Assembly: GCF_024345855.1 (NCBI RefSeq)
Contig: NZ_JAGQBX010000009.1
Coordinates: 1-63,158 of the forward strand
DNA length: 63,158 bases
Direction: 5' to 3'
DNA from: Synechococcus sp. GreenBA-s
GTDB lineage: Bacteria; Cyanobacteriota; Cyanobacteriia; PCC-6307; Cyanobiaceae
Notes under the pieces: generated by a model
The model's database searches: none
Seen by the model: only the letters and a program-made list of their open reading frames with translations
Told to the model about the DNA's origin: nothing
Made by a program: the position numbers and the translations under genes
In this document: piece by piece, positions 1-63,158 of the stretch
Position numbering within the stretch: position 1 is the stretch's first letter
Layout of the letters: every line of letters begins with the position of its first letter

Positions 1-112
1 CCCCTGCTCCTGCAGGGCGGCCTTGACTCCCATGGCATCCGGCGGATGCACGCTGCCCTCAGTCACCCGGGCGGCACAGGGGGTGCACACCCCGGAACAG
101 CAGGAACTGGGC
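1..112. repeat. Left arm of a 112-bp inverted repeat (partner 341-452)
   Basis: The reverse complement of this stretch matches bases 341-452, inside the ferredoxin gene, at 109 of 112 positions. The three differences pair 17/436, 44/409 and 81/372, and in all three the ferredoxin copy has A where the inverted copy has C. Homology stops sharply after base 112 on the inner side; the outer side is cut by the window edge. Read on the minus strand, the arm encodes the ferredoxin cluster region with changes Thr to Pro, Gln to Pro and Asp to Ala. It may be an inverted partial duplication or a chimeric join at a contig end. Confidence 0.9.
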
Positions 113-230
113 GCGCCTCCGCCCGCGGCGAAGCGCTGCACGGCAGGCGCCAGGGGGCGGCAAGAGCCCAGCTCCGTGATCCGTAAAGATGGTCCCGATC
201 CGGCCAGTCGCCGCAGCCGCGGCCCTTCCC

Positions 231-554
231 ATGAGTGAGAGCTTCACCGTTGTCGCCGAGTTGAACGGCACGTCGCACAGCTTCAGCTGCCGCGCCGACC
301 AGACCGTGCTGGCGGCGGGCGAGGCCGCGGGCGTGCCGCTGCCCAGTTCCTGCTGTTCCGGGGTGTGCACCACCTGTGCCGCCCGGGTGACTGAGGGCAG
401 CGTGCATCAGCCGGATGCCATGGGAGTCAAGGCCGACCTGCAGGAGCAGGGGTTCACGCTGCTGTGCGTGGCCTTCCCCCGCAGCGACCTCAAGTTGATT
501 GCTGGCCAGGAGGACGCCCTCTACGAGGCCCAGTTCGGTCAGTACCAGAAGTGA
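231..554 (+). CDS. [2Fe-2S] plant-type ferredoxin
   Basis: A 107-residue soluble electron carrier. Cys41, Cys46, Cys49 and Cys79 form the CX4CX2CX29C pattern of plant-type [2Fe-2S] ferredoxins. It differs clearly from the petF-type ferredoxin at 44997 and has a C-terminal tail of about 28 residues after the last cysteine, so it is probably a specialised paralogue. I chose the ATG at 231 because the family's beta-grasp fold begins just after it; an in-frame ATG at 189 would add 14 unlikely residues. Its TGA overlaps the next gene in a GTGA, suggesting translational coupling. The electron-transfer partner cannot be read from the sequence. Confidence 0.88.
   Translation: MSESFTVVAELNGTSHSFSCRADQTVLAAGEAAGVPLPSSCCSGVCTTCAARVTEGSVHQPDAMGVKADLQEQGFTLLCVAFPRSDLKLIAGQEDALYEAQFGQYQK
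341..452. repeat. Right arm of the 112-bp inverted repeat, inside the ferredoxin gene
   Basis: This is the partner of bases 1-112, covering ferredoxin codons 37 to 74 including three of the four cluster cysteines. The spacer between the arms is 228 bp (113-340) and holds the ferredoxin start. The coding frame runs through this copy normally, so it looks like the original and the left-edge copy the derived one. Confidence 0.9.
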
Positions 555-754
555 GCGGATCGGCGGCCGGCCCGCAGCTGCAGGGCGTGGAGCTGGAGCT
601 GGTGCGGCGGCCCGGCCCGCTGCTGGAGCAGATCCAGGCGGCCCTGGCGGCCCAGGGGCGCCCGCTGCGCTGGGCGATCACGGCCGTGGAACCCGGCCCC
701 GGAGGCGGCCCCGAGGGGTCGCGGCTGCGCCTTGAGGCCGTGGTGCAGCGATGA
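551..754 (+). CDS. Small conserved-looking hypothetical protein (67 aa)
   Basis: A short gene with a GTG start overlapping the ferredoxin stop (GTGA) and a stop overlapping the next start (ATGA). These two couplings are the main support for it. The product is soluble with no cysteines or membrane segment: an N-terminal amphipathic stretch (LLEQIQAALAAQGRPLRWAI) is followed by a Gly/Pro-rich turn and a final beta-like strand. I do not recognise a named family. Its place between a ferredoxin and a DUF3326 gene suggests a shared function. Confidence 0.65.
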   Translation: MSGSAAGPQLQGVELELVRRPGPLLEQIQAALAAQGRPLRWAITAVEPGPGGGPEGSRLRLEAVVQR

Positions 755-1872
755 GCCGCGACCCCGGCGTGGCCCTCGGTGCGGCAGGCGCCTCTGGTGC
801 TCCGGGGGCTCCCCTGCCCACCCTGCTGGTGATCCCCACGGGCATCGGCTGTGGGGTCGGCGGCTATGCGGGCGATGCCCTGCCCTCGGCCCGGCTGCTG
901 GCGGCCGCCAGCGGCTGTCTGATCACGCATCCCAACGTGATGAACGGGGCGGCCCTCTATTGGAGCGACCCCCGCATCCACTACGTGGAGGGCTCGGCCC
1001 TCGACCGCTTCGCGGCCGGGGAGCTGGCGCTGCGGCCCGTGCGGCGGCAGCGCATCGGTCTGCTGCTCGATGCCGGCATCGAGGTCGAGCTGCGCCACCG
1101 CCACCTGCAGGTGGCCGATGGCTGCCGCGCCAGCCTGGGCCTCAGCATCGGGCCGGTGGAGGTCACCGACGAGCCCCTGGAGATCACCCTCACCAGCGGC
1201 GCCAGCGGGGCCAGCTGGGGCCGGTTGGGCCGGCCCGAGGCGCTGTTGCGCGCCGGTCGGCGGCTGCGGGCGGCGGGGGCCACGGCGATCGCCGTGGTGG
1301 CCCGCTTCCCGGAGGACCCCACCAGTGAGGCCCTCGCCGCCTATCGCCAGGGATCGGGCGTCGATGCCCTGGCGGGGGCCGAGGCGGTGATCAGCCATCT
1401 GCTCAGCCGGGAGCTGGGGATCCCCTGCGCCCATGCTCCGGCCCTCAGCCCACTGCCGTTGGATCCGGCCCTGGATCCCCGGGCCGCCGGTGAGGAGCTG
1501 GGCTACACGTTCCTGGCCTGTGTGCTGGTGGGGTTGAGCCGGGCCCCCGATCTGGTGCCGCTGGCTCCCGCGTCGTCCCTGGAGCGACCCCTGGCGCCAA
1601 GGGGTGGCGGCGATGGCCTCGAGATCGCCGCCGTGGGGGCCGTGGTGGCGCCCGCCGGGGCCCTGGGCGGGGCTGCGGTGCTGGCCTGCGCCGAGCGGGG
1701 TATCCCGCTGATCGCGGTCCATAACCCCTGTGTGCTGAACGTCTCGGCCGAGGCCCTCGGGCTGGAGGTGCTGGAGGCCAGCAGCTATGCGGAGGCCGCC
1801 GGCCTGGTGCTCGCTCTGCGGGAGGGACTCGATCCCGCCGCCCTGCGGCGCCCCCTGGCGCGGTTGGTCTGA
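751..1872 (+). CDS. DUF3326 domain protein
   Basis: A 373-residue protein matching the DUF3326 family, which is conserved in cyanobacteria and plants and has no established activity. Family-like features include the N-terminal IPTGIGCGVGGYAGDA segment (about residues 27-42), a THPNVMNGAALYWSDPRI block (about 58-75) and a C-terminal GIPLIAVHNPC segment (about 317-327). No signal peptide or membrane helix is evident. The start overlaps the preceding small gene in an ATGA. Co-transcription with a ferredoxin suggests, but does not show, a redox-linked role. Confidence 0.85.
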   Translation: MSRDPGVALGAAGASGAPGAPLPTLLVIPTGIGCGVGGYAGDALPSARLLAAASGCLITHPNVMNGAALYWSDPRIHYVEGSALDRFAAGELALRPVRRQRIGLLLDAGIEVELRHRHLQVADGCRASLGLSIGPVEVTDEPLEITLTSGASGASWGRLGRPEALLRAGRRLRAAGATAIAVVARFPEDPTSEALAAYRQGSGVDALAGAEAVISHLLSRELGIPCAHAPALSPLPLDPALDPRAAGEELGYTFLACVLVGLSRAPDLVPLAPASSLERPLAPRGGGDGLEIAAVGAVVAPAGALGGAAVLACAERGIPLIAVHNPCVLNVSAEALGLEVLEASSYAEAAGLVLALREGLDPAALRRPLARLV

Positions 1873-1884
1873 GGGGGGGGCGTG

Positions 1885-2313
1885 ATGGCGCTCGATCGGC
1901 CCTGCCCCTGCGGCGGCCTCAGCTACGGCGCCTGCTGCGGCCCCCTGCACCGCGGCGACCGGCCGGCGGCCACGGCCGAGCAGCTGATGCGTTCGCGCTA
2001 CAGCGCCTACGCCCTCGGCGAGGTGGAGTATCTGTTGCGCACCCATCCCTCTCCAGAGCCGCTGGCCCGCCGCCGCCGGGAGCTGGCCGCCAGCCTCGGC
2101 CCGGTGCGCTGGCAGCGGCTGCGCCTCCTGGCCACCACGGCCGGAGGCCCTGCCGATCGCACCGGCACGGTGAGCTTCGAAGCCCACTACGCCGTGGGCG
2201 GCCAGGCGGGGGTGTTGCGGGAGCGGTCGCTGTTCGGGCGGGAGGGTGATCGGCCCGACGGCCAGTGGCTCTACCTGCAGGCCCTGGACCTCTCGGATTC
2301 AGGCCCGCGCTGA
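1885..2313 (+). CDS. YchJ/UPF0225-like SEC-C protein
   Basis: About 142 residues. The N-terminus carries the Cys-rich zinc-binding SEC-C pattern (CPCGGLSYGACCGPLH), followed by the YchJ-family block LMRSRYSAYALGEVEYLLRTHP and a C-terminal NTF2-like part with the motif VSFEAHY. Function is unknown; the SEC-C motif is the one in SecA that binds zinc and SecB. A GTG at 1882 directly before the chosen ATG at 1885 is equally possible, and a G-rich stretch at 1871-1880 serves as ribosome-binding site for either. The stop codon abuts the stop of the convergent alanine dehydrogenase gene with no bases between them. Confidence 0.8.
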   Translation: MALDRPCPCGGLSYGACCGPLHRGDRPAATAEQLMRSRYSAYALGEVEYLLRTHPSPEPLARRRRELAASLGPVRWQRLRLLATTAGGPADRTGTVSFEAHYAVGGQAGVLRERSLFGREGDRPDGQWLYLQALDLSDSGPR

Positions 2314-3453
2314 TCAGCGCAGGCAGGCCATCGGGTGGCGGTTGGCTACCCCCAGGGCCTTGGCGACGCCGGGATGGCACACCGCCCCGTCGATCGTGTT
2401 CAGCCCCGACACCAGCTCGGGCCGCTCCGTGACGGCCTCCACCAGGCCCCGGCCGGCGATCGCCAGGATGTAGGGCAGGGTCACGCTCACCAGGGCTTCG
2501 GTGGAGGTGAAGGGCACGGCGCCGGGCATGTTGCCCACGGCGTAGTGCTGCACGCCGTGGATCGTCACCACCGGATCGGTGTGGGTGGTCTCGCGGCTGG
2601 TGGCGATGCAGCCGCCCTGGTCGATCGCCACATCCACGATCACGGAGCCCGGCTTCATGCGGCGCACCAGCTCCTCCTCCACCAGGGTCGGGGCCCGGTC
2701 GCCCGGCAGCAGCACGGCCCCGATCAGCAGGTCGGCGCTGGGCACGAGGCGCTCGATCAGGCCGCGGCTGCTCACCAGGCTGGTCAGGCGCCCCTGGCGC
2801 TGGGCCTCCAGCCGGCGCAGGTTCTGGGGGGAGCGATCGAGCAGGAGCACCTCCGCGTCCATGGCGGCGGCGATGCGGGCCGCGTTCCAGCCCACCGTGC
2901 CGGCTCCGATCACCACCACCCGCGCCGGCCGCACGCCGCTGCAGCCGCCCATCAGGACGCCGCGGCCACCGTGGGGTTTCTCCAGCAGGTGGGCCCCCAC
3001 CTGGGCCGCCAGCCGGCCGGCGATCTCGCTCATCGGCGCCAGCAGGGGCAGGCTGCCGTCGTCGAGCTGCACGGTCTCGTAGGCGATGGCCGTGGTGCCG
3101 GCCTCCAGCAGGGCCCGGCCCACCTCCGCATAGGCCGCCAGGTGCAGGTAGGTGAACAGCACCAGGTCGTCGCGCAGGAAGCCGAACTCCTCGCGCTGGG
3201 GCTCCTTCACCTTCACCACCAGGTGCGCGGCCCAGGCCTCCTCCCGGTCGACGAGGCGGGCCCCGGCGGCGGCGAAGGCGTCGTCGTCGAGGCCGGCCCC
3301 CTGGCCGGCGCCGGCCTGGATGCGCACCTCCAGGCCGTGGCTCACCAGCTCCCGCACCCCATCGGGGGTGAGGGCCACGCGCTGCTCGTCGCGCTTGATC
3401 TCCGTCGGCACGCCGATGCTGGCGATGGAGGCGACGCGGCCGGCGCTGGCCAT
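2314..3453 (-). CDS. ald: Alanine dehydrogenase
   Basis: A 379-residue NAD-dependent enzyme interconverting L-alanine and pyruvate plus ammonium. The N-terminus reads IGVPTEIKRDEQRVALTPDG, the family signature with the substrate-binding Arg and Lys. The Rossmann turn VVIGAGTVGWNAARIAAAM lies near residues 179-197, and MKPGSVIVDVAIDQGG with the C-terminal THTDPVVTIHGVQHYAVGNM block is typical. I chose the ATG at 3453; the open frame continues upstream but covers the end of nadE in another frame. It is a single gene, separated from nadE by about 107 bp. Confidence 0.95.
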   Translation of the reverse strand: MASAGRVASIASIGVPTEIKRDEQRVALTPDGVRELVSHGLEVRIQAGAGQGAGLDDDAFAAAGARLVDREEAWAAHLVVKVKEPQREEFGFLRDDLVLFTYLHLAAYAEVGRALLEAGTTAIAYETVQLDDGSLPLLAPMSEIAGRLAAQVGAHLLEKPHGGRGVLMGGCSGVRPARVVVIGAGTVGWNAARIAAAMDAEVLLLDRSPQNLRRLEAQRQGRLTSLVSSRGLIERLVPSADLLIGAVLLPGDRAPTLVEEELVRRMKPGSVIVDVAIDQGGCIATSRETTHTDPVVTIHGVQHYAVGNMPGAVPFTSTEALVSVTLPYILAIAGRGLVEAVTERPELVSGLNTIDGAVCHPGVAKALGVANRHPMACLR

Positions 3454-3560
3454 AGGGAGTTGGAGGGTTGCCTCCACGATGGCGAGGGCGCCGCGGGGCT
3501 GCCACGGGGTCGCCACAGGGTCTCGCCACGGTGGCGGGTGCGCGGGGCGGGGCCGGCGGA

Positions 3561-5297
3561 TCAGGCGCCGGCGGCGATCGGCATGCGCCAGCCGCTGCCG
3601 AAGGCCCGTCCGCTCACCTTGAGCAGGGGCGCCGCCTGGCGCCGCTTGAACTCGGCCCGGCGCAGCAGCCCCTGCACCCGCGCCGCCAGCGCCGGATCGG
3701 CGCCGCCGGCCACCAGCTCCTCCAGGCTGCGCAGCTCCTCGATCAGGCCCTTGAGCAGGGGGTCGAGCACGGCGTAGTCGGGCAGGGAGTCGCTGTCGCG
3801 CTGGTCCGGGCGCAGCTCGGCGCTGGGTGGTTTCTCGCGGATGGCGCGGCCGATCAGCTCCCCCTCGGCCGGCAGGCCCAGGGCGGTGCGGCAGGGGCCG
3901 GCCTCGGGCGAGTCGATCCAGGCGCAGAGGCGGAACACGGTGGTCTTGTAGAGGTCGCCGATCACGGCCAGGCCGCCGTTCATGTCGCCATAGAGGGTGC
4001 AGTAGCCCACCGCCAGCTCGCTCTTGTTGCCGGTGGAGAGCAGCAGCTGACCCTGCTGGTTGGCCACCGCCATCAGCAGGGTGCCGCGGATGCGCGACTG
4101 CAGATTCTCGGCCGTGAGACCGGCGGGAGCCCCGCCCAGGGCCGGCGCCAGGGCGCTGTCGAACCCCGCCATCAGCGGCGCGATCGGCAGGGTGTGGGTC
4201 GCCAGGCCGAGCCGCTCGGCCAGCGCCAGGGCGTCGTCGATGGAGCCGTCCGAACTCCAGGGCGAGGGCATCAGCAGTCCCTGCACGTTCCCGGGCCCGA
4301 GGGCCGCGGCGGCGAGCACCGCCACCAGGGCCGAGTCGATGCCGCCGCTCAGGCCCAGCAGGGCCCGCCGGAAGCCGCACTTGCGGGCGTAGTCGGCGAG
4401 CCCGAGCACCAGAACCCGCAGCAGCAGCGCCTCGTTGGCGGGAATCGGGGCGGCCGTGGGGCCCGGCTCGACGGCGTGGGTGTCGGGGACGGCCGGGATC
4501 CCAGCGGGGCCCGGGGGGGCCGTCAGCTCCCAGCAGGCCAGGGCCTCCTCGGCCCAGGGCAGCTGCAGCAGCACCGCCCCACCGGGTGCGCTCACGAAGC
4601 TGCCACCGTCGAACACCAGCTCGTCGTTGCCACCCACCTGGTTCACGTAGACCACCGGACAGCCCAGCCGCCCGGCCGCCGCCGCCGCCAGGTCCCGGCG
4701 CAGCTGGGCCTTGCCCTGGGCGAAGGGCGAGGCCGAGAGGTTGAGCAGCAGGTCGGGCGCCAGGGGGATCAGATCGCCGATCGGGTCGCCGCCGCTCAGC
4801 CGGTGGCCGTGCAGGTCCTCGTCCACCCAGAGGTCCTCGCAGAGGCTGAGGCCCAGGCGCCAGCGGCGGCCGCCGCGCTCCAGCTCCAGCAGACAGGGCT
4901 CGGAGGCGGGGCGGAAGTAACGCCGCTCATCGAACACGTCGTAGCTGGGCAGCAGCCGCTTGCGGGCCACGATCCGCCACTGGCCGCCCTCCACCAGGGC
5001 CGCCGCGTTGTACAGGTCGGGTTGCTGCGGGCCCGGCACCGGCTCACTCACCCCCAGGAGCAGGGCCAGGCCCGCCGGCAGCTGCGCCGCCAGGCGGTCG
5101 AGCTGCTGGTGCTGGAGGCGGCGCAGGTCGGGGCGCAGCAGCAGGTCCCGCGCCGGGTAGCCCCACAGGGCCAGCTCCGGCGCCAGCACCAGCGCGGCGT
5201 CGGAGCTGGCGGCGCGTCCGCAGGCCTCCAGCAGCCGCTCGGCATTGCCGCGCAGGTCGCCCACCAGGGGATTGCACTGGGCGAGCGCGAGGCGCAT
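3561..5297 (-). CDS. nadE: Glutamine-dependent NAD+ synthetase
   Basis: A 578-residue two-domain enzyme that amidates nicotinate adenine dinucleotide to NAD+ using glutamine. The N-terminal nitrilase-type amidase has its Glu in APELALWGYPARDLLL, Lys in RKRLLPSYDVFDERRYF and nucleophile Cys in LGLSLCEDLW. The C-terminal synthetase has the PP-loop LLGLSGGIDSALVAVLAA and the block GNKSELAVGYCTLYGDMNGG. The ATG at 5297 shares one base with the nadD stop (TGATG), so the two steps that finish NAD synthesis are coupled. A longer in-frame start at 5348 would run into nadD. Confidence 0.96.
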   Translation of the reverse strand: MRLALAQCNPLVGDLRGNAERLLEACGRAASSDAALVLAPELALWGYPARDLLLRPDLRRLQHQQLDRLAAQLPAGLALLLGVSEPVPGPQQPDLYNAAALVEGGQWRIVARKRLLPSYDVFDERRYFRPASEPCLLELERGGRRWRLGLSLCEDLWVDEDLHGHRLSGGDPIGDLIPLAPDLLLNLSASPFAQGKAQLRRDLAAAAAGRLGCPVVYVNQVGGNDELVFDGGSFVSAPGGAVLLQLPWAEEALACWELTAPPGPAGIPAVPDTHAVEPGPTAAPIPANEALLLRVLVLGLADYARKCGFRRALLGLSGGIDSALVAVLAAAALGPGNVQGLLMPSPWSSDGSIDDALALAERLGLATHTLPIAPLMAGFDSALAPALGGAPAGLTAENLQSRIRGTLLMAVANQQGQLLLSTGNKSELAVGYCTLYGDMNGGLAVIGDLYKTTVFRLCAWIDSPEAGPCRTALGLPAEGELIGRAIREKPPSAELRPDQRDSDSLPDYAVLDPLLKGLIEELRSLEELVAGGADPALAARVQGLLRRAEFKRRQAAPLLKVSGRAFGSGWRMPIAAGA

Positions 5298-5899
5298 CAG
5301 GGCGGGGTGCCGAGGCCGTAGAGATTGTGCTGGATCAGCTCCGGCCACAGCTCGGCCGGCACCTGGTCGCGGCGGGCCCGCTGCCGGATCGCCGAGCTGG
5401 CCGTGGCGGGAATCGACAGCGGCAGCAGCTCCACCCGGCCGCCCAGGTCCCGCAGGGGCTGGAGGTCGACGGGGGCCACGGGCCAGCCCTGGCGCGGTAC
5501 CACCGCCAGGCGGCAGCGGGCCAGGATGTCCCGGGCGCGATACCAGCGCGGGATCTGGGGCACCAGGTCGCTGCCCACCACGAACACCAGCTCCCGGCCC
5601 GGCCAGAGGGCCCCGGCCCGCTCCAGGGTCTCGATCGCCCGGGGGCTGCTGAGCCCCTGCTCCAGCCGTAGGTCCGGCCGGTTCAGGGCATCCACCACCG
5701 CCCCCAGCAGCCGGGCCCGCACCTCCAGCGGGGCGCCGTGGGCCTTGAAGGGGTTGTCGCTGGCCCAGGTGGCCACCAGCGGATAGGTGGCGGCCAGGCC
5801 CGCCAGCAGGCTGCGGTGGCCGCAGCTGGGGGGATCGGCGCTGGTGCCGAACAGGGCCACGGGGCCCGGGCGCTCCGGCCGTGCGGCAGCCGCCCTCAC
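5297..5899 (-). CDS. nadD: Nicotinate-nucleotide adenylyltransferase
   Basis: A 200-residue NadD-type enzyme making deamido-NAD+ from nicotinate mononucleotide and ATP. The nucleotide-binding motif appears as VALFGTSADPPSCGH near the N-terminus, a cyanobacterial variant of the (H/T)xGH motif with Ser in the first position. The C-terminal SIPATASSAIRQRAR corresponds to the family's ISSTxxR motif. I chose the GTG at 5899 because it overlaps the stop of the upstream GTPase gene in a GTGA and sits about 17 residues before the ATP-binding loop. It hands substrate to nadE, which overlaps its end. Confidence 0.9.
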   Translation of the reverse strand: MRAAAARPERPGPVALFGTSADPPSCGHRSLLAGLAATYPLVATWASDNPFKAHGAPLEVRARLLGAVVDALNRPDLRLEQGLSSPRAIETLERAGALWPGRELVFVVGSDLVPQIPRWYRARDILARCRLAVVPRQGWPVAPVDLQPLRDLGGRVELLPLSIPATASSAIRQRARRDQVPAELWPELIQHNLYGLGTPP

Positions 5900-7263
5900 G
5901 GCAGCAGCCCCTGCAGGGCGGTGGCGTCCGGGCTGGCCAGGCCGCCGCGGCCGCGAACGCCGGCGCCGGCCGTTTCCCCCGGGGTGGGCCAGTGCTCCAG
6001 CCACGCCCTGGCCCGTCCGTCCTGGCGGGCCAGGCGGCGCAGCAGCGAGGCCGGCCTGCGGGCCCCCAGGCCCGCGCCCCGCAGCAGTTCCGCCGCGGCC
6101 AGTCGGCCGGTGAGGCGGGTGGTGTGCACCGCCAGGGCCGCCTGGGCCAGGGCCACTGGCGCCGCCGGCGCCAGGCTGAGGCCGCCGCTCAGGGGCGCCG
6201 CCAGCAGCAGCAGTTGGCGGATGGCCCCCAGCCCGAGCTGGATCCCCAGCTGGGCCCCCCCCAGCAGGGCGTTCTGGGCCGAGAGCCGCACCAGCAGCGC
6301 CCGGGCCCCGGCGCCGCCCATCGGCAGGCCGTAGAGCTGGCAGAGCTGCAGCACCAGGGCCGTGTCCAGGGCCAGGCCGCCGGCTAGATCCAGCAGCAGC
6401 AGCGGGTTGGCGGCCACGCCCGTGGCCTTGAGGGCGGCGAAGCGGCCGATCAGCCCCTGGGCCGCCGCCCGGCCCTGGCGCAGCCGCCAGCGCTGCAGGC
6501 TCTGCTGGAAGCGGTCGGCGGCCCGCAGGGCATTGAGGCCCAGCAGCAGCTCACCGCTGCTCTCCAGCAGGGCGGTGAGCTGGTGCCGCAGCGGTTCGAT
6601 CCGGGGGGCACCGGCCACGCTGCGCACCCGCCCGTCGGCCAGCAGCTCGGGGCGGCGGGGCGCCGAGGCCACCGCCAGCAGCTCCAGGTGGCGGGCGGCG
6701 GCCGGCAGGCGGCGACGGATGCTGGCCAGCAGGGCCTCCTGCTCCGCCTCGGGCCAGCAGTCGATCCGGTTCAGCACCAGCAGCAGCGGCTTGCCGCTGG
6801 CCAGCAGCAGCTCCAGGGCCTCGGCCTCCGGCGTGGTCAGGTCGCCATCGAGCACCAGCAGCACCAGATCGGCCCCGAGGGCCACCCGGGCCGCCAGGCG
6901 CTGACGGGCCCGGGCGGCGATCTCGTCGATGCCGGGGGTGTCCACCAGCTCCACCGCCGCCAGGCCTGGGATCGCCACCGGCCAGCGGGCCCGCTGCTGG
7001 CGGCGGGTGCAGCCGTGGGCCACGTCCGTGGCGAAGGTGGCGTCCCCCAGCAGGGCGTTGAGCAGGCTCGACTTGCCCACCCCCACCCGCCCGAACACGG
7101 CCACCCGCAGGAGGCGCCGCTCCAGGGCGTCCAGCTGCCGCTCCAGGGCCTGCCGCTCCGGGCCCAGCACCGAGCGCTCCCGGGCCGTGAGCGCCAGCTC
7201 ATCCCGCCACTGCTCCAGCAGCAGCCGGCAGCGCTCGGCCACGGGTGGCGGGCTGGGGGTCAT
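5896..7263 (-). CDS. Dynamin/Era-like GTPase with DUF697-type C-terminal membrane domain
   Basis: 455 residues. The GTPase domain has P-loop GRVGVGKS (58-65), the G3 motif VDTPG (about 107-111) and the G4 motif LNRID (about 164-168), preceded by a coiled region of about 50 residues. The C-terminal half contains hydrophobic helices rich in Ala, Leu and Gly, like the DUF697 region of similar cyanobacterial GTPases, suggesting membrane association. The ATG at 7263 overlaps the upstream CNNM/CBS gene stop in an ATGA, and its own stop overlaps nadD. The role is unknown; membrane remodelling or ion homeostasis are guesses. Confidence 0.85.
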   Translation of the reverse strand: MTPSPPPVAERCRLLLEQWRDELALTARERSVLGPERQALERQLDALERRLLRVAVFGRVGVGKSSLLNALLGDATFATDVAHGCTRRQQRARWPVAIPGLAAVELVDTPGIDEIAARARQRLAARVALGADLVLLVLDGDLTTPEAEALELLLASGKPLLLVLNRIDCWPEAEQEALLASIRRRLPAAARHLELLAVASAPRRPELLADGRVRSVAGAPRIEPLRHQLTALLESSGELLLGLNALRAADRFQQSLQRWRLRQGRAAAQGLIGRFAALKATGVAANPLLLLDLAGGLALDTALVLQLCQLYGLPMGGAGARALLVRLSAQNALLGGAQLGIQLGLGAIRQLLLLAAPLSGGLSLAPAAPVALAQAALAVHTTRLTGRLAAAELLRGAGLGARRPASLLRRLARQDGRARAWLEHWPTPGETAGAGVRGRGGLASPDATALQGLLP

Positions 7264-8282
7264 GGGCTGAAGGCCTCCAGGGACCTGCCGCCCTGGGGAC
7301 GGCGCCACCAGCCCGCCAGCACCGCCAGCACGGCCTCGGCCCCGATCACCCCCACGAAGCCGCCGAATTCATCCACCACCACCCGCTGGGCCTGGCTGCG
7401 GCGGCGGAAGGCGGTCAGCAGCCGGTCGGCGCGGATCATCTCCGGCACGAACTCCACCGGCTCGCTGTGCTGGGCCACTGTGCTGCCGCCCTCGCCGCGC
7501 ACCAGGGCCGCCAGCAGATCCTCGCGGCTCGCCACGCCCAGCACCTCGTCCACCTCCTGGCCCAGCACCACCCAGGAACTGGCCCCCGGCTGCACCAGGG
7601 TGTCGCGCACGGCGCTGAGTTCGGCCTGTCCCGGCAGGGTGGGGGCCGACACCCGCGGCAGCATCAGGTCGCGGGCGGTGAGGTCGTTGAGCTGGAACAC
7701 CTTGCCGATCATGGCGGCCTCATCGGCCTCGATCTGGCCCTTCTGGGAGCCCAGCCGCGCCAACAGCCGGATCTCCTCCTCGTCGGTGGTGAGCTCGTTC
7801 TCGGCGGTGATCGCCGGCATCAGCCGCTCCAGCAGCAGCACCAGCGGCAGCATCAGCTTGAGGAGCAGCGACACCGCCGCGGCGCTGGCCAGCGACACCG
7901 GCAGGGCCAGGCGGCTGCCCAGGGCCTTGGGGAGGATCTCGCCCAGCAGGATCACCAGCACGGTGAGGCCCACGGAGAACAGCGGCAGCACCACGCCCCG
8001 CATCCCGAGCTTCTCGAACACCTGGGCCGCGTAGCCGCCCAGCATCAGGCTGCCGAAGATGTTGAAGCCGTTGTTGGCGATCACCAGCACCGCCAGGGCC
8101 CGGCCCATGCGGCTCTTCAGCTGCTGCAGGCTGCGGGCGCCGCGGGGCGGCTGGGGCCGGCCCGCCAGTTCATGGACCCGCAGCGGGTTGGCGGTGAGCA
8201 GGGCGGCCTCCACCCCGGAGCAGACGGCGGATCCCACCAGGATCAGCACCACCAGGGCCGCCAGGCCGATCAGCTCATTCAT
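7260..8282 (-). CDS. CNNM/CorC (HlyC/CorC) family membrane protein with CBS pair
   Basis: 340 residues. The DUF21/CNNM domain begins at the N-terminus with several membrane helices (about residues 5-25, 60-85, 97-115 and 130-155) and the family motif LGEILPKALGSR. After it comes an acidic linker with the typical TTDEEEIRLLARLG sequence, then two CBS-like modules (RDLMLPRV and VVVDEFGGFVGVI). Such proteins are linked to magnesium or other divalent cation transport. The short C-terminus lacks a full CorC/HlyC domain. It is the first gene of a minus-strand string leading to the GTPase, nadD and nadE. Confidence 0.9.
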   Translation of the reverse strand: MNELIGLAALVVLILVGSAVCSGVEAALLTANPLRVHELAGRPQPPRGARSLQQLKSRMGRALAVLVIANNGFNIFGSLMLGGYAAQVFEKLGMRGVVLPLFSVGLTVLVILLGEILPKALGSRLALPVSLASAAAVSLLLKLMLPLVLLLERLMPAITAENELTTDEEEIRLLARLGSQKGQIEADEAAMIGKVFQLNDLTARDLMLPRVSAPTLPGQAELSAVRDTLVQPGASSWVVLGQEVDEVLGVASREDLLAALVRGEGGSTVAQHSEPVEFVPEMIRADRLLTAFRRRSQAQRVVVDEFGGFVGVIGAEAVLAVLAGWWRRPQGGRSLEAFSP

Positions 8283-8365
8283 CGCCGTGGGGTCATCCCG
8301 CTATTCAAGCCGCACGCATTGAAGCGGCTGTGCCATCGTCGCGCTCAGCCCCTGCGCCGCCGCCC

Positions 8366-9685
8366 ATGCTGATCGGGCCCGAGATCTTTGCCGCCCGCCG
8401 TGCCCGTTTCCTGGAGCGGCTCGGTGGTGCGGCGGCGGTGATTCCGGCGGCCCCGCTGGTGACGCACCACGCCGACGTGGAGTACCCCTTCCGGCAGAAC
8501 AGCGACTTCTGGTATCTCACCGGCTTCGATGAGCCCGATGCGGTGGCGCTGTTCCTGCCCCACTGCCCGGAGAACCCCTTCGTGCTGTTTGTGGAGCCGA
8601 AGGACGCCAGCGCCGAGGTGTGGAACGGCCGCCGCTGGGGCTGTGAGGGCGCCGTGGAGCGGTTCGGTGCCGACCTGGCCCATCCCCGCAGCGAGCTGGC
8701 CCAGCGCCTGGGCGACTACCTCAAGGGGTCCGAGGGCATCGCCTTCCGAGTGGGCCGCCACCCGTCGGTGGAGCCGCTGGTGCTGCAGGCCTGGGCCAGC
8801 CAGCTGGACCGCGCCCCCCGCAGCGGCACGGCCGCCCTGGGGCTGGTGGCCCCCTGCCCGCTGCTGCACGAGCTGCGGCTGCGCAAGGGTCCCGAAGAGC
8901 TGGACCGGCTGCGGGAGGCGGCCCGTATCTCGGCGGCCGCCCACGAGCTGGCCCGGGAGGTGGTGCGGCCTGGGCTGGGGGAGCGCCAGGTGCAGGCGGT
9001 GATCGAGCAGCACTTCCTGGAGCAGGGCGCCCGCGGACCGGCCTACGGCTCGATCGTCGCCGGCGGCGACAACGCCTGCGTGCTGCACTACACGGCCAAC
9101 AGCGCCGTGCTGCGCGATGGCGACCTGCTGCTGATCGATGCCGGCTGCTCCCTGGCCGACTACTACAACGGCGACATCACCCGCACCTTCCCGGTGAACG
9201 GTCGCTTCACGGGCGAGCAGCGGGCCCTCTACGAGCTGGTGCTGGCGGCCCAGGAGGCGGCGGTGGCGGCGGTGCAGCCCGGCGCCACCGCCGAGGGGGT
9301 GCACGAGACGGCCGTGCGGGTGCTGGTGGAGGGCCTGCTGGAGCTGGGCCTGCTGGCGGGCCATGCCGACGGGATCATCGAGCAGGGCGCCTACCGCCAC
9401 CTCTACATGCACCGCACCGGCCACTGGCTCGGCCTCGATGTGCACGACGTGGGCGCCTACCGCCTGGGGGAACATCCCGTGGCCCTGGAGCCGGGCATGG
9501 TGCTCACGGTGGAGCCGGGCCTCTACGTGAGCGACCGCCTGCCGGTGCCCGAGGGCCAGCCGGCGATCGACGCGCGCTGGAAGGGCATCGGCATCCGCAT
9601 CGAAGACGACGTGGTCGTGACGGAGCGGGGCCACGAGAACCTCACGGCGGCGGCCCTCAAGGCGCCGGCGGCGCTGGAGCGCTGA
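8366..9685 (+). CDS. pepP: Aminopeptidase P family metallopeptidase (Xaa-Pro aminopeptidase)
   Basis: 439 residues. The N-terminal AMP domain includes HHADVEYPFRQNSDFWYLTGF. The C-terminal pita-bread domain shows the metal ligands: two Asp in LLIDAGCSLADYYNGDITRTFPV, His in YMHRTGHWLGLDVHDVG, Glu in VLTVEPGLYV and Glu in GIRIEDDVVVTERGHENLT. It releases N-terminal residues that precede proline, with manganese. I chose the ATG at 8366, just before the conserved start of the fold; a GTG at 8330 is possible but weaker. It is divergent from the CNNM gene with 83 bp between. Confidence 0.94.
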   Translation: MLIGPEIFAARRARFLERLGGAAAVIPAAPLVTHHADVEYPFRQNSDFWYLTGFDEPDAVALFLPHCPENPFVLFVEPKDASAEVWNGRRWGCEGAVERFGADLAHPRSELAQRLGDYLKGSEGIAFRVGRHPSVEPLVLQAWASQLDRAPRSGTAALGLVAPCPLLHELRLRKGPEELDRLREAARISAAAHELAREVVRPGLGERQVQAVIEQHFLEQGARGPAYGSIVAGGDNACVLHYTANSAVLRDGDLLLIDAGCSLADYYNGDITRTFPVNGRFTGEQRALYELVLAAQEAAVAAVQPGATAEGVHETAVRVLVEGLLELGLLAGHADGIIEQGAYRHLYMHRTGHWLGLDVHDVGAYRLGEHPVALEPGMVLTVEPGLYVSDRLPVPEGQPAIDARWKGIGIRIEDDVVVTERGHENLTAAALKAPAALER

Positions 9686-9773
9686 GCCGGCCCATGGCGC
9701 CGGCCCCGCGGGCTGCATAGCGTCATCGCAGGCCTTCGGCCCCAGACGCTCCACGCCCCGCGTGGATCCGGCG

Positions 9774-10292
9774 ATGACAGCAAGCCGTGTCGAGAACTCC
9801 GGCCCGCAGGCCGGCACCAGGGACCGCCCCCCTGAGCGGGCTCCGGAGAGCTCCCCGGAGTGTCCCGTCGCCCGTCGCCGCGTCTGGCTGGGCGCCCTGC
9901 GGCATCTGGCCCTGGCGGATGGCCACCTCAGCCCCCTGGAGGTGGAGCTGCTGCGGCACTGGAGCCAGCTGCTGGCGGTGGGCCAGGAGCTCGTGGCCCC
10001 GCTCGCGAGTGACTGCGGCGAGGAGCCCGCGCCGAACCATCGGCTGCTGGATCCGCTGCGCCGTTGGCTGGAGGCGATCGAGCCCCGGGATGCGGCGGTG
10101 GCGCGGATGCTGGTGCGGCTGATCCCCGCCCAGTGCCCGTTCGAGCGGGATCTGGTGCTGTTCGGCCGCAAGCTGGCCCACATCGCGCCGATGTGCAAGA
10201 TCAACCCCGTCTACGACCAGCTGATGGCCCTGCGCTTCCGCTGCCTCTGCGTTCTGGAGGATGAGGTGCTGCCCAGGCGCGAGGGTGCCTGA
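9774..10292 (+). CDS. Mo-dependent nitrogenase C-terminus family protein
   Basis: About 172 residues. The C-terminal half (QCPFERDLVLFGRKLAHIAP, then MCKINPVYDQLMALRF) is the signature of the cyanobacterial family named after the Mo-dependent nitrogenase C-terminus. These proteins are widespread in cyanobacteria that do not fix nitrogen, so the name should not be read as function. The middle (LRHLALADGHLSPLEVELLR) resembles the TerB/tellurite-like EF-hand-type helices. Starts at ATG 9774 or GTG 9762 are both possible; the first 40 residues are low-complexity. No nitrogenase genes are nearby. Confidence 0.8.
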   Translation: MTASRVENSGPQAGTRDRPPERAPESSPECPVARRRVWLGALRHLALADGHLSPLEVELLRHWSQLLAVGQELVAPLASDCGEEPAPNHRLLDPLRRWLEAIEPRDAAVARMLVRLIPAQCPFERDLVLFGRKLAHIAPMCKINPVYDQLMALRFRCLCVLEDEVLPRREGA

Positions 10293-10333
10293 TCTGCCAG
10301 TCTCAGGCCCAGTGGCAGGCCGGTGTGGGCGGG

Positions 10334-11464
10334 ATGCGGGGGCGACGGCTTGCGGTGCTGATCGGGCTGGCCCTGGCGGCGCTGGGCCTGGTGCTGGCCC
10401 TAACCCTCCGATCCCCAGGGAGCAGTAGCGGATCCCAGTCGGCGCCCCCACTGCGCCAGGGCCAGCTGCTGGGGGATCGGGTTCGGCGGGTCGATCCCCA
10501 GGCGCTGATCGCCCGGACCGAAGCGATTCCCGTGAAGACGGGCGTGTATATCAAGAACCTGCATGGCCTCTCCCTGGCCCAGCGGATCTTCAAGGCCGAG
10601 GGGTATTACTGGCTGGAATGGCCGCAGCGGCTGCAGGATCTGCTGGAGGAGAGGCAAGTGTCTGCTGCGGATCTGGTGGAGTTGTCCAATCTGGTCGATG
10701 AATACGATGCTGTCTTCAAGCCCTATGGCGCGGTGAGTCGGCTGCCTTCGGGGCGTTATCGCTATCAGGTTCGCTTCTCGGGCTCGTTCTTCATCCCCTA
10801 TCTCAGCTTCAAGGATTCTCCCTTCGATCGGATCGCTCTGCCGATCGTGCTGGAGATCGCCCCCGATGTGTTCGCGCTGCAGGACCAACCGGTGGTTCTG
10901 GTGCCGGATCGCGCCTCCGGCGCCCTGCTCGGCGCCTCATCGGTGGTTGATGGCTTCCATCTGCACTCCGCTGAACTGGTGCCGCTGCTCCATGCCTATG
11001 GCACGTCCTGGGGCCTGGACAAGGGCGATCTCGACTATTCCACCCTCAGCGCCGTGGTGCACATGGACAGTGATGGACTGGCCAGCTTCATCACCTATGT
11101 GCTGCCGCTGCTGATCGTGCTGGCTATCGTGTTGGCGGCGCCGTCGTTGGAGGGGCGACTCGGGGATGTGCGGGTCGCGCTCCCCACGACGGCCCTGCTC
11201 ACCCTGATCTTCCTTCAGCAGGCCTACAAGGCGAGCCTGCCGGCCCTGAGCTATCTCACCTTCCTCGACTGGCTCTATGCCTACGCCTATCTGGTGACGA
11301 TGGCGCTGTTCTTCCTGTTCCTGTGGGGCAACAACGCCTGCGCCAACGTGCCTGAGGAGCAGGTCGCCCCCGTGGTGGCCCGGATCAACCGCATCGACCT
11401 GCTCTTCCAGGTGGCGGCGCTCGTGGGGCTGGTGCTGGTGGGCCTGCTGGTCTGGGCCCTGTGA
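10334..11464 (+). CDS. Probable pentameric ligand-gated ion channel homologue
   Basis: 376 residues with the order of a prokaryotic Cys-loop-type channel. An N-terminal hydrophobic segment (about 5-25) precedes an extracellular beta domain with the GVYIKNLHGLSL strand, YYWLEWPQRL and the Pro-loop equivalent SFKDSPFDRIALPIVLEI (158-175). Four C-terminal helices follow: M1 with the conserved internal Pro (ITYVLPLLIVLAIVLAA), M2 (RVALPTTALLTLIFLQQAYK), the M2-M3 linker LPALSYLTFLD, M3 (about 312-332) and M4 (about 355-375). Codon use is more AT-rich than the neighbours, which may mark transfer. ATG 10334 is preferred over GTG 10325. The family call rests on motif order, not a search. Confidence 0.72.
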   Translation: MRGRRLAVLIGLALAALGLVLALTLRSPGSSSGSQSAPPLRQGQLLGDRVRRVDPQALIARTEAIPVKTGVYIKNLHGLSLAQRIFKAEGYYWLEWPQRLQDLLEERQVSAADLVELSNLVDEYDAVFKPYGAVSRLPSGRYRYQVRFSGSFFIPYLSFKDSPFDRIALPIVLEIAPDVFALQDQPVVLVPDRASGALLGASSVVDGFHLHSAELVPLLHAYGTSWGLDKGDLDYSTLSAVVHMDSDGLASFITYVLPLLIVLAIVLAAPSLEGRLGDVRVALPTTALLTLIFLQQAYKASLPALSYLTFLDWLYAYAYLVTMALFFLFLWGNNACANVPEEQVAPVVARINRIDLLFQVAALVGLVLVGLLVWAL

Positions 11465-11491
11465 GGGTTGGGGCGAGGCATCGCCCTGTCC

Positions 11492-12355
11492 TCAGCGGAG
11501 ACGGCTGCCCCTGGGGGCCAGCGGCAGGTGCTCAGCCACGCGGTCGGTGGCGGGGATCACCGCATCCGCGCCGGCGGCCAGCAGCTGGGCCTCGTAGCGG
11601 CAGCGCTCGGCTTCCCGGCCCGGCTGCTGCAGGTGGGGCGGGGCCACGGCCAGGCTGAGGAATCGCTGGCCGGGCTGCTGCGCCCGGGCCCGCTGCACCG
11701 TGAGCACGTCGGCCACGGTGTCGCCCAGGTAGGCAACGGGGGGCGCCTCGGGGCCCAGGGGGCCGGCCAGGGTGCGGGCCAGGCGCAGCAGGCCGGTGGG
11801 ATCGGGCTTGTCGGGCGCGTCGCCCATGGCGATCAGGGGCGGATCGGCCAGGCCCAGGCGGGCCTGCAGCACGAACCGGGCCGACGGCGGTTCGGCGCCG
11901 CTCACGAAGCCCCAGGCCACGCCGGCGGCGCTGAGGACCTCGAAGAACGGCCGCTCCACCAGCAGCGGCTCCTGGCCGATGAACCCCCTCCAGGCGGACG
12001 GATCCCCGTCGGGATCGCCGCCGAAGTAGAAGCCGTTGAACACCTCCACCAGGGCCTCGAAGGCCGGCAGGGGCCTGCGGCCGGGCTGGCCCAGGCCGCC
12101 CCGGCGGAGCAGCTCAAGCGAGGCCTCCCAGTCGTTGTTCCAGCGGCCCTCGGCCTTGAGGGCATCGATCGCCGCCGGATCGGGCCGCTGGCCGCTGAAC
12201 TGGTGCACCGTCTCCACGATGGCGCGGCGGTAGCTGGCGCCCACATCGCGGATCACGCCGTCGATGTCGAACAGCAGAACGGCCGCGGGACCACCGCCGC
12301 TGGACGGGCTGACGGGCAGGCTGGCCGGTGAGCTGGGCGTCAGGGCTGGGGCCAC
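11492..12355 (-). CDS. HAD-superfamily hydrolase (TIGR01548-like)
   Basis: 287 residues. Motif I is LLFDIDGVIRDV (two catalytic Asp), with a cap domain around SGQRPDPAAIDALKAEGRWNN, a motif-II Ser in WGFVSGAEPPSARF and motif III/IV in GDAPDKPDPTGLLRLA and VAYLGDTVADVL. The pattern resembles the HAD-IA subgroup TIGR01548, known in cyanobacteria and archaea, with unknown substrate. The first about 22 residues are Pro/Ser-rich; the GTG at 12355 may be too early, but I see no better start before the catalytic motif. It is divergent from the PSRP-3 gene with only 49 bp between. Confidence 0.85.
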   Translation of the reverse strand: MAPALTPSSPASLPVSPSSGGGPAAVLLFDIDGVIRDVGASYRRAIVETVHQFSGQRPDPAAIDALKAEGRWNNDWEASLELLRRGGLGQPGRRPLPAFEALVEVFNGFYFGGDPDGDPSAWRGFIGQEPLLVERPFFEVLSAAGVAWGFVSGAEPPSARFVLQARLGLADPPLIAMGDAPDKPDPTGLLRLARTLAGPLGPEAPPVAYLGDTVADVLTVQRARAQQPGQRFLSLAVAPPHLQQPGREAERCRYEAQLLAAGADAVIPATDRVAEHLPLAPRGSRLR

Positions 12356-12386
12356 GGCGGCTGGTAGGTTAGTTGTTTGTGTCTAA

Positions 12387-12875
<489 letters not shown>

Positions 12876-12904
12876 GCCCGGGCACCCCGCCCGCTCCGAC
12901 ACCC

Positions 12905-12928
12905 AGCCCCCTTTCCGGGGGCTTTTTT
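12905..12928 (+). terminator. Rho-independent terminator after the PSRP-3 gene
   Basis: A 7-bp GC-rich stem (agccccc pairing with gggggct) with a 5-base loop is followed by six T residues, 30 bp after the PSRP-3 stop. Confidence 0.9.
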
Positions 12929-12945
12929 CATGGGTGCCGCTGCCC

Positions 12946-13989
12946 TCATTGGCGCCCCTTGAGCACCTGGCCGAAGGCGCTGTCCGTGATCACCGCCGGG
13001 GTTGTGGCCGTGTCGACGGTGAAGCTGCGGGTCTCCAGCTGGCTGGTGCCATCCGGATAGGTGAAGGTCACCTGGCCCTCCAGGGTGAGCGTGCTGCCGC
13101 TGCGGCCGCTCTCCCGCAGCTCGGTGACGCTGACGCGCTCGAACTGGTTGAAGAAGGTGGGATCGAACTGGTCGGCGGCGGCTCCGGCGAAGAAGCCACG
13201 GGCGGCGTCGTAGTTCTTGCTGGAGAGGGCGCCGTAGAGCTCCTGCACCCGGGAGATGGCCTGATTCAGGTCAGCGGTGTCGCTGCTGGCCGCCTCTTCC
13301 GTGGTGGGCGGGCTGGGCTCGGGTTCCGGCAGGGTCGGGGTCGCCGGCGGTGTCACCGGCTGGGCTACGGGCACGGGCGGGGCCTCGCTGGTGCCGAGCT
13401 GGGGTTGGCGGCGGCCGGCCATCTGCAGGAACACCAGCAGGCCCAGCAGCCCCACCAGCAGCCCGCCACACAGGAAGGAGAGCACCACTACCAGGGAGCG
13501 GCTGCCGCCGCCGCCGGCGCCGCTGCGGTTCGCCGCCAGCAGGGCCAGGGCCTGCTCCGAGGTGGGCGGCCGCGGATCGTCGAGCGGCACCGGCATCGCC
13601 ACCAGACCGGCTGGCTCAGGCACGGGGGCCGGCACCGGTGCGGCGGCGACAGCCGCGGAGGCCCCCGCCGTCCGCGTGGCGGGCAGGCCCAGCAGCCCCT
13701 CGACCACCGCCTGCATCCGCTGGCAGATGGCCGGGGTGAACACCTCCTGCAGCTCCTGCATCAGCCGCGTCAGCAGCCGCGGATCCGTCAGGGGGTCAGC
13801 CTGGCTCGCCGCGCTGTGGAAGGCGGGGCAGAACACCAGGTAGCGCAGGGCCGGCAGCAGGCCGGCCTGCTCGGCCCCGCCCAGATCGCCCACCAGCGCC
13901 TGCAGCCGCCGCCCCTCCACGGGCAGGCCGCGCTGGCGGTCCTGGATCACCTGGGTGCGCAGGGCCGCGCCGAGCTGGTAGTCGTTCAT
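12946..13989 (-). CDS. Single-pass membrane protein of the phosphosignalling cluster
   Basis: 347 residues. The N-terminal about 110 residues are soluble and helical (MNDYQLGAALRTQVIQDRQR), then comes a Pro/Ala-rich stretch, one strong membrane helix (SLVVVLSFLCGGLLVGLLGL, about 195-225), a Pro/Glu/Thr-rich linker and a C-terminal NTF2-like domain (about 255-345, with LNQAISRVQELYGALSSKNY and LEGQVTFTYPDG). I do not recognise a named family. The N-terminal opening resembles the ends of some cyanobacterial kinases. The start overlaps the PP2C gene stop (ATGA), so it is likely translated with it and may be an anchored substrate or sensor. Confidence 0.8.
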   Translation of the reverse strand: MNDYQLGAALRTQVIQDRQRGLPVEGRRLQALVGDLGGAEQAGLLPALRYLVFCPAFHSAASQADPLTDPRLLTRLMQELQEVFTPAICQRMQAVVEGLLGLPATRTAGASAAVAAAPVPAPVPEPAGLVAMPVPLDDPRPPTSEQALALLAANRSGAGGGGSRSLVVVLSFLCGGLLVGLLGLLVFLQMAGRRQPQLGTSEAPPVPVAQPVTPPATPTLPEPEPSPPTTEEAASSDTADLNQAISRVQELYGALSSKNYDAARGFFAGAAADQFDPTFFNQFERVSVTELRESGRSGSTLTLEGQVTFTYPDGTSQLETRSFTVDTATTPAVITDSAFGQVLKGRQ

Positions 13990-15515
13990 GGCGGTGGGGC
14001 CGTGGGCCGGCTGGAGCCGGTGGGGCCGGCCTGGGCGGGCAATGGCCCCATCCTCCTGTCCGCCGGTCCGGCCGGCCAGGTTGCGGCCAGGCCCGCCTCC
14101 AGCTCCGGGCAGGCCCCCAGGGCGCGGAGCGGCCCGGGGGCCTCCTGCGGCCCCCGGGCCAGAAAGGCCGTGCCGAGCAGGGCCCCGAGCGGATCGGTGG
14201 CGGCGTTGCGCTGGAGCTGGTGAGCCTGGAGCTGGCCCGTGGCCAGCCCGGTGATTTGGCTCTGGCGTTGCCTGAGGCTGGCGCGGATGCTGGCGGGGCT
14301 GGCGCAGAGCTGGGCGATGCTGCGCCGCAGCTGGGCCTGGAGCTCCAGGGGCAGCGGGGCCGCGGCGGGACCGGCAGGGGGAGGCGTCCCCTCCGTCGGT
14401 GCCGCGGCCACGGGAGGCCCTGGGCCTGGGCTCCTGGAGTTCGGGAGCAGCCTCGTCAGGGCCAGCCCCAGGGCCGCCGTGGCCCCCAGGGCCAGGAGCA
14501 GCCACGCATGCCGCCCGCGCTGCTGCCCGGTTTGGGGTGGCTTCGGCTCGGCCGGCCCATGGGCGTCCGGCTCCAGCGGGCCCGGCGTCCGCTCCGGGGT
14601 CCGCTCCGGCGGCGGCGCCCCCAGCTGGGCGATGGCCACGCTCACGTCGTCGCCGCTGCCCTCGCGGCTGATCTGATCCAGGGCGCTGGCCAGCAGCTCG
14701 GGCTCGTCGTCGGGCAGGGCGGCCAGGTGGGCGGCGAGGGTCAGGAAGTCGGCGTCGGTGGAGCAGGACTTGCGGATGCCATCGCTGCTCAGCAGGAGGG
14801 AAAAGCGCTCCCCCTCGCGGCGGGGGTAGAGGGCGCTGCGGGGGGCGAACAGGCGGGCCGCCTGCCGCTGGCAGAGGCTGCAGGTGGCCTCCCCGCCCGC
14901 CGCCTGGGCCGGTTCCTCGCTGAGCAGGCTGGCGCCGCCGCCCTCCGCCTCGACCCGCACCAGATCCCAGTCCCCCAGGCCGGTGTGCCCCCACCAGTGC
15001 GGCCCGATCACCACCAGCCCCAGGGTGGTGCCGTAGCTGAGGGGGGAGAAGCCCTCCGCGCCGGCCTCCGGGGCGGCGGCCGCGGCGGCTGGGCTGGCGG
15101 GATCCGGACGTCCTGGATCCGATCCGCCCGGGTTGCCTCCTTCCGGATCCCGCTCCCAGTCGGCAGCGATGGCGTCCAGCCAGAGGCGGTGGATGGCCTC
15201 CGGCAGTTCGTGGGTCAGCCACCGGCGCCAGGGCTCGAGGCCGGTGTCCGCTGCCGTCGCCTGCGCCCCCAGGGCCCGCGCCACCTCCGTCACCGCCAGC
15301 TCGCAGGCCAGGCGGCTGCCCCGCTCGCTGCGCCGGTAGCGGGCGCCGCCGTGGCCGTCGGCCACCGCCAGTACCAGCACGGGCTGGCCGGCGGCGTCGC
15401 GGCAGCGGTGGCTGAGGGAGAAGTCCTGGCAGGGTCGACCCTGGCGCCGGTGGGCCGCGCCGATGCGGCTGCAGTGCAGCGCCGCGGCGGCAGCTGGGCC
15501 GGCCCCGGAGCTCAC
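13986..15515 (-). CDS. PP2C-type serine/threonine phosphatase with C-terminal membrane helix
   Basis: About 509 residues. PP2C motifs are present: RQGRPCQDFSLSHR (about 23-36), VLAVADGHGGARYRRSERGS (metal-binding DGHG), SYGTTLGLVVIG, GLGDWDLVRV, LLLSSDGIRKSC and ISREGSGDDVSVAIA. After the catalytic domain come a Pro-rich linker, a membrane helix (WLLLALGATAALGLALTRLL) and a helical tail. It would remove phosphate groups added by the kinase encoded just upstream. The start is a GTG at 15515 overlapping the vWA gene stop (GTGA); a second GTG at 15518 is an alternative. An unusual Cys-x2-Cys sits in TCSLCQRQ. Confidence 0.88.
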   Translation of the reverse strand: MSSGAGPAAAAALHCSRIGAAHRRQGRPCQDFSLSHRCRDAAGQPVLVLAVADGHGGARYRRSERGSRLACELAVTEVARALGAQATAADTGLEPWRRWLTHELPEAIHRLWLDAIAADWERDPEGGNPGGSDPGRPDPASPAAAAAAPEAGAEGFSPLSYGTTLGLVVIGPHWWGHTGLGDWDLVRVEAEGGGASLLSEEPAQAAGGEATCSLCQRQAARLFAPRSALYPRREGERFSLLLSSDGIRKSCSTDADFLTLAAHLAALPDDEPELLASALDQISREGSGDDVSVAIAQLGAPPPERTPERTPGPLEPDAHGPAEPKPPQTGQQRGRHAWLLLALGATAALGLALTRLLPNSRSPGPGPPVAAAPTEGTPPPAGPAAAPLPLELQAQLRRSIAQLCASPASIRASLRQRQSQITGLATGQLQAHQLQRNAATDPLGALLGTAFLARGPQEAPGPLRALGACPELEAGLAATWPAGPADRRMGPLPAQAGPTGSSRPTAPPP

Positions 15516-16306
15516 CACACCAGGGGCCCCACGTCGTCGGTGGGGTCCATCACGGTGGGGGGCAGATCCGGCAGCGGGATGTTGCCCTCCGCGGCGGCCC
15601 CCGCCACCCGGCTGGCCGGCATCGAGGCGGCCCCCACCACGGCGGTGGAGGCCCACTGGATGTACTGGGCCAGGGCCGTGGCGTTGCTGGCCTGCAGCGG
15701 CCGCCGCGGCGACTTGCCCGGCCGGTGCAGCGGCGCCTGGCCGCTGGCCCCCGGCACCTCGCCCACCGGCAGGCCGCCGCCGCCCCGGGCGCCAGGATCG
15801 CTGCCGATGAACTGCTGCAGCACCTCCAGATCGGCGTCATGGCCCATGGCGATCGCCAGGCGCACGGCCTTCTGGGCCCAGGGCTGGCGCAGCAGCGACT
15901 GCAGCCCTGCCTCAAAGTCGTCGGTGGGCTGGCCATCGGAGATCAGCACCAGCACCGGCGGCAGGGCCCGCTCTTCCATCGGCGGCGAGCGCAGCTCCGC
16001 CGCCACCAGCTCCAGGGCCTCGCCCATGGCGGTCACGCCGCCGGCCTGCAGGTCCACCCACTGCAGCTGCTCCACCGGCGTGGGCTGGGCGATGTGCCAG
16101 CTGGCCCGATCCGCGAAGCTCACGGCCCGCACCAGCACCCGCGCTTCGGGGTTCTGGCGGGCCACCTCGGCCATGCCTGGCAGCGACTGGCGGATCGCCT
16201 GGTTGAGGGCCTGCATCTTGCCCTGGGCCGCCATCGAGCCCGAGCAGTCGCAGAGGTAAAGGAAGTGCAGCGGCCGGTTGGCCAGGCGGACGTTCGGGAA
16301 GGGCAT
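15512..16306 (-). CDS. vWA-domain protein (TerY-like)
   Basis: 264 residues, with a von Willebrand A domain over about residues 13-165. The MIDAS motif is complete: DCSGS (Asp20, Ser22, Ser24), a Thr in AGGVTAMGEALEL and an Asp in LISDGQPTDDFE, so it should bind a metal ion and a partner. The start LANRPLHFLYLCDCSGSM resembles TerY proteins. The C-terminal about 90 residues are Gly/Pro-rich and variable. It lies between the kinase and PP2C genes, the partner set of the TerY-P triad. A gap of 92 bp before it may hold its own promoter. Confidence 0.88.
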   Translation of the reverse strand: MPFPNVRLANRPLHFLYLCDCSGSMAAQGKMQALNQAIRQSLPGMAEVARQNPEARVLVRAVSFADRASWHIAQPTPVEQLQWVDLQAGGVTAMGEALELVAAELRSPPMEERALPPVLVLISDGQPTDDFEAGLQSLLRQPWAQKAVRLAIAMGHDADLEVLQQFIGSDPGARGGGGLPVGEVPGASGQAPLHRPGKSPRRPLQASNATALAQYIQWASTAVVGAASMPASRVAGAAAEGNIPLPDLPPTVMDPTDDVGPLVW

Positions 16307-16398
16307 CGGGCGTCAGGGGCGCGCGGCGCGCTCAGGGAAACGGCCTTGCGCCCTTTAGCGTCGCACCCCTGGGCGTGGCCCGGCTCAGCGCTCCCCCT

Positions 16399-17745
16399 TC
16401 AGGGGCGCCCCGGGTGGAGCACGGCGATCGGGCCGGCCGGGGTGGTGAGCGCCCGCACCGGCGCCAGGTTGCAGGTGCGGCCCGGCTCCAGCGGCACCCG
16501 TTCGCCGCTGGCCAGCTCGGCGATCCAGCGTTCGCCCGTGAGGTTGCGCAGGCCCAGCACCCCCGCGTCGCTGGGGTGGGCCTCCACCTGGGCCAGGGGC
16601 CGGCGCAGGTCCTCCTCCAGCAGCGGATCGAAGTGGTGGGGGTGCAGCGCGTTCTCCGGCGCCGCGATCACCTGGCTATGGGGCAGCTGCAGCCGCAGGG
16701 GAGCGGGCAGGGCAGTGCCGCAGTTCCAGCAGCTGGCCCCGCTGGCGCCCGGCTCCGGGAAGGTCTCCTGGCCGCAGCTGGGGCAGAGCTGGCGCTGGTC
16801 GAGGGCGGCGGCCAGCGCGCGGCGCCACTGGCCGGTGAGGGCCCGCTGGCCCGGCTCTCTGAGCCCGCGGCAGAAGCTCTGCTCGAACAGGGCCTTGAGC
16901 CCCTCGGGATAGATGGGCCAGGTGAGCAGGGCCGCGGCGTGCTCGATCGGATCGGGCCGGTTGCGCGCATCGGCCGGATCGAAGATGAACACCGGGTCCT
17001 CGCCGTAGAGCCTGCGGCGGGCCGGCTCATCCAGGCAGCGGATCGCCAGCTCCAGCTGGCCCCGCAGCGGATCGTGGCGGGTGAGCAGCCGGAACAGCAG
17101 CACCGCCAGGGAGAAGAGATCGCTGTTGGCTCCAGGCCTGGCCTGGCCCAGCAGCACCTCCGGCGCCATGAACCCCGGCGTGCCCAGCACGCTGCCCGGG
17201 TCCTGGCCGTCCACATCCACGTTGTCGTTGTCGCAGATCAGGATGCGGCCGCTGCTGGGCTCGAGGAACAGGTTGCCCAGGGAGATGTCCTTGTAACAGA
17301 GGCCCCGCAGGTGCAGGGCGTGGAAGGCATCCGCCAGGAAGAAGCCGGCCCGCAGCACGTTGCGCAGGCTGATCGCCAGGTGACCGCCCACGTGCTCGTG
17401 GGCCCCCACGTAGCCCGCGGGCCGCAGGTCCATCAGGTAGCCGAAGCCCGGCTCGCGGCTGCGGATCAGCCCCGCGCTCTCCGGTGTGGGGCGCAGCAGG
17501 GCGATCGGCCAGAGGAAGGCGTCGTTGGGGGCGGTGGCGCGGATGCTCTCGGCCAGGCGCAGCGGCAGACGCCGGTCCCGGGAGATGCAGGCCGGCAGAT
17601 ACCACTTCAGTGCCAGCCGCTCACCGGCCAGCTCCACCTCATACACCTGGCCCTGGGTGCCGCCCCCCAGGCCGCGCAGCACCTGCAGTGGCGCGCTGAG
17701 ACTCCCGCAGCGGAGGCTGGTGCCCGGCGGCAGGATCCAGGTCAC
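16399..17745 (-). CDS. Atypical protein kinase with C-terminal zinc ribbon and FHA-like end
   Basis: 448 residues. The kinase domain spans about 15-310: glycine loop GLGGGTQGQVY (25-35), Lys47 in ALKWYL, catalytic loop YKDISLGN (Asp153, Asn158), DND at 172-174 in place of DFG, and APE at 194-196. A four-Cys zinc ribbon follows (Cys321, 324, 339, 342), and the last about 70 residues (GVLGLRNLTGERWIAELASG) resemble a degenerate FHA domain. The start is GTG at 17745. It is like kinases paired with vWA and PP2C proteins in bacterial stress clusters. The missing Gly of DFG leaves activity open. Confidence 0.82.
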   Translation of the reverse strand: MTWILPPGTSLRCGSLSAPLQVLRGLGGGTQGQVYEVELAGERLALKWYLPACISRDRRLPLRLAESIRATAPNDAFLWPIALLRPTPESAGLIRSREPGFGYLMDLRPAGYVGAHEHVGGHLAISLRNVLRAGFFLADAFHALHLRGLCYKDISLGNLFLEPSSGRILICDNDNVDVDGQDPGSVLGTPGFMAPEVLLGQARPGANSDLFSLAVLLFRLLTRHDPLRGQLELAIRCLDEPARRRLYGEDPVFIFDPADARNRPDPIEHAAALLTWPIYPEGLKALFEQSFCRGLREPGQRALTGQWRRALAAALDQRQLCPSCGQETFPEPGASGASCWNCGTALPAPLRLQLPHSQVIAAPENALHPHHFDPLLEEDLRRPLAQVEAHPSDAGVLGLRNLTGERWIAELASGERVPLEPGRTCNLAPVRALTTPAGPIAVLHPGRP

Positions 17746-17776
17746 GGTGGCGGCGGGCCGTGGGGTGCGGACCGGG

Positions 17777-18541
17777 TCAGGCCTCCAGACTCTGGCCGAT
17801 GGCCTTGCGGATGCCGTTGCGGTGCGAGAGCGCCGTGAGCCGGTTGGCGAAGGCGCGGCGGCGGGCGGTGCCGTCGTGCAGCACCACCACCAGGGTGTGC
17901 TGCTTGCGCGACCCCAGCAGCACCGCCGCCACCAGGGCGCCGATCTGCAGGGGCCAGAACAGCAGCGGGAAGGGCAGCAGCAGCAGCCCCCCCAGGCACA
18001 CCAGCACCCACCAGCTGAACAGGTGGGGATGCAGCGGCTGGCTGCGCACCGCGGCCGAGCGGATCAGGGGGATGGGGATCCGCTCGCCGGCGACCTCCAG
18101 GCTGGTGGCGGGGCTCGTCGGAGGCGCGGGGCTGACGGTTTGGCGGCTTGGCGGGGCTGCCGGCCTGGCCTGGGAAGGCTGGGCGGGAGCGGCCGCAGCC
18201 GGGGCCGGCTCCAGCTGGAACAGCATCACCGGCCCGCTGCGGCCCAGGCGGATCGCATCGCCATCTGCCAGGCGATGACTGGCGCCGACGCGCTCGCCGT
18301 TCACGTAGGTGCCGTTGGCACTGCCCAGGTCCTCCACCAGCCAGCGGCCGCTGGCGGCCTCCAGGCGCACGACGGCGTGGTGGCGGGAGAGGCCCGCCTC
18401 CTGGGGCAGGCAGAGGCCGTTGCTGGCGTCGCGGCCGATGCTCAGCGGCCGCTGGGGGTGGAGCCGCACCGCCTTGGTGGGATCGTCCTGCTTGCTCAGG
18501 CGGGCGCCGGCCGGGGGGACGCCGCTGGGGGACCGCGCCAT
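17777..18541 (-). CDS. FHA-domain membrane protein
   Basis: 254 residues. An FHA domain at about 25-105 shows the phosphothreonine-binding pattern: LSIGRDASNGL, LSRHHAVV and DLGSANGTYVNGERV. A Pro/Ala-rich linker leads to a hairpin of two membrane helices (about 172-212) and a basic cytoplasmic tail. It would recruit phosphorylated proteins to the membrane. The ATG at 18541 shares one base with the stop of the small membrane protein upstream, and the kinase gene follows 31 bp downstream. Confidence 0.9.
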   Translation of the reverse strand: MARSPSGVPPAGARLSKQDDPTKAVRLHPQRPLSIGRDASNGLCLPQEAGLSRHHAVVRLEAASGRWLVEDLGSANGTYVNGERVGASHRLADGDAIRLGRSGPVMLFQLEPAPAAAAPAQPSQARPAAPPSRQTVSPAPPTSPATSLEVAGERIPIPLIRSAAVRSQPLHPHLFSWWVLVCLGGLLLLPFPLLFWPLQIGALVAAVLLGSRKQHTLVVVLHDGTARRRAFANRLTALSHRNGIRKAIGQSLEA

Positions 18542-18813
18542 CAGTTCCGCCCCCGGCGGCGCCACCACAGGCGCCAGTCGTCGCGCCGATCGCCCCACCA
18601 GCCGGCATCGCCCTCCCGATACGGGAGCACCCGGCCCGGGAACAGCAGGGCCCGGCTGGCCAGGGCCAGGGCCACCAGCACCATCGCCAGCAGCACCCAG
18701 CCGGGGATCGCGCCGGGCCAGGTCCAGGCGAAGCTCGCCCGCACGGCGTACAGGCCGATCGTCAGCGCCAGCCAGAGGCGGAAGGGCTCCCAGGGGTCCC
18801 GCTGGCGCTGCAC
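18541..18813 (-). CDS. Small two-helix membrane protein heading the signalling cluster
   Basis: 90 residues with a GTG start. Two hydrophobic segments (RLWLALTIGLYAVRASFAW and WVLLAMVLVALALASRALLF) are followed by a charged, Trp/Arg-rich tail (DDWRLWWRRRGRN). I do not recognise the family. Its overlap with the FHA gene start supports it as a real co-translated gene. It begins 30 bp from the divergent FHA-PBP gene, so both probably share a promoter region. Confidence 0.7.
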   Translation of the reverse strand: MQRQRDPWEPFRLWLALTIGLYAVRASFAWTWPGAIPGWVLLAMVLVALALASRALLFPGRVLPYREGDAGWWGDRRDDWRLWWRRRGRN

Positions 18814-18842
18814 CGGTTCACCGCCCTCGCTCGCCGTAGCCT

Positions 18843-21203
18843 ATGGCGAGGCCGCTCCCGAACGCCCTGCCCGTGCCGCAGACCCCAGGGGATCCGCCTC
18901 AGCCCGGCCCGGCCCAGCGGCCCCAGCTTGCCCAGCCCCAGCTTGCGCAGGCCAAGCCTGCGCCGCTCCGCCCCAGCCGCCGCGCACTCTGGCTGGAGCT
19001 GCTGCGGGCCCTCGGCCAGGGCGATCTGGCGGCGCGCCCCGGCGCCGTGCGGGCGGCCTGGCAGCAGCTGCTGGAGCGCCGGGCCACGGTGGAGCTGTGG
19101 ATGGGCGAGCAGCGCCTGGCGGCCCGGCCCCTGGAGCCCGGCCAGCGCCTGCGCCTCGGCCGCGATCCGGCCTGTGAACTCCACGCCCCGGCCCAGAACC
19201 TCAGCCGGGTGCACGCGATCCTTGAGCAGGACCGCCCGACCGACCGCGATTTCCGCCTCGAGGACTTCAACTCCGCCAACGGCCTGTTCCACCGCGACCG
19301 CCGCATCCGCGCCATCGGCCTGCGCCACGGCGATGTGATCCAGCTGGGCTCGCCCCTCAAGGCCGAGGCGGCCCAGTTGCGCTACAGCCATCCCCGCAGC
19401 GGCCTGGAGCAGGCCCTGCACCTGGCCGGGGTGGGGGCGCTGCTGGGCTCGGCTCTGCTGGTGGGCGGCCTGCTGGTGGCGGCCTCGATCGGCGGCGGCT
19501 CCAGGATCCGCAGCATCTCCGGCCCGGTGAAGATCGTGGCGGCCAGCGGCCAGCAGATCGACGCCAAGGAGGGCTCCGCCACGGCCCTGCCCAGTCTCGA
19601 CGCTTATCCCCTGGCGCTGCGCCAGGCCCTGATCGCCTCGGAGGAGGCGCGCTTCGGCTGGAACAGCGGCCTCGACCTGTTCGGCACCCTGCGCTCCCTG
19701 GTGCAGCGCAGCGGCGGCGGCAGCGGCCTCACCCAGCAGGTCGCCCGCCTCTATTACCCCGAAGTCGGCAACGACTACAGCCTCACGCGCAAGCTGCGGG
19801 AGCTGTGGGTGGCGCTGCAGCTGGAGGTGGGCTTCAGCAAGAACCGCATCCTCAAGATGTACCTGGATCGGGCCTATCTGGGCCTGGGTACGGAGGGCTT
19901 CGAGCAGGCGGCGCGGCTCTACTTCCGCAAGTCGGCGACGCAGCTGGATGCGGCCGAGGCGGCGTTCCTGGTGGGGCTGCTGCCCAACCCCAACGGCTAC
20001 AGCCCCTGCAACCGCAAGGATCCCGGCGCCGGCCGCGAGCGGCGCAACCTCGTGCTCAAGCTGATGCACGAACAGGGCTTCCTGGGCGACCAGCAGCTGG
20101 TGGATGCCCAGCGCCGGCCCCTGAACATCGACCCCTCCGCCTGCCGCGACTCCACCTTCTCCAGCTACCCCTTCTTCAGCGACTACGTGGTGGGGGAGCT
20201 GGAGGGCACCCGCTTCGGCCTCGACCTCAGCGGCCAGGACGCCGGCGGCAACTACCTGGTGGTGAGCACGATCGATCCGAAGCTGCAGGCCCTGGCCCAG
20301 CAGCAGCTGCAGCGCTTTCTGGAGGGGCCGGCGGCCCGGCTCGGCCTCACCCAGGGCGCCCTGATCAGCCTCGATTACCAGAGCGGCGACATCCTGGCCT
20401 ACGTGGGCGGGGGGGATTACTCCCGCTCGAGCTTTGATCGGGTTCAGGCCCTGCGCCAGCCGGGGTCGGCCTTCAAGCTGTTCACCTTCCTGGCGGCCCT
20501 GGCCGCCGGCGTGCAGCCGGAGGAGACGATCTCCTGCGCGCCCCTGGCCTATGTGGCGGGCTGCCGCCAGGGCGGCGGCGCGGTCAGCGTGGCCGATGGC
20601 TTCGCCCTCTCGGAAAACGTGGTGGCGCTGCGGCTGGCGGAGCGGGCCGGCCTGCGCCAGGTGATCGCCGAAGCCCGCCGCCTCGGCATCACCACCCCCC
20701 TCGACCAGGACTTCAACACGGTGCTGGGCGGCCGCGAGACCCTGCTCTACGAGATGGCGCGGGCCTATGCGGTGGTGGCCAACGGCGGCCGCTCGGTGCC
20801 GATGCATGGCGTCAGCAAGATCTACGACCTGGGCATCTGCCAGTCGATCTACAGCCTCGACACCTGCCCCCAGCGCGGCGTGACGGTGCCGGTGGGGGAG
20901 GCGACGCGCCAGCTGGTGCCGGCGGAGCAGGCCGCCGTGATGGATGGTCTGCTGGCCGGTGTGGTGCAGCGCGGCACCGGCAAGGCCGCCGCCGTGGTGG
21001 CCGATGCCCGCGGCAAGACCGGCACCACCAACAACGGCGTGGATGTGGTGTTCATCGGCTACTCGCCGGCCCTGCGGATGCTCACCGCCATCTGGATGGG
21101 CAACGACGACAACCGCCCGGCCGAGGCCGCCAGCGGGGCGGTGGTGGCTGAGCTCTGGGGGCGCTACATGGCGGCCGTGGCCCGCGCCCGCGCCGCCGCC
21201 TGA
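18843..21203 (+). CDS. FHA-domain class A penicillin-binding protein
   Basis: 786 residues making and crosslinking peptidoglycan. Domains in order: a cytoplasmic Pro/Gln-rich leader and helical part, an FHA domain (about 95-180; LRLGRDPACEL, LSRVHAIL, NSANGLF), a membrane helix (about 194-216), a GT51 glycosyltransferase (about 240-410) and a transpeptidase (about 500-770). GT51 motifs diverge: SEEARFGWNSGLD keeps the Glu pair but has Asn for the usual His, and GGGSGLTQQ replaces GGSTITQQ. Transpeptidase motifs are intact: SAFK (Ser542), SEN (590-592) and KTG (725-727). The FHA domain suggests control by the adjacent kinase/PP2C pair. Its 3' end overlaps the convergent rhomboid-like gene by 40 bp. 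Confidence 0.93.
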   Translation: MARPLPNALPVPQTPGDPPQPGPAQRPQLAQPQLAQAKPAPLRPSRRALWLELLRALGQGDLAARPGAVRAAWQQLLERRATVELWMGEQRLAARPLEPGQRLRLGRDPACELHAPAQNLSRVHAILEQDRPTDRDFRLEDFNSANGLFHRDRRIRAIGLRHGDVIQLGSPLKAEAAQLRYSHPRSGLEQALHLAGVGALLGSALLVGGLLVAASIGGGSRIRSISGPVKIVAASGQQIDAKEGSATALPSLDAYPLALRQALIASEEARFGWNSGLDLFGTLRSLVQRSGGGSGLTQQVARLYYPEVGNDYSLTRKLRELWVALQLEVGFSKNRILKMYLDRAYLGLGTEGFEQAARLYFRKSATQLDAAEAAFLVGLLPNPNGYSPCNRKDPGAGRERRNLVLKLMHEQGFLGDQQLVDAQRRPLNIDPSACRDSTFSSYPFFSDYVVGELEGTRFGLDLSGQDAGGNYLVVSTIDPKLQALAQQQLQRFLEGPAARLGLTQGALISLDYQSGDILAYVGGGDYSRSSFDRVQALRQPGSAFKLFTFLAALAAGVQPEETISCAPLAYVAGCRQGGGAVSVADGFALSENVVALRLAERAGLRQVIAEARRLGITTPLDQDFNTVLGGRETLLYEMARAYAVVANGGRSVPMHGVSKIYDLGICQSIYSLDTCPQRGVTVPVGEATRQLVPAEQAAVMDGLLAGVVQRGTGKAAAVVADARGKTGTTNNGVDVVFIGYSPALRMLTAIWMGNDDNRPAEAASGAVVAELWGRYMAAVARARAAA

Positions 21204-22426
21204 AGCAGCTCGCCGGCTCGGCTCACCAGGGCCCAGCCGATTCCCAGCACCAGGCCCCACCACCACTGGCTGCTGAGCAGTCGATCGAGCGGCCGGCTGT
21301 CGTCCTGGGCGCTGCGGCGCGGCAGCACCCAGGCCAGCTGCAGGGCGCCGTAGAGCACCAGCAGCACCCAGGCCGGAATGCCGAATCCCAGGCGGCCCAG
21401 GGGGTATTCCAGGGAGCGCCAGTGCAGCAGGCTGGCGGCCGTGCCCAGGCCGACCAGGGCGCTGATCGCCCCGGAGGCCCCGTCCCAGCGCCCCTCGGGG
21501 GTGCGGCGCTGGGCCACCAGCAGGGCCAGCGCCACGGTGGCCAGGCTGGTGAGGGCGTAGCGCAGCACCACATCGGCCAGGGGCAGCGGCGAGGGCCCCA
21601 GCAGCACCAGCAGCATCAGCAGGTTCACGGCCGCCTCGCGCTGGTCGTGGTGGATCCAGGGGGCCGTGAGCCAGCGCCAGGCCCCGTGGGGATTGGTGGC
21701 ATCGGCCTGCTCCAGGGGCCACTGGCGCCGGGCCGCCTTGAGGGGCCCCAGGGCCAGGGCCTGCAGCAGAGCGAGCAGGACGGCCAGCACCACGCCCCCG
21801 CTCCAGCCCCAGCCATCGAACAGGCGCCGGTCGAGTTCCAGCGCCGCCCACCACCACACCAGGGCCAGGGCGAAGGCCAGGGCCAGGCCCGGCCCCAGCG
21901 GCCGCAGCTGCTGGGCGAGGGCGCCCAGGCCTGCGGGCCCGGTGAGGGCGGCCGGGCGTGGTGCCCCCACCAGACCACCGCGCGGCCCGGCCACCGCCAG
22001 GGAATCGTCGACAGGTGGCTCCACCACCGCCAGCTCCAGACCCGTGGCTGCAGCCGCTGTTCCGGTGGGATCGTTCGGCCTGCTCGGACCTGAGACAGGA
22101 AGCGCCACGCCCTGGGCCCCCTGGGCGCTGCCCGTCGGCGCCGCTTCGGGTGCCGGCAGGCCGACCGGCAGGCCGCTGGCCGCCTCCAGCAGCTCCAGCA
22201 GCTCCGCCAGCACCCGCGGCGCATAGGTGCGCTCCAGTTGCTGCCGGAGGCTTTCCAGGGCCGAGCGCTGGGCCCCTCCCCGCTGCCGCAACACCTGGCG
22301 CAGCAGGGGCTGGGCCGCCAGATCCCGCACCGGCCCGCTCAGCCACACCTCGGCCCCGAGCCCATCAATCAGCCGGTTCGCCAGGGCCGGGGGCAACTCC
22401 AGGAGCCCAGGCCAAAGCCTGGGCAA
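21164..22426 (-). CDS. Rhomboid-like membrane protein
   Basis: About 420 residues. A soluble N-terminal half of about 180 residues is followed by six or more hydrophobic segments. WRWLTAPWIHHDQREAAVNL resembles the rhomboid entry motif, and WDGASGAISALVGLG contains the GxSG active-site serine motif. I cannot find the second catalytic histidine in the last helices, so it may be an inactive rhomboid. The start is uncertain: the frame opens at a TTG (22426) six bases after the atpC stop, suggesting readout from the ATP synthase operon. Its 3' end overlaps the FHA-PBP gene on the other strand. Confidence 0.68.
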   Translation of the reverse strand: MPRLWPGLLELPPALANRLIDGLGAEVWLSGPVRDLAAQPLLRQVLRQRGGAQRSALESLRQQLERTYAPRVLAELLELLEAASGLPVGLPAPEAAPTGSAQGAQGVALPVSGPSRPNDPTGTAAAATGLELAVVEPPVDDSLAVAGPRGGLVGAPRPAALTGPAGLGALAQQLRPLGPGLALAFALALVWWWAALELDRRLFDGWGWSGGVVLAVLLALLQALALGPLKAARRQWPLEQADATNPHGAWRWLTAPWIHHDQREAAVNLLMLLVLLGPSPLPLADVVLRYALTSLATVALALLVAQRRTPEGRWDGASGAISALVGLGTAASLLHWRSLEYPLGRLGFGIPAWVLLVLYGALQLAWVLPRRSAQDDSRPLDRLLSSQWWWGLVLGIGWALVSRAGELLQAAARARATAAM

Positions 22427-22432
22427 TGGCCC

Positions 22433-22840
22433 TCAGCTCGCCAGGGTGGCTTGCTGCCGAGCCCGCGCCCGGGCCAGCTCCTGCTGGGCCTTCACCTTCT
22501 CGGTGCTGGCGGGCTGGCCCTCGAAGGCCGCGGCGGCCTGCTGGGCCCGGTCCAGTTCGGCGGATGCCGCGCTGGCGTTGATGCCCTTGCCCAGCTCCCC
22601 GCCGTTGACCAGCACGGTCACCTCGTCGGCTTCCACCTCGGCGAAGCCGCCGAGCACGGCGATCGCCGTCCAGGCGTTGCCCTCACGTACCCGCAGCACG
22701 CCCGTGTCGAGGGCGGTCAGCAGGGAGACGTGACCGGTGAGGATGCCGAGCTGGCCGGTGGTGCTGGGCAGGATCACTTCGTCGGCGCTGCCGTCGAAGA
22801 CGCTCTGATCGGGGGCCAGAACGCGGAGGGTGAGGGTCAT
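22433..22840 (-). CDS. atpC: ATP synthase epsilon subunit
   Basis: 135 residues. It has the N-terminal beta sandwich ([40 protein letters not shown]) and the C-terminal two-helix part ([17 protein letters not shown]) that regulates rotation. It is part of the F1 central stalk. It follows atpD by 49 bp, the usual cyanobacterial atpB-atpE pair (cyanobacterial names for beta and epsilon). Confidence 0.96.
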
Positions 22841-22889
22841 GGGCGGAGGAGATCAGCAGGCGGGGGGAGTGGAGCGGCGCAGTGCCTGA

Positions 22890-24521
<1,632 letters not shown>

Positions 24522-24569
24522 TCAACCGCACAGCGCCCGGATTGCCCCGCTGGCCCCGCCCCTCATAGG

Positions 24570-24596
24570 TTGGCACTCAGCAGCTTCGAGTGCCAG
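24570..24596. promoter_or_regulatory. CIRCE operator (HrcA site) upstream of groES-groEL
   Basis: The inverted repeat ttggcactc-N9-gagtgccag matches the CIRCE consensus TTAGCACTC-N9-GAGTGCTAA with one change in the left half and two in the right, keeping the exact 9-base spacer. It lies 77 bp before the groES start and is the established site for the heat-shock repressor HrcA. Confidence 0.93.
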
Positions 24597-24673
24597 ATCG
24601 GCATCAGAAGCGGCTTTCTGTGGCGTCTTTGGCGCCATGCCAATGGCTTCGCAACCCTTTCCGCAATCCATCC

Positions 24674-26699
<2,026 letters not shown>

Positions 26700-26754
26700 T
26701 CGTCCCGGCTCGACGAGCCATTGGATGGTGGGGGATCCTCGGATCCCCTGCCTT

Positions 26755-26777
26755 GCGCCCCTTCGGGGGCGCTTTTG
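26755..26777 (+). terminator. Rho-independent terminator after groEL
   Basis: The hairpin gcgcccc-ttcg-ggggcgc is followed by a short T run, 55 bp after the groEL stop. A second perfect hairpin, ggggatcc-tc-ggatcccc at 26731-26748, stands just before it and may help stop transcription. Confidence 0.8.
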
Positions 26778-26811
26778 TCTTGGCTGCGCTGCCCCCAGGG
26801 GCTGGCCGCCC

Positions 26812-26943
26812 TCAGCGCTGGCTGGCCTCGCGGCTCGTATCGGAGCTGGTCTGATGGCCCTGCAGATGGCGCTCACAGGCGCCGGCGGCGCCGGCGGAGG
26901 CCAGGCCCGCCAGCAGCAGCACGAGGGGGAGCAGGGTACGCAT
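26812..26943 (-). CDS. Possible small secreted peptide (43 aa)
   Basis: A short open frame starting at ATG 26943. The product begins MRTLLPLVLLLAGLASAGAAG, which is a plausible signal peptide with a cleavage site near residues 17-20, then a polar tail of about 23 residues with one Cys. I do not recognise a family. It fills part of an otherwise empty 500-bp gap between groEL and amt. In such high-GC sequence it could also be chance. Confidence 0.35.
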   Translation of the reverse strand: MRTLLPLVLLLAGLASAGAAGACERHLQGHQTSSDTSREASQR

Positions 26944-27138
26944 CGGGGCGGTGTCGGGACTGGGCTCAACGTAGGCCCCGGATCTGGCGTTGCCCGCCTC
27001 TGTCATCAAGGACCCATGCACCCGCCCGTGCCCTGGTGCCCGCGCCGCTCCAGCACGATCCCGCCGGGACCCGGTCACCAGCCGGCGGCGTTCCGCAGGG
27101 GCTATCCGTAGCGATTCACACCATTTTGCCGTGATTCC

Positions 27139-27152
27139 GTAGCAACGGCTAC
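27139..27152. promoter_or_regulatory. NtcA-binding site upstream of the ammonium transporter
   Basis: The sequence gta-N8-tac is an exact match to the NtcA consensus, 51 bp before the amt start codon. NtcA is the global nitrogen regulator of cyanobacteria and amt genes are among its known targets. I do not see a clear TAN3T box at the ideal 22-base distance; a second imperfect site (gta-N8-cac) lies at 27108-27121. Confidence 0.75.
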
Positions 27153-27203
27153 CGGCGTGGCCGCCATGGCACCGCAGGGTGCCGCCCGTGCTGCGGAGAT
27201 TCC

Positions 27204-28508
27204 TTGTCCTTTCCGGCTGCGTCGACCCTGCTGGCGGCGGCGACCCCCATGGCGGAGGCCGTCGCTGCCCTGCGCAGCGCCAACAATGGCTTCGTGCTCA
27301 TCAGCGCAGCTCTGGTGCTGATGATGACGCCGGCTCTGGCGCTCTTCTACGCGGGCTTCGTTCGCAGCCGCAATGTGCTCAACACCATGGTGATGAGCTT
27401 CAGTTCCATGGCCCTGGTGAGCGTGCTCTGGGTGCTGTTCGGCTACAGCCTGGCCTTCTCGCCAGGGTCCGGACCACTGGCTCCCTTCATCGGCGGACTG
27501 GACTGGGTGGGCCTGAGCAACTGGTCAGCCCCCTTTGGCGACGGTCAGCTCAGCCACGGTGCCGTGGCCCTGTTCCAGGCCAGCTTTGCGATCATCACCC
27601 CCGCCCTGATCTCGGGGGCTGTGGTGGAGCGGATGAACTTCCGGGCCTGGATCCTGTTTCTGCTGGTCTGGAGCACGCTGATCTACATCCCCCTGGCCCA
27701 CATGGTGTGGGGGCCAGGGGGGTTCCTCGGCGCCGATGGCCTCGGAGCCCTCGACTTCGCCGGTGGTCTGGTGGTGGAGCTGTCCTCCGGCGTGGCGGCC
27801 GCCGTGGCAGCGGTCGTGGTGGGCCGGCGTCGCACCTACCCCGACCACGGTGCTCCGCCCCACAACGTGCCCTTCATCCTGATGGGGGCTGGCCTGCTCT
27901 GGTTCGGCTGGTTCGGCTTCAACGGTGGCAGTGGCCTGGTGGCGGGCAATCTCGCCTCCCTGGCCTGCCTCACCACCAATACCGCCGGCGCCGCGGCGGC
28001 CCTGGGCTGGATGCTGATCGAGACCTGGCAGCGCGGCAAGCCCACGGCCGTCGGCGTGGCCACCGGCGCCGTGGCCGGTCTGGTGGCCATCACACCCGCC
28101 GCCGGCTTTGTGAGTCCCCTAGCGGCCGTGCTGATCGGCTTTGCCGCCGCTGCGCTGTGCAGCTGGGCCCTGCAGCTGAAGCTGCGCCTGCGGCTCGACG
28201 ACACCCTCGACGTGCTGCCGGTGCATGGCATGGCGGGTCTGCTGGGCACCCTGCTCACCGGCGTGTTCACCCTGCGCAGCCTCAATCCGGCCGGTGCCGA
28301 CGGTGTGATCGCCGGGCAGTGGGCCCAGCTGTGGATCCAGCTCCAGGCGGTGGGCTTCACCGTGCTCTGGGTGGGGGTGGGCACCTATGCCCTGCTCGTG
28401 CTGCTGCGGCTGGTGATTCCCCTGCGGGTCACGGATGCGGAGGAGCGCCAGGGGGTGGACATCCATGCCCACGGTGAGGAGGCCTACAACAGCGAGTTCA
28501 CCGGCTGA
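27204..28508 (+). CDS. amt: Ammonium transporter
   Basis: 434 residues of the Amt/MEP/Rh family with 11 membrane helices. Characteristic blocks are NNGFVLISAALVLMMTPALA, LFYAGFVRSRNVLNTMVMSF, LAHMVWGPGGFLG (first pore His), WFGWFGFNGGSGLVAGNLAS and VLPVHGMAGLLGTLLTGVF (second pore His). The start is a TTG at 27204, which places a short leader before the first helix; an in-frame ATG at 27249 would remove 15 residues and still leave the first helix. The NtcA site upstream implies induction when nitrogen is short. It is a single-gene unit. Confidence 0.95.
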   Translation: MSFPAASTLLAAATPMAEAVAALRSANNGFVLISAALVLMMTPALALFYAGFVRSRNVLNTMVMSFSSMALVSVLWVLFGYSLAFSPGSGPLAPFIGGLDWVGLSNWSAPFGDGQLSHGAVALFQASFAIITPALISGAVVERMNFRAWILFLLVWSTLIYIPLAHMVWGPGGFLGADGLGALDFAGGLVVELSSGVAAAVAAVVVGRRRTYPDHGAPPHNVPFILMGAGLLWFGWFGFNGGSGLVAGNLASLACLTTNTAGAAAALGWMLIETWQRGKPTAVGVATGAVAGLVAITPAAGFVSPLAAVLIGFAAAALCSWALQLKLRLRLDDTLDVLPVHGMAGLLGTLLTGVFTLRSLNPAGADGVIAGQWAQLWIQLQAVGFTVLWVGVGTYALLVLLRLVIPLRVTDAEERQGVDIHAHGEEAYNSEFTG

Positions 28509-28567
28509 GGGTTAGCGCCTGGAGCATCCCCTGACCCTGCCCCGGAAACTGAGCCAGGGTTGGCGCT

Positions 28568-29047
28568 TCAGGCCGGATCGAAGGCCAGGGCCACGCCGTT
28601 GTTGCAGTAGCGCTTGCCGGTGGGCCGAGGGCCGTCGTCGAACACGTGGCCCTGGTGGCCGCCGCAGCGGCGGCAGTGGTATTCGGTGCGGGGCACGATC
28701 AGCTTGAAGTCCAGCTTGGTGACCACCGCGTTGGGCAGGGGCTGCCAGAAGCTGGGCCAGCCGGTGCCGCTGTCGTACTTGGCCTTGGAGCTGAACAGGG
28801 GCAGGCGGCAGCCGGCGCAGACGAACGTGCCGGTCCGCTTCTCCTGGTTGAGGGGACTGCTGAACGGCCGCTCCGTGCCCTCACGGCGCAGCACGTCGTA
28901 GGCGGCGGCACCGAGGCGCTGTTTCCACTCGGCCTCACTCAGTTGCCAGGCTGGGTCCGCCGCCTTGGAGGCCGCCTCTGCAGGGCGTCCCCCCAGCAGG
29001 GGAGCCACGGCGGCCGTGAGGGCGGCGAGCAGGCCACGTCGGGTCAT
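28568..29047 (-). CDS. msrB: Methionine-R-sulfoxide reductase MsrB, exported
   Basis: 159 residues. It reduces methionine R-sulfoxide in damaged proteins. Zinc-site cysteines are in FVCAGC and HCRRCGGHQGHVF, and the catalytic Cys in KRYCNNGVAL. The N-terminus MTRRGLLAALTAAVAPLLGG is a twin-arginine-like signal peptide, so the enzyme probably works in the periplasm or thylakoid lumen. The ATG at 29047 gives exactly this signal. secG lies 28 bp upstream on the same strand. Confidence 0.93.
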   Translation of the reverse strand: MTRRGLLAALTAAVAPLLGGRPAEAASKAADPAWQLSEAEWKQRLGAAAYDVLRREGTERPFSSPLNQEKRTGTFVCAGCRLPLFSSKAKYDSGTGWPSFWQPLPNAVVTKLDFKLIVPRTEYHCRRCGGHQGHVFDDGPRPTGKRYCNNGVALAFDPA

Positions 29048-29075
29048 CGGTCTGGGGCGATCGGTGCGGACGGAA

Positions 29076-29312
29076 TCAGGCGCCCTTGAACCAACCGGCA
29101 CTCAGGGCCGCGGCGAGGACGAGGAAGGTGGCGAGCAGGGTCCAGCTGACGCGGTTGAGGGTGTTCTCGGCGCTGCGGGCGCTGCTGAACATCGAGCCGC
29201 CGCTGCTGGCCAGTCCGCCCATGCCATCCCCTTTGGGGCTGTGCAGCAGCACGGTCACCACCAGCAGCACGCCGCTGGCCAGCCAGATCCAGGTGAAGAC
29301 GGTTTGAAGCAT
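29076..29312 (-). CDS. secG: Preprotein translocase subunit SecG
   Basis: 78 residues with two membrane helices (WIWLASGVLLVVTVLLH and WTLLATFLVLAAALSAGWF) joined by a Gly/Ser-rich loop with the SecG pattern SPKGDGMGGLASSGGSMFSS. It is an accessory part of the SecYEG channel. It sits 24 bp after gpmI, a neighbourhood usual in picocyanobacteria. Confidence 0.94.
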   Translation of the reverse strand: MLQTVFTWIWLASGVLLVVTVLLHSPKGDGMGGLASSGGSMFSSARSAENTLNRVSWTLLATFLVLAAALSAGWFKGA

Positions 29313-29336
29313 GGCTGCAGCCTAGGGCGCTGGGGT

Positions 29337-30935
29337 TCAGACCCCGAGGGTCTGGGGGACGCGGCTGGGGGCGGCCGGCGTGCCGGTGGGCAGCACCAGC
29401 GTCTGGCCGGTCATGCGGGGTGGCTGGGGCAGGCCCAGGAACTCCAGCAGGGTGGGCGCGATGTCGGCCAGGCCGCCACCATCGCGCAGCCGCACGTCGG
29501 TGCCGTGGCCCGGCAGCTTGCGCTTCTCCCCTTCCACCAGGATCAGCGGCACCGGGTTGGTGGTGTGGGCAGTCCAGGCGCGGCCGTCGGGGCCCTCCAT
29601 CAGTTCGGCGTTGCCGTGGTCGGCGGTGATCAGCAGGGTGCCGCCCATGCGGTTGGTGGCCTCCACCAGGCGGCCTACGCAGCGATCCACCGTGCCGATC
29701 GCGCTCACCGTCGCCTGCATCTGGCCGGTGTGGCCCACCATGTCCGGGTTGGCGTAGTTGATCACCACCAGGGAGTAGATGCCCTTGGCGATGGCGGCGA
29801 TGCAGTTGTCGGTGAGCTGCTCCGCCGACATGGCCGGGGCCTCGTCGTAGGTGGCCACCCGCGGCGAGGGCACCAGGTGCCGGTCTTCACCGGGGAACGG
29901 CTGCTCGATGCCGCCGTTCATGAAATAGGTGACGTGGGGGTATTTCTCGGTTTCGGCGGTGCGGAACTGGCGCAGGCCGTGGGCCGCCACCACTTCCCCC
30001 AGCAGGCCATCCAGGGGCTCGGGCGGGAAGGCCACCACCACCGGCAGGCCGGCCTCGTACTGGGTGAAGGTCACCAGATCGAGATCGGCGATGCGCTCGC
30101 GGGGGAAGGCCTCGAAATCGGGCAGCACCAGGGCCCGCACCAGCTGCCGCACCCGATCGGGGCGGAAGTTGAAGCACACCAGCCCGTCGCCGCCCTTGAG
30201 GTGGCCGGGGGCCAGCCGCACCGGCTCGATGAACTCATCGGTGATGCCCTCGGCGTAGGAGGCCTCGAGCACCTGCAGGGGGCTGAGGCTCGTGACCTCG
30301 CCCGGCTCGGTGAGCAACCGGTAGGCCTTCTCGGTGCGGTCCCAGCGGTTGTCGCGGTCCATGGACCAGTAGCGGCCGCAGATCGTGGCGATCCGGCCCA
30401 CGCCGGCCTCGGCGATCTGGCGCTCGATCGTGGCCAGGAAGTCCGGAGCGCTCTGGGTGGCCGTGTCGCGGCCGTCGGTGACCACATGGATGGCCACGTC
30501 GTTGAGGCCGCGGCCGGCGGCCCAGCGCAGCAGTCCGCCCAGGTGATCGATGTGGCTGTGGACGCCGCCGTCCGAGCAGAGCCCGATCAGGTGCAGGGTG
30601 TTGCCGCTGGCCAGCAGCCGGTCCGCCAGGGCGTTGAGGCCGGGGTTCTCGGCCAGGCTGCCGTCCTGGACCGCCTTGCTGATCCGCACCAGTTCCTGGC
30701 GGATGATCCGGCCGGCTCCGATGGTGAGGTGGCCCACCTCGGAGTTGCCCATCTGGTCGTCCGGCAGGCCCACATCGGCGCCACTGGCCTGGATCAGGGT
30801 GTGGGGGTAGGCGTGCCAGAGGGCGTCCATCACCGGCGTGTCGGCGGCGCGGATGGCGTTGTGGGCGTCGTCGTGGCGGTAGCCCCAGCCGTCGAGGATG
30901 GCGAGCACCACCGGTGCCACGGGGGGCTGGCTCAC
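29337..30935 (-). CDS. gpmI: 2,3-bisphosphoglycerate-independent phosphoglycerate mutase
   Basis: About 532 residues, converting 3- to 2-phosphoglycerate with two manganese ions. Motifs are [12 protein letters not shown] (metal Asp), [11 protein letters not shown] (nucleophile Ser) and [12 protein letters not shown] near the C-terminus. I chose the GTG at 30935, eight codons before the conserved VVLAILDGW. The same frame stays open upstream, with another GTG at 31193 that would add 86 residues of Ala/Thr-rich sequence across a tandem repeat; that seems less likely but cannot be excluded. Confidence 0.94.
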
Positions 30936-31507
30936 GAAGCTGGCGGTGGAACAGGAGCCACCCACCTGGGGCAGGCCGGCATCCACGGCCTGGGGGGGCG
31001 CGCTGGCGGCAGTGCCGGCTCTGGCAGCAGTCCCGGTCGTCGCAGCAGTCGCGCCCTGGCCAGCCGTCCGGTCGCGGGCAGCAGCCATTGCGGCATGGGC
31101 AGCAGCCGTTCCGTTATGGGCAGCAGCCGTGGCGCCTGGGTCAGGACAGCCGCTGGGGCTGGACTCACAATCGGAGGAAGGATTAACTGTCACCCGTTCG
31201 CCCCGCTCTTTCACTGCAATATCTCCACTGGCAAACCTACCGCGAGCCCTTCTGGAGGCCTGGCTGATCCCCGATTGCGTCAGCTTTTGTCCACAGGTTC
31301 GGCTGGCCCCAGGGGCGGGCTCGGCGGGCGGTGCGGGCGCCGGTGCGGCGTCGCCGGGCCCTGGCATTGCCCCAAAGCCCGCTGGGCCGGCGCCGCTGGG
31401 CGAGGCCTCTAGCATGGCGCCCCGTCCCGAATGCCGTGGTCTTGCCCAGCCCCGAGGAGCGCGGCCTTCAGCGGAGCGGCGCCGCCGAGTGCGGCGATGG
31501 AGGTGCT
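30936..31507. other. 572-bp divergent intergenic region between gpmI and pyrR
   Basis: No convincing gene is seen here. The part at 31140-31270 is clearly more AT-rich than its surroundings and probably holds promoters. A three-unit tandem repeat lies at 31074-31136. The gpmI frame remains open through the region, so part of it could encode an N-terminal extension. Confidence 0.6.
31074..31136. repeat. Three 21-bp tandem repeats upstream of gpmI
   Basis: Units at 31074, 31095 and 31116 share the core gggcagcagcc at the same position, and differ mainly in the last eight bases. A length of 21 bp equals seven codons, so the repeat keeps any reading frame across it. More degenerate copies of the gcagcag core lie just to the left (31021-31050). 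Confidence 0.8.
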
Positions 31508-32110
31508 GTGAGCTTCGGCGCAGGGTCTGGGGCGAACGCCCAGGCCGACGCCGCGGCCCAGGGGCCCGCCCCTGCCACGCGTGTGGAAATCCTGTCCGCC
31601 CAGGAGCTGGGACGCACCCTCAACCGCTTGGCGTCCCAGGTGCTGGAGAGCGTCGACGACAGCCGCTCGCTGCTGCTGCTCGGCATCCCCACCCGGGGGG
31701 TGGCCCTGGCGGAGGTGTTGGCCGCCAAGCTCCAGGCGCTCTGTGGCCATCCGGTGGATCAGGGCAGCCTCGATCCCACGTTCCACCGCGACGATCTGCA
31801 GCGGGTGGCCACCCGGCTGGTGGCCCCGACCCAGCTGCCGGCGGCCCTTGAGGGCCGCGAGCTGGTGCTGGTGGACGACGTGATCTTCACGGGCCGCACG
31901 GTGCGGGCGGCCCTGGAGGCCCTGCAGGCCTGGGGACGGCCCCGGCGCGTGCGCCTGCTGGCGATGGTGGATCGGGGCCACCGGGAACTGCCGATCCAGC
32001 CGGATTTCTGTGGTCGGGTCGTGCCCACCAGCCGCCAGGAGACGATCGCCCTGTGCCTGCAGGCGATCGACGGCGAGGAGGGCGTGTTCCTGCTCAAGCC
32101 GGCCGCGTAG
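31508..32110 (+). CDS. pyrR: PyrR-type bifunctional regulator / uracil phosphoribosyltransferase
   Basis: About 200 residues. The conserved start [20 protein letters not shown], the [20 protein letters not shown] block and the PRPP-binding loop [18 protein letters not shown] match PyrR. In other bacteria PyrR binds pyrimidine mRNA leaders and also makes UMP from uracil. I chose the GTG at 31508, preceded by ggagg at a proper distance; about 26 variable residues precede the conserved core. Which genes it controls here cannot be seen. Confidence 0.9.
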
Positions 32111-32141
32111 TTCGGCTGCCCCTGGGCGCGGGGCCGGGCCG

Positions 32142-32363
32142 TCAGGCCACCGGCTCGAGTTCGTCGGCGCGGAAGTGGGCGCGGAAGCGCCCGAAGGCCA
32201 CGATCACCGGCAGGGTGGGGCTGATCGGACGCCCCTTGAAGTCGTTCAGCACCTGGTGCACCAGGCCCTGCTGGCCCTGGAGATCGAAGGCCTGGCCCCG
32301 ATGCTCGGGGTGGTGGAACACCACAACGCTCTGGCTGACCCTGACCTGATCTCCCGCTTGCAT
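32142..32363 (-). CDS. ftrV: Ferredoxin-thioredoxin reductase variable subunit
   Basis: 73 residues, the usual length. The product has the SH3-like FtrV pattern: VRVSQSVVVFHHPEHRGQAF, VLNDFKGRPISPTLPVIVAF and the end RFRAHFRADELEPV. It pairs with the catalytic FtrC subunit to pass electrons from ferredoxin to thioredoxin in the light. It is the last gene of a minus-strand run after the Hsp70-like and hypothetical genes. Confidence 0.95.
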   Translation of the reverse strand: MQAGDQVRVSQSVVVFHHPEHRGQAFDLQGQQGLVHQVLNDFKGRPISPTLPVIVAFGRFRAHFRADELEPVA

Positions 32364-32438
32364 GGAGGGTGCGCGTGCGACCGGCTCATCCTGTCACGCG
32401 TGCTTCGCGGCCTGGGGACGCGCCCCAAGGGCGGCCGG

Positions 32439-33275
32439 TCAGCGGCGGCAGGCGCTCTCCGGCCCCGCCTCCACCACCTTGCCCCCCAGTTCCTTGCAGG
32501 CGGAGGTGAAGGCCTGCCAGTCGTCCACGCCCGCGGCGATCTTGGTCGTCACCAGGGCATTGAGCTTGTCGCTCGGCACGTTCGACTCCAGGCCCCCCTT
32601 GCCGTGGCCGTCGTGCTCCTTCTCGTGGGCGTTCCGCAGTCCGTCGATCCCCTTCTGCACCTGCTGGCGCAGGGGTTTGGTGTGGGCCTTCCACCAGGGG
32701 TGGTCGATGCGGTTGAGGGCATCGAGGGCCTCCCACCAGCGCTTCTGGGGGATCAGCTGCTGGGCCCGGTCGCGCTGCAGGCGGTTGCGGTTCCAGTTCT
32801 CGCGCAGCGTGTCGCCCAGGGCGGTGCCTTCGGGGTTGTGGTCGGCGTTGAACGTGGCCAGCACCGCCAGGGCCCCCTCCAGGTCGCCGCCCTGGAAGCG
32901 GGCCAGGGCCCGGGCCTCCAGCTGGCGCTGCCACTCCACCAGGCGCCGCTGGTCGGCGGAGCTGCCGGCCTCCGAATTCACCAGCTGCAGCTGGACCCGC
33001 AGGGCCTCGCCCACCTGGCCCGACGTCCAGAGGTTCTCAGCCTTGAGGCGGCGGCAGCGGCCCTGCTCCTGGGGCGCCGCGCCCCCCAGCCAGCGCAGTG
33101 AGGTGAGCTGCTCGCCGTAGCGCAGGCAGTCGTCGAGGCGGCCCTCCTGGGCGGCGCGCTCCAGCCGGCCCGGCAGCTGGCGCTCCCACCAGTAGGCGGC
33201 CCCGACCCCGCCCGCCACTAGGCCGAGGGTGACCAGCAGCCAGAAGCGCGGAAGCCGGTGCCGGCGGATGGCCAC
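32439..33275 (-). CDS. Membrane-anchored hypothetical protein
   Basis: 278 residues. One N-terminal membrane helix ([20 protein letters not shown], about 11-30) is followed by a largely helical soluble part rich in Arg, Trp and Leu (QQLIPQKRWWEALDALNRID), similar in texture to TPR-like repeats, and an acidic/His-containing segment near 220-235. I do not recognise a family. It follows the Hsp70-like gene by 127 bp on the same strand, so a partner role is possible. Confidence 0.75.
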   Translation of the reverse strand: MAIRRHRLPRFWLLVTLGLVAGGVGAAYWWERQLPGRLERAAQEGRLDDCLRYGEQLTSLRWLGGAAPQEQGRCRRLKAENLWTSGQVGEALRVQLQLVNSEAGSSADQRRLVEWQRQLEARALARFQGGDLEGALAVLATFNADHNPEGTALGDTLRENWNRNRLQRDRAQQLIPQKRWWEALDALNRIDHPWWKAHTKPLRQQVQKGIDGLRNAHEKEHDGHGKGGLESNVPSDKLNALVTTKIAAGVDDWQAFTSACKELGGKVVEAGPESACRR

Positions 33276-33402
33276 GGAAGCAGATCGTCAAGGCAGTGGG
33301 CCCGTTCTATGAATGGGCCGGCCCCTGGGTCGCCCCCCCGGGACCAGCCGCTGCGTCGTCCACCGGGCCGGCCGCCGGCGAGGGCCGCCGGGTGCCGGCC
33401 GC

Positions 33403-34968
33403 TCAGCGCACGCTGCCCAGGCTGCGCTCCGGCAGGGCGGTGGCGCTCAGCAGGTCCTCGGCCTGCAGCTGCAGCTGCCCTTCGGCATCGATGCGGAACC
33501 GCAGCCGCAGCCGATCCACCCCGGCACTGGCGGCGGGTTCCAGGGGCAGCGCCTGCGGTTGCCGGGGCCAGGCCTCCACGGCGGCCTCCCCGGCCGGTCG
33601 CTGCCGCAGCACCGGCAGCCCGCCGACGAACACCACCTCACTGCGCTCCTCTGCCCTCGGCTCCCCCAGCACCAGCTCCAGCTCCCGCTGGCCGTCGCGG
33701 CTGGCGGCCAGCACCAGCTCCAGCGGGCGCTCGGTGGGCCAGGCCTGGCCCGGCACGAACAGCGGATGCCAGCGGTGGCAGCCGCTGCGCTGGTCCCAGC
33801 AGCGCAGCGAAACGCCGCGGCTGAGCACGTCCTTCACCGCCACGCCCGGGGTCAGGGCCAGGGCGCCGAGGGCCACGGCCTCGATTGGCCGCTCGCCCCG
33901 CAGCGGCACCCCCGGGCAGCGCTCCTTCAGCCAGGCCTGCACGGCCGGCAGCCGGCTGGTGCCCCCCACCGGCAGCACCGCATCCAGCTCCTTCAGGCCG
34001 ATGCCGGCGGCGCGGGCGGCGGCCAGCACGGTCTCCAGCAGCTGGTCCAGCGCGGCGATCAGGCCCCGCCGCTCCAGCAGCCCCGCCAGGCCGGCCCGGT
34101 CCAGGCGGAGGGGGCGGGGGGCGGCGCCGGGGGCCGGCGTCCAGAGCGTCAGCGCCTCCGGTTCGTCGCTGAGGGCGCACTTGAGCCGCTCGGCCGCGGC
34201 CAGCAGCGACGCCGAGCTCGGTTGGTCCGGGCAGAGTTCGGCGGCGATCCAGTGGTCGATGTCGCGGCCGCCGAGGGCCAGCCCCGCCTTGCCCAGCACC
34301 CGGGCGGTGCGCAGCGTCTGGCGAGAGCCCTCCAGGTCGCGGCCGCCGAAGCGCAGCAGCTGGGCGATGGGGGCGGCGCGGCCCTCGCCGCCCTCCAGGG
34401 CCACCAGCGACAGGTCGATCGTGCCGCCGCCCAGATCCACCACCAGCACCCGGCTACCCGGCGCCAGGCCCGCGCCGATGGCGGCGGCGGTGGGCTCATC
34501 CACCAGGGCGATCTCCGGCACCGCCAGGCTGGCCGTCACGGCGGTGAGCCAGCGGCGGTAGCCGCGGTAGGCGTCGATCGGGGCGGTGAGCACCAGCCGG
34601 CTGGGCGTCAGCTCCGCCGGCAGCTGGCGCCAGAGGCGCTGCAGCAGCAGTTCGGCCGCCTGCTCGGGCGCCAGCAGGCTGGCGGGGGCATTGGCGGCCG
34701 GATCGCCGGCGTCGCCCTGGCCGATCCGGCGCTTGAAATCCCGGTGCAGCTCCGGCCCCGGGTGCTCCGCCAGACCGGCCTCCAGCACCTGGCGGCCGAT
34801 CAGGGGCTGGCCGGAGTCGGCCTGGGCCAGCCAGAGCAGGCTCGGCACCACGGCGGGACTGCCGCAGGCGTAGGGGGCGAGCTCCAGCAGCTCGGCGGGG
34901 CCGCCGGCCGGCTGGTAGGCCACCACGGTGGTGGTGCTGCCCAGGTCGATGGCGAGGGTGCCGGCCAT
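33403..34968 (-). CDS. Hsp70-family ATPase, short form
   Basis: 521 residues. The actin-like ATPase is complete: phosphate 1 motif LAIDLGSTTTVVAY, VDEPTAAAIGAGL, phosphate 2 motif VLVVDLGGGTIDLSLV, and VGGTSRLPAVQAWL. The remaining about 150 residues correspond to a reduced substrate-binding part without the usual helical lid, so it is about 100 residues shorter than DnaK. It is probably a specialised chaperone rather than the main DnaK. The ATG at 34968 is directly before the ATPase domain; longer upstream frames are low-complexity. Confidence 0.9.
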   Translation of the reverse strand: MAGTLAIDLGSTTTVVAYQPAGGPAELLELAPYACGSPAVVPSLLWLAQADSGQPLIGRQVLEAGLAEHPGPELHRDFKRRIGQGDAGDPAANAPASLLAPEQAAELLLQRLWRQLPAELTPSRLVLTAPIDAYRGYRRWLTAVTASLAVPEIALVDEPTAAAIGAGLAPGSRVLVVDLGGGTIDLSLVALEGGEGRAAPIAQLLRFGGRDLEGSRQTLRTARVLGKAGLALGGRDIDHWIAAELCPDQPSSASLLAAAERLKCALSDEPEALTLWTPAPGAAPRPLRLDRAGLAGLLERRGLIAALDQLLETVLAAARAAGIGLKELDAVLPVGGTSRLPAVQAWLKERCPGVPLRGERPIEAVALGALALTPGVAVKDVLSRGVSLRCWDQRSGCHRWHPLFVPGQAWPTERPLELVLAASRDGQRELELVLGEPRAEERSEVVFVGGLPVLRQRPAGEAAVEAWPRQPQALPLEPAASAGVDRLRLRFRIDAEGQLQLQAEDLLSATALPERSLGSVR

Positions 34969-35242
34969 GGCAGAGGGGCGGGTGGCGGGGCGGGGCGGTG
35001 GTTGCGGCAGGTGGCGGGGCAGGCGTTGGGCTGACCCGAGGCTGTGGCTGATGCCACCTTCTAAAGGCCCGGACCGCTCGCCTGGCAGCCGCTGGCTCCA
35101 GCGGGATCCGTGCTGTATGGACGTTCTGCAGGGCCGTGGGGCTCGACCTTGTGCAGCCGCTGCGCGCGGCCCGAGGCCCCGCCTCCGCCCGGGCAGGCCC
35201 CGCAAGCTGCTGACCTAAGCTCACCCCAAAGGCAGTGGAGAC

Positions 35243-35473
35243 ATGTTCATCGGCGTCGACGTGAGCCCCAAGGAACTGGCCCAGCGGGCCGAGAGCCTGA
35301 TCCGCCACTCCAGCAACCGCTACCTCACCACCGTGCGGATCGCCTTCCGCGCCAAGCAGCGCCGCTTCGACGACTTCGACGGCCTGCTCGAAGACTCGAT
35401 GATCAAGCCCGTGCAGCGCGCCATCGTCGAACTCAGCGACGAGCAGGACCAGCCCGATCTGCTGCCCGGCTGA
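35243..35473 (+). CDS. rpoZ: RNA polymerase omega subunit
   Basis: 76 residues. The sequence [20 protein letters not shown] and the end [17 protein letters not shown] are typical of the cyanobacterial omega subunit, which helps assemble RNA polymerase around the beta-prime subunit. A gtggag stretch before the ATG serves as ribosome-binding site. Confidence 0.95.
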
Positions 35474-35487
35474 ACCGGCTGGAGCGG

Positions 35488-35859
35488 GTGATCCATCAGG
35501 AGGGAGAGGGCTGGCGACTCGCCTGGGACGGCGCGCACCAGCCCTTTGCTGTGCTCATCGGCGGCGAGGGCTGGGCGGCCGAGCTGACCCTGGCGGAGGC
35601 CGAGGCCCTGCGGGCCGCCGTGGCTGATCTGGTGGGCCAGCACGCGGCCCTGGTGGATCAGCTGATGGCGGAGGAGGCGATCGAGCTGGAGCTGGAGCGC
35701 GGGGTCTGGTGGCTGGCGGTCGCGGGCGATCGCGAGCAGTGGGACCTGCGGGTGGTGCTCACCCCCGAAGCCGGCCAGCGGGCGATCGAGGGCTCCTGGC
35801 CGGCGCCGGCCAGCGTGGCGTTCACGCGGGCGCTGCAGCAGCTGGGCGGCCAGCCGTGA
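35488..35859 (+). CDS. DUF1818 family protein
   Basis: About 123 residues. It shows the DUF1818 pattern: GEGWRLAWDGAHQPFAVLIG, GWAAELTLAEAEALR, LMAEEAIELELERGVWWLAV and a final AIEGSWPAPA block. The family is cyanobacterial with unknown function and is commonly found after rpoZ. I chose the GTG at 35488, 14 bases after the rpoZ stop and preceded by ggag. Its end overlaps the remains of a pseudogene on the other strand by 38 bp. Confidence 0.85.
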   Translation: MIHQEGEGWRLAWDGAHQPFAVLIGGEGWAAELTLAEAEALRAAVADLVGQHAALVDQLMAEEAIELELERGVWWLAVAGDREQWDLRVVLTPEAGQRAIEGSWPAPASVAFTRALQQLGGQP

Positions 35860-36392
35860 GGGCGTGCAGGGCGCAGTCATCGAGCCCGTCCAGACCCTCC
35901 ACCGCCAGGCCCGCGCCCTGGGCCGCCGCCAGGAACAGCCCCAGATCCTTGCGCAGGTGGGCGGTGGGGAAATTGGAGTTGGCGTCGTCGCCGGCGAGCT
36001 CCCGGTCCAGTTTCTTGTCGAAGGTGGGGGCGTAGAGGGCGCTGCTGCGCAGCAGCCCCATGAAGGCCTCCACCTCCACGCCGACGTGCTGCACCAGATG
36101 CAGCGACAGGCTGAAGGCGTGGGTGAGGCTGGCGATCAGCTGGTTGAGGGCGAGCTTGGCGGCCATGGCGCTGCCCACCTCCCCGAGGCGCGCCGGGGCG
36201 CTGGCCAGGTCCTGCAGCAGCGGCCAGCTCGGCCCCGGCGGCCAGCAGCGGTGCGCAGCGCTCGGGGGTGCGGTTCCACGCGCTGAGCCGGTGGCCCCGC
36301 TGCAGCAGGCGCTGGCCGATGGCCGCCCCCAGCAGGCCGGTGCCCAGCAGGGCGATCGCGCGGGTGCTGGTGGGTTCGAATGCCTTCGGATC
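35822..36392 (-). pseudogene. Decayed 3-hydroxyisobutyrate-dehydrogenase-like reductase
   Basis: Two pieces of one NAD(P)-binding beta-hydroxyacid dehydrogenase lie in different frames. The first (about 36230-36392) reads TRAIALLGTGLLGAAIGQRL then GHRLSAWNRTPERCAPLLAA, the Rossmann start. Near 36225 the frame shifts, and the second piece runs from LLQDLASAPARLGEVGSAMA through AAKLALNQLIASLTHAFSLS to the C-terminus at 35822. A normal member has about 290 residues; roughly 110 between these two pieces are absent, including the catalytic region, and I see no clear start codon. This is a broken gene with an internal deletion plus frameshift. Confidence 0.8.
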
Positions 36393-36396
36393 AGCT

Positions 36397-36756
36397 TGCC
36401 GGCCCGCGGCCCTGAGATCGCCGGCGAGATTGGCCGCTGATCAGCAGTGCTGATCGAAGTGGTTCTCCCCCGCGCTACTGCGTTCTCCCCAGGGTTTTGC
36501 CCCGGTTTTCCGCAGCTCCTCTCCCCAGGTGGGCCCGTGGGGCAGGGGCCTGGGGAGAACCCCGCGGCTCTGCCCTCTCCCGTTGACAGGGTGGACCCGC
36601 CGCTTCCAGCGGGGGCCAAGGCAGGCGCGCTGTCGCTGAGAGCGACTGCGCCGCAGGTGATCCTGTGGTGAGACTGACCCCCGCTGCCCCTCGGCTCTCC
36701 GGTTTGACGCGGCCGCTGCGCTGTGGGGAACTGGTGCCCACACGCGGCATCGGGCG
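36397..36756. other. 360-bp intergenic stretch with no gene seen
   Basis: The stretch lies between the start side of the pseudogene and the DUF2811 gene. It includes AT-richer parts near 36425-36480 that may carry a promoter. I find no recognisable protein fragment in the six frames and no strong hairpin. Confidence 0.5.
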
Positions 36757-37101
36757 ATGGACACAACGGCATGGCAGAACACGGCACGTCAGATCACGGC
36801 CCGGCAGTCGGCGGTCCACGCGGCAGCGGCCCCGGTGGCAGCGGCCACGGGGCCTGCGGCGGCCGGGATCGAGCCGATGGAGCTGGCGGGCATGGTGAGC
36901 CTGTGGGCCGAGGTGCCCGAGCCCCTGCTGCACTCGATGCGGGGCTTCATCGAGGCTCACCCCAACTGGGACCAGTACCGCCTGTTCCAGGCGGCCCTGG
37001 CCGGCTTCCTGGTTCAGAACGGGGTGCAGAGCCGCGAGATCACCCGCTGCTACCTGGCCAACCTGTTTCCCCAGCAGCCCCGCTTCTCTGAGCCGCTCTG
37101 A
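36757..37101 (+). CDS. DUF2811 family protein
   Basis: 114 residues. The C-terminal 65 residues match the small cyanobacterial DUF2811 family: VPEPLLHSMRGFIEAHPNWD, QYRLFQAALAGFLVQNG and RCYLANLFP. Function is unknown. The first 40 residues are Ala/Thr/Gln-rich, so the true start could be an internal ATG near codon 41 or 46. Confidence 0.75.
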   Translation: MDTTAWQNTARQITARQSAVHAAAAPVAAATGPAAAGIEPMELAGMVSLWAEVPEPLLHSMRGFIEAHPNWDQYRLFQAALAGFLVQNGVQSREITRCYLANLFPQQPRFSEPL

Positions 37102-37125
37102 GCTGACTCTTCCGCCGCCCGGGCG

Positions 37126-37893
37126 TCAGGGCTGTCCGCGGTAGGTCAGCAGGCCGGAGCGGTCCTCCGGGCCGAACAGCTGGCGATAGGCCGCCGCCAG
37201 GCTGCAGTTCACCAGCGGCAGGGCCACCAGCAGGCCCGCCAGCAGCGCGAGCGCCCCCGCCAGCAGGATCAGGCCCAGCACCAGGCTGAAGGCCAGGCCG
37301 CGCCCCCAGTGGGGATCGATGGCGGCCCGTCCGGAGCGGAAGTTGTCGACCGGGCCGGTGCCCCCCAGCACCGCCAGGGGCAGGTGCAGCAGCTGGTTGA
37401 CGGCGATGTAGGCGAACACGGCTCCACCCGCCAGGGCCGGCAGCAGCCCCAGCAGCGGCAATACCAGGGTCAGCAGGCCGCTGCCTAGGCCGGCGATCAC
37501 CAGCACCAGCACGTTGATCAGCAGCAGCAGCAGCACGATCAGCAGCAGCCGCAGCATGGCCTGGCCGTCCCAGCGGGCTAGGTCGCTGAAGCGGGGCCGG
37601 TCCCCGGCCAGGCCGATCCAGGCGCCGCGCACCAGCCCCACGTTCAGCCACAGGCTGCCCAACAGCCCCAGGGTCAGGCCCGCAGCGCTGGCCAGCAGCG
37701 CCAGGGGCACGGCCTCCCCCGCGGCCAGGGCATCGGCGCCGGCTCTGTGCAGGGTCTGGCCCAGCACCGTGCTGCTCCCCGCCAGCAGGGTGAAGCCCAC
37801 GAAGCTCCAGGGGGCCAGCTGGAAGCAGCGCCAGCCCTCGCTCAGGGCCCGGCGGATCTGGATCGGGCCGGGGTGCAGGGCCGGCAGCGTCAT
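37126..37893 (-). CDS. Multi-pass membrane protein of unknown function
   Basis: 255 residues with about six hydrophobic segments, including LRLLLIVLLLLLINVLVLVI and FSLVLGLILLAGALALLAGL. The N-terminus (IQIRRALSEGWRCFQLAPWSFVGF) and the end (NCSLAAAYRQLFGPED) resemble a family of cyanobacterial integral membrane proteins without known role. The ATG at 37893 is preferred over 37923. It lies alone between two convergent or unrelated genes. Confidence 0.8.
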   Translation of the reverse strand: MTLPALHPGPIQIRRALSEGWRCFQLAPWSFVGFTLLAGSSTVLGQTLHRAGADALAAGEAVPLALLASAAGLTLGLLGSLWLNVGLVRGAWIGLAGDRPRFSDLARWDGQAMLRLLLIVLLLLLINVLVLVIAGLGSGLLTLVLPLLGLLPALAGGAVFAYIAVNQLLHLPLAVLGGTGPVDNFRSGRAAIDPHWGRGLAFSLVLGLILLAGALALLAGLLVALPLVNCSLAAAYRQLFGPEDRSGLLTYRGQP

Positions 37894-37976
37894 GGCCGAG
37901 GGGAAAAGGGCACTGGCCGGCAAACTACCGGCCGTGCCCGGATGTGCCAGGGATGCCGGGGGCGGCGGTCATGGCC

Positions 37977-38438
37977 TCAGCGCAGGGGACCCAGCAGGGC
38001 CAGCAGCCGCTCGGCGCTTCCCTCGGGCACCGGCAGGATCGAGAGGCGGTTGCCGGGACGCACCACCGGCAGCTCCTCGACGCTGAACTGCTCGCGCAGC
38101 CCATCCAGGCTGAGCAGCTCGGCGAAGCGGCCCACGTACCGGAGCCGCACGCAGTCCCAGCGGGGTGCCTCGGGCTTGGACTTGGGGTCGTAGTACTTGT
38201 TGGAGGGGTCGAATTGGCTGGGGTCGGTGAGGCCGGTTTCGATCACCTCCATCATCCCCACGATGCCCGGTGGTTTGGCGTTGGAGTGATAGAAGAAGGC
38301 CCGATCACCGATGGCCATCGTCCGCATGAAATTGCGGGCCTGGTAGTTGCGAATGCCATCCCACAGGGTGCTGCCCTCGTGCTGAAGATGGTCGATCCCG
38401 TAGACGTCGGGCTCGCTCTTCATCAGCCAGTGGGCCAT
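37977..38438 (-). CDS. EVE-domain protein
   Basis: 153 residues covering one EVE domain: MAHWLMKSEPDVYGIDHLQH, WDGIRNYQARNFMRTMAIGD and FYHSNAKPPGIVGMMEVIE. EVE proteins are PUA-like and are thought to bind modified bases in DNA or RNA. The ATG at 38438 begins the domain directly; the open frame upstream is not homologous. Confidence 0.92.
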   Translation of the reverse strand: MAHWLMKSEPDVYGIDHLQHEGSTLWDGIRNYQARNFMRTMAIGDRAFFYHSNAKPPGIVGMMEVIETGLTDPSQFDPSNKYYDPKSKPEAPRWDCVRLRYVGRFAELLSLDGLREQFSVEELPVVRPGNRLSILPVPEGSAERLLALLGPLR

Positions 38439-38538
38439 TACTGCGCCAGCATTTGGGCGCCACGGTAACGCCGCTGCCGATGGCCGGCTTGACGGGCCGA
38501 CGGCCCTGGGTAGGGTCCGTGGATTCGTCGGCGTCGCT

Positions 38539-38913
38539 TTGCCCTCCCCCGCCCCGGCCCCGCGCCTGGTCCTCAGCGGCGACCAGCTCACTGCCTCCTC
38601 CTCGGGCTGGATCGCCGCCATGCTCAACCTGGCCTGCCAGGGACACGGCTATCTCTACCAACGCCGCTGGGGGGCCTACTGGATCGGGGCGGCGGCGGCG
38701 GTGGGTGCCTCGCTGCTGGGCGGCGTGGCCCTCGCCGGGGGCAGCTGGTGGCTCAACCGCGCCAGCCCGGATGTGAGCGAACGCACGACCAACGCGGCCG
38801 TGGCGGGGGTGTATCTCGGCCTCGGCGGCGTGGGCCTGGGGTCTGCCCTGGAGGCCGGCCTGGCGGTGAACCGGGCCCGGCGGCGCCTGCAGCAGCCGTC
38901 GGCTGAGCCCTGA
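38539..38913 (+). CDS. Small membrane protein, TM2-like
   Basis: 124 residues with a TTG start. A segment LNLACQGHGYLYQRRWGAYW resembles the first helix and turn of TM2-domain proteins, followed by two hydrophobic segments (about 48-68 and 88-106) and a basic end. Function is unknown and the family assignment is tentative. Confidence 0.6.
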   Translation: MPSPAPAPRLVLSGDQLTASSSGWIAAMLNLACQGHGYLYQRRWGAYWIGAAAAVGASLLGGVALAGGSWWLNRASPDVSERTTNAAVAGVYLGLGGVGLGSALEAGLAVNRARRRLQQPSAEP

Positions 38914-38947
38914 GCCTGTAGCCCTGATCCTTAGACCGCCCTGATCC

Positions 38948-40372
38948 TCAGAGCGCCTGCACAAGGCGGCGGAAGTGGTCGCCGCGGGCCTCGAAGTCGC
39001 TGTACTGATCGAAGCTGGCGCAGGCGGGGGAGAGCAGCACGGCCCGGCAGCCGTAGCGCGCCGCCAGCTCCCGGGCCAGGGGCACGGCCTGCTCCAGCCC
39101 CTCCACGCCGGCTAGGGCGCCGCCGTAGCCGCCCTGCTCCAGCAGTCCCTGGAACTCCTGGCGGGCGGCTCCGTAGAGCACCACGGCGGCCGCCTGGCGC
39201 CGCAGTTCGCCGATCCAGCCGTCGGCCTCGCCCCGCTTCGACTCGCCGCCCGCCAGCACCACCAGGGGCCCGTCGAGGGCCCGCAGGGCCACTTCGGCCG
39301 CGTCGTAGTTGGTGGCCTTGCTGTCGTTGTACCAGCGCACCCCATCCAGCTCCCGCAGGCGCTCCAGCCGGTGCGGCACCCCGGGAAAGCTGCGGAAGGC
39401 GTCCTCCATCACCGCACCGCTGAGGCCCAGCTCCAGGCCCACGGCGGTGGCCATCAGCAGGTTCTGGCGGTTGTGGGCGCCGGGCATCGCCAGGGCGCGG
39501 GCGTCGAACAGGGGGCCACCGGGGCCGATCACCTGGTCGGCCTCGATCCAGAGGTGGGGCTCGATGCCGGCGCTCCGGGCCTGTTGGCGCGGGCCGGCGC
39601 TCACCCAGAGGGCGTGGTCCCAGCTGGCGGCGCGGCTGCGCAGGTCGGGGTCGTCGGCGTTGAGGATCCGCACTGTGGAGCGCTCCAGCAGCGAGCGCTT
39701 GATGGCGCGGTAGCGCTCCAAGGTGCCGTGGCGCTCCAGGTGGTCGGGGGTGAGGGTGGTCCAGAGGCCGATGCGGGGGGCGATCGCCGGCGCGGCCTCG
39801 ATCTGATAGCTGCTCAGCTCCATCACCAGCCAGGCGGGCAGGCACCGGTCGGCTCCCAGCCGTTCCAGGGCCAGTTCGGCCGCCGAGCGGCCCACATTGC
39901 CGCCCATGGGCGCATCGAGGCCGGCGCTGGCCAGCAGGTGGGCCACCAGGTGGGTGACGGTGGTCTTGCCGTTGGTGCCGGTGATGCCGATCCAGGGCAC
40001 GGGCTGCAGGGCCTCCCAGGCCGTGGTGATCTCGCCGTCGGTGCGGATGCCCTGGGAGCGCAGCTCCTCCAGGGCGGGGTGGTCCCAGCGGATGCCGGGG
40101 CTGACGATCACCCGGGCCGGCCGCTCAGCCAGGGCCGCGAAGCTGGCGGTGGCCAGGGGCGTGTGCAGCTGCACGGCCATGCCCTCGGCCCGCAGCGCCT
40201 CGGCCCTGGCCTCCAGGGCCTCGCCGCCGCCGCTCTCGAGCACCAGCACCCGCTGGCCCTGCTGGCGCAGCAGCCGGGCGGCCCCCAGGCCCGAGCGACC
40301 CAGCCCCAGCACCACGGTCAACCCCTCTCCCGCCAACGCTTGTCCCGCGAAAGACTGGACCGGGGTCTGCAT
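38948..40372 (-). CDS. murD: UDP-N-acetylmuramoylalanine-D-glutamate ligase
   Basis: 474 residues, adding D-glutamate to UDP-MurNAc-L-Ala in the cytoplasm. It shows the N-terminal Rossmann turn VVLGLGRSGLGAARLL, the ATP loop GITGTNGKTTVTHLVAHLL, LVMELSSYQIE, TPDHLERHG and the C-terminal RWYNDSKATNYDA. The ATG at 40372 gives the normal length. The tRNA-Val gene lies 71 bp upstream on the same strand. Confidence 0.96.
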   Translation of the reverse strand: MQTPVQSFAGQALAGEGLTVVLGLGRSGLGAARLLRQQGQRVLVLESGGGEALEARAEALRAEGMAVQLHTPLATASFAALAERPARVIVSPGIRWDHPALEELRSQGIRTDGEITTAWEALQPVPWIGITGTNGKTTVTHLVAHLLASAGLDAPMGGNVGRSAAELALERLGADRCLPAWLVMELSSYQIEAAPAIAPRIGLWTTLTPDHLERHGTLERYRAIKRSLLERSTVRILNADDPDLRSRAASWDHALWVSAGPRQQARSAGIEPHLWIEADQVIGPGGPLFDARALAMPGAHNRQNLLMATAVGLELGLSGAVMEDAFRSFPGVPHRLERLRELDGVRWYNDSKATNYDAAEVALRALDGPLVVLAGGESKRGEADGWIGELRRQAAAVVLYGAARQEFQGLLEQGGYGGALAGVEGLEQAVPLARELAARYGCRAVLLSPACASFDQYSDFEARGDHFRRLVQAL

Positions 40373-40443
40373 TGTTCAGGCGCTCGGGATTGACGAGAGG
40401 CCGTTTAGGCGAAAAGCCGTGTCGGCGAGGGGCCTAAATAAAG

Positions 40444-40515
40444 TGGGCGATACTGGAATCGAACCAGTGACTCCTACCGTGTCAAGGTAGTGCTCTACCT
40501 CTGAGCTAATCGCCC
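40444..40515 (-). tRNA. tRNA-Val (GAC anticodon)
   Basis: A 72-base cloverleaf is formed on the minus strand: 7-bp acceptor (gggcgat with atcgccc), D arm gctc/gagc, anticodon stem ctacc/ggtag with loop ttgacac, five-base variable region, T arm actgg-ttcgaat-ccagt and discriminator A. The anticodon is GAC, for valine codons GTC and GTT. CCA is not encoded. Confidence 0.97.
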
Positions 40516-40696
40516 GTGGCGCTGATCGGCAGGCTCCACAGGAGTGCCGCAGCCCGAGAAACTTAGCAGTCCGGCTTGCGCCCCAACAGCCGCGCCAGGA
40601 CATGCCAGGCCATCGAGCCCAACCCGGTGGGCCACGCCCCTCGCGGCACGGGCCCACCGCCGACGGCCCCGATCCCACGGGCCCGGGCCCGTGAGC

Positions 40697-41488
40697 TCAG
40701 CTGCGCCGCAGCACCACCCGCCAGCGCTCGCGCTTGGTGGGCTGCACCTCCAGCAGCTCCAGTTCGCCGCGACCCTCCAGCCGCAGGCGATCACCCACCG
40801 CCAGCTCCTTGCTGGGGCTGCTCACCGGTTGCCAGTTGAGGCGCACGGCGCCGCTGCGCACCAGCTCCGCCATGCGGCTGCGCGACAGCCCGAAGCCCGC
40901 CGAGCCCACCGCATCGAGCCGCAGCGAGGCCTCCACGCTGCTCAGCTGCTTGGGCTGCCGCTGGGCCGGCAACTGCAGCTGCTCCACCGGCAGCGCCTCC
41001 AGCTGCACCTCCACCGTGCGCACCCGGGCCGGCTGGCCGTGCAGGCGGGCGGCCAGCTCGGGCGTGGCGATCAGCTGGGCGCCGCGATCGCCGCGGATCC
41101 AGATGTCGCCGAGCTCGCCCGCTTCGGCCCCGGCGGCCAGCAGGCCGGATCGCACGTCGCCGGGTTCGGCGGGGTCGAACAGGAAGTTGCCGCTCACCAC
41201 CAGGCCCATCAGCGGGGCGGCCTCGCCTGGGCTCTGGGGGGCCGCCGCCAGCTCGGCCCGCTGCAGCAGCAGGCGCCGCCGCTCGGCCTGGGGCCAGCCC
41301 CCCGCCGCCGCCAGCCGTAGTTCGCTGAGGCTGCCCAGCCGCTGGTCGGCCTCCTCGCACAGGTCCGCCGCCACGAAGCCGGTCCACACCGGCTGCCAGG
41401 TGCGCAGGGCCTGCTCGGCCTGATCGATCAGGGCGGCCAGCTCCTCGGGGCGGCGGCTTCCTTGGAGCAGGTCCTCGCGGGGCAGCAT
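40697..41488 (-). CDS. Photosystem II S4-domain protein
   Basis: 263 residues. The C-terminal part is an S4 RNA-binding domain (GFGLSRSRMAELVRSGAVRL, NWQPVSSPSKELAVGDRLRL). The N-terminal part (MLPREDLLQGSRRPEELAAL and the middle GDIWIRGDRGAQLIATPEL) matches the cyanobacterial and plant family TIGR03069, linked to photosystem II. The molecular role is unsettled. It precedes the tRNA-Val and follows the DUF3318 gene by 10 bp, suggesting co-transcription. Confidence 0.92.
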   Translation of the reverse strand: MLPREDLLQGSRRPEELAALIDQAEQALRTWQPVWTGFVAADLCEEADQRLGSLSELRLAAAGGWPQAERRRLLLQRAELAAAPQSPGEAAPLMGLVVSGNFLFDPAEPGDVRSGLLAAGAEAGELGDIWIRGDRGAQLIATPELAARLHGQPARVRTVEVQLEALPVEQLQLPAQRQPKQLSSVEASLRLDAVGSAGFGLSRSRMAELVRSGAVRLNWQPVSSPSKELAVGDRLRLEGRGELELLEVQPTKRERWRVVLRRS

Positions 41489-41498
41489 GGCGGCGGGT

Positions 41499-41990
41499 TC
41501 AGAAGTCGTTGAGACGCACCAGGGCCTTGGGCTTGGCGGACTGCAGGGTGGTCCAGGGCATCTCCAGGCCCGAGGCGATCTCCACCAGCAGCAGCCAGTT
41601 GCCCTCCTCGAGCCGGTTGCGCAGGGCCCGCACCCGGTCGTCCAGGTCGGAGCTCACGCTGGCGGCCGCGGCGAAGCTGCCCATGAAGCCCGAGCCCAGG
41701 CCGAGCAGACCGCCGATCAGGTGGGAGCCCACCGGGCCGGCGAAGGCGAAGGTGTCGAGGTCGGTGATGAAGGTGAAGGTGAGGCCGGCCAGGAAGCCGA
41801 AGGGCAGCAGCCAGCGGGCCATGCTGCGCTGCCGCAGCTGGCGGGAGAGCTTGGGGTTGAGTTCCGGCACCGCCTCCACCGGCTCTTCGCCCGTGCCGAT
41901 GGCCAGCAGCCGCAGCGGCGGCGGCGTCATGGCAGCCAGCTGATCCCGCAGCTGCCGCAGCCGTTTGCGCTCCGAGAGCACCACCACCAC
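41499..41990 (-). CDS. DUF3318 family membrane protein
   Basis: About 163 residues. The block MARWLLPFGFLAGLTFTFIT, the GGLLGLGSGFMGSFAAAASV segment and the end LEMPWTTLQSAKPKALVRLN match DUF3318, a cyanobacterial family with two membrane helices and unknown function. The start is ambiguous: four GTG codons stand in a row at 41990, 41987, 41984 and 41981. It is 10 bp before the PSII S4 gene and divergent from serA. Confidence 0.82.
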   Translation of the reverse strand: MVVVLSERKRLRQLRDQLAAMTPPPLRLLAIGTGEEPVEAVPELNPKLSRQLRQRSMARWLLPFGFLAGLTFTFITDLDTFAFAGPVGSHLIGGLLGLGSGFMGSFAAAASVSSDLDDRVRALRNRLEEGNWLLLVEIASGLEMPWTTLQSAKPKALVRLNDF

Positions 41991-42047
41991 GCTGTTTCCC
42001 AACCGACGCTCCGCAGGCGACCGCCCTGATTCTCCATGCCCCCGGGG

Positions 42048-42102
42048 CCTCGGTGGGGTCTCGGTGGGGTCTCGGTGGGGCCTCGGGGGCGCCTCGGTGG
42101 CG
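42048..42102. repeat. Five 11-bp tandem repeats upstream of serA
   Basis: Units begin at 42048, 42059, 42070, 42081 and 42092 with consensus yctcggtgggg. The second and third are identical and the first differs at one base; the last two are degenerate. The tract lies in the 181-bp region between the divergent DUF3318 and serA genes, 70 bp before the serA start. An 11-bp spacing puts each unit on about the same face of the DNA. Confidence 0.88.
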
Positions 42103-42171
42103 CCGCGCGCCGGGGTCGCCCGAGGGCCGCTCTCTACACTGCACCTCCCGCCGCCCCCACCCCGCCGGGTC

Positions 42172-43758
42172 ATGACGAAGGTTCTGGTTTCCGACCCCAT
42201 CGATCAGACAGGGATCGACATCCTGTCGCAGGTGGCCCAGGTGGACGTGCGCACGGGTCTGCCGCCCGAGCAGCTCAAGGCGATCATCGGCGAGTACGAC
42301 GCCCTGATGATCCGCTCCGGCACCACCGTGACGGCCGACATCATCGAGGCCGCCGACAAGCTGCGCATCATCGGCCGCGCCGGTGTGGGGGTCGACAACG
42401 TCGATGTGCCCGCCGCCACCAAGCGCGGCGTGATCGTGGTGAATTCGCCCGAGGGCAACACCATCGCCGCGGCTGAGCACGCCCTGGCGCTGATGCTCTC
42501 GTTGTCGCGCCACGTGCCCCACGCCCATGCCAGCACCATGGCCGGCGGCTGGGATCGCAAGAAATACGTCGGCAACGAGCTCTACAAGAAGAAGCTCGGC
42601 GTGGTGGGTCTGGGCAAGATCGGCTCCCACGTGGCCCGCGTGGCCCGGGCCATGGGCATGGAGGTGGTGGCCTACGACCCGTTCGTGTCGGCCGAGCGCG
42701 CCCAGCAGATGCAGGTACGGCTGCTGACCCTGCCCGCCCTGTTCGCCGAGGCGGACTACGTGAGCCTGCACCTGCCCCGCACACCGGACACCGAGAACCT
42801 GGTGAACGCCGAGCTGCTGAAGACGATGAAGCCCACCGCGCGCCTCGTGAACTGCGCCCGCGGCGGCATCATCGACGAGGCCGCCCTGGCCGAGGCCGTG
42901 CAGAACGGCGTGATCGCCGGTGCCGCCCTCGACGTGTACGCCAAGGAGCCCCTGGAGGCCGATTCGGCCCTGCGCGGCGTGGCCGAGCGGCTGATCCTCA
43001 CCCCCCACCTGGGCGCCAGCACCGAGGAGGCCCAGGAGAACGTGGCCATCGACGTGGCCGAGCAGATCCGCGACGTGCTGCTGGGCCTGCCCGCCCGCAG
43101 CGCCGTGAACATCCCCGGCCTCAACGCCGAGGTGATGGAGCAGCTCAAGCCCCACCTGCAGCTGGCCGAGACCCTGGGGCAGCTGATCAGCCAGCTGGCC
43201 GGCGGCCAGATCAGCGAGCTGGAGGTGCGGCTGCAGGGCGAGTTCGCCGCCCATCCGGCCCAGCCCCTGGTGATCGCCGCCCTCAAGGGCCTGCTCTCCA
43301 CCGCCCTGGGCGACAGCATCAACTACGTGAACGCCAGCCTTGAGGCCAAGGAGCGCGGCATCCACGTGCTGGAGGTGAAGGACGACGCCAGCCGCGACTT
43401 CGCCGGTGGCTCGCTGCAGCTCGTGTCCCGCAGCCCCCAGGGCAACCACTGCGTGACCGGCGCCGTGTTCGCCGACGGCGAGCTGCGCATCATCACCATC
43501 GATGAGTTCCCGGTGAACGTGGCCCCCAGCCGCCACATGCTGTTCACCCGCCACCGGGACATGCCCGGCATCATCGGCCAGCTGGGCTCCGTGCTCGGTG
43601 AGCACAACGTGAACATCGCCTCGATGCAGGTGGGCCGCCGCATCGTGCGCGGCGACGCCGTGATGGTGCTGAGCGTGGACGATCCGATTCCCCCCAGCCT
43701 CCTGGCCACGATCAATCAGATCAACGGCATCCAGGAAGCCCATCCCGTGACCCTCTGA
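42172..43758 (+). CDS. serA: D-3-phosphoglycerate dehydrogenase
   Basis: 528 residues, the first enzyme of serine synthesis, long form. The NAD-binding domain has GVVGLGKIGSHVARVARAMG; catalytic residues lie in LVNCARGGIIDEAAL (Arg), ALDVYAKEPL (Glu) and LTPHLGASTEEAQENVAIDV (His). An intervening domain and a C-terminal ACT domain (MPGIIGQLGSVLGEHNVNIA, about 455-528) suggest feedback by serine. The ATG at 42172 matches the conserved start TKVLVSDPIDQTG. Confidence 0.97.
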   Translation: MTKVLVSDPIDQTGIDILSQVAQVDVRTGLPPEQLKAIIGEYDALMIRSGTTVTADIIEAADKLRIIGRAGVGVDNVDVPAATKRGVIVVNSPEGNTIAAAEHALALMLSLSRHVPHAHASTMAGGWDRKKYVGNELYKKKLGVVGLGKIGSHVARVARAMGMEVVAYDPFVSAERAQQMQVRLLTLPALFAEADYVSLHLPRTPDTENLVNAELLKTMKPTARLVNCARGGIIDEAALAEAVQNGVIAGAALDVYAKEPLEADSALRGVAERLILTPHLGASTEEAQENVAIDVAEQIRDVLLGLPARSAVNIPGLNAEVMEQLKPHLQLAETLGQLISQLAGGQISELEVRLQGEFAAHPAQPLVIAALKGLLSTALGDSINYVNASLEAKERGIHVLEVKDDASRDFAGGSLQLVSRSPQGNHCVTGAVFADGELRIITIDEFPVNVAPSRHMLFTRHRDMPGIIGQLGSVLGEHNVNIASMQVGRRIVRGDAVMVLSVDDPIPPSLLATINQINGIQEAHPVTL

Positions 43759-43885
43759 GCGTCCCGCTCTAGACGGCCCCCGTCCGGGCCGCGGGCCCTG
43801 TGGGGCCGGCGTCTCGCCTGGGGCCGGCGGCCGCCAGGCCCGGCCCAATCCTGGCCCGCCATCCCATCCCTTGCCCCTCTCGGCC

Positions 43886-44821
43886 ATGTCCCTGTCCTGG
43901 TGGCGGCTGGAGCTGCCGGCGCTCCCGGAGCTGGAGGAATCGCTGCTCTGGAAGCTCAACGCCCTCGGCATCCCGCGGGTGGCCTTGCGGCACCGGCCTG
44001 AGGCGCCCGAGCAGCGCACCCTGCTGGCCTGGTTGCCGGAGGCCGACTGGCCCGAGGCCGAGCGGTCCCAGCTGGAGCAGGCCCTGGCGCCCCTGGCCGC
44101 CACCTTCGGCCTGGTGCTTCCCCCGATCCAGTGGCAGCAGCAGGCCGACGAGGACTGGAGCCTGAGCTGGAAGCAGCACTGGCAGGCCGATCCGGTGGGG
44201 GAGCGACTGCTGATCCTCCCCGCCTGGCTGGAGCTGCCCCCCGAGCATGCCGATCGGCTGGTGATCCGCATGGACCCCGGCAGCGCCTTCGGCACCGGCA
44301 GCCACCCCACCACCCGCCTCTGCCTGGAGGCGCTGGAGGCCCTGGCGGCCGAGCGTGGCGGTGTCGCGGGCCCCGACCTGGGTCCCATCCGGGTGGCGGA
44401 CCTGGGCTGCGGCAGCGGCATCCTCGGCATTGCCGCCCTGCTCCAGGGAGCCGCCACGGTGGCCGCATCCGACACCGATTCCCTGGCCGTGCGCGCCACC
44501 CGCGACAACGCCGCCGTGAGTGGCTTCCAGGACCGGCTGACGGTGGCCCTGGGCTCGGTGGAGGCCCTGGCGGAGCTGCTGGCGGGGGATCCCGCCGAGC
44601 TGCTGCTCTGCAACATCCTGGCGCCGGTGATCGAGGCCCTCTGCCCGGCCTTCCACACGGTGCTGGCCCCCAGCGGGGTCGGGCTGCTCAGTGGCCTGCT
44701 GGTGGACCAGGCCCCGGGGCTGCAGGCAGCCCTGGCCGCCGAGGGCTGGCAGGCGGAGCTCACGGCCCAGCAGAGCCAGTGGGGCCTGATGACGATCCGG
44801 CGCGCCGCCCCGGCCGCCTAG
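43886..44821 (+). CDS. prmA: Ribosomal protein L11 methyltransferase
   Basis: 311 residues, methylating ribosomal protein L11 with S-adenosylmethionine. Key blocks are RMDPGSAFGTGSHPTTRLCL, the SAM site VADLGCGSGILGIAALLQGA and LLLCNILAPVIEALCP. The N-terminal substrate domain is present (WWRLELPALPELEESLLWKL). The ATG at 43886 is preferred over 43871. It follows serA by 127 bp, as in other picocyanobacteria. Confidence 0.94.
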   Translation: MSLSWWRLELPALPELEESLLWKLNALGIPRVALRHRPEAPEQRTLLAWLPEADWPEAERSQLEQALAPLAATFGLVLPPIQWQQQADEDWSLSWKQHWQADPVGERLLILPAWLELPPEHADRLVIRMDPGSAFGTGSHPTTRLCLEALEALAAERGGVAGPDLGPIRVADLGCGSGILGIAALLQGAATVAASDTDSLAVRATRDNAAVSGFQDRLTVALGSVEALAELLAGDPAELLLCNILAPVIEALCPAFHTVLAPSGVGLLSGLLVDQAPGLQAALAAEGWQAELTAQQSQWGLMTIRRAAPAA

Positions 44822-44996
44822 CCGCTGCCTGGGCCTGCCGGTGTTGCATAAGGCACGCTGATCTGTGCCCACCCTTTGATTGGGCTTCCCGGCTTCTGGT
44901 GCCCAGATCCCCAGGAAGCCACCCCGGCGGATGTAGGAAGGGGCGGTCCTACGGACCCGGGGAATTCTCCAGGTTCCGTGAGCCCCAATCTCTTCC

Positions 44997-45296
44997 ATGG
45001 CTTCCTACAAGGTCACCCTCATCAACGAGAGCGAAGGCCTCAACAAGACCATCGAGGTTCCTGACGACCAGTACATCCTCGACGCCGCTGAAGAGCAGGG
45101 CATCGACCTCCCCTACTCCTGCCGTGCCGGTGCCTGCAGCACCTGCGCCGGCAAGCTGGTCTCCGGCACCGTGGACCAGTCTGATCAGAGCTTCCTGGAC
45201 GACGACCAGATCGAGGCCGGCTTCGTGCTGACCTGCGTCGCTTACCCCACCAGCGACGTCACCATCAAGACCCACGCCGAAGAAGAGCTGTACTGA
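44997..45296 (+). CDS. petF: Photosynthetic [2Fe-2S] ferredoxin
   Basis: 99 residues. Cys42, 47, 50 and 80 bind the cluster ([20 protein letters not shown]), and the end KTHAEEELY is the form typical of ferredoxin I, which takes electrons from photosystem I to FNR, nitrite reductase and FTR. Strong codon bias points to high expression. The 175-bp upstream region is AT-richer near 44845-44885 and probably contains its promoter. A strong terminator follows. Confidence 0.96.
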
Positions 45297-45366
45297 GCTC
45301 CCGGAGCCATCCAGCCTCCCCCTGGTGCGGCCCGGATGGCTCTCGTTTCTCGCTTTCAGTTGCACG

Positions 45367-45392
45367 GCCACCCTGCGGGGTGGCTTTTTTTT
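45367..45392 (+). terminator. Rho-independent terminator after petF
   Basis: The hairpin gccaccc-tgcg-gggtggc is followed by eight T residues, 70 bp after the petF stop. It is the strongest terminator in the window. Confidence 0.93.
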
Positions 45393-45436
45393 CACCCGCC
45401 CTTCGGGGCCTCCCCCGACGACTCGCGCGATCTGCC

Positions 45437-45838
45437 GTGGCTCTGGTTCCATCCGGCTCCTCCCCTGCCCAGGTGCGGGAGCTGTTCCCGCCCGGCAGCG
45501 AGCACACCAGCCCTGGCGGGCAGTACAGCTTCCGGGTGCTGGGCCCCTGCTGCCGGCTGTTCGACCGCGAGGAGTTGCCCTGGCCCTGCTGCCGCCTGGC
45601 CTGGCGCAGCAAGGAGCCCAGCTGGCGCCGGATCGGTCGGCGCTTCGTGCCCGACCTGGCGGCCCGCCGCTGCCCCTCCTACGTGGTGGAGCTGCTGCAG
45701 CCGGGCTCCAGGCCCACCCGCACCGTGCTCACCCTGTTCTCCCAGCGGCTGCAGGGCCCCCTGCAGGAGTGGTGGTACAGCAAGCACCCGCACTCGCTCG
45801 ATCCCGCCAACGTGGCACCCCCGGCCCCGGTGGAGTGA
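45437..45838 (+). CDS. Hypothetical protein, Cys/Trp/Arg-rich
   Basis: About 133 residues from a GTG at 45437. The product has no signal or membrane segment and carries conserved-looking patches: ELFPPGSEHTSPGGQYSFRV, CCRLFDREELPWPCCRLAWR and LQGPLQEWWYSKHPHSLDP. I do not recognise a named family, though similar short proteins occur in picocyanobacteria. It begins 45 bp after the petF terminator, so it probably has its own weak promoter or depends on readthrough. Confidence 0.7.
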   Translation: MALVPSGSSPAQVRELFPPGSEHTSPGGQYSFRVLGPCCRLFDREELPWPCCRLAWRSKEPSWRRIGRRFVPDLAARRCPSYVVELLQPGSRPTRTVLTLFSQRLQGPLQEWWYSKHPHSLDPANVAPPAPVE

Positions 45839-45942
45839 GCCGCCGCCCTCCACCCCTCAGACCTACCCACGCGGCGCAGGACTGGCCCAGAGAACTGGCA
45901 GCGACAACCGGCACAGAGGCCAGGCCGGGGCGACAGGCCATG

Positions 45943-45966
45943 AAAAAAGGGGCTGTGGTCAGCCCC
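45943..45966 (-). terminator. Rho-independent terminator after psbV
   Basis: On the minus strand, ggggctg-acca-cagcccc is followed by six T residues, 48 bp after the psbV stop. Confidence 0.9.
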
Positions 45967-46014
45967 CTGGGTGGAACGTTGGCTCCGGGACCAACCCGGA
46001 GACCTGGCTGGCGA

Positions 46015-46527
46015 TCAGAAGTAGATCTTGCCGCCGCCCCACTGAAGGCCCTGCACCTTGGGAGACACCAGGATGTAGCCGGCGATCAGGCGCAGATCGT
46101 CGTCATCGAGATCGCGCATCTTCACGAACACGTCGCTGCTGCGCAGGCTCGGGTGCACGTCCGAGATGCTGTATTCACCGTCGTAGGAGGTGGGGTCCTT
46201 GAGGTAGTCGACGAGGGCGTCGACGTTGTCGCGGGCGGGGGTGGCCAGGGCCAGGGTCTCGGGGTCGAGGCCCACGTTCTGGTTGGTCTTGGTGATGCCG
46301 CCGGCGTGGCACTCACCGCAGCTGCTGTTGAAGACCTTGCGACCGGCCTTGATCTCCTGTTCGCTGAAGGTGACGAGGGAACCGTCGGGCCCGGCGGGCA
46401 CCGTGAGCTGCTCCGTGGTCCACTGGGCGGCGTTGGCCGCACCGGCGAAACAGACCAACAGGGCCAGGGGTAGAACCAGCAGGGCCCGGGTCAGGACCAG
46501 ACGCGCGGAGGAGAAGAAAGAGGCCAT
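46015..46527 (-). CDS. psbV: Photosystem II cytochrome c550
   Basis: 170 residues. The first 33 are a signal peptide ending ANA before AQWTTEQ, sending the protein to the thylakoid lumen. The haem is bound by Cys70, Cys73 and His74 (CGECH), and His125 (mature His92) is the second ligand. It stabilises the oxygen-evolving cluster. The end VQGLQWGGGKIYF is family-typical. The ATG at 46527 is preferred over two earlier in-frame ATGs. It is a single-gene unit with its own terminator. Confidence 0.97.
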   Translation of the reverse strand: MASFFSSARLVLTRALLVLPLALLVCFAGAANAAQWTTEQLTVPAGPDGSLVTFSEQEIKAGRKVFNSSCGECHAGGITKTNQNVGLDPETLALATPARDNVDALVDYLKDPTSYDGEYSISDVHPSLRSSDVFVKMRDLDDDDLRLIAGYILVSPKVQGLQWGGGKIYF

Positions 46528-46736
46528 GGAAGAAGCCGGCAAGTAGGCGGTCATCACCGCACCTGAGCCCTTGTATCACGGGGGAAGGGCCCCCCGGGAC
46601 GGAATCACGAAGGCAATCACGAAGTGTTGCAGCCACAGGCCTGGAGCCGCCCTGGACGGGCGCCGCCGGCCCCGGGACTCAGGGGCTGGAGCTGGTGCCC
46701 ACGCTGGCGGTGGCGCGGGGGGGCGGCCGCGGCCGC

Positions 46737-47702
46737 CTAGGGCGTCCCGGCCTCGGGCTCCGGGGCGGCCAGCTCGAGGCTGAGGAAGTCCTTGGCCAGC
46801 AGGGTGTTGGGGAAGATCGCCCGCGCCTCGGCCAGCAGGTCGTCGGGGGTGACGGTGTTGCCCGGCATATAGCGCGGGCTCAGGTGGGTGAGGGCCAGCT
46901 GCTTCACGCCGGCGGCCAGGGCCGTCTGGGCCGCCATGGTGCTGGTGGAGTGCTGGCGCTGGAAGGCCATCTCCGCTTCGGCGTGGGCGAAGGTGCTCTC
47001 GTGGATCAGCAGGTCCGCGCCGGCGGCCAGCTCCACCGCCGCCTCGCAGAACACGGTGTCGGTGCAGTACACGAGGCTGCAGCCGGGGCGCTCGGGGCCG
47101 CAGAGGCTGGCGCCGTTGATGATGCGGCCGTCCTCCAGGGTCACCGTGCGGCCGGCCTTGAGCTCGGCGTAGATCGGACCCGGGGGGATGCCGAGCGCCT
47201 TGGCCTGCTCCACGGCGAAGCGCCCGGCCCGGGGCTTCTGGTCGACCCGGTAGGCGTAGGCCGGCACCCGGTGGGTCAGGGGGGTGCAGCGCACGGTGAT
47301 GTCGTCGTCGTCGAGCAGCAGGGCGCCGCTGCGGGCCGCCTCCTTCACCCGGTGGCTGCGCAGCGGGTAGCCGATGCGGGTGGAGCTGGTGCGCAGCACC
47401 CCCTCCAGGTAGTCGCGCAGAGGGTCAGGGCCGTAGAGGTCGATGCCGCTGCAGGTGCCCGCCAGCCCCAGGCTGGCCAGCAGCCCCGGCAGGCCGAACA
47501 CGTGGTCGCCGTGCATGTGGGTGATGAAGATCCGGCTCAGCTGGCTCACCCGCAGCTCGCTGCGCAGGAACTGGTGCTGGGTGCCCTCACCGCAGTCGAA
47601 CAGCCACAGCTCGGCGCGCTGGGGCAGCCGCAGGGCCACCGCCGACACATTGCGGGAGCGGGTGGGGACGCCGGAGCTGGTGCCCAGGAAGGTGACCTGC
47701 AC
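46737..47702 (-). CDS. rnz: Ribonuclease Z
   Basis: 321 residues, trimming the 3' end of tRNA precursors. The metallo-beta-lactamase zinc motif is [17 protein letters not shown], with [20 protein letters not shown] at the start, and [36 protein letters not shown] and LTHLSPRY toward the end. The start is a GTG at 47702, one codon before the conserved beta strand. Since the tRNA here lacks encoded CCA, such an enzyme fits well. It is divergent from the SpoIID-like gene. Confidence 0.95.
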
Positions 47703-47846
47703 GGCCGGTGGATCTCCCTGAGGCTCTAAAGGAGATGCTCCCACGCCGCGGCGGGCCGGTGCGGCCGCCTTGCCGCGTCGGCCCCCTGGCGTCCCCCGGC
47801 GGCGGTGTCCACAATGGACTGCCAACAAGGGGATGGGACCAGCCGC

Positions 47847-49382
47847 ATGCCGAGCCAGCGCGATTCACGGCGCCATGCCGCCAAGGCCGGACCCTGGCCC
47901 CTGGGCGGGGTCGCTCTGGCGGCGGGCCTGGCCCTGCTGGCCCCGCTGGTGCCACCGGCTCTGCTGGCGCCGGATCCGGCGCGGGCCGCGGGGCGCCGCG
48001 TGGAGGCTCCCTCCCCCGAGCTGCGGGTGCTGCTGCAGGAGGGCCCGGCCCTGACGGTGCGGGCCGCCGGCGCCACCCGCCTGCGCCTGCGCGACGGCCG
48101 CGGCAAGGCCCTGCTGGTGATCTCGGGAGAGCGACCGCTGCGGCTGCGCTGGCGGGCCGGCCTGGTGGAGGTGGAGCCCGATCCCGTCGTGGCAGCGGCT
48201 GCCGGGGGCGGCGAGCGCACCGCCGCCGGGCCTAGGCCCGAGCCCGAGCCGATCCAGATGCCCCTGCGGCTCAGCGAGCTCTGGCTGGAGCCGGTGCCCT
48301 CGGCCGACTCCGATCCGGCCCTGTGGCTGCAGAAGCGCCGCTACCGCGGCCGCCTGCAGATCCGGCCGGTCAATGAGCAGCTGCAGGCCATCAACGTGCT
48401 GCCGCTCGAGACCTACCTGCCCAGTGTGGTGGGCAGCGAGATGCCGGCCAGCTGGCCGCTGGAGGCCCTGCGGGCCCAGGCGGTGGCAGCCCGCACCTAC
48501 GCCCTCAAGGGCCGCAAGCCCGGGGCCGCCTACGACCTCAAGGCCACCGTCGCCAGCCAGATGTACAAGGGTCTGGAGGCGGAGACCGCCTCGACCCGCG
48601 CCGCCGTTGCCGACACCCGCGGCCTTGTGCTCACCTACGGCGACAGCCTGATCGACGCGGTGTTCCACAGCAGTGCCGGAGGCGTCACCGAGAGCAGCGG
48701 CGACCTCTGGCCCCGCCAGCTGCCCTACCTGGTGAGCGTGCCGGATTTTGATCAGACCTCGCCGGTGCGGGAGTGGCGCCAGCCTCTGGATCCCGCCAAG
48801 CTGCGCCAGGCCTTCGCCGAGATCGGCGGGGCGGCGGCGATCCAGGTGCTGGCCACCACCGCCAGCGGCCGCGTCAGGCAGGCGCGGGTGGTGGGCCCCG
48901 CCGGCCAGCTGGTGCTCACGGGGCCCCAGCTGCGCAGCCGCCTGGGGTTGAAGAGCACCTTCGTGCGCTTTGAGCTGCAGCCGCTGCTGCCTGGCCCCAC
49001 GGCGTTGTCGCTGCCGGGCCTGGAGGCCGGCCCGCTCCCCGCGGGCTCCGGCGCCCTGACCCTGCCCGCCCAGGCGCCGCTGGACGCGTCCCAGCCCCTC
49101 CCGTTTCCGGCGGCTGGGGGGATGCCCGCGGCGCCACCGGCTCCCCAGCTGCTGGTGGCCGTGGGCCGGGGCTTCGGCCACGGCGTCGGCATGAGCCAGT
49201 GGGGGGCCTTTGCGATGGCCAGCCGGGGCACCGGCTTCGAGCAGATCCTGCGCCACTACTACCGCGGTACCCGCCTGCAGCCCTACACCGAGGTGCCGGG
49301 CCTGGCCCTGGCCACAGGACTGGAGCGCCGCGACGACACCGGCTCCACGGCCACGGCGCTGCCGGTCGGCGGGCGGCGCTGA
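47847..49382 (+). CDS. SpoIID/LytB-domain exported protein
   Basis: 511 residues. An N-terminal signal or anchor (about 20-42) precedes a variable Pro/Arg-rich part, then the SpoIID domain: [54 protein letters not shown] and the closing [20 protein letters not shown]. SpoIID in spore formers is a lytic transglycosylase on denuded peptidoglycan; the role in cyanobacteria is unknown. A Pro/Leu-rich insert of about 60 residues interrupts the domain (about 378-435). Its stop shares one base with the NagB-like start. Confidence 0.9.
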
Positions 49383-50191
49383 TGCCCAGCACCAGCCTGG
49401 AGCTCGGCCCCACGGCCGCTTCCATCCGCCTGGCCGTGGAGCCGGGGCCCGAGGCCCTGGGCCGGCGCGTGGCCGCGCTGCTGCTCGGGGCCCTGAGGGA
49501 TCGCGCCCGGGGTCTGTGCCAGCGCCCCCTGGGGCTCGCCACCGGTCGCACCATGGATCCTGTCTATGCCGCCCTGCGAGACCACCTGGCGGCCCTGCCG
49601 GCGGCGGAGCGCAGCGAGCTGCTGGCCCACTGGCACAGCTTCAACCTCGACGAATACGTGGGCCTTGGGCCCGCCGATCCCCGTTCCTTCGCCGCCACCA
49701 TGGCCGCGGCCGTCGGCGAGCCCCTGGGGCTGGCACCTGCCCAGCTGTGCCTCCCCGACGGCCTGGCGGCCGATCCGGAGGCCGAGGCGCAGCGCTATGG
49801 GGCGGCGATCGCCGCCGCCGGCGGCCTCGGCCTGCAGCTGCTGGGCCTGGGCAGCAACGGCCACGTGGGCTTCAACGAGCCCCCCTGCGGCCCTGAAGCC
49901 CCCTGCCGCTGCGTGGAGCTGGCCCCGGCCACGCGCCGCCAGAACGCCGCCGGTTTCGGGGGGGATCCGGCGGCGGTGCCGCGCTGGGCCATCAGCCTGG
50001 GGCTGGCCGAGATCCTCCAGGCCGAGGAGCTGCTGCTGGTGGTGAGCGGGGGCGCCAAGGCCGAGATCCTGCGCCGCACGTTGCTGGAGCCCCCCACGGC
50101 TGACGTGCCGGCCAGCTGGCTGCAACGGCATCCCCGGCTCCGGGTGATGGCGGATGCCGAGGCGGCGGCGGAGCTGTCGAGGCGGAGTTGA
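49382..50191 (+). CDS. nagB: Glucosamine-6-phosphate deaminase-like protein
   Basis: 269 residues. Motifs of the NagB family are LGLATGRTMDPVYAALRDHL, HSFNLDEYVGLGPADPRSF (catalytic Asp) and LQLLGLGSNGHVGFNEPPCG (catalytic His), then RRQNAAGF and WAISLGLAEILQAEELLLVV. The enzyme turns glucosamine-6-phosphate into fructose-6-phosphate and ammonium. The ATG at 49382 overlaps the SpoIID-like stop (TGATG), so breakdown of wall glycan and reuse of the amino sugar may be coupled. Confidence 0.9.
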   Translation: MPSTSLELGPTAASIRLAVEPGPEALGRRVAALLLGALRDRARGLCQRPLGLATGRTMDPVYAALRDHLAALPAAERSELLAHWHSFNLDEYVGLGPADPRSFAATMAAAVGEPLGLAPAQLCLPDGLAADPEAEAQRYGAAIAAAGGLGLQLLGLGSNGHVGFNEPPCGPEAPCRCVELAPATRRQNAAGFGGDPAAVPRWAISLGLAEILQAEELLLVVSGGAKAEILRRTLLEPPTADVPASWLQRHPRLRVMADAEAAAELSRRS

Positions 50192-50242
50192 GCGGGGGCC
50201 CCGCCGCCGACCACCCGGGGCCCTGGCCGATGGGCCCCGGGA

Positions 50243-51700
50243 CTAGCGGCGTTCCTCCAGCGCGGGCAGGGACCATCGGCCCGAAAGGGCGGTGGAGCCG
50301 GGGCCATAGAGACGGGCCACGAAGAAGAAGGGTCCGGCGGGTGCGGGCAGCCAGTTGGAGACCTTGTCCGGGCCAGGGTTGTCATGCTGGAGATAGATCT
50401 CCAGGGATCCATCGGCCCCCAGCTTCAGGCCCTGGGTGCGATCGCCGATCGAATAGCGGTCGATCGGATTGGCCACCAGCAACCGCTGCGGCAGGTTGTA
50501 CATCGTGATCGACCAGAACTCACTCACCGGCGGCAGCTGGCCGGCGGGGAAGCGCAGTACCCAGCGGCGTCGGCCATCGAGCACCTTGCCATCGGGGCCG
50601 GTCTGCTGGCTGGCGTAGAAGGCCTCGGCGCTGCTGTTGCCGTAGATCCCCAGCATCGCCCCCATGGCGCGATAGGTGAGGACATCGGGCCCCAGCTCCT
50701 GGCGTGTGCCGAAGAATCCCTTCGAGCTGCTCTGCGCCAGCGCTTTCGTCCGCAGATTCGTTGCCGCTGTAGCCACTCCTTCACGGATGGCGGTGCGGAT
50801 CGCAGGATCCAGTTTGGCTGGATCAAAGGGTCGGCCGGGGCCGATGCCGATCCTGGCGAAGCGCGTCATCATCGCTCGCTCCGATGGCACGGTGGGCATG
50901 AACGGCAGCAACGCGTTGAGATAGCCGATGAAGCCGATCCCCTCGGCCTTCGCTGCATCCCAGGCGGGCCAGTGCACCGGTGGTGCTGGCTGAGGGGGCT
51001 TGGTTCCCGCGAAGCGGGAGAGGGGAATCAGCTGGTACTTCGCCTGCAGGGCCTGCAGAGCTGGGATGTCATCGGCCCCGTTCAGCTGGGTGCGGGTGAG
51101 GGTGCCCACGAAATCGGTCTCCGCCCGGAAGACTTTGGTGATTCCCTTGGGAACCGTGCCCCGCCAGTCGGGGCCGGCGAACAGGTAGGTGCCGGCGCCG
51201 CGCCCCGTGGCCCGCACGCCCGTGTAGGCGAAGTTATGGGTGTAGAGGTCGAACCACTGGTTCACGTAGTAGCGGGGGGCCGGCACCGCCGGCAGCTTCA
51301 GCACGATCGGCTCGGCCCGCAGATCCAGCCAGGCCCAGGAGTAGGGCGTGTCGTTGTTGGGGGTGACGATGTCCGTGTCGGCCGGGGTGGCGGAGCGGCT
51401 GTAGTGGCGGAAGCGGTTGAAACCGCCCACATAGCCCGGGAAGGCCTTGTTCTGGGTCTGGTTCCAGAAGGTTTGGTAGCCCTGCAGAGGGGCGTAGGCG
51501 TAGAGCCAGGCCTCCTCGGCGATCGCCCGTGCTTCGGCGGGGGTGGGGGCTGGCAGGGTTTGGACGTTGGGGGCGGCCTGGGCGGGCCCCGGTGCCAGCA
51601 ACGACGGCACTAGCGGCAGGCCTGGGCCTGGGCTCAACAGAGCGGCAGTCAGCGCCAGAGCGGCGCCGGCAGCGAGCGGAGACGGGGTGGAGCAGCCCAT
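50243..51700 (-). CDS. Exported DUF1254/DUF1214 protein (first copy)
   Basis: 485 residues. A signal peptide (about 1-44, ending near AQAA) precedes a DUF1254 domain (TPNNDTPYSWAWLDLRAEPI, PRYYVNQWFDLYTHNFAYTG) and a C-terminal DUF1214 domain (PVSEFWSITMYNLPQRLLVA, NPIDRYSIGDRT, DGSLEIYLQHDNPGPD, NWLPAPAGPFFFVARLYGP). The activity of these domains is not known. A homologous gene lies 127 bp upstream on the same strand, pointing to duplication. The ATG at 51700 sits directly before the signal peptide. Confidence 0.88.
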   Translation of the reverse strand: MGCSTPSPLAAGAALALTAALLSPGPGLPLVPSLLAPGPAQAAPNVQTLPAPTPAEARAIAEEAWLYAYAPLQGYQTFWNQTQNKAFPGYVGGFNRFRHYSRSATPADTDIVTPNNDTPYSWAWLDLRAEPIVLKLPAVPAPRYYVNQWFDLYTHNFAYTGVRATGRGAGTYLFAGPDWRGTVPKGITKVFRAETDFVGTLTRTQLNGADDIPALQALQAKYQLIPLSRFAGTKPPQPAPPVHWPAWDAAKAEGIGFIGYLNALLPFMPTVPSERAMMTRFARIGIGPGRPFDPAKLDPAIRTAIREGVATAATNLRTKALAQSSSKGFFGTRQELGPDVLTYRAMGAMLGIYGNSSAEAFYASQQTGPDGKVLDGRRRWVLRFPAGQLPPVSEFWSITMYNLPQRLLVANPIDRYSIGDRTQGLKLGADGSLEIYLQHDNPGPDKVSNWLPAPAGPFFFVARLYGPGSTALSGRWSLPALEERR

Positions 51701-51827
51701 GGGCAATCGGTGAAGAGTGAAGCGAGCAGGTGAACGGCGTTGGCTCCGGGACACAGCCCCGCGGTGGTGCGGTCGGCGGCGTGGATCCATCCCGGAGGCC
51801 GGAGCCCGGGCGTGTGGTGCGCCGGTG

Positions 51828-53318
51828 TCAGGGGCGCAGCGCGGCGGCCGGCTCGATGTCGTTCAGCTGCCAGGTCTTGGCGAAGTAGGGCTCGGTGGGG
51901 GCATAGAAGCGGAAGTAGGCGAACCAGCCCTTGCCCGGCGTGGTCTGGATCCAGTTGCTGGCTCCGGCCGGCTTGCGTGGCCCGAACACCACATCCACCG
52001 AGCCATCGGCATTGGTGATCAGGTCGGGCCGCCGGGAGCTGAGGTCGGCAGCGCCCTGGGGCGTGATCACCGGCCCGCGCGTGAGGTTGTCGTAGAGGGT
52101 GATCGACCAGAACTGCTTCACCGGCGCGTTGGCCGGCACACGCATGCGGTAGGTGCGGCCGCCATCAAGCCACTGACCCTTCGCATCCTTGGAGGTCTCC
52201 AGGTACACCTGACCGAAGCCCAGAACCCTCCCCTGCATCCCCACCGACATGCCGATCGCCTCGTAGAACCATGAGCTGCGCTCGTCGACCTGCACGCGGC
52301 GTTTGTCGGGCGATTCCTGGTCGAGATCGAACAGCACCGCGTACTCCCAGTGCTTGTTCGGATACACCGTGGCGCCGGGGGTGCGCTTGTCGTAGGCGAT
52401 GGTGCGGGCCATCAGGTCGCCCAGCTGGGCGGCCTCGCCCAGGATCCGCGCCTGGCGGGCATCGGGCTTGAAGGCCTGGCCCGGCGCAAGGCCCAGCGGC
52501 GACAGCATCCCGAACATCATGCGGTCGCGGGGGGCAACGGGCTCATTGGCATAGAGCTCACTGAGCAGACGCCAGTAGTTGAGGTCGGTGGGCTGGGCCG
52601 ATTGCCAGGGGCGACCGCCCACTTCGCTGTACCCGGTGGCCGACGGATTGGCCCGCTGGTTCCAGCTGTAGAGGCGGTGCTGCCGCACGGTGGCTTCGGC
52701 CACGGCCTTGTCCGGCGACAGGCCGCGGGTGCCGAACCACACCTGGTTGCTGGGGGAGCGGAAGATCCTGTAGCCCGGCGCCACCACCTCCGGCCCACCG
52801 GGGGGAAGGATCAGGTACTTGCCGCCGGCACCCTTGTCGGGCCCGGTCTGGCCCAGGTCGGTGATCGGCTGCTGCCAGATGTCGAGCACGCCGCCGGCGG
52901 TGAGTCCCGCTGGAACCTCCACGACCAGCGGCCCCTGCCTGGCCAGATCCCAGAAGCTGAAGGCGTAGAGGGTGGTGATGTTGGGCGTCAGCATCCCCGC
53001 CTTGTCCTGCAGCGTGCGGTAGAGCAGCACGTCGCCGTTGCGGACGCCCATGGTTTTGGCCTGGGCGTCGTAGAGGGCCTTGAAACCCACCGCCGGCAGG
53101 GCCCACAGGTAGGCCTGGGTGGCCCGCTGCAGGTCGAGTTCGTCGTACAGCCTGCGGGCGGTGGCGGCTGTCGGGTAGCCGTTCACCAGCTCCAGCCGGC
53201 CCAGTTGGCGGATCTCCGCGGTGGTGTTGCCGCTGGACTGGCCCAGGGCTGAACTGGGCAGGAGTCCCATCAGGCCCAGGGTCCCCAGGGCAACGGCGGT
53301 GGAACGGAACCTCGGCAT
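51828..53318 (-). CDS. Exported DUF1254/DUF1214 protein (second copy)
   Basis: 496 residues with an N-terminal signal peptide (STAVALGTLGLMGLLPSSAL). DUF1254 appears in AQAYLWALP-type sequence (TQAYLWALPAVGFKALYDAQ) and MLTPNITTLYAFSFWDLARQ; DUF1214 in VKQFWSITLYDNLTRGPVIT, DGSVDVVFGPRKPAGASNWI and GWFAYFRFYAPTEPYF. It is only distantly similar to the first copy and belongs to a different branch, since its N-terminal domain carries extra blocks (WQSAQPTDLNYWRLLSELYA). It is probably periplasmic. A 249-bp upstream gap may hold the promoter of the pair. Confidence 0.88.
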   Translation of the reverse strand: MPRFRSTAVALGTLGLMGLLPSSALGQSSGNTTAEIRQLGRLELVNGYPTAATARRLYDELDLQRATQAYLWALPAVGFKALYDAQAKTMGVRNGDVLLYRTLQDKAGMLTPNITTLYAFSFWDLARQGPLVVEVPAGLTAGGVLDIWQQPITDLGQTGPDKGAGGKYLILPPGGPEVVAPGYRIFRSPSNQVWFGTRGLSPDKAVAEATVRQHRLYSWNQRANPSATGYSEVGGRPWQSAQPTDLNYWRLLSELYANEPVAPRDRMMFGMLSPLGLAPGQAFKPDARQARILGEAAQLGDLMARTIAYDKRTPGATVYPNKHWEYAVLFDLDQESPDKRRVQVDERSSWFYEAIGMSVGMQGRVLGFGQVYLETSKDAKGQWLDGGRTYRMRVPANAPVKQFWSITLYDNLTRGPVITPQGAADLSSRRPDLITNADGSVDVVFGPRKPAGASNWIQTTPGKGWFAYFRFYAPTEPYFAKTWQLNDIEPAAALRP

Positions 53319-53567
53319 GGCGGAGCGTGGAACGACGTGGGTTGGCCGGGCTTGCCGACCTGGGCCATCAGCGGCGGCATCTCGCCGTGCCCGTGGCCCT
53401 GGTGGGATCCAGGGCCGTCCTTACCCTTGATAAGGCGATCACCTCCTTTGGAGGGTTGTCCCCACGGGGATCTTCCGGATGGTTTCTGGATCCGCTCAGC
53501 AGAGATGCGGCCGAGCGGCTGATTCCCACTCACCAGCTCGGCCCCCGATCTCAGCGTGGCGTGGCCG

Positions 53568-54338
53568 TCAGACCACCACAGCGTTCAGCAGTGCCTCGTC
53601 GGCCTCCAGATTGCTGGTCACGCTGCGAACGTCGTCGAGCTCCTCAAGGGCATCGAGCAGCCGCAGGCAGCGGACCAGGTCGGCGGGATCCTCCAGGTGG
53701 CAGGGGGTCTGGGCGATCCAGCGGTGCTCCCAGCTGGCCACCGGCCAACCGAGGGCGCGCAGCCCGTCCTGCAGGGCTTCCAGGTCGGTGAAGCCGCCGA
53801 TCACCTCCGCCCCTTCGGGGTCGAGCTCGTAGCCGAGGGGCACCGGACCCCCCTGGGCCTCGAGCTCCAGCAGGCCCTCCAGCAGGGCCTCCTCCGAGAG
53901 GTGCAACGGCTCCAGCCGCACCACGGAGCGGTGCTCGAACAGGTAGCCCACACAGCCCGTCTCCCCCAGGTTGCCGCCGTTCTTGCTGAAGGCCAGGCGG
54001 ATCTCGGCGGCGGCGCGGTTGCGGTTGTCGGTGAGGGATTCGATCAGCACGGCCACGCCGCCGGGCCCGTAGCCCTCGTAGCGCACCGCCTCAAACTGGT
54101 CGCCGCCCCCCGCCTGGCCGGAGCCCTTGGCGATGGCCCGCTCGATGTTGGCGGCCGGCAGCCGGCCCGCCTTGGCCTTCTCGATGGCGGTGCGCAGCTG
54201 GAAGTTGCCGGCGGGGTCGGCGCCGCCCCGGGCCGCCACCGTGATCTCCCGCCCCAGCCGGGTGAACAGCGCGCCGCGTTTGGCGTCCACGACGGCCTTG
54301 GTGCGCTTGATCTGGGCCCATCTGCTGTGGCCGGCCAT
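53568..54338 (-). CDS. YebC/PmpR family protein
   Basis: 256 residues. The start [20 protein letters not shown], with [40 protein letters not shown] and [20 protein letters not shown], is the family hallmark. YebC proteins were long listed as transcription regulators and are now also tied to translation of proline-rich stretches; the sequence does not decide between them. It follows truB by 41 bp on the same strand. Confidence 0.95.
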
Positions 54339-54379
54339 GGGTGTCGGGGAATCGCGCGAAGGGTGGGCTGGCCCGGGCT

Positions 54380-55357
54380 TCAGCCGCTGGCGTCGAGCAC
54401 CAGGCGGGGCTGCAGGCGGCCCTCGGCCAGGGCCCGGGCCATGCCGGCCAGGTTGCCATCCGGGCCGACCACCACCACGGGATCGCCCTCCACCAGGAAC
54501 CCCACCAGCTCCCCGCAGGCCACCTGGGTGCGGCCGCAGCGCCAGCCCGCCAGATCCGCCTCCGCCAGCCGGTGCCGGGGGAGGTGGGCGAGCACCACCA
54601 GCGGATCCAGCAGCGCCGGGGGCGGGCTCAGCTCCAGCCGCTCCAGGGGCACCGCCTGCTCCAGCTCAAAGCCCAGGGCGGCGGTGCGCCGCAGGCTGGC
54701 CAGGCAGCCGCCACAGCCCAGGGCTGCCCCCAGGTCCCGGGCCAGGGAGCGGATGTAGGTGCCGGCGGAGCAGGCCACCGCCAGCTCCAGCTGGCCCGTG
54801 GGCGGATCCCAGGCCAGCAGCTCCAGGTGCTCGATCGTCACCGGCCGCTCGGCCAGCTCCAGCGCCTCGCCGCGACGGGCCCGGGCATAGGCCCGCACGC
54901 CGTCCACATGCACCGCCGACACCTGGGGGGGGCGCTGCTGGATGGCGCCGCGGAAGGGCGCCAGGGCCCGCTCCAGCTCGGCGCTCGTGAGGGCCGGTAC
55001 GGCACGGCGCTCCAGCGCCTCACCGGCCAGGTCGTCCGTGCTGGTGGTGAGGCCCAGCTGCACCACGCCCCGGTAGGCCTTGGCGCCATCCAGATAGGGC
55101 AGGAGCCGCGTCGCGGCCCCCACGGCGATCGGCAGCACGCCGGTGACGGCCGGATCGAGGGTGCCGCCGTGGCCCACCCGCTTGAGTCCGTAGGCCCGCC
55201 GCACCCGGCTCACGCAGCCATGGGAGGTGAGGCCCGCGGGCTTGTCGAGTACCAGGAAGCCGCAGGGGGCAGCTGGTGCCGCCGCCGCCGCGTGCGCCTG
55301 GGCCTGGGGCGATTCCGCCCCTGCAGCGCCGCTCCCCGCCACCTCCGCCCCCGCCAT
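54380..55357 (-). CDS. truB: tRNA pseudouridine-55 synthase
   Basis: 325 residues, making pseudouridine in the T loop of tRNAs. Motifs are [20 protein letters not shown], the catalytic Asp in [40 protein letters not shown] and [20 protein letters not shown]. About 32 Ala/Gly-rich residues precede the catalytic fold, so a start closer to GFLVLDKP is possible, although the ATG at 55357 is the only one near. Confidence 0.94.
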
Positions 55358-55486
55358 TGCCGCCTCGCCGTGCGTCCAGGCGGGAACTGTTGCATCCGGC
55401 CCTTCCCGCGGACCGCAGCGCTGCCGGCCCGCCCGATCCCCGCCAGCCTGGGGGCCCCTGTCCGGCGCTCACCCCGCCCTCCCCCC

Positions 55487-56275
55487 GTGACCCTGCAGCA
55501 GCGCCGCGACCTGGCCTTCCTGGTGCTGGCCGGGCTGTTCCTGGGAACCATGGGCATGCTCAACATCCTCGGGCTCACCCGCTTCCTGCAGCTGGGCTCG
55601 ATCGGCTCCTGGCCGATCGTGGTGGCGGTGGGGGCCCTGCCCTACCCGGTCACGTTTCTGTGCACCGACCTGATCAGCGAGATCTGGGGCGAGCAGAAGG
55701 CCAGCCAGCTGGTGTGGGTGGGGCTGCTGCTCAACGGCTGGATCGTGCTGATCCTGTGGCTGGGGGGGACGTTGCCGGGCCTGGCGGGGGCGCCGGAGGC
55801 CACGTTCTTCGAGGTGCGCCGCCTGGCCTTCGGGGCCGTGGGGGCCTCGATGGCCGCCTACCTGGCGGCCCAGTTCACCGACGTGCGCCTGTTCCATTTC
55901 TGGAAGCGCCGCACCGCCGGCCGGGCCCTGTGGCTGCGCAACAACGGCTCCACCCTGGTGAGCCAGCTGGTGGACACCAGCGCCGTGGTGCTGATCAGCC
56001 ACTACGGCTCCCACGTGCTGCCGGTGCGCTCCGATGCCCCGGTGCTGCCCCAGTTGGCGGCCTTCATCGCCAGCGGCTACCTGTTCAAGGCCGTGGCCGC
56101 CCTGGCCGACACCCTGCCCTTCTACGGGCTCACGGCCTGGCTGCGGCACTGGCTGGAGGTGCCGGGCCCGGGATCGGAACTCGGGGAGGCGGAGGGCCCC
56201 TCTGCCCTGCCGGAGCGTCCCACCGCTGGCCCGGCGCCGCTGGGCGCCACACCACCCCAGGACCGCGGCCGCTGA
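55487..56275 (+). CDS. Queuosine precursor transporter (YhhQ/VUT family)
   Basis: 262 residues with about six membrane helices. Family blocks are VVAVGALPYPVTFLCTDLIS then EIWGEQKASQLVWVGLLLNG, AYLAAQFTDVRLFHFWKRRT and LWLRNNGSTLVSQLVDTSAV. It is expected to import 7-cyano- or 7-aminomethyl-7-deazaguanine. The start is a GTG at 55487; the open frame continues far upstream only because it runs antisense to truB. The last 40 residues are Pro/Gly-rich. The methyltransferase gene follows after 8 bp. Confidence 0.9.
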   Translation: MTLQQRRDLAFLVLAGLFLGTMGMLNILGLTRFLQLGSIGSWPIVVAVGALPYPVTFLCTDLISEIWGEQKASQLVWVGLLLNGWIVLILWLGGTLPGLAGAPEATFFEVRRLAFGAVGASMAAYLAAQFTDVRLFHFWKRRTAGRALWLRNNGSTLVSQLVDTSAVVLISHYGSHVLPVRSDAPVLPQLAAFIASGYLFKAVAALADTLPFYGLTAWLRHWLEVPGPGSELGEAEGPSALPERPTAGPAPLGATPPQDRGR

Positions 56276-56283
56276 GACCTACG

Positions 56284-57132
56284 GTGCCAGCACGCTCCCG
56301 TGTGCCTGTGCCGGCCTCCGCCCAACCCCCTCAGCCCAGCGCTCCCGTACCCTCCGGGCCCCCCAGCGGAGGGGCTTCCCTCGCCCCGGCCCTGCCCCAG
56401 CTCGATCCCGAGCGCTTCCTGGCCGATGGCTTCGAGCTCACGGCCCAGCTGGCGGCCTTCCTGGGGATCAGCAGTGAGGAGCTGGCCGACCGCCTGCCCC
56501 TCGGCACCGAGGATCTGGCGGCCCTCCATCCCGGCGCCTTCGACCCGGAGCGGGCCGGGGCCTTCTACGAGGAGACCGTCGGCACCGGCCACCTGCTGGA
56601 GCTGGCGGCCTGGCACCTGGGCAGCGCCGACTACATCGCCGACACCCTGCGGCTGCAGGCCCGCTTCGCCCGCGGCCAGGTGCTCGATTTCGGCGGCGGC
56701 ATCGGCAGCCACGCCCTGGCGGCGGCGTCCCTGCCGGAGGTGGAGGCCGTGTGGTTCGTGGATCTCAATCCCCACAACCGCGCCTTCGTGCAGCAGCGGG
56801 CCGAGCGGCTGGGGCTGGCGGATCGGCTGCGCTGCTTCCGGGATCTGGCCGATCCCCAGCTGCCGGAGCGGTTCGACACGATCGTCTGCCTTGATGTGCT
56901 GGAGCACCTGGCCGATCCCGCCGGTCAGCTCGAGACCTTCGCCGCCCGCATGGCGCCCCAGGCCATCGCCCTGATGAACTGGTACTTCTTCAAGGGATTC
57001 CACGGCGAGTACCCCTTCCACTTCGACGAGCCCGAGCTGGTGGAGCGCTTCTTCCGCAGCCTGCAGGGCCGCTTCCTGGAGCAGTTCCACCCCTATCTGA
57101 TCACCACCCGCGCCTACCGGCTGCTGGCCTGA
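56284..57132 (+). CDS. Class I SAM-dependent methyltransferase
   Basis: About 282 residues. The SAM motif I is VLDFGGGIGSHALAAASL, motif II area VWFVDLNPHNRAFVQQRAER and motif post-I IVCLDVLEHLADPAGQLETF. The region before it (YEETVGTGHLLELAAWHLGS) and the final ITTRAYRLL are consistent with a small-molecule methyltransferase of unknown substrate. The first 35 residues are Pro/Ser-rich; GTG codons at 56284, 56302 and 56308 are all possible starts. It lies 8 bp after the transporter gene and is likely co-transcribed. Confidence 0.82.
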   Translation: MPARSRVPVPASAQPPQPSAPVPSGPPSGGASLAPALPQLDPERFLADGFELTAQLAAFLGISSEELADRLPLGTEDLAALHPGAFDPERAGAFYEETVGTGHLLELAAWHLGSADYIADTLRLQARFARGQVLDFGGGIGSHALAAASLPEVEAVWFVDLNPHNRAFVQQRAERLGLADRLRCFRDLADPQLPERFDTIVCLDVLEHLADPAGQLETFAARMAPQAIALMNWYFFKGFHGEYPFHFDEPELVERFFRSLQGRFLEQFHPYLITTRAYRLLA

Positions 57133-57274
57133 GCCGGGCTGGGGCGCACCGCGGCCTTGATGGGCACCACCGGCGTGGATGGCCACAACAAAGCCGGCGG
57201 GGGAGACCCGCCGGCCAGGGTGTTGGGACCCCGTGGGGCCCCGGGTTGTCGCTGCGATCAGCGCGCCGAGAGCC

Positions 57275-57538
57275 TCAGGCGGCGGCGATGTTGATGCGCT
57301 TGCGGCTGCGCAGGCCGCGCTTGATCGTGTCGAAGCTCACCACGCCATCGGCCAGGGCGAACAGGGTGTCGTCGGAGCCGCGGCCCACGTTCAGGCCGGG
57401 CAGCACGGAGGTGCCGCGCTGGCGGATCAGGATCGAGCCGGCGCTCACGCTCTCACCGCCGTAGCGCTTGACGCCGAGGCGCTTGCTGTTGGAGTCGCGG
57501 CCGTTGCGGGTGGAGCCGGTGCCTTTCTTGTGGGCCAT
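57275..57538 (-). CDS. rpmA: 50S ribosomal protein L27
   Basis: 87 residues. It starts [20 protein letters not shown] and includes [20 protein letters not shown] and [17 protein letters not shown]27 reaches the peptidyl-transfer centre with its N-terminus. It follows L21 by 57 bp in the standard rplU-rpmA pair. Confidence 0.97.
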
Positions 57539-57595
57539 GGATCAGAAGGAACGGGTTAGCGGGGGGAAGGTGGGATCGGGAGTCTGGGGCTGGCC

Positions 57596-57958
57596 TCAGG
57601 CCAGGGCCTTGCCGCCGACGGTGATCGACTGCACCTGGACGCGGGTCAGCTCCTGGCGATGGCCGTTCTTGCGGCGGGTCTTCTTCTTGGGGCGCATCTT
57701 GTAGACGATCAGCTTCGGGCCGCGGCGGTGCTCCAGCACCTTCAGCTCGACGGTGGCGGTCTTGACGTAGGGCTGGCCCACGGTGGCGGCGCTGCCGTCG
57801 TTCACCAGCAGCACGTTCTCCAGGGTCACGGTGCTGTCCACGTCGGCGTGGATCCGGTCGAGGTCGTAGTAGCGGTTGGGCTGCACCCAGAACTGCGAAC
57901 CGGAGGTCTCGACGATCGCGTAGGGACCGGTGGTGGCTGGGTTGGGGGAGGTGCTCAT
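57596..57958 (-). CDS. rplU: 50S ribosomal protein L21
   Basis: 120 residues. It includes [40 protein letters not shown] and the basic end [20 protein letters not shown]. It binds 23S rRNA. The gene is divergent from kaiA with 178 bp between; that region becomes AT-rich near 58060-58110, where the kaiA promoter should be. Confidence 0.97.
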
Positions 57959-58136
57959 GGCGGTCCGGGGCGTGGACAGGCTGACGGAACCCGGGGCTTC
58001 AGCCGGGGAACCGGCCTGGCTTTCGGGGCGTCATTCGGCCTGCCGCACGGCAATCGAAAGACAAACAACGATCTTCACCTTTCAATCTGCCCATCGTCAA
58101 CACTGTTGGCAGCGCCCCGGGCCCCAGCTCGGCTCC

Positions 58137-59018
58137 ATGTCCCAGCCGGCACTCACCATCGCCTCCCTCCTCGCCGATCGCAGCCTCGAGCAGGCCTGCC
58201 ACAAGTGGCTGCGTGGCGGCCGCTACCGCCTGGAGGATCTGGGGGCGATGGCCGATCCGGTGGGGGAGCTGGAGCGGCGCTGCGAGAGCTTCGATGTGGT
58301 GCTGCTCCAGCAGGGGGTCTTCCCCACCCAGGCCTATGGCCGGCTGGTGGAGCAGGGCCTGCTGCTGCCGGCGGTGGTGATCGGCGAGGTCAACGGCCGC
58401 ACCGACTACCACCAGGCGGAGGTGCACCTGCCCCAGGACCAGCTGGAGCAGCTCAGCTACAGCGTCGATGCGGCCGTCTCGCGCTTCCTGAGGCGTGGCC
58501 TCTCCAATGCTCCCCCGGCCCCCGCGGCTCCGCCGGCCGCCGCAGCGGCTCCGCCCCCCGGCTGGGGGCTGCCGAGTCGGATCAAGGATCGGCTCGGCTA
58601 TCTGGGGGTGTTCTACAAGCGGGATCCCTCGCTGTTTCTGCGCAACCTGCCCGAGGCGGAGCGCGAGGAGCTGCTGGGGTCCCTGGAGCGCACCTACCGG
58701 GACCTGCTGCTCAGCTATTTCAGGGACCCGGATGCGGCCAACCAGGCCATTGAGAGCTTCGTGCACACCGCCTTCTTCAGTGATCTGCCGATCACCAAGG
58801 CCGTGGAGATCCACATGAATCTGATTGATGCCTTCTCGAAGCAGCTGCGGCTGGAAGGTCACAAGAGCGACTTCCTTCAGGACTACCGACTGGCTTTAAT
58901 TGATGTGATGGCCCACCTGTGTGAGATGTACCGCCGCTCCGTTCCCCCTGACCTGCCGGTGGGGGCGGCCATTGCCGAGGTCTCACGCCTCATGGACACC
59001 GCACCCCCAGGGGCCTGA
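58137..59018 (+). CDS. kaiA: Circadian clock protein KaiA
   Basis: 293 residues, complete. The N-terminal pseudo-receiver domain (about 1-120) is joined by a Pro/Ala linker (125-143) to the C-terminal helical domain (about 150-285) that binds the KaiC tail and promotes its phosphorylation (SRIKDRLGYLGVFYKRDPSL, RTYRDLLLSYF, ITKAVEIHMNLIDAFSKQLR). A full-length KaiA separates this organism from Prochlorococcus, which has lost or shortened it. kaiB follows after 82 bp. Confidence 0.95.
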   Translation: MSQPALTIASLLADRSLEQACHKWLRGGRYRLEDLGAMADPVGELERRCESFDVVLLQQGVFPTQAYGRLVEQGLLLPAVVIGEVNGRTDYHQAEVHLPQDQLEQLSYSVDAAVSRFLRRGLSNAPPAPAAPPAAAAAPPPGWGLPSRIKDRLGYLGVFYKRDPSLFLRNLPEAEREELLGSLERTYRDLLLSYFRDPDAANQAIESFVHTAFFSDLPITKAVEIHMNLIDAFSKQLRLEGHKSDFLQDYRLALIDVMAHLCEMYRRSVPPDLPVGAAIAEVSRLMDTAPPGA

Positions 59019-59100
59019 CCCCAGGCCTCCAGACCTTCCCTCCACCCTGTCGCCGGACGTCCGGTCCGATTCTTTCGCCAACCCCCAGCAGGTGATCTGA

Positions 59101-59475
59101 ATGAGCCCCCGCAAGACCTACATCCTCAAGCTGTATGTGGCGGGCAACACGCCCAACTCCATGCGCGCGCTCAAGACCCTGCGCGAGATCCTTGAGACTG
59201 AGTTCCAGGGCGTGTATGCCCTCAAGGTGATCGATGTGCTCAAGAATCCCCAGCTCGCCGAGGAGGACAAGATCCTGGCGACGCCCACCCTGGCCAAGAT
59301 CCTGCCGCCGCCGGTGCGTCGCATCATCGGCGATCTCTCCGATCGCGAGCGCGTGCTGATCGGCCTGGATCTGCTCTACGACGAACTGTCCGAGGAGGAG
59401 CTCCGCAATCCCTCGGGCTTGGATCCGGCCGGTGCCGAGGCCCCGGCGAGCCAGTCCACCCAGGTTGGCTCCTGA
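59101..59475 (+). CDS. kaiB: Circadian clock protein KaiB
   Basis: 124 residues. The fold-switching core is [60 protein letters not shown] and [20 protein letters not shown]. KaiB binds KaiC in the dephosphorylation phase and captures KaiA. Compared with the 102-residue S. elongatus protein it has about 20 extra Ala/Ser/Pro-rich residues at the C-terminus. kaiC follows after 52 bp. Confidence 0.97.
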
Positions 59476-59527
59476 AGCCTGTCAAAACCCTGTCACTGCC
59501 TAGAATTCCTTCAGGACCACCCGATCG

Positions 59528-61072
59528 ATGCAGGACCCCAGCTCCCCCAACCATGCCCTTCTGCAGGTGCAGAAGCTCCCTACGGGGATCGAGGGATTCG
59601 ACGATATCTGTCAGGGTGGATTGCCGATCGGCAGATCCACACTGATCAGTGGGACATCCGGCACCGGTAAGACGGTGCTCTCCCTCAACTTTCTCTACAA
59701 CGGCATTCGCCAGTTTGATGAACCTGGCATCTTCGTCACCTTTGAAGAGTCGCCGCTGGATATCCTGCGCAATGCCTCCAGCTTCGGCTGGAATCTGCAG
59801 GAGATGGTGGAGCAGGACAAGCTCTTCATCCTCGATGCCTCGCCCGACCCCGAGGGGCAGGATGTGGCGGGCAGCTTTGATCTCTCCGGTCTGATCGAGC
59901 GCATCAACTACGCGATCCGCAAGTACAAGGCCCGGCGGGTGGCCATCGATTCGATCACGGCCGTCTTCCAGCAGTACGACGCGGTGTCGGTGGTGCGGCG
60001 GGAGATCTTCCGGCTGATTGCCAGGCTCAAGGAGATCGGTGTCACCACGGTGATGACCACCGAGCGCATTGATGAGTACGGCCCGATCGCCCGCTACGGC
60101 GTGGAGGAATTCGTCTCCGACAACGTGGTGATCCTGCGCAACGTGCTGGAGGGTGAGCGCCGTCGCCGCACGGTGGAGATCCTCAAGCTCCGCGGCACCA
60201 CCCACATGAAGGGCGAATTCCCCTTCACCATGGGCGCCCACGGCATCAGCATCTTCCCGCTCGGGGCGATGCGCCTCACCCAGCGCTCCTCGAACGTGCG
60301 GGTCAGCTCCGGTGTGCCCCGCCTCGATGAGATGTGCGGGGGCGGCTTCTTCAAGGATTCGATCATCCTGGCCACCGGTGCCACCGGCACCGGCAAGACG
60401 CTGCTGGTTTCGAAGTTTGTGGAGAACGCCTGCAGTAACAAGGAGCGGGCGATTCTGTTCGCCTACGAGGAGTCCCGTGCCCAGCTGCTGCGCAATGCCA
60501 CCAGCTGGGGGATCGACTTTGAGCAGATGGAGCGTGATGGTCTGCTGAAGATCATCTGCGCCTACCCCGAATCCACGGGCCTTGAAGACCATCTCCAGAT
60601 CATCAAGACCGAGATCAGCCAGTTCAAGCCGTCGCGGATGGCGATCGATTCGCTCTCGGCCTTGGCCCGCGGCGTGAGCCACAACGCCTTCCGCCAGTTC
60701 GTGATCGGTGTGACGGGCTATGCCAAGCAGGAGGAGATCGCCGGCTTCTTCACGAACACCTCCGAGGAGTTCATGGGCAGCCACTCGATCACCGACTCCC
60801 ACATCTCTACGATCACCGACACGATCCTGCTGCTGCAGTATGTGGAGATCCGCGGCGAGATGGCCCGGGCCCTTAACGTGTTCAAGATGCGCGGCTCCTG
60901 GCACGACAAGGGCATCCGCGAATTCGTCATCACCGGCAATGGTCCGGAGATCAAGGACTCCTTCTCCAATTTCGAGCGGATCATCAGCGGTGTCCCCCAC
61001 CGCATCAACGCCGACGAGCGTAGTGATCTGGCCCGGATCGTGCGGGGGGTAGCCAGCGAGGACAAGCTCTGA
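59528..61072 (+). CDS. kaiC: Circadian clock kinase/ATPase KaiC
   Basis: 514 residues in two RecA-like domains. CI has Walker A GTSGTGKT and the catalytic Glu pair in TFEESPLD; CII has GATGTGKT and AYEESRAQLL. The phosphorylation sites equivalent to Ser431 and Thr432 of S. elongatus are Ser427 and Thr428 in DSHISTITD. The C-terminal tail is short (RGVASEDKL) but keeps the preceding A-loop segment. With KaiA and KaiB it should form the complete oscillator. A TAGAAT hexamer 22 bp before the start may give kaiC its own promoter. Confidence 0.98.
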   Translation: MQDPSSPNHALLQVQKLPTGIEGFDDICQGGLPIGRSTLISGTSGTGKTVLSLNFLYNGIRQFDEPGIFVTFEESPLDILRNASSFGWNLQEMVEQDKLFILDASPDPEGQDVAGSFDLSGLIERINYAIRKYKARRVAIDSITAVFQQYDAVSVVRREIFRLIARLKEIGVTTVMTTERIDEYGPIARYGVEEFVSDNVVILRNVLEGERRRRTVEILKLRGTTHMKGEFPFTMGAHGISIFPLGAMRLTQRSSNVRVSSGVPRLDEMCGGGFFKDSIILATGATGTGKTLLVSKFVENACSNKERAILFAYEESRAQLLRNATSWGIDFEQMERDGLLKIICAYPESTGLEDHLQIIKTEISQFKPSRMAIDSLSALARGVSHNAFRQFVIGVTGYAKQEEIAGFFTNTSEEFMGSHSITDSHISTITDTILLLQYVEIRGEMARALNVFKMRGSWHDKGIREFVITGNGPEIKDSFSNFERIISGVPHRINADERSDLARIVRGVASEDKL

Positions 61073-61120
61073 GGCGGCCTCGTTCCGTTCACCTCTGCGC
61101 CCACCGAACGCGCCAGCCCC

Positions 61121-63158
61121 TCAGCCCTGGCCGGCCTGCTCCAACAGACGCCGTTCGCGCCGCCGCTCGCTTTCCACCTGCAGCTCATCGCCATCGGCCT
61201 GTTCCAGGGGCAGGTCAAACCAGAAGGTGGTGCCCACCTCCAGCTCGCTCACCATCTGGATGCGCGTGCCGTGCTTCTCCAGGATGCCGCGCACGATCGA
61301 GAGGCCCAGGCCCGTGCCCACTTCCGTGTGCACGGCATTTTCAACCCGGTAGAAGCGCTCGAAGATGCGGCTCTGGTCCTCGCGGGAGATGCCTGAGCCC
61401 GTGTCGGCGATCTCCACGCGCAGCCGAGGCAGGGGCGAGGTGAGTTCGCAGTAGGGGTTGGCGCTGTCCGGTGCGGTGCTGGGATCGAGGGGGCACAGGT
61501 CGGGCCAGGGATAGGCCCGCAGGGCCAGGCGGCCGCCGCTGGCGGTGAACTTGAGGGCGTTGCCCACCAGGTTGTCGAACACCTGCAGCAGCAGGTCCCA
61601 GTTGCCGCGGATGCGGGGCAGGGCGCTGTCCACATCCAGCTCCAGTTCCACGCCCTTGTCCTCGGCGTTGAGCCGGTAGTTGCGCAGGGTCTGCTCCATG
61701 GCCGGCCGCAGCTCCACCGGCTCCAGCGCCCAGACCCGATCGCTCTCCAGCCGAGAGAGGTCGAGCACGTCATTGACGAGCCGGGTGAGGCGGTCGGTCT
61801 CGGCGTTGGCGATGCCGAGGAATTCCTTCTTCTCCTCCTCGCTGAGCTGGTCCCCCAGGTCGTGGAGGGTCTCCACGTAGCTCTTGATGTTGAACAGCGG
61901 CGTGCGCAGCTCGTGGGAGACGTTGCTGATGAAACGGCTCTGGGCGGCGTTGAGTTCCACCTCGCGGGTGAGGTCCTGCACCGTCACGGCGATGCCCTTG
62001 AGGGTTTCGCCACTGGCATCCCGCACCGCCTGCAGCACGATCCGCAGGGTGCGCGGCGGTTCGCCGAAGCTGCAGCGCACGTCGCTGCTGTCGCGGCCAT
62101 CGATCAGCAGGCTGTCGAGCGGTGCGTGCAGTTCCACGCCGATCCGCTCCGGCAGTTCGACATCCAGGGGGCTGCCCTCGAGCTTGCGCCCCTCCCAGCG
62201 GAACAGGCGCCGGGCGGTGGGATTCACCAGCACGATGCGGCCCTCTGAATCCAGCAGCAGCGCCCCATCGGCCATGGTGGCGATCAGCGACTGCTGCTTC
62301 ACCTGGGCGGCGGTGAGTTCCTCGATGTTGGCGGCCTTGTAGACCTCCAGCTGGGAGGCCATGGCGTTGAAGCCCTGCAGCAGTTCCCCCAGTTCGCCGC
62401 CCACCGGCAGGGCGATCCGCGCGGCGAAGTCGCCGTCGGCAACGGAGCGCACACCGCGCAGCAACTCCTTTACGGGCTGGATGATCGTGAGCGCGTTGAA
62501 CACCGCCCCCAGGATCACCAGCACCCAGATCGAGATGAACACCGCCACCGTCACCTCGCGGCTGAGGGCGGCGCTGGCCAGCACGGCCTCGTTGGGGTTG
62601 ATGCCCAGGGCCAGCACGCCCAGGTCGCGATCCCCGGAGACGAGCGGCACGAACACGTCGGTGACCTGGCCGTCGGGCGTGAGGTGCTGGCGGATCAGCG
62701 GACTCTGGGGCTGGCGGGCCAGATCGGGAGGCAGTTCAAGCCGGCGGCTGAGCAGCAGTTCACTGCCGCCGCTGGTGCCGCTGATCGGGATCCCCAGGTA
62801 GATGACCCCATCGGGATCGGCGAAGAAGATGTAGCGAAGGCTGCGGGTTGAACGCCAGAAGCGCTCGGCTACCGCCGCCAGCTCCCGGTCGTTGCCCTCG
62901 GCCACCAGGGGCGTCACGTTCGCGGAGAGCAGCAGCCCCAGGTCGCGGGCGAAGCGGGTGTCGCTCATGCGCACATCCGTCTGGATGCCGTTGAGCGCGA
63001 AGAAGGTGATCGCCGTCATCACCAGGCTCACCACCAGGGTGGCGGCGGCGAGCAGCTTGGTCTGCAGGCTGAACTCGGCCCACCACAGGGTCAGCCGCTG
63101 CCACAGCGACCGGGGCGGCCGTGGGGCGGGCAGGGCGGCCTGGGGGCCCGCGCTGGCC
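61121..63158 (-). CDS. nblS: NblS/Hik33-type sensor histidine kinase, 5' end beyond the window
   Basis: At least 679 residues; the frame stays open to the right edge, so the N-terminus is cut. Before the first methionine-like codon the sequence already reads WWAEFSLQTKLLAAATLVVS, the first membrane helix of the NblS/Hik33 family. Then follow an extracytoplasmic sensor, a second helix, HAMP, PAS (LLDSEGRIVLVNPTARRLFR), HisKA with SNVSHELRTPLFNIKSY and HATPase (NLVGNALKF, IADTGSGIS, GTGLGLSIV). It controls high-light and stress genes through RpaB/NblR-type regulators. It is convergent with kaiC with 48 bp between. Confidence 0.93.
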   Translation of the reverse strand, partial: ASAGPQAALPAPRPPRSLWQRLTLWWAEFSLQTKLLAAATLVVSLVMTAITFFALNGIQTDVRMSDTRFARDLGLLLSANVTPLVAEGNDRELAAVAERFWRSTRSLRYIFFADPDGVIYLGIPISGTSGGSELLLSRRLELPPDLARQPQSPLIRQHLTPDGQVTDVFVPLVSGDRDLGVLALGINPNEAVLASAALSREVTVAVFISIWVLVILGAVFNALTIIQPVKELLRGVRSVADGDFAARIALPVGGELGELLQGFNAMASQLEVYKAANIEELTAAQVKQQSLIATMADGALLLDSEGRIVLVNPTARRLFRWEGRKLEGSPLDVELPERIGVELHAPLDSLLIDGRDSSDVRCSFGEPPRTLRIVLQAVRDASGETLKGIAVTVQDLTREVELNAAQSRFISNVSHELRTPLFNIKSYVETLHDLGDQLSEEEKKEFLGIANAETDRLTRLVNDVLDLSRLESDRVWALEPVELRPAMEQTLRNYRLNAEDKGVELELDVDSALPRIRGNWDLLLQVFDNLVGNALKFTASGGRLALRAYPWPDLCPLDPSTAPDSANPYCELTSPLPRLRVEIADTGSGISREDQSRIFERFYRVENAVHTEVGTGLGLSIVRGILEKHGTRIQMVSELEVGTTFWFDLPLEQADGDELQVESERRRERRLLEQAGQG

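Follow-up and report, generated by a model that had tools for sequence, protein, structure and literature searches.

The TerY-P triad is made up of a TerY-like vWA protein with a MIDAS, a PP2C phosphatase and a Ser/Thr kinase fused C-terminally to a zinc ribbon, according to the passages on it in PMC11090510 (citing Anantharaman et al., 2012), which also link it with restriction systems. An anti-phage activity of TerY-P against T7-like phages has been reported (PMC7699616), and in this antiphage variant (Gao et al., 2020, as cited in PMC7699616 and PMC11090510) the kinase carries an OB-fold. Triads of this kind are widespread in bacteria, and what feeds into them, what they partner with and what they act on is mostly hypothetical. 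The type VI secretion switch PpkA-PppA-Fha works by a logic of kinase, PP2C and FHA. In Gram-positive bacteria and mycobacteria, the PknB/PASTA kinase, PP2C and FHA proteins control wall synthesis, as outlined in parts of a review (PMC6213207) that also mentions PpkA, PppA and Fha1.

The locus described here belongs to a window of 63,158 nucleotides, the whole stretch of DNA analysed, from the freshwater cyanobacterium Synechococcus sp. GreenBA-s (Table 1). Checked against the sequence, all seven genes proposed in a first-pass annotation are real and lie at or near the positions it gave, and the set continues beyond the end of that description (21203) with a convergent rhomboid-like gene. Spacing within the minus-strand genes is operon-like, with overlaps of 4, 7 and 58 bp and gaps of 92 and 31 bp, the gaps here and in the analysis of kinase loci being underestimates since they were measured stop-to-stop between frames. 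The 30 bp formerly given between the divergent small membrane protein and PBP genes is 29 bp with the annotated PBP start, on which it depends; in many relatives the similarity of the PBP starts only at residue 30–53 and the gap is larger, so the true start may lie further downstream. The small membrane protein has no family match in Pfam, and its sequence is conserved in relatives.

Table 1. Genes of the set in the window; E-values are from Pfam except where PADLOC is named.
Gene product	Coordinates	Strand	Characteristics
Adaptor membrane protein	12946..13989	-	Helical adaptor ~1-105, one membrane helix, NTF2-like C-terminal domain ~231-347
PP2C phosphatase, GTG start	13986..15518	-	PP2C_2 3.6e-23
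TerY-like vWA protein	15512..16306	-	VWA 1.6e-7; PADLOC TerY 6.8e-4
Ser/Thr-type kinase with C-terminal zinc ribbon	16399..17745	-	Pkinase 1.3e-13; four Cys
FHA protein with C-terminal hydrophobic hairpin	17777..18598	-	FHA 2.9e-19; hairpin by eye
Small membrane protein, 90 aa	18541..18813	-	Conserved
Class A PBP, N-terminal FHA	18843..21203	+	Distinct subtype; transglycosylase site altered (N274, G295, D342)
Adaptor domain fused to rhomboid-like membrane domain	21164..22426	-	Rhomboid 5.9e-7

Three of these genes form a triad of the TerY-P type, as had been proposed, with all four elements of the definition in PMC11090510: a TerY-like vWA, a PP2C-like phosphatase, a kinase with a C-terminal zinc ribbon, and gene linkage. 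The MIDAS residues of the vWA protein (DxSxS, T, D) are invariant (40/40), its PADLOC TerY match being weak, and so are the PP2C metal-site residues (38/38 relatives). Downstream of its catalytic domain the phosphatase has a hydrophobic stretch, recognised by eye, that probably spans the membrane and tethers it. The Pfam kinase match covers only residues 137–230, and K47, D153, N158, D172 and the zinc-ribbon cysteines C321, C324, C339 and C342 are invariant (41/41), with Pfam zinc-ribbon models scoring 0.0036 and weaker, below the cut-off. PADLOC and NCBIfam kinase matches were set aside as a specific identity, as they span the generic kinase core. A second kinase is encoded elsewhere in the genome. 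In one relative (L037) a different kinase and a vWA domain are fused in a single protein, which supports the association of these domain types.

The set shares with the TerY-P triad, as defined above, three gene-linked enzymes and the zinc-ribbon kinase, but it has FHA proteins, a class A PBP and adaptor membrane proteins instead of tellurite or restriction genes. It also has the three enzyme classes of the antiphage variant; in place of the OB-fold reported there, zinc-ribbon cysteines are found and no OB-fold family is matched (Pfam), and its setting is the core genome. In common with the PknB/PASTA system, as reviewed, are a kinase, PP2C and FHA proteins, whereas the kinase of the set has a zinc ribbon and no PASTA repeats (Pfam), vWA and adaptor proteins are present, and an FHA domain is fused to the PBP itself. 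From PpkA-PppA-Fha, with the same kinase, PP2C and FHA logic, the set differs in having vWA and adaptor proteins and no secretion family among its eight genes. The earlier statement that no described cyanobacterial system has all these parts agrees with our literature searches, outside of which the 2012 TerY-P description fell.

The PBP of the set matches Transgly (1.6e-42), Transpeptidase (2.2e-22) and FHA (1.7e-12) in Pfam and is a class A PBP by its two enzymatic domains with their catalytic motifs, three conserved transglycosylase residues being altered. At the transglycosylase site, window-type PBPs carry three fixed replacements, H to N, T/S to G and N to D (35 and 18 rows, leaving out L063, L064, L146, L148 and the FHA-less L042). 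Nearly all of these PBPs keep the two catalytic Glu positions of the transglycosylase, the transpeptidase SxxK, SxN and KTG motifs and the FHA binding residues, in counts that include those five rows; L147 is a placeholder region without PBP. A tree of 54 rows, without L063, L064, L146 and L148 (open frames not cleanly extendable), places them in their own clade on a long stem, a separate subtype of single origin. Class A PBPs with an FHA domain are in themselves commonplace among cyanobacteria, where 162 of 195 genomes have a match at E<=1e-100 and, among the matches listed, most span the FHA domain. Most of the cyanobacteria sampled have them but lack the triad, so that this design alone is no proof of wiring to it. 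This widespread paralogue has the same order of FHA, transglycosylase and transpeptidase domains but is only ~41% identical to the set PBP and has ordinary transglycosylase motifs; a second FHA-PBP is found elsewhere in the same genome (G000 contig C67). Genome-wide, only three FHA domains appear at E<=0.001, those of the two PBPs and of the FHA membrane protein, two of them thus within the set. The FHA membrane protein keeps the FHA Arg in 29/33 and the Ser in 28/33 relatives, with losses in 4/33 and 5/33, respectively. It is plausible that FHA domains would read the phosphorylation made by the triad kinase.

The whole set is kept in Cyanobium, Vulcanococcus and Synechococcus relatives, the conservation that the first-pass annotation had proposed to check, although statistics of this kind are inflated by common ancestry. 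The kinase is present in 72 of 400 Cyanobiaceae genomes (22 of 25 in the same genus), and the FHA-PBP accompanies it in 70 of the 72. The other two are Prochlorococcus with the trio alone (L032, L126), and in L032 the trio stands near an FHA-ABC transporter; no PBP of the set subtype was found where the trio is alone (G064). At E<=1e-170, 65 of 66 PBPs are on the kinase contig with 0.9–2.3 kb between matches. A PBP apart from the triad in close relatives had been named as evidence against a link; none of this subtype without the kinase is seen in the 400 genomes at this cut-off, which missed three cluster PBPs of 57–64% identity and which divergent copies in kinase-less genomes could likewise escape. 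Of 30 Cyanobiaceae kinase loci, 28 have the genes for the PBP, the small membrane protein and the FHA protein next to the kinase; the rhomboid-like protein is found in 24/30 and the NTF2-like adaptor membrane protein in 14/30, some loci being on short contigs. Core genes (groES/atpD/atpC and PSRP-3/pepP) surround the set in most relatives, and in L033, L066, L124 and L125 the six-gene set is intact without atpD-atpC and PSRP-3 flanks (~8–9 kb per side examined). In loci from outside Cyanobiaceae, a general link of the triad to FHA (2/50 loci, L080 and L099, cyanobacterial FHA profile) or to a PBP (match in the examined flank of 2/50, L107 and L108) is not seen.

An N-terminal helical domain is common to the NTF2-like and rhomboid-like proteins. 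Direct comparison of the two window domains is weak by itself (hhalign probability 2.3, E 0.02), but profiles of either find the same third proteins (L128, L033, L059, L032) and an iterated profile joins both, for which reason we accept them as homologous. No Pfam or NCBIfam family is common to the members of this adaptor domain; each family that came up hit at most one of the 28, with 0.031 as the best E. Searched against PDB folds, its model had no match at E<=0.001 (VIA Z at best 4.7), which is no proof of a new fold. Rhomboid proteases have a GxSG Ser and a His in TM6 as their catalytic pattern. In the rhomboid-like protein the GxSG Ser is present in 17/27 and no His stands at the usual TM6 place, so it is probably a pseudo-rhomboid without protease activity. 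The NTF2-like end of the other protein, also noted earlier, is supported by the predicted fold (Foldseek best E 0.014, probability 1.00; VIA Z 11.5) and not by Pfam, and it is probably periplasmic. A link to PBPs through its match to the Enterococcus PBP5 N-terminal extension (Z 11.5) was rejected, being tied with many unrelated NTF2-like proteins. The adaptor as an effector-associated domain (EAD), as treated in parts of PMC7159879, was also considered, and no family match backed it in libraries that may lack some EAD models.

The adaptor accompanies this kinase across phyla. In 20 selected genomes, 17 of them picked because the locus had the domain, 31 of 33 copies lie within 12.2 kb of the kinase, the remaining two, in triad genomes, being on another contig (G584 C126, G590 C21); of the three picked without an adaptor at the locus, G589 has none, G590 has its copy on the other contig and G591 a weak copy near the kinase. 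All eight kinase-bearing genomes of a 199-genome sample have it, as do 38 of the 50 non-Cyanobiaceae kinase loci; in 37 of these 38 the closest copy shares the strand of the kinase. Some of the genomes searched with profile A2 had themselves contributed to it (rows from five of seven positive cyanobacterial-sample kinase genomes, G117, G134, G107, G111 and G166, and from at least G573 and G583 of the 199), so the independent part of these tests is the rarity of the adaptor elsewhere and the genomes that gave no rows. The 110 adaptor frames include copies of one region counted as several loci. A2 misses the divergent Prochlorococcus adaptor (L032), recovered by a local profile at 4e-7. The adaptor occurs in eleven sampled genomes where no strong triad kinase is present, namely six cyanobacteria (G014, G020, G068, G092, G104, G172) and five of the 199 (G612, G649, G688, G701, G719). 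It adjoins vWA and PP2C in G092 and G719 and a kinase-like frame in G068, lies near kinase- and PP2C-like frames in G688, and is alone in the flank examined in G020, G104, G649 and G701; the A2 match in G014, G172 and G688 was not confirmed by the local profile. Two genomes of the class whose triad-like loci are more divergent (G008, G029) lack a match to the adaptor. Candidate outputs joined to the domain are WD40, LRR, ankyrin, FGE-sulfatase, SH3, beta-helix, NTF2-like and pseudo-rhomboid.

We propose, with a probability of about 0.5, that the set is built on a TerY-P triad whose outputs are adaptor and FHA proteins, a reversible phospho-switch that is here wired to peptidoglycan synthesis. 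The earlier reading had the triad right, and had overlooked the domain shared by the two adaptor proteins, the zinc ribbon of the kinase, the rhomboid-like gene and the changes at the PBP transglycosylase site. In this proposal the triad would work at the inner membrane, switching by reversible Ser/Thr phosphorylation. One route to outputs would be the helical adaptor domain of the NTF2-like and pseudo-rhomboid proteins, the other the FHA domains of the membrane protein and the PBP, binding phosphothreonine. With the kinase on, membrane partners phosphorylated on threonine would draw in or activate the dedicated FHA-PBP, and peptidoglycan synthesis would begin at, or shift to, the location of the phosphosite, until the PP2C, probably membrane-tethered, resets the switch. 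Gene identity, kept catalytic residues, co-inheritance, the common adaptor domain and its linkage to triads are observed, and from them we infer the wiring together with physical interactions, phosphosites, control direction and sensed signal. The chances are about even that triads of this kinase type are generally four-part systems, in which the adaptor plugs exchangeable outputs into the core, and that the Cyanobiaceae switch also took over a dedicated FHA-PBP with a re-tuned transglycosylase site.

The wiring is favoured by conservation of the whole set, including the four loci with other flanks, by the kept FHA, transpeptidase, kinase, PP2C and vWA residues, by the adaptor linkage, by the kinase-vWA fusion of L037 and by the presence in the set of two of the three FHA domains seen genome-wide at E<=0.001. 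It is weakened by FHA-PBPs without a triad and by the second kinase, as the PBP could read other kinases, by the rarity of FHA or PBP beside triads outside Cyanobiaceae, by the two Prochlorococcus trios without PBP, by G008 and G029 without adaptor and by the Arg and Ser losses in the FHA membrane protein. Some of these same facts suit an unlikely explanation, in which PBP and triad are neighbours through inherited gene order only and the FHA-PBP answers other kinases, as its paralogue presumably does; the flanking genes are syntenic too. However, the PBP subtype tracks the triad closely in the 400 Cyanobiaceae genomes, stays with it in other surroundings and was not found with the lone trio of G064.

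Less likely still is a TerY-P-type defence module, whose triad would sense phage or envelope attack with the PBP and the membrane adaptors then strengthening the envelope or giving it up. The reported activity against T7-like phages (PMC7699616), the tie to restriction in the TerY-P passages of PMC11090510, the matches of the kinase to PADLOC defence-kinase models and the weak one of the vWA to TerY all speak for it, but those kinase matches cover the generic core, the kinase has a zinc ribbon where the antiphage variant is reported with an OB-fold, and the set, with no nuclease or restriction family among its eight genes (Pfam), lies between core genes in most relatives, its kinase being present in 22 of 25 same-genus genomes. 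We also doubt, to a similar degree, that what the triad governs, via its adaptor and FHA proteins, is a membrane or transport process, the PBP being mainly a regulatory or cross-linking wall enzyme and not a polymerase. The fixed transglycosylase changes, the NTF2-like and pseudo-rhomboid outputs and the FHA-ABC transporter of L032 are consistent with this, whereas both catalytic Glu positions and the transpeptidase motifs kept in nearly all PBP rows argue against it.

A triad-linked adaptor domain is a direct handle on triad targets in several phyla at once, and the Cyanobiaceae version adds a concrete output candidate, a PBP with its own FHA domain. If true, the wiring to peptidoglycan synthesis would be a new cyanobacterial mode of wall control through reversible phosphorylation.

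The cluster, with its six minus-strand genes and divergent FHA-bearing PBP, is present as the first-pass annotation described, and its gene spacing is operon-like. The two outermost proteins, the NTF2-like and the rhomboid-like one, have an N-terminal helical domain in common, hereafter the adaptor domain. The vWA, PP2C, and kinase genes are a TerY-P triad, as had been proposed, since each defining part given in the available text of PMC11090510 was tested and found here; the cluster differs from the OB-fold antiphage form of TerY-P and does not belong to it. Among aligned relatives, the K/D/N/D residues and four zinc-ribbon cysteines of the kinase (41/41), the MIDAS residues of the vWA protein (40/40), and the active residues of PP2C (38/38) are invariant. 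The kinase motifs are atypical, with YKD replacing HRD and DND replacing DFG, but the protein keeps the residues required for catalysis. PP2C seems to be membrane-tethered and the NTF2-like protein has a single membrane helix, membrane stretches having been called by eye except in the predicted NTF2-like model. The rhomboid-like protein, in which the catalytic Ser is present in 17 of 27 relatives and the TM6 His is absent, seems to be a pseudo-protease.

Features of the cluster and of related loci (window positions unless another contig or locus is named)
Feature	Position	Strand	Remarks
Whole cluster	12946-22426		
Small membrane protein		-	first gene, from the PBP outward
FHA membrane protein		-	second
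Zinc-ribbon kinase		-	third
TerY-like vWA protein		-	fourth
PP2C phosphatase		-	fifth
Protein with NTF2-like end	12946..13989	-	sixth
Class A PBP with FHA domain	18843..21203	+	divergent from the minus-strand series
Rhomboid-like gene	21164-22426		convergent with the PBP
Mo-nitro_C gene	9762-10289		lies ~2.7 kb away from the cluster; match to TerB weak and below cut-off (E 0.00067)
Second FHA-bearing class A PBP	C67:60793-61722 (L040)		window's assembly (G000); widespread cyanobacterial type
Trypsin-like and COP23-like genes (by eye), another adaptor-domain protein	L033:12145-15785 (G166)		beside the set in other surroundings

Long relatives of the kinase (at least 41% identity) appear in eight of 195 class genomes, five within the family, including the window, and three outside, while G008 and G029 of the same sample have shorter matches of 34–36% identity. 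The closest named relative is Vulcanococcus limneticus, with a kinase identity of 96%. Among 400 family genomes, the kinase was found in 72 (E<=1e-60) and the window-type PBP in 66 (E<=1e-170). This PBP subtype was looked for apart from the triad, and the association held, all 66 genomes falling within the 72 and none lacking the kinase. Both genes share one contig in 65 of them, separated by 0.9–2.3 kb, and in the other (G535) the kinase and PBP contigs both terminate in part of the FHA gene. Regarding the six kinase genomes without the PBP at this threshold, a PBP of 57–64% identity adjoins the triad in three (G245, G336, and G452), a contig end cuts the PBP on the kinase contig in one (G416), and no PBP lies beside the triad in the Prochlorococcus genomes MIT 0701 (G064) and AG-412-I05 (G296), the latter examined on one 4.9-kb contig only. 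Because the genomes share descent, the Fisher values of the analysis are not independent tests.

The conservation of the whole set was also borne out: of 30 Cyanobiaceae loci with record titles, 28 carry the FHA gene as well as the PBP and the small membrane protein (the exceptions are the same two Prochlorococcus); the rhomboid-like gene is present in 24 and the NTF2-like gene in 14, counts that include some short contigs. Most long-flanked copies are bounded by groES/atpD/atpC and PSRP-3/HAD/pepP (PSRP-3 by Pfam), and the six-gene set is intact without these flanks at four loci (L033, L066, L124, and L125). In MIT 0701, the trio without PBP (L032, on a contig also bearing L057) is found near a double-FHA ABC transporter, an adaptor-domain protein, a COP23 protein, and a trypsin-TPR protein, an arrangement that the surroundings of the set in L033 resemble.

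FHA-bearing class A PBPs are themselves ordinary in cyanobacteria, since 162 of 195 class genomes match the window PBP at E<=1e-100, with one or two matches each, and among the matches listed all but seven start no later than residue 104, the first of the FHA domain. In a tree of 54 proteins the 35 window-type PBPs form one fully supported group, on a stem of 1.47 changes per site at which, as the tree program warns, long branches meet. Twenty positions are near-fixed yet different between these 35 and 18 ordinary FHA-PBPs, two of them in transglycosylase motifs (274, H to N; 342, N to D). Position 295 is G in 36/36 window-type rows with a residue there, against 15 rows with T and 4 with S in the ordinary type. 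Aligned to a solved Aquifex-type PBP1A fragment (2oqo, 3nb6), positions 274, 295, and 342 fall in the motifs EDxxFxxHxG, GGSTxTQQ, and YLN. Nearly all PBP rows retain both catalytic Glu positions, the first one and that of the RKxxE motif. In E. coli PBP1b, substitutions at the residues corresponding to the three changed positions impair activity. The window's assembly contains three FHA domains at E<=0.001 (FHA membrane protein, cluster PBP, and second FHA-PBP), two Pfam kinase family matches, and three transglycosylase proteins. No FHA-PBP system was described in the available portions of the literature on FHA, PBP, and cyanobacteria, and none of the TerY-P titles listed dealt with cyanobacterial walls.

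N-terminal profiles of the NTF2-like and rhomboid-like proteins each recover the same additional proteins, and the iterated adaptor profile gave 110 open frames over the loci, duplicates counted. Among 28 members, no Pfam or NCBIfam match was common to two and single matches had E above 0.03; the AlphaFold2 model has seven helices (mean pLDDT 91). The domain is mostly near the N-terminus and the remaining parts vary, comprising ankyrin, beta-helix, SH3, WD40, LRR, FGE-sulfatase, and TPR in ten proteins scanned, and further MORN, RDD, and phosphonate-binding-like parts. Outside Cyanobiaceae, 39 of 50 kinase loci have vWA and PP2C and 38 the adaptor domain. In 37 of the 38 the closest copy shares its strand with the kinase, and in 33 it is within 500 bp (median 33 bp between frames). 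The 195 cyanobacteria include 13 with the domain, seven of the eight kinase genomes and six of the other 187, and G008 and G029, whose triad-like loci are divergent, gave no match. In 199 genomes of the class to which an Anaerolineae genome (L075) belongs, the adaptor is present in 13 and the kinase in eight, all within the 13. Across 20 triad genomes (~100 Mb), most picked for having the adaptor, 31 of the 33 copies share a contig with the kinase and are at most 12.2 kb away from it. Of the positive genomes, five of the seven cyanobacterial ones and at least two of the eight in the second sample contributed rows to the profile, so detection there is expected; the domain's rarity in the remaining genomes is not. 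We therefore regard the adaptor as a regular partner of kinases of this type, and it is probably the most novel part of the cluster.

Three triad loci (L079, L082, and L084) each have a tandem pair of kinases of the cluster kinase's family and two adaptor proteins ending in LRR (by Pfam for one in L079, by eye for the others). A single Competibacteraceae triad locus (L113) has four adaptor proteins: one with FGE-sulfatase (Pfam) and, judged by eye, two similar to it and an ankyrin-like one. The arrangement resembles an output set open to expansion.

In one relative (L037), a single protein joins a different kinase to a vWA, which supports the association of these domain types. In the outputs, membrane or periplasmic parts come after a docking domain, which is either FHA or the adaptor. 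The simplest model would be a membrane-bound phospho-switch, for which we infer the direction of control, signal, and phosphosites. The vWA protein would hold the complex together, the kinase would write phosphothreonine on cluster partners, FHA domains would read this mark and PP2C would erase it, and the PBP may be recruited or activated by it.
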